From: Chryseobacterium sp. | Lineage (GTDB): Bacteria > Bacteroidota > Bacteroidia > Flavobacteriales > Weeksellaceae | Direction of reading: 5' to 3' | DNA length: 10,533 bases | Assembly (NCBI GenBank): GCA_003852805.1 | Contig: RDDY01000141.1 | Span: forward strand, 1-10,533 | Shown here: in pieces, positions 1-10,533 of the stretch | How the letters are laid out: every line of letters begins with the position of its first letter | Position numbering within the stretch: the first letter of the stretch is position 1 | Program-made: the position numbers and the translations under genes | Notes under the pieces: model-generated | Told to the model about the DNA's origin: nothing | Database searches by the model: none | Seen by the model: the letters and a program-made list of their open reading frames with translations, nothing else

Positions 1-26
1 TCTGCGGCAATTGCTATCTTTTTCAT
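1..26 (-). CDS. 5' end of a leftward gene, possibly ribose-5-phosphate isomerase B (partial)
   Basis: Only eight full codons are inside the window. They read MKKIAIAA followed by a codon starting GA, so Asp or Glu comes next. A good TAnnTTTG box lies 20 nt upstream of the ATG, which supports a real start. The N-terminus resembles RpiB proteins, which open with a short beta strand followed by DHAG. An acidic residue directly after the alanines fits that better than a signal peptide does. RpiB interconverts ribose 5-phosphate and ribulose 5-phosphate in the cytoplasm. Eight residues cannot settle identity, so the product name is a guess, while the presence of a gene start is fairly well supported. 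It diverges from pgk across the proposed origin. Confidence 0.45.
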
Positions 27-45
27 AAACTGATTGCTAATTGGA

Positions 46-53
46 CAAATTTA
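46..53 (-). promoter_or_regulatory. Bacteroidota -7 box for the left-edge gene
   Basis: On the minus strand this reads TAAATTTG, a full match to the Bacteroidota sigma-ABfr consensus TAnnTTTG. It lies 19 nt before the ATG at 26, which would give a leader of roughly 12 to 15 nt. I do not see a convincing TTG -33 element at the usual distance, so this call rests on the -7 box alone. Confidence 0.45.
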
Positions 54-92
54 CTTTAAAAAAACCGAGCCCGCATTTTATCGCCGGTTAAA

Positions 93-101
93 TGTTGATA
101 A
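93..101 (-). promoter_or_regulatory. DnaA box, one mismatch
   Basis: The plus strand reads TGTTGATAA against the consensus TGTGGATAA, differing at the fourth base. It lies 22 bp from the next box at 115, about two helical turns, in the same orientation. It would be a weak site on its own. Confidence 0.4.
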
Positions 102-114
102 AAGCAACAATGGC

Positions 115-123
115 TGTGGAAAA
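115..123 (-). promoter_or_regulatory. DnaA box, one mismatch
   Basis: The plus strand reads TGTGGAAAA, the complement of TTTTCCACA, which differs from TTATCCACA at one base. The same variant occurs in inverted orientation at 384..392, so these two sites form an outer inverted pair around the perfect boxes. Confidence 0.5.
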
Positions 124-284
124 CTTACCGGAACCCGTGCTTTATTCTCTCGTGAAATTTCCGTATGAAATACAGGGAGCGTGCCGGAGTGTCGAATTTT
201 ATCCCGGAGACTTCCCAGAAAATCAATGCGCGATGCGTAAAAACTTTTTGCCCAATAACAGACCATGAAGAACGGGGTGCCAAT

Positions 285-293
285 TGTGGATAA
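285..293 (-). promoter_or_regulatory. DnaA box, perfect
   Basis: TGTGGATAA is the exact complement of the DnaA consensus TTATCCACA. It is followed directly by an AT-rich run (291..320) and, 42 bp downstream, by a second perfect box in the same orientation. Confidence 0.75.
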
Positions 294-326
294 TTACCTA
301 TTGTATTGTATTTAAACAGTTTACGA

Positions 327-335
327 TGTGGATAA
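327..335 (-). promoter_or_regulatory. DnaA box, perfect
   Basis: This is an exact TGTGGATAA. A degenerate copy, TGTTGATAG with two mismatches, begins 12 bp later at 339..347. Close in-phase spacing of a strong and a weak site is the kind of arrangement on which DnaA filaments nucleate. Confidence 0.75.
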
Positions 336-383
336 ACCTGTTGATAGCCGGTTACTATTTGCTGTTAACTCTTACCGAGAAAC

Positions 384-392
384 TTTTCCACA
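384..392 (+). promoter_or_regulatory. DnaA box, one mismatch, inverted
   Basis: TTTTCCACA is in the opposite orientation to the other boxes. It lies about 30 bp before the most AT-rich segment (421..460), so it could direct DnaA toward that segment if that is the unwinding element. Confidence 0.5.
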
Positions 393-420
393 TATCCGCA
401 ACCCTACAACAGTATGCAAC

Positions 421-460
421 ATTCTTTTTCTTTTTATAAATAGAAATATAATGCTGTTAA
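421..460. other. AT-rich segment, candidate DNA unwinding element
   Basis: Only 6 of 40 bases are G or C, with pyrimidine and purine tracts around a TATAAATA core. Together with 291..320 it is one of two easily melted stretches beside the DnaA boxes. I see no clear DnaA-trio repeat, so which of the two would open first cannot be read from sequence. Confidence 0.4.
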
Positions 461-519
461 TGGTTGTGGGCTGTTCATTACTTTTCGGTCGAAGATTTCA
501 GTCGCCGCCTTTTATGTGC

Positions 520-527
520 TATTTTTG
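520..527 (+). promoter_or_regulatory. Bacteroidota -7 box for pgk
   Basis: TATTTTTG is a full match to TAnnTTTG and ends 24 nt before the pgk ATG at 552. This predicts a leader of about 15 to 20 nt. No clear TTG -33 element is seen at the usual spacing, and there is no Shine-Dalgarno sequence, which is common in this phylum. pgk thus appears to have its own promoter at the origin edge. Confidence 0.5.
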
Positions 528-551
528 CAATAGAAATAAATCCAAGTATTG

Positions 552-1742
552 ATGAAAACAGTAAACGATTTTGACTTTGCCGGCAAGAAGGCGCTGGTGC
601 GCGTAGACTTTAACGTTCCGCAGGATGAACAACTGCGCGTGACCGACGCCACACGGATAGCTGCCGTAAAGCCGACGGTTGAAAAAATATTGAACGATGG
701 CGGAGCCGTTATTCTGATGACGCATCTGGGCCGGCCGAAAGGTGAAAACACGGATAAATTCTCACTGCGCAACATTATCGATGAAGTCAGCCGCGTTCTG
801 GGGCGCGAGGTTATTTTCTGTGATAATTGTACAGATGCGCGCGCACAAGAGTTGAGCGATAAATTGCAGCCGGGCGAAATTTTACTGTTGGAAAATCTGC
901 GTTTCCATAAAGAAGAGGAAGCAGGAGACTCTGCTTTTGCAGAGAAACTTTCTAAGCTGGGCGACATTTATGTGAACGATGCCTTTGGTACGGCGCACCG
1001 CAAGCACGCTTCTACGGCAGTGATTGCAGAGTATTTCCCCGAGAATAAATGCTTCGGATTATTGATGGCGCAGGAACTGGAAGCGATTGACAAGGTATTG
1101 CACAAAGGAGAAAAGCCCATAACGGCGATATTGGGCGGCTCCAAGGTTTCAACCAAAATTACCATCATAGAAAACATTTTACCCAAGGTCGACAACTTGA
1201 TTATCGGCGGTGGGATGGCGTTTACATTTATCAAAGCCAAGGGCGGAAACATCGGCAGTTCATTGGTGGAGGAAGATAAGTTGGATCTTGCTCAACAAAT
1301 TATTGCGATGGCTGAGACGCAGAAAGTTAACGTTTACCTGCCCGTAGATGTTGTGGCGGCAGATAAATTCTCTGAGGATACAGAGACCCAAATTTGCGAC
1401 GCTTATGAAATCCCCGACGGTTGGATGGGGCTGGATGTAGGTCCTCAATCGAATAAATTGTTCCACGATGTCTTGTTAAGTTCCCGCACCATTTTGTGGA
1501 ACGGACCGCTTGGTGTTTTTGAAATGAAGAAATTTGCCGAAGGAACCATAAAACTTGGCGACAGTATCGCAGAAGCTACCCGACTGGGCGCATTCTCCTT
1601 GGTGGGCGGCGGCGACAGTGTGGCGTTTGTCAAGCAATTCGGTTACGATGACAAAGTGAGTTATGTCTCTACCGGCGGCGGTGCCATGCTGGAAAGTTTG
1701 GAGGGCAAAGAGTTGCCTGGTGTAGCCGCTGTGAACAGCTAA
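552..1742 (+). CDS. pgk: Phosphoglycerate kinase
   Basis: This cytoplasmic glycolytic enzyme transfers phosphate from 1,3-bisphosphoglycerate to ADP, making ATP and 3-phosphoglycerate. The 396-residue product has the usual length and both lobes. The N-lobe substrate motifs are VRVDFNVP (16-23) and MTHLGRPKG (56-64). The nucleotide-side motifs are GGSKVSTK (195-202), GGGMAFTF (219-226), WNGPLGVFE (316-324), GGGDS (352-356) and STGGGAMLE (373-381). I chose the ATG at 552 and not the TTG one codon earlier, because the family begins with this short MKTV-like strand and TTG starts are rare here. It is transcribed alone, away from the candidate origin, with its own -7 box, and ends at the hairpin at 1761. 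No missing residues or frameshifts are seen. The identification is certain from the motifs. Confidence 0.98.
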   Translation: MKTVNDFDFAGKKALVRVDFNVPQDEQLRVTDATRIAAVKPTVEKILNDGGAVILMTHLGRPKGENTDKFSLRNIIDEVSRVLGREVIFCDNCTDARAQELSDKLQPGEILLLENLRFHKEEEAGDSAFAEKLSKLGDIYVNDAFGTAHRKHASTAVIAEYFPENKCFGLLMAQELEAIDKVLHKGEKPITAILGGSKVSTKITIIENILPKVDNLIIGGGMAFTFIKAKGGNIGSSLVEEDKLDLAQQIIAMAETQKVNVYLPVDVVAADKFSEDTETQICDAYEIPDGWMGLDVGPQSNKLFHDVLLSSRTILWNGPLGVFEMKKFAEGTIKLGDSIAEATRLGAFSLVGGGDSVAFVKQFGYDDKVSYVSTGGGAMLESLEGKELPGVAAVNS

Positions 1743-1760
1743 GCATTACAGACCAAAACA

Positions 1761-1795
1761 AAAAGCGCCGGATTTTTGAAATCCGGCGCTTTTTT
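1761..1795. terminator. Bidirectional intrinsic terminator between pgk and the methyltransferase gene
   Basis: A perfect 15-bp stem (1761..1775 paired with 1779..1793) closes a 3-nt loop. The stem core is GCGCCGGAT. On the plus strand it runs into six T (1790..1795). On the minus strand the other arm ends in TTTTT followed by GTTTT. It lies 18 nt after the pgk stop and about 27 nt after the stop of the convergent minus-strand operon, so it can end transcription from both sides. Confidence 0.92.
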
Positions 1796-1821
1796 GTGAA
1801 AAATTGACTTTCGCAAAAGGG

Positions 1822-2646
1822 CTAAAAATCGCTTTTCTTCTTTTTTTTGAATACGTATATCAGAGATGAATATTCACGCGTTTTACGAGCCTTAAAATTG
1901 GAAATTGCTCCCATAAGCAGTCCTCGCAGCCAAAATAGAGGCGTCTTCTTGTATTTCTCGCTGATCATCGAAATATAATAGGCATCAAAATACAGCGGAA
2001 GCGTGTCGAGCAATTCCCATTTGTCTTGCGGAAGCGTTTCGCGTAAACCCTTTTGGGAAAAGTGATAGATGTGACGCGGCACATCATAAGCGGCCCAATT
2101 TTCCTGATAATACTCTGCGTCATAGCTGTTGTAATTGGGCACCGCAATGATCAGTAGACCTTCGTCATTCAGGTGTCGATACAGATAACCGAGTTTATCT
2201 TCTTGGTCTTCAATATGTTCCAACACATGCCATAATGTTATTGCATCATAGTGCGTATCAGACGGAAGAGTAGGGTAGACCGTTGCGGATTTCAATTTAT
2301 GTTTTGCAGAGGCTCGTGCGGCTTCGCTCGGTTCGTAGCCTTCGGCATCGTAGATGTTCTCAATGAATTTCAGAAATTCGCCGGCACCGCAACCATAATC
2401 CAAAACCTTTGATTTACCGGGAAGGAATCTTTGTAAAATTTTTAGCTTGTAACCGAGATTCTTTTTTTGAACTTGACGGTAGACAAATGTGCGTAAATTC
2501 CTGGAATCCTGATGGTGAGAAATGTATCTATCGCTGTCGTAATAGCCGGATAAATCCTGCGGCAAGTCCATCGTTTTTAAAACGCCGGGTTTTATTTCTT
2601 TTATCTCGAAGGTTTCTCCCGAAAGGAAATGGTCTTTAACTTTCAT
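1822..2646 (-). CDS. Class I SAM-dependent methyltransferase (Methyltransf_23-like), substrate unknown
   Basis: This 274-residue protein has a Rossmann-type methyltransferase core. Motif I is VLDYGCGAGEF (81-91), the SAM-binding glycine loop. The acidic end of strand 2 is GYEPS (103-107), and LWHVLEHIED (138-147) is the motif-IV/post-IV region typical of the UbiE/Methyltransf_23 group. A conserved-looking DVPRHIYHFS (188-197) follows. The N-terminal 70 residues are tyrosine-rich and charged, and the tail ends in a lysine run before SDF. Members of this group methylate sugars, lipids, quinones or small molecules, and nothing here fixes the substrate. It is the last gene of the minus-strand operon, 19 nt after mnmG. 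It is not RsmG (GidB), which often follows mnmG but has a different size and motif I. No transmembrane segment is evident. Confidence 0.85.
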   Translation of the reverse strand: MKVKDHFLSGETFEIKEIKPGVLKTMDLPQDLSGYYDSDRYISHHQDSRNLRTFVYRQVQKKNLGYKLKILQRFLPGKSKVLDYGCGAGEFLKFIENIYDAEGYEPSEAARASAKHKLKSATVYPTLPSDTHYDAITLWHVLEHIEDQEDKLGYLYRHLNDEGLLIIAVPNYNSYDAEYYQENWAAYDVPRHIYHFSQKGLRETLPQDKWELLDTLPLYFDAYYISMISEKYKKTPLFWLRGLLMGAISNFKARKTREYSSLIYVFKKKKKSDF

Positions 2647-2651
2647 CAGAT

Positions 2652-2667
2652 TGTTTCACGTGGAACT
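2652..2667. promoter_or_regulatory. parS: parS-like ParB-binding site, imperfect
   Basis: TGTTTCACGTGGAACT differs from the chromosomal parS consensus TGTTTCACGTGAAACA at two positions. Only one of these is inside the 14-bp core. It fills the gap between the methyltransferase gene and mnmG, and its right end overlaps the mnmG stop codon (2666..2668). A nearly intact second copy beside a perfect one makes a chance match unlikely. Confidence 0.75.
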
Positions 2668-4528
2668 ATCGCCCGAGGTACACAAGCAATACATTGATAT
2701 CCGCCGGCGAGACACCGCTTATACGGCCTGCCTGAGCGATTGTTTCAGGTTGTAAAGATTGCAGTTTTTGAACCGCTTCCGAAGATAAACTGCGCACTGT
2801 TTTATAGTCAAAATTATTTGGGATTTTGATGTTCTCCAATCGGTGCAGCTTCGCCACGTTTTCTTTTTCCTTCTCAATGTATCCTTTGTATTTGATGTTG
2901 ATCTCGGCTTGCTCAATCACTTCATCCGTATACTTCTCCAGTTCGGTTTTTATTTCGGGTACTGCGGAAAGTTTCTGTAGATCGATATTCGGGCGCGTAA
3001 GTATTTGTGCCACTTTGAATGATTGATCTATTTTATTTGAACTGTTTTCTTCGAGAATGGGATTAACGGTCTCAGGCTTAATGGATAATAATCGTAGAAA
3101 GCTTTCAAGATTATCGCTTTGTTGAAGTTTTTCTTCAACCTTTCTCATACGGTCTTCATTGGCCAGCCCCATCTTGTAGGATTTCTCTGTCAAACGGATG
3201 TCGGCATTATCTTGACGCAGCAACAATCTGTATTCCGCGCGAGAGGTAAACATTCTGTACGGTTCCTCAGTTCCTTTTGTGATCAGGTCGTCGATCAATA
3301 CGCCAATGTAAGCTTCGTCACGACTCAGTGTAAACGCTTCTTTGCCATGCACTTTGTTGTGTGCATTGATACCGGCGATTAAACCTTGTCCTGCCGCTTC
3401 CTCATATCCCGTAGTGCCGTTGATCTGTCCCGCGAAGTAGAGATTGGCAATTAGCTTGGTTTCAAGGGTTTGCCTCAACTGGGTAGGAGGGAAGTAGTCA
3501 TACTCGATGGCATAACCGGGACGGAAGACTTTTGCGTTTTCAAAACCGGGAACCTGCCGTAAGGCTTGCATCTGAACTTCTTCAGGCAGAGACGAACTGA
3601 AACCGTTTACATAGATTTCCACGGTGTTCCACCCTTCGGGCTCAACAAACAGCTGATGGCGGTCACGCTCTGCGAAGCGGTTTATTTTATCTTCGATGCT
3701 TGGGCAATATCTGGGCCCGGTACTTTGTATGGTACCGTTGAACATCGGCGATCGATCAAAGCCCGAGCGTAAAATATCGTGTACCGTGTTGTTGGTATAG
3801 GTAATATAGCAGCTGCGTTGCTTTGTAAGCTTCGGGGTATCGGTATAGGAAAACTTTCTCGGATTCGCATCGCCGGGCTGTTCCTCCATTTTTGTGTAAT
3901 CTAAGCTACGGCCATCAACACGCGGAGGCGTTCCTGTTTTCATTCGACCTGATTGGAAGCCGAGATCGTTCAACTGCTCGGTAATGCCGTAGGCTTTGGG
4001 CTCGCCCATTCTGCCGCCGCCGAGTTGTTTGTCGCCTACATGAATCAGTCCGTTCAGAAACGTACCGTTTGTCAGAACAACCGCTTTACCGCGAATTTCA
4101 ATACCGAGGGATGTGACAACACCGACGACTGTATCGTTTTCGATAATCAGGCTTTTCACCATATCTTGGAAAAAATCCAGGTTCGGTGTCTGTTCCAGCA
4201 TCAGTCGCCACTCTTCGGCAAAGAGCATACGGTCGTTTTGGGTGCGCGGACTCCACATTGCGGGGCCTTTTGAGAGGTTCAGCATCTTAAACTGTATGGC
4301 ACTCCTATCGGCTACAATACCCGAATATCCGCCCAATGCATCGATTTCTCGTACAATCTGTCCTTTCGCTATTCCTCCCATTGCAGGATTGCAGCTCATC
4401 TGACCGATGGTCTGCATATTCATGGTAACGAGCATTGTCTTTGAGCCCAGGTTGGCGGCTGCGGCTGCGGCTTCACAACCCGCGTGGCCACCACCCACGA
4501 CAATTACGTCATATATTTCGTTAATCAT
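2666..4528 (-). CDS. mnmG: tRNA uridine-5-carboxymethylaminomethyl modification enzyme MnmG (GidA)
   Basis: MnmG acts with the GTPase MnmE to build the cmnm5 group on wobble uridine 34 of certain tRNAs, using FAD, a methylene-tetrahydrofolate carbon and glycine or ammonium. The 620-residue length is normal. It opens with the FAD dinucleotide fold VVGGGHAGCEAA (10-21). The family signatures SCNPAMGGIAKGQIVREIDA (45-64) and KTGTPPRVDGR (197-207) follow, then AGQINGTTGYEEAAGQG near residue 380 and an alpha-helical C-terminal domain that contacts MnmE and tRNA. The ATG at 4528 places the FAD fold at the usual distance from the start. It lies 24 nt after ybeY in the same operon and is bracketed by parS sites: one forms its leader and one overlaps its stop. 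mnmG is a frequent neighbour of replication origins. Confidence 0.98.
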   Translation of the reverse strand: MINEIYDVIVVGGGHAGCEAAAAAANLGSKTMLVTMNMQTIGQMSCNPAMGGIAKGQIVREIDALGGYSGIVADRSAIQFKMLNLSKGPAMWSPRTQNDRMLFAEEWRLMLEQTPNLDFFQDMVKSLIIENDTVVGVVTSLGIEIRGKAVVLTNGTFLNGLIHVGDKQLGGGRMGEPKAYGITEQLNDLGFQSGRMKTGTPPRVDGRSLDYTKMEEQPGDANPRKFSYTDTPKLTKQRSCYITYTNNTVHDILRSGFDRSPMFNGTIQSTGPRYCPSIEDKINRFAERDRHQLFVEPEGWNTVEIYVNGFSSSLPEEVQMQALRQVPGFENAKVFRPGYAIEYDYFPPTQLRQTLETKLIANLYFAGQINGTTGYEEAAGQGLIAGINAHNKVHGKEAFTLSRDEAYIGVLIDDLITKGTEEPYRMFTSRAEYRLLLRQDNADIRLTEKSYKMGLANEDRMRKVEEKLQQSDNLESFLRLLSIKPETVNPILEENSSNKIDQSFKVAQILTRPNIDLQKLSAVPEIKTELEKYTDEVIEQAEINIKYKGYIEKEKENVAKLHRLENIKIPNNFDYKTVRSLSSEAVQKLQSLQPETIAQAGRISGVSPADINVLLVYLGR

Positions 4529-4535
4529 AAAGGGA

Positions 4536-4553
4536 ATGTTTCACGTGAAACAT
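4536..4553. promoter_or_regulatory. parS: parS centromere site, perfect palindrome
   Basis: ATGTTTCACGTGAAACAT is an 18-bp perfect palindrome that contains the exact 16-bp chromosomal parS consensus. ParB (Spo0J) binds such sites, spreads over flanking DNA and, with ParA and SMC, segregates the origin region. It occupies most of the 24-nt gap between ybeY and mnmG and touches the last base of the ybeY stop codon. In the operon mRNA it lies in the translation-initiation region of mnmG, so ParB binding or the palindrome itself could affect expression. A chance exact 16-mer match in 10.5 kb is of the order of one in 10^5 to 10^6. Confidence 0.93.
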
Positions 4554-4960
4554 CAGTATTTTTCAAGGTAAAAATTTTCTTTACTGCGCATGATTTTCTG
4601 TTGCTCCGGCGTCTTATCAGGGTAGCCGCATAAGTGCAGAATGCCGTGCGCCAGTACGCGGTTCAACTCGTGCTCGTAGTCGGTTCCCACGTTTTTAGCG
4701 TTGTCTTTTACGCGCTGCAAAGATACAAAAATATCACCTGCCACTATTTTGCCTCGGCAGTAATCAAAGGTTATAATATCTGTGTAATAATCGTGTTCCA
4801 GGTACCGGCGGTTGATCTCAAGCAGGTATTCGTCATCACAAAAGATGTATGAAATTTTCCCGGGTTTCTTGCCTTCGTTATGTATCAAGTCTTCAAGCCA
4901 TGTAGAGCGTTCCTCCTCTGATCCGATAGGAGCGACATCCTCATAAAAAAAATCAATCAT
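4553..4960 (-). CDS. ybeY: Endoribonuclease YbeY (16S rRNA 3'-end maturation and ribosome quality control)
   Basis: YbeY is a small metal-dependent endoribonuclease involved in 16S rRNA maturation and late 30S quality control. The 135-residue protein has the family core: YYTDIITFDY (58-67), GDIFVS (75-80) and the metal-site segment HGILHLCGYPDK (105-116). The first two metal ligands are His105 and His109. The position of the third histidine of the E. coli type (HGxLHLxGxDH) is Asp115. I recall the same D-K ending in other Bacteroidota YbeY proteins, so this is probably a lineage variant and not inactivation. The gene starts 10 nt after the patatin gene and stops 24 nt before mnmG, which places rRNA maturation and tRNA modification side by side. 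Confidence 0.95.
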   Translation of the reverse strand: MIDFFYEDVAPIGSEEERSTWLEDLIHNEGKKPGKISYIFCDDEYLLEINRRYLEHDYYTDIITFDYCRGKIVAGDIFVSLQRVKDNAKNVGTDYEHELNRVLAHGILHLCGYPDKTPEQQKIMRSKENFYLEKY

Positions 4961-4970
4961 TTGCTTTCAT

Positions 4971-7100
4971 TTAAAACCAGTGCCCGAGTACAACGCTGAA
5001 AATACCACTGTTATTTTTGAAGCCGTAATTATAACCCAACCGTAGCTGGCCAAACGGAGAATTGTAGCCTACTTCTGCGCCCGCACTTGTATACTTGAAC
5101 TTTATAAAGTCATTGTTTTCAAAATCATCAAATAAGTTGGCGATGCTGAAGTTGCCCGTTACAAAGTAATTTTTCTTCAGACGCAATTGAAGGCTGTTGC
5201 CCATGGCCAACGCATTTTGACCTTCTTGTTGACCAAAGTAAAATCCGGGAAATCTTACCATGTTTCCAAGATTCTGTTCAAAGACACCGCCCAAACGGTA
5301 GCGATAAAAGTAGGGTGTATCGCCGAAACTGATTCCGGCAAAGCCTGACACTTTATACGTCAGCCGATCGGAAATCGGGAAGTTGATGCGCAGGTCTGCA
5401 TTTATCTGAGCGCTTTTGTCGTCTTCTACTTTGTCAAATGTATCAAGCAGTTTGCCTACGAGATCCAAAGAAAAACCCCGACTCGAGAATTCTTGACGAT
5501 TGCGCGTATCGGTACGCAGAAAAACGTAGGGATTAAGATGCTTCTCCCGACTGTGAACATTGGAGTTGAATATATCGTAACTCAGACCCGCGCCAACGGC
5601 ATAGCGATCACGCCAAGTAGATTGTATGAACGCTTCATTTCGGTACCATTGGCGGGTATCTGTGTACGCTCCTTTCGAGTCGCGCAGAGCATAACTCATT
5701 CCCGTCGAGAACAGCCCGAACCCCGGAATGTAACCGTTATCGATTAAATAATTGAAGTAATAGCGCGGTCGGTCGCCAACCACCACATCCAGCGAAGATG
5801 TGGAATTGTTAAATAGCAGACGCCGTACCGTAATATTCCCGAGAAGACCGGTTTTGAACACATCGTCATAATGCAAACCGAACTTCAGGTAAAAGCGTGC
5901 ATCGTCTTCATTCACGAAAAGTCTTAGTTTATTGTGGCCGTTTCCTTGTTGAATTTCATAGTTTATGATTCGATAATTATCGGTTGCGTACAGTTTGTCG
6001 ATCATCTTATTGACATCGGCATAACTGAGCAATGCCGGAAGCTTCAGACCCATCTTTCCCGCAATATAATCACGGTTATAGATATCGTTGTTTTCCACTT
6101 CAAACTCATCGATTTTATATACCGCAGTATACATCGGATTGTATCTGAATTGTCTGGGGAAAGGATCCTTCGGCAACTGCTCAAGGACCGAGCTGTACTT
6201 TAAAGCTTCATCATAACCCGCGCGTATCAGCTCTTTTTTATTGTCGAAGCTGGTAACGCCGTATCCCTTCAGATCGGGTGTCATGTTGATATCGGTAAAT
6301 TCAATCTGCCGACCTGTTTCATTGACAATACCGAATGTGATGATTTGGTCTAAAATACTGACGATATTGTTCAGCTGCTTTCGATCGGAGAGGCCTTGTC
6401 CCAAGTTGACGCCCACAATAAAGTTCATCCCTTTATCGCGCAATGGTTTCGACGGAAAATTGATCGCGATGCCGCCGTCCACATACAAACTGTCGTCTAT
6501 CTTAACCGGTTCCAGCAAAGACGGGAAGGCGGAACTCGCCATAATAGCCTTGGCCAGATCGCCGTGCTCCAAGATTTTCGCTTTGCCTGTTTCGATGTTC
6601 GTGGCAACAGCAAAGAAAGGCGTCGGAAGCTTACTGAAATCTTTCTTGTCAGAGACCCTGCTCAACAATTCCTTTAACAGAAAAATATTGCGCTGACCGC
6701 TGCTCAGTGACGTGGGCAGTTGGACCTTGCCGTTCTTGATCGGGAACTGCAACAGATATTTGTCCACCCGTTTACTGAAAAACGGCATCTCCAGCCGGTC
6801 TTTGCTGTCAGACAAAGCGCCGTAGATATCGGTGTTCAAGACAATGTTTTCTATATCTTTACCGCTGTATCCCGATGCATAAAGACCGCCGATTATTGCG
6901 CCCATACTGGTACCGCCCAAATAATCGATCTTTACACCAATGGAGTCCAATACCTGCAACGCGCCGATGTGGGCAAAACCCTTGGCACCGCCGCCGCTGA
7001 GTGAAAGGCCTACCTTGGGCCGTGCGGGGATTTTTATCGAATCTTGCGCGTCTGCAGCGAAGGAAGCCACCAATAACGCAGCTGTAAAGATTTTCTTCAT
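4971..7100 (-). CDS. Patatin-like phospholipase with POTRA and outer-membrane beta-barrel (PlpD/type Vd-like)
   Basis: A signal peptide (1-18, probable cleavage after ADA) leads into a patatin lipase domain of roughly 28-310. This carries the oxyanion loop GGGAKG (36-41), the nucleophile motif GTSMG with Ser65, and the second dyad residue Asp208 in DGG, so it should be catalytically competent. A POTRA-like segment (about 327-398) follows. Residues 400-709 look like a 16-strand-type surface antigen (D15/BamA/TpsB) barrel that ends in Trp-Phe, the usual outer-membrane terminal signature. This architecture matches the PlpD/FplA group, in which the lipase is tethered to or exported by its own barrel and cleaves phospholipids or lysophospholipids. 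Length (709) is normal for Bacteroidota members. Its ATG overlaps the murF/alr stop by one base (TGATG), which suggests coupled translation. The lipid substrate and the side of the membrane cannot be read from sequence. Confidence 0.93.
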   Translation of the reverse strand: MKKIFTAALLVASFAADAQDSIKIPARPKVGLSLSGGGAKGFAHIGALQVLDSIGVKIDYLGGTSMGAIIGGLYASGYSGKDIENIVLNTDIYGALSDSKDRLEMPFFSKRVDKYLLQFPIKNGKVQLPTSLSSGQRNIFLLKELLSRVSDKKDFSKLPTPFFAVATNIETGKAKILEHGDLAKAIMASSAFPSLLEPVKIDDSLYVDGGIAINFPSKPLRDKGMNFIVGVNLGQGLSDRKQLNNIVSILDQIITFGIVNETGRQIEFTDINMTPDLKGYGVTSFDNKKELIRAGYDEALKYSSVLEQLPKDPFPRQFRYNPMYTAVYKIDEFEVENNDIYNRDYIAGKMGLKLPALLSYADVNKMIDKLYATDNYRIINYEIQQGNGHNKLRLFVNEDDARFYLKFGLHYDDVFKTGLLGNITVRRLLFNNSTSSLDVVVGDRPRYYFNYLIDNGYIPGFGLFSTGMSYALRDSKGAYTDTRQWYRNEAFIQSTWRDRYAVGAGLSYDIFNSNVHSREKHLNPYVFLRTDTRNRQEFSSRGFSLDLVGKLLDTFDKVEDDKSAQINADLRINFPISDRLTYKVSGFAGISFGDTPYFYRYRLGGVFEQNLGNMVRFPGFYFGQQEGQNALAMGNSLQLRLKKNYFVTGNFSIANLFDDFENNDFIKFKYTSAGAEVGYNSPFGQLRLGYNYGFKNNSGIFSVVLGHWF

Positions 7101-9526
7101 CAGTCTTTGATATAAATCCGTTTTACCCGGCGACTGATCGACGTAAGAACCTCATACGGAATGGTCTCACAATAATCAGCAAATTGCCGAAGGCCGGGAC
7201 TGCCGTTAAAAAGCGTGACTTCTCCACCTTCAATAATTTGATCGTCGCCGATGTCTACCATCAGCATATCCATGCAGACGGTGCCGACAATGGGGTACAG
7301 TTGATTCCGGATACCAACAAATCCCTTACCATTGCCTATGCGGCGCGGGATGCCGTCGGCGTAACCCACAGGTATGGTAGCCACGCGCGTGCTTTTGTTT
7401 GCTTTAAACCGTCGCCCGTAGCCCACCGTTTCGCCGATATTGATTTCGGATATCTGCGAAATAACCGTTTTGAAAGCAACGGCCGATTGCAGTTTTTTCT
7501 GCAATTCCTCATTTGCGGAAATGCCGATCATGCCGATACCAATGCGCACCATATCCAGTTGGTACTCGGGATAATTGGCTATACCCGGCGAGTTCAGTAT
7601 ATGACGCAACGGCCGAGGTTCGATATCGGCGCACAACTGTTCGGACATCCGTAGGAATGTTGACGCCTGCTCGTGGACATAATTCTTGTGCTCGGGCATA
7701 TCAGCTGTGGCCAAATGCGAAAATACGCCGACAACTCGCAGAATATCGGTGTTGATTTTATTCTTTAGTTCGGAGATATCATCTTCTTTAAAGCCAAGAC
7801 GATGCATTCCTGTTTCCAGTTTGATATGCACAGGGTAGGGCAGCGCGGCTCCTTTTTGCAGCAACGCTTCTTGGAAGGCTTCCAACACACGGAAACTGTA
7901 AATTTCAGGTTCCAGTTGATAATCGATTATCGTGCTGTAACTGCTCTGTTCGGGGTTCATAATCATGATCGGAACGGTGATTCCGTTTTTGCGCAGTTCG
8001 GCACCTTCATCCGCATAAGCAACGGTGAGGTAATCGATATGGTGATGCTGCAGAAACTCGGAAACCTGCAAGCTGCCGAGGCCGTACGCATTTGCTTTAA
8101 CCATCGCCATAATCTTGGTGGACGGTTTCAGCATGTCTCGGTGCTTTTTGATATTGTGCAAGATCGCGTTCAGGTTTACTTCCAACACCGTGTCGTGCGA
8201 CTGCAATTCCAACAGCTGCTGAACTTTTTCCAGCTCAAACTTGCGGGCGCCTTTTAAAAGTATCAGATGATTTTCTATTGTTCTTAGTTCTCGGCTGTCA
8301 ACGAGTTCGGCAGTAGTACGAAATGCCGATGTTTCGGCAGTTAAGTGCTCTTGGAGGAAATGAATCTGTTCGCCCACCAGAAGAACAATGTCGAAGTTCT
8401 GCGCATTGATCCACCGGGCAACGTCCGGATAATCGCCTTGTTCAATGCCCGGGATGTCGGTCAGCACAAGCGCGGTATTGGGTTTCCGATATTGGCTTAC
8501 GGCGCTGAGTGCAATCTTAAGCGAATCTTTATCTAAGTTGTAAGAGTCATTGATAATCAAATTATTTCGTGCGCCGTGAATGCTTTCCATGCGCATCTCT
8601 ATCGGCCGAATCTGATCCAATCTCCGTACAATTTCATCATCCGCGATGTCCAACTGTTTCAACACGGCAATCACGGCCAGCGCATTCATCAGCGTGGCCT
8701 CGTCTCGGTTTCGGATTTTCATCTGAAAGCTTCCGCCGGGATAATGAACGGAGACCTCTTTTCCGGAAAAATTGAAATGCACATCGTTATCGGGCTGCAA
8801 ACCGAACGAGATCAATTTACGGTCACGGTACAAATCCATAACGCGCCGCCGTACCGGTTCCTGGTCACCGTTATAAATAATTGTCCGGCTGTTTTTGAAG
8901 AATTTCAGTTTTTCTTCCAGCAACTCTTGGGCATTGTGGAAATTCTCCAAATGTGCCGCGCCGATGTGGGTAAGGATGCCGATGGTGGGCGACACTACAT
9001 CGGCCAGTTTTTGCATTTCACCGCGCAGCGAGATGCCGGCTTCCAATAATATGACTTCGTGCCGTGAGTCGGCTTGCAATACAGAGAGCGGAAAACCGAT
9101 TTGTGAATTATAGCTGCGCGGGCTTTTGGCCACGGTATGATCGTCTGCCAGGCATTGGTACAGCCATTCTTTTACAATGGTCTTACCGTTGCTGCCTGTA
9201 ATGCCTATGGTCAGACCGTGCATTTTATTGATGTGGAATGCGGCTAGGCGCTGTATAAATCCGATACTGTCGTCTACTTGCAGCCAAGTGATTTCTTGGT
9301 CGAATCGTGAAGGCTGCTCGCTCACAATCACGACGATTCCTTTCTCGATGGCGGAATCAATATACGCTGCGCCGTCACTGTTCTGCGTACGAAAAGCTAT
9401 AAACGCAGTGTCTTCGGTGGAAAATATACGCCGCGAATCAAAAGCGAAATGGCATACCGACGCATAGGGATTTCCCGTCAACGTTGCTCCTGTAATCTGC
9501 GCCAGTTCCTTTGCCGTATATCTCAT
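7100..9526 (-). CDS. murF/alr: Bifunctional MurF-like ligase / alanine racemase fusion
   Basis: This 808-residue cytoplasmic fusion is characteristic of Bacteroidota. Residues 1-440 form a Mur ligase. They contain an N-terminal substrate domain, the ATP loop GITGSNGKT (108-116), the central-domain segment HIGAAHLENF (187-196) and NDSYNLDKDS (326-335) in the C-terminal domain. MurF adds D-Ala-D-Ala to the UDP-MurNAc tripeptide. Residues 446-808 form a PLP-dependent alanine racemase with Lys477 in MVKANAYGLG as the PLP lysine, catalytic Tyr703 in VGYGR, then GYADG (721-725) and CMDM (751-754). It makes D-Ala, the precursor of the substrate of the first half. The motif usually written DAYNANP in stand-alone MurF is altered to NDSYNLDKD. 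Many Bacteroidota also have a separate murF, so the ligase half may not be the only or main MurF. Its ATG overlaps the tdk stop by 4 nt. Confidence 0.96.
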   Translation of the reverse strand: MRYTAKELAQITGATLTGNPYASVCHFAFDSRRIFSTEDTAFIAFRTQNSDGAAYIDSAIEKGIVVIVSEQPSRFDQEITWLQVDDSIGFIQRLAAFHINKMHGLTIGITGSNGKTIVKEWLYQCLADDHTVAKSPRSYNSQIGFPLSVLQADSRHEVILLEAGISLRGEMQKLADVVSPTIGILTHIGAAHLENFHNAQELLEEKLKFFKNSRTIIYNGDQEPVRRRVMDLYRDRKLISFGLQPDNDVHFNFSGKEVSVHYPGGSFQMKIRNRDEATLMNALAVIAVLKQLDIADDEIVRRLDQIRPIEMRMESIHGARNNLIINDSYNLDKDSLKIALSAVSQYRKPNTALVLTDIPGIEQGDYPDVARWINAQNFDIVLLVGEQIHFLQEHLTAETSAFRTTAELVDSRELRTIENHLILLKGARKFELEKVQQLLELQSHDTVLEVNLNAILHNIKKHRDMLKPSTKIMAMVKANAYGLGSLQVSEFLQHHHIDYLTVAYADEGAELRKNGITVPIMIMNPEQSSYSTIIDYQLEPEIYSFRVLEAFQEALLQKGAALPYPVHIKLETGMHRLGFKEDDISELKNKINTDILRVVGVFSHLATADMPEHKNYVHEQASTFLRMSEQLCADIEPRPLRHILNSPGIANYPEYQLDMVRIGIGMIGISANEELQKKLQSAVAFKTVISQISEINIGETVGYGRRFKANKSTRVATIPVGYADGIPRRIGNGKGFVGIRNQLYPIVGTVCMDMLMVDIGDDQIIEGGEVTLFNGSPGLRQFADYCETIPYEVLTSISRRVKRIYIKD

Positions 9527-10107
9527 TCTTCTTTATTCATTTCTTCGAAAAAAACCTTGCGGCTCACCGCTTCGTAGCTCTCGGTTTCTCCCAGTTGAAC
9601 CAACTCTTGACCGTTGGTGGTGCGCAGTGAATAGTTGGCCAGATTGCCCGTACGCCGGCAAATCGCGTGAACTTTGGTTACGTATTCTGCGGTTGCCATC
9701 AGCGCCGGCATCGGGCCGAAAGGCCGTCCGCGGAAATCCATATCCAGACCGGCAACCACCACTCTGATTCCGTTGTTGGCCAAATCGTTTGCCACTTCTA
9801 CAATACTGTCATCAAAGAACTGTGCCTCGTCAATCCCCACCACATCGCAGGAGCTGCAAAGCAGCAGAATTTCTTGCGGATTATTTACGGCTGTGCTGCG
9901 GATCTTGTTTCGGTTGTGAGAGACGATATCCTCTTCTGAATAACGAACATCCAACGCAGGTTTGAAGATCTCCACCTGCTGTCCGGCCATTTCCGCTCTG
10001 CGCAGACGGCGGATCAATTCTTCGGTTTTCCCCGAAAACATTGAGCCACAGATAACCTCCATCCAGCCGCTCTGCCGCGCATGGTTAATTGTATTTTCTA
10101 GAAACAT
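9523..10107 (-). CDS. tdk: Thymidine kinase (type II)
   Basis: Thymidine kinase phosphorylates thymidine to dTMP with ATP, the salvage route to dTTP. The 194-residue protein has the P-loop GSMFSGKTEE (21-30), the Walker B/base segment GIDEAQFF (91-98) and the late motif LGETESYEA, which forms part of the thymidine-binding lasso. The classical type II enzyme binds structural zinc through two Cys pairs. Here the first pair is reduced to C-R-R-T (HAICRRTGN) and the second is replaced by SRKV, so the zinc site appears to be lost. I recall the same pattern in related Bacteroidota. I kept the ATG at 10107 because a GW(I/M)EVICGSMFSGK lead-in with a 15-residue extension is usual in the phylum. This is the first gene of the minus-strand operon, with a 4-nt ATGA overlap into murF/alr. 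Confidence 0.96.
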   Translation of the reverse strand: MFLENTINHARQSGWMEVICGSMFSGKTEELIRRLRRAEMAGQQVEIFKPALDVRYSEEDIVSHNRNKIRSTAVNNPQEILLLCSSCDVVGIDEAQFFDDSIVEVANDLANNGIRVVVAGLDMDFRGRPFGPMPALMATAEYVTKVHAICRRTGNLANYSLRTTNGQELVQLGETESYEAVSRKVFFEEMNKEE

Positions 10108-10135
10108 TTGTTAAATTAGCACAGTAAACCTGAGT

Positions 10136-10143
10136 CAAAATTA
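10136..10143 (-). promoter_or_regulatory. Bacteroidota -7 box for the tdk operon
   Basis: The minus strand reads TAATTTTG, a full match to TAnnTTTG, 28 nt before the tdk ATG. It sits in the 60-base gap between tdk and the divergent gene at 10168. A TTG (minus strand, 10159..10157) lies upstream but only 13 nt away, shorter than the usual 17-20 nt, so the -33 element is uncertain. It would drive all six minus-strand genes. Confidence 0.5.
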
Positions 10144-10167
10144 CGCAAAAAAATACCAAGGATTGTT

Positions 10168-10533
10168 ATGCAGCACCTGTCGGAGATCAGGACAAAGATC
10201 CTGCAAGAAGTGAAAAATGCCGCAGCGCAAATAGCGGCTACCGAGACGGTGCCGGGACTCATTTCCAAGTATCAGACCGTTCAAGAAATTTTGGAGAAAG
10301 TCGCATTCCTGAAGCTGTTGAATGAGGAGCAAATCTATTTCACACAGAAAGAACCCGAGGCAGAGATAGCAGAAACCGTCAACCCCGACCATTTGCGTAC
10401 CGAACAAGCGGCCCAAGCAGAGAAAACCGCCGTAGAAGCCTACGATGAAGGAAAAACAAAAGAGGAGGCGATAAACCTTGCCGTTTCCGCCGTTTTTATC
10501 GGCTGCCTTATCGGTTTCGGAAACAGGGGTTTC
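10168..10533 (+). CDS. Uncharacterised acidic, helical protein, N-terminal part (cut by window end)
   Basis: An open frame of 122 codons runs to the window edge without a stop. The start is supported by an AAGGA sequence (10158..10162) 5 nt before the ATG and by its position divergent to tdk. Residues 1-60 (MQHLSEIRTKILQEV and onward) have heptad-like hydrophobic spacing and look like a coiled coil or helical bundle. Residues 60-100 are rich in Glu, Ala and Lys and look disordered. The last 20 residues turn hydrophobic (INLAVSAVFIGCLIGFG), which could be a membrane segment or the result of a frameshift near the edge. I recall function-unassigned proteins with similar N-termini beside tdk in Sphingobacteriales, but cannot verify this. 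No enzyme motif is visible. Confidence 0.75.
   Translation, partial: MQHLSEIRTKILQEVKNAAAQIAATETVPGLISKYQTVQEILEKVAFLKLLNEEQIYFTQKEPEAEIAETVNPDHLRTEQAAQAEKTAVEAYDEGKTKEEAINLAVSAVFIGCLIGFGNRGF

Follow-up and report, generated by a model that had tools for sequence, protein, structure and literature searches.

When a cluster of DnaA boxes is found in front of a metabolic gene and not beside dnaA, the question arises whether it marks the chromosomal origin of replication. We addressed this question for the gap upstream of pgk in a Chryseobacterium genome, which is available as a MAG of 2.16 Mb in 388 contigs. The window analyzed here is a stretch of 10,533 bases, which is contig C206 or the first 10,533 bases of it. 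The gap is bordered on the left by rpiB, with the start codon at position 26 on the minus strand, and positions 26..3 translate to MKKIAIAA; the gene at the rpiB place of a relative (L032) matches PF02502 with an E-value of 8e-59. The named relatives with the most similar pgk belong to Chryseobacterium, Kaistella and further Weeksellaceae genera, and we accordingly treat the genome as a member of Weeksellaceae. Tblastn placed rpiB on the left side of pgk, at a distance of up to 1.5 kb, in 21 of 22 named loci of about 21 kb and in 24 of 28 family loci of about 4 kb. After pgk, the genes for a methyltransferase, mnmG, ybeY, a patatin-Omp85 fusion, a murF-alr fusion and tdk follow on the minus strand, and the plus-strand ORF starting at 10168 is without a Pfam match. 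The two fusions, murF-alanine racemase at 7100-9526 and patatin with an Omp85-type barrel at 4971-7100, have ORFs of similar length at the homologous place in three relatives (G004, G030 and G031). The coordinates of all features of interest are given in Table 1.

Table 1. Features in and around the rpiB-pgk gap (positions in the window; relatives are the 38 of the non-redundant set)
Feature	Position	Strand	Remark
rpiB start (ribose 5-phosphate isomerase B)	1..26	-	left border of gap; truncated at contig end
Candidate oriC gap, divergent rpiB/pgk	27..551		525 bases
Weak one-mismatch DnaA box TTATCAACA	93..101	-	at most 1 mismatch in 4/38 relatives, poorly conserved
One-mismatch DnaA box TTTTCCACA	115..123	-	best conserved: at most 1 mismatch in 27/38, perfect in 12/38
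Perfect DnaA box TTATCCACA	285..293	-	at most 1 mismatch in 18/38 relatives
Perfect DnaA box TTATCCACA	327..335	-	at most 1 mismatch in 8/38 relatives
Inverted one-mismatch DnaA box TTTTCCACA	384..392	+	at most 1 mismatch in 23/38, at most 2 in 37/38
CTACAACA element	404..411	+	11 bases after inverted box 384
Probable DNA unwinding element	411..462		least stable stretch of gap
Likely pgk promoter element TAnnTTTG	520..527	+	32 bases before pgk start
pgk, phosphoglycerate kinase	552..1742	+	ATG at 552
parS site (ParB centromere), 2 mismatches to 16-mer	2652..2667		2.1 kb from candidate oriC
mnmG (gidA)	2666..4528	-	PF01134, E 8e-166
parS site, perfect	4537..4552		4.0 kb from candidate oriC

A first-pass annotation had described this gap as 525 bases long with two perfect boxes (285 and 327) and three boxes with one mismatch (93, 115 and 384), and we recovered all five at the same positions between the rpiB start codon and the pgk ATG. 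Its further description of the gap also held: the two strong boxes share the minus orientation, the box at 384 is inverted (plus) and adjoins an AT-rich segment, and there are two AT-rich stretches, with 70-75% AT at 281-340 and 72-85% AT at 401-460 in windows of 40 bases. The expectation of about 0.08 perfect boxes by chance is close to the value of about 0.09 that we obtained from base composition. In the 10,533 bases we found a sixth box with at most one mismatch (8965-8973, within murF-alr), while the other five form a cluster within 300 bp of non-coding DNA, as expected for an oriC. For the whole window, shuffles gave a mean of 2.25 boxes at this threshold and reached six or more in 5 of 200 cases. 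The number of boxes alone is only moderately unusual; what stands out is their clustering and the presence of two perfect copies. Across the MAG the motif TTWTNCACA was found 189 times compared to 101 times for the reversed control. Because box-type motifs are enriched genome-wide, single boxes mean little and the box count alone is modest evidence; the case therefore rests on the relatives. As a side observation, TTATCCACA occurs 159 times in the whole genome of G004 (42 times for the reversed control), with 50 of 100 among the matches listed located at 2.68-3.16 Mb, and 21-27 times each in G030, G038, G046 and G048.

With the own genome divided into that many contigs, we read the strand skew in relatives. 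Four single-contig genomes were sampled and a two-arm model was fitted, for which the best R2 values were 0.26-0.38. For the complete genome of the same genus (G004) the best-fit origin was located 1.5 kb from pgk on a grid of 20 kb, and the best terminus 23 kb from dnaA. In two other genera, the fitted origin of G030 was 79 kb from pgk, with the pgk position being second best of 93, and that of G031 was 83 kb away, with the pgk position on rank 16 of 109. The skew of G013 is noisy and its fitted origin was 526 kb from pgk (rank 32 of 137), which speaks against an origin in the pgk gap; four added stretches of this genome (2.44, 2.62, 3.00 and 3.08 Mb), read directly and outside the two-arm fit, gave 0.004, -0.012, -0.026 and 0.065. 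A switch in strand skew was thus observed in relatives, at or near the site in three of the four genomes, and the GC-skew check proposed by the first-pass annotation passes on balance.

The contiguous cumulative skew gave a somewhat different picture. Its minima in G004 (3,731,104) and G030 (1,449,094) are both located about 10 kb from the gap, beyond tdk, and share one homologous gene boundary at which a block of six genes changes coding strand; the minimum of G031 (1,629,077) is about 73 kb from pgk. The first two minima would fit an origin about 10 kb to the right, at the boundary between tdk and the divergent ORF (about 10108-10167), with the boxes before pgk serving as an auxiliary DnaA site. 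However, a minimum is expected at exactly this boundary because the six-gene block is coded against the fork. When we corrected for the coding strand by comparing the skew at codon position 3 of the six-gene block with that of genes on the same strand, the block matched the arm that is expected for a switch at the gap in all three genomes tested (bootstrap 0.93, 0.98 and 0.95, with six block genes per genome), and on this ground the minimum 10 kb away was set aside as a mark of the origin. The boundary moreover spans no more than 60 bases of the window, in which no box with at most one mismatch was found, and we regard it as a very unlikely origin. The co-orientation of long ORFs left and right of the gap is weak or absent (0.58/0.62 in G004, 0.57/0.49 in G030 and 0.37/0.70 in G031).

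The gap is not located next to dnaA, a position that is common for oriC and not required. The own dnaA was found on contig C260 (8,125 bases); the encoded DnaA matches PF00308 and PF08299 (L175:6616-8124, truncated at the contig end) and has the box-binding C-terminal domain. We also considered dnaA as the origin locus and rejected it: its contig contains one perfect box, at 1686 and about 5 kb from dnaA, and an origin placed at dnaA explains almost nothing of the skew in any of the four relatives (R2 0.00-0.08). For a broader view we compared the dnaA-pgk distance in 34 of 45 single-contig family genomes, namely those with both positions among the matches listed (left out were G059, G071, G072, G074, G081, G087, G089, G094, G100, G105 and G143); genome size was a rounded value for 29 of the 34. 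The distance ranged from 0.41 to 0.99 of half a chromosome with a median of 0.67, dnaA was located in the pgk-distal half of the chromosome (>0.5) in 31 of the 34, and all 10 genus means were above 0.5. As the genomes are related, two genera account for 24 of the 34 and pgk is a proxy for the origin, we regard this as a pattern that deserves testing and not as a proof.

Next to the skew, the centromere points to the same region. We searched for parS with the pattern GTTYCACGTGRAAC, whose reversed control was without any match, and found sites in 15 of 16 family genomes, one or two in each and three in the own genome; G029 had no match. In 13 of the 16 genomes the sites are located within 3.5 kb of pgk, which in the own genome applies to two of the three, and in G026 and G032 the distance is 13-16 kb. 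The third site of the own genome is on another contig (G000:C194:422-435). It had been claimed earlier that parS sites within 4.3 kb give independent support to an origin here, and this support turned out to be stronger than stated, as each genome has hardly any other such site and the locus carries them in 13 of the 16 genomes. The location of parS near the candidate origin is that of a ParABS centromere region. ParB (TIGR00180) was detected in four of five genomes searched (G004, G013, G030 and G031) and not found in the own MAG, which is incomplete. At a distance of about 1 kb in front of parB, which is at 2179441-2179971 on the minus strand in G004 and at 2295191 on the plus strand in G030, we observed an inverted pair of perfect boxes with starts 21-22 bases apart (G004 2180975-2181004, G030 2294111-2294141). 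This pair is perhaps part of the parAB promoter, with a possible control of the segregation genes by DnaA.

We also searched 20 genomes that belong to the same order but not to this family; parS is present in 18 of them and absent from two (G045 and G057). In all 18 a site is located at most about 150 bases from mnmG, and in 11 of them on both sides of it, from which it follows that centromere and mnmG are coupled in much of the order. Family f3 shows arrays of such sites: in G037 (C2:129799-132115) six of seven are within 280 bases beside mnmG, and G052 has four beside mnmG (C1:261-559) and five on another contig (C7:29842-32030). Two Weeksellaceae loci (L049 and L069) have no mnmG in about 21 kb around pgk, and L049 still has a perfect box before pgk. 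Thus, even within Weeksellaceae mnmG and pgk can be apart from each other.

To evaluate the boxes in relatives we compared the 750 bases before pgk (16.5 kb in total) with the remaining sequence of about 450 kb in 22 named Weeksellaceae loci of about 21 kb. We counted 13 perfect boxes before pgk compared to 4 in all of the rest, and 80 compared to 170 when one mismatch was allowed. L041, L051 (contig ends near pgk) and L069 were omitted from this count; in the first two, all perfect boxes (three and one, respectively) are inside the gap. We then aligned 53 family gaps, composed of the own gap, 28 from loci of about 4 kb and 24 from loci of about 21 kb, omitting L069 and the six most distant pgk matches (G012, G019, G020, G023, G033 and G035), and reduced them to 38 relatives with less than 80% mutual identity. 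Every gap position was scanned for boxes with at most one mismatch, with a tolerance of two bases and with orientation kept. Because the window's sequence serves as the reference of the alignment, its own boxes are somewhat favoured; with this in mind, the counts in Table 1 for 115, 285 and 327 (minus) and for 384 (plus) are to be compared with a mean background of 0.19 rows on the minus strand and 0.17 on the plus strand, with highest background values of 6 and 8, respectively, the latter being a site near 271-276 that other members use. Conservation of the annotated boxes in relatives is therefore confirmed for these four, which are far above background, while the weak box 93 is weakly conserved.

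Some family members are without good boxes, namely G030, G026, G032 and L069. There is no perfect box in the gap of G030, which is close by pgk identity, nor before pgk in G026 and G032. L069 (OX460916.1, Weeksellaceae bacterium MIP2422, pgk at 9998) still has rpiB beside pgk and one box with at most one mismatch before pgk, and its 21 kb contain neither a perfect box nor a parS site, with mnmG and parS both missing within about 10 kb of pgk; the origin of this bacterium may have moved. Outside of the family, a search for four box variants in the 700 bases before pgk gave no match in eight loci (L031 and L056-L062), and in G038, G046 and G048 there was no perfect box within 23 kb of mnmG.

We further analyzed the stability of the gap. 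The eight least stable 40-mers start at 411-423, just beyond inverted box 384, so that an AT-rich, easily melted segment is present beside the boxes, as in an oriC. In 21 of the 38 relatives the least stable 40-mer lies 30-50 bases after the start of the homologous box, and in 17 it is upstream of this box. The CTACAACA element was found at most 60 bases from the box start as an exact copy in 17 of 53 gaps and with one mismatch in 20, and was absent in 16 (counts without a shuffle control). In the passages available, the basal unwinding system of the B. subtilis type is described as a DnaA box followed by at least three DnaA-trios within 16 bp (PMC8287927). On the side after box 384, the only one examined and with the strand choice being inferred, such a module ((NAN)x3 read 3'-5') is absent, and after the homologous box it was found in 6 of 38 relatives compared to 14% of shuffles. 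The element TAnnTTTG at 520-527 presumably represents the -7 type promoter consensus of Bacteroidota. In 35 of 38 relatives it was observed at most 90 bases from the pgk ATG, compared to 8% in shuffles, and with the element this close to the pgk start, box array and pgk promoter are two separate units.

This separation bears on the possibility that the boxes form a DnaA-controlled promoter or a titration site (datA/DARS-like in function) for rpiB/pgk that is only near the origin. DnaA boxes do occur in promoters as well, and the box pairs before parB make it probable that G004 and G030 have DnaA sites away from the origin. However, 127 bases separate the pgk promoter element from the nearest box, the combination of a conserved inverted box with weak duplex next to it corresponds to the anatomy of an origin, and skew and parS agree on the rpiB-pgk region; we consider this explanation very unlikely as well. 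That the cluster arose by chance in AT-rich intergenic DNA is practically negligible, since the box number reached in a few shuffles and the genome-wide enrichment are contradicted by positions and orientations that repeat in many genera and by the excess of perfect boxes before pgk.

Taken together, our sequence comparisons make it highly likely that the rpiB-pgk gap is the chromosomal oriC of the source bacterium. The placement of the origin beside pgk and away from dnaA, as first suggested by the boxes, is supported by the skew of the relatives, by box conservation and by the location of parS, and this site is very probably common to many Weeksellaceae. By analogy with established origin biology, the DnaA encoded on C260 would bind four or five boxes, three or four of them in one orientation (93, 115, 285 and 327) and one inverted (384) at the border of the weakest DNA. 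A DnaA oligomer built from box 384 and oriented toward 411-462 would melt the AT-rich segment, where the helicase would be loaded. Forks would then depart both ways, co-directional with rpiB and pgk, and ParB bound to the two nearby parS sites would separate the new origins. More tentatively, it is possible that Weeksellaceae share one inherited layout, rpiB-oriC-pgk, mostly beside parS-mnmG-parS, with a trio-free opening by a lineage-specific inverted box, CTACAACA and a T-rich element, and with dnaA kept in the terminus half, so that the dose of the initiator would fall with faster growth.

Origins remote from dnaA are already known in Bacteroidota and in Weeksellaceae. We take Elizabethkingia meningoseptica to belong to the same family as the source bacterium. 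For strain G4076 Ori-Finder predicted an oriC of 649 bp (740,720-741,368) with three DnaA boxes of at most one mismatch and two AT-rich elements, and dnaA is located about 1.87 Mb from it (PMC8994065). The rpiB-pgk gap is similar in its box cluster, its AT-rich elements and the remote dnaA; this is a prediction for one strain, likened by description, and the neighbouring genes are not named in the passages at hand, which leaves its identity with the rpiB-pgk gap not established. For Ornithobacterium hominis (Weeksellaceae) both skew and read depth back the origin, and dnaA is located near the terminus (PMC10353427). The latter is what we fitted for G004, and the likeness is again one of description, as the corresponding passages do not name the origin flanks. 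Prevotella intermedia belongs to another order. According to the passages from its genome paper, which cites DoriC, the oriC of Bacteroidetes is commonly far from dnaA (PMC4755523). Its own oriC is likewise described as a box cluster at a skew switch and far from dnaA, with the location likened by description. The predicted oriC of Flavobacterium columnare was, in the passage concerned, taken from DoriC (PMC8092290). The oriC of E. coli is described as lying between gidA (mnmG) and mioC (PMC10225481). It resembles the gap in being near mnmG and in having boxes beside an unwinding element. Unlike in E. coli, mnmG is here 2.1 kb from the gap, whose immediate neighbours are rpiB and pgk, and parS, which E. 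coli is not known to have, is present at the locus. None of the passages from the Bacteroidota papers names rpiB or pgk. In the open literature, with DoriC being outside of the search, we found no paper that treats oriC of Chryseobacterium together with either pgk or GC skew, and among the papers listed for Bacteroidetes origins no title or beginning of an abstract names pgk beside an origin. Our analysis adds the common anatomy, the location of the gap and its connection with parS-mnmG-parS, a part of which DoriC may already contain.

For a family that comprises environmental as well as clinical genera, the finding offers a precise and testable origin. In this family dnaA is often chosen as the starting point of an assembly, and we observed it within the first 550 bases or so of the sequence in several single-contig relatives, while the origin is likely to be located about one megabase from there. 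The pgk promoter, the boxes, the unwinding element and the parS sites may serve as landmarks for the construction of replicating plasmids or for coverage-based growth rates in metagenomes. For the biology of the family, the location raises the question why dnaA is far from oriC in Weeksellaceae.
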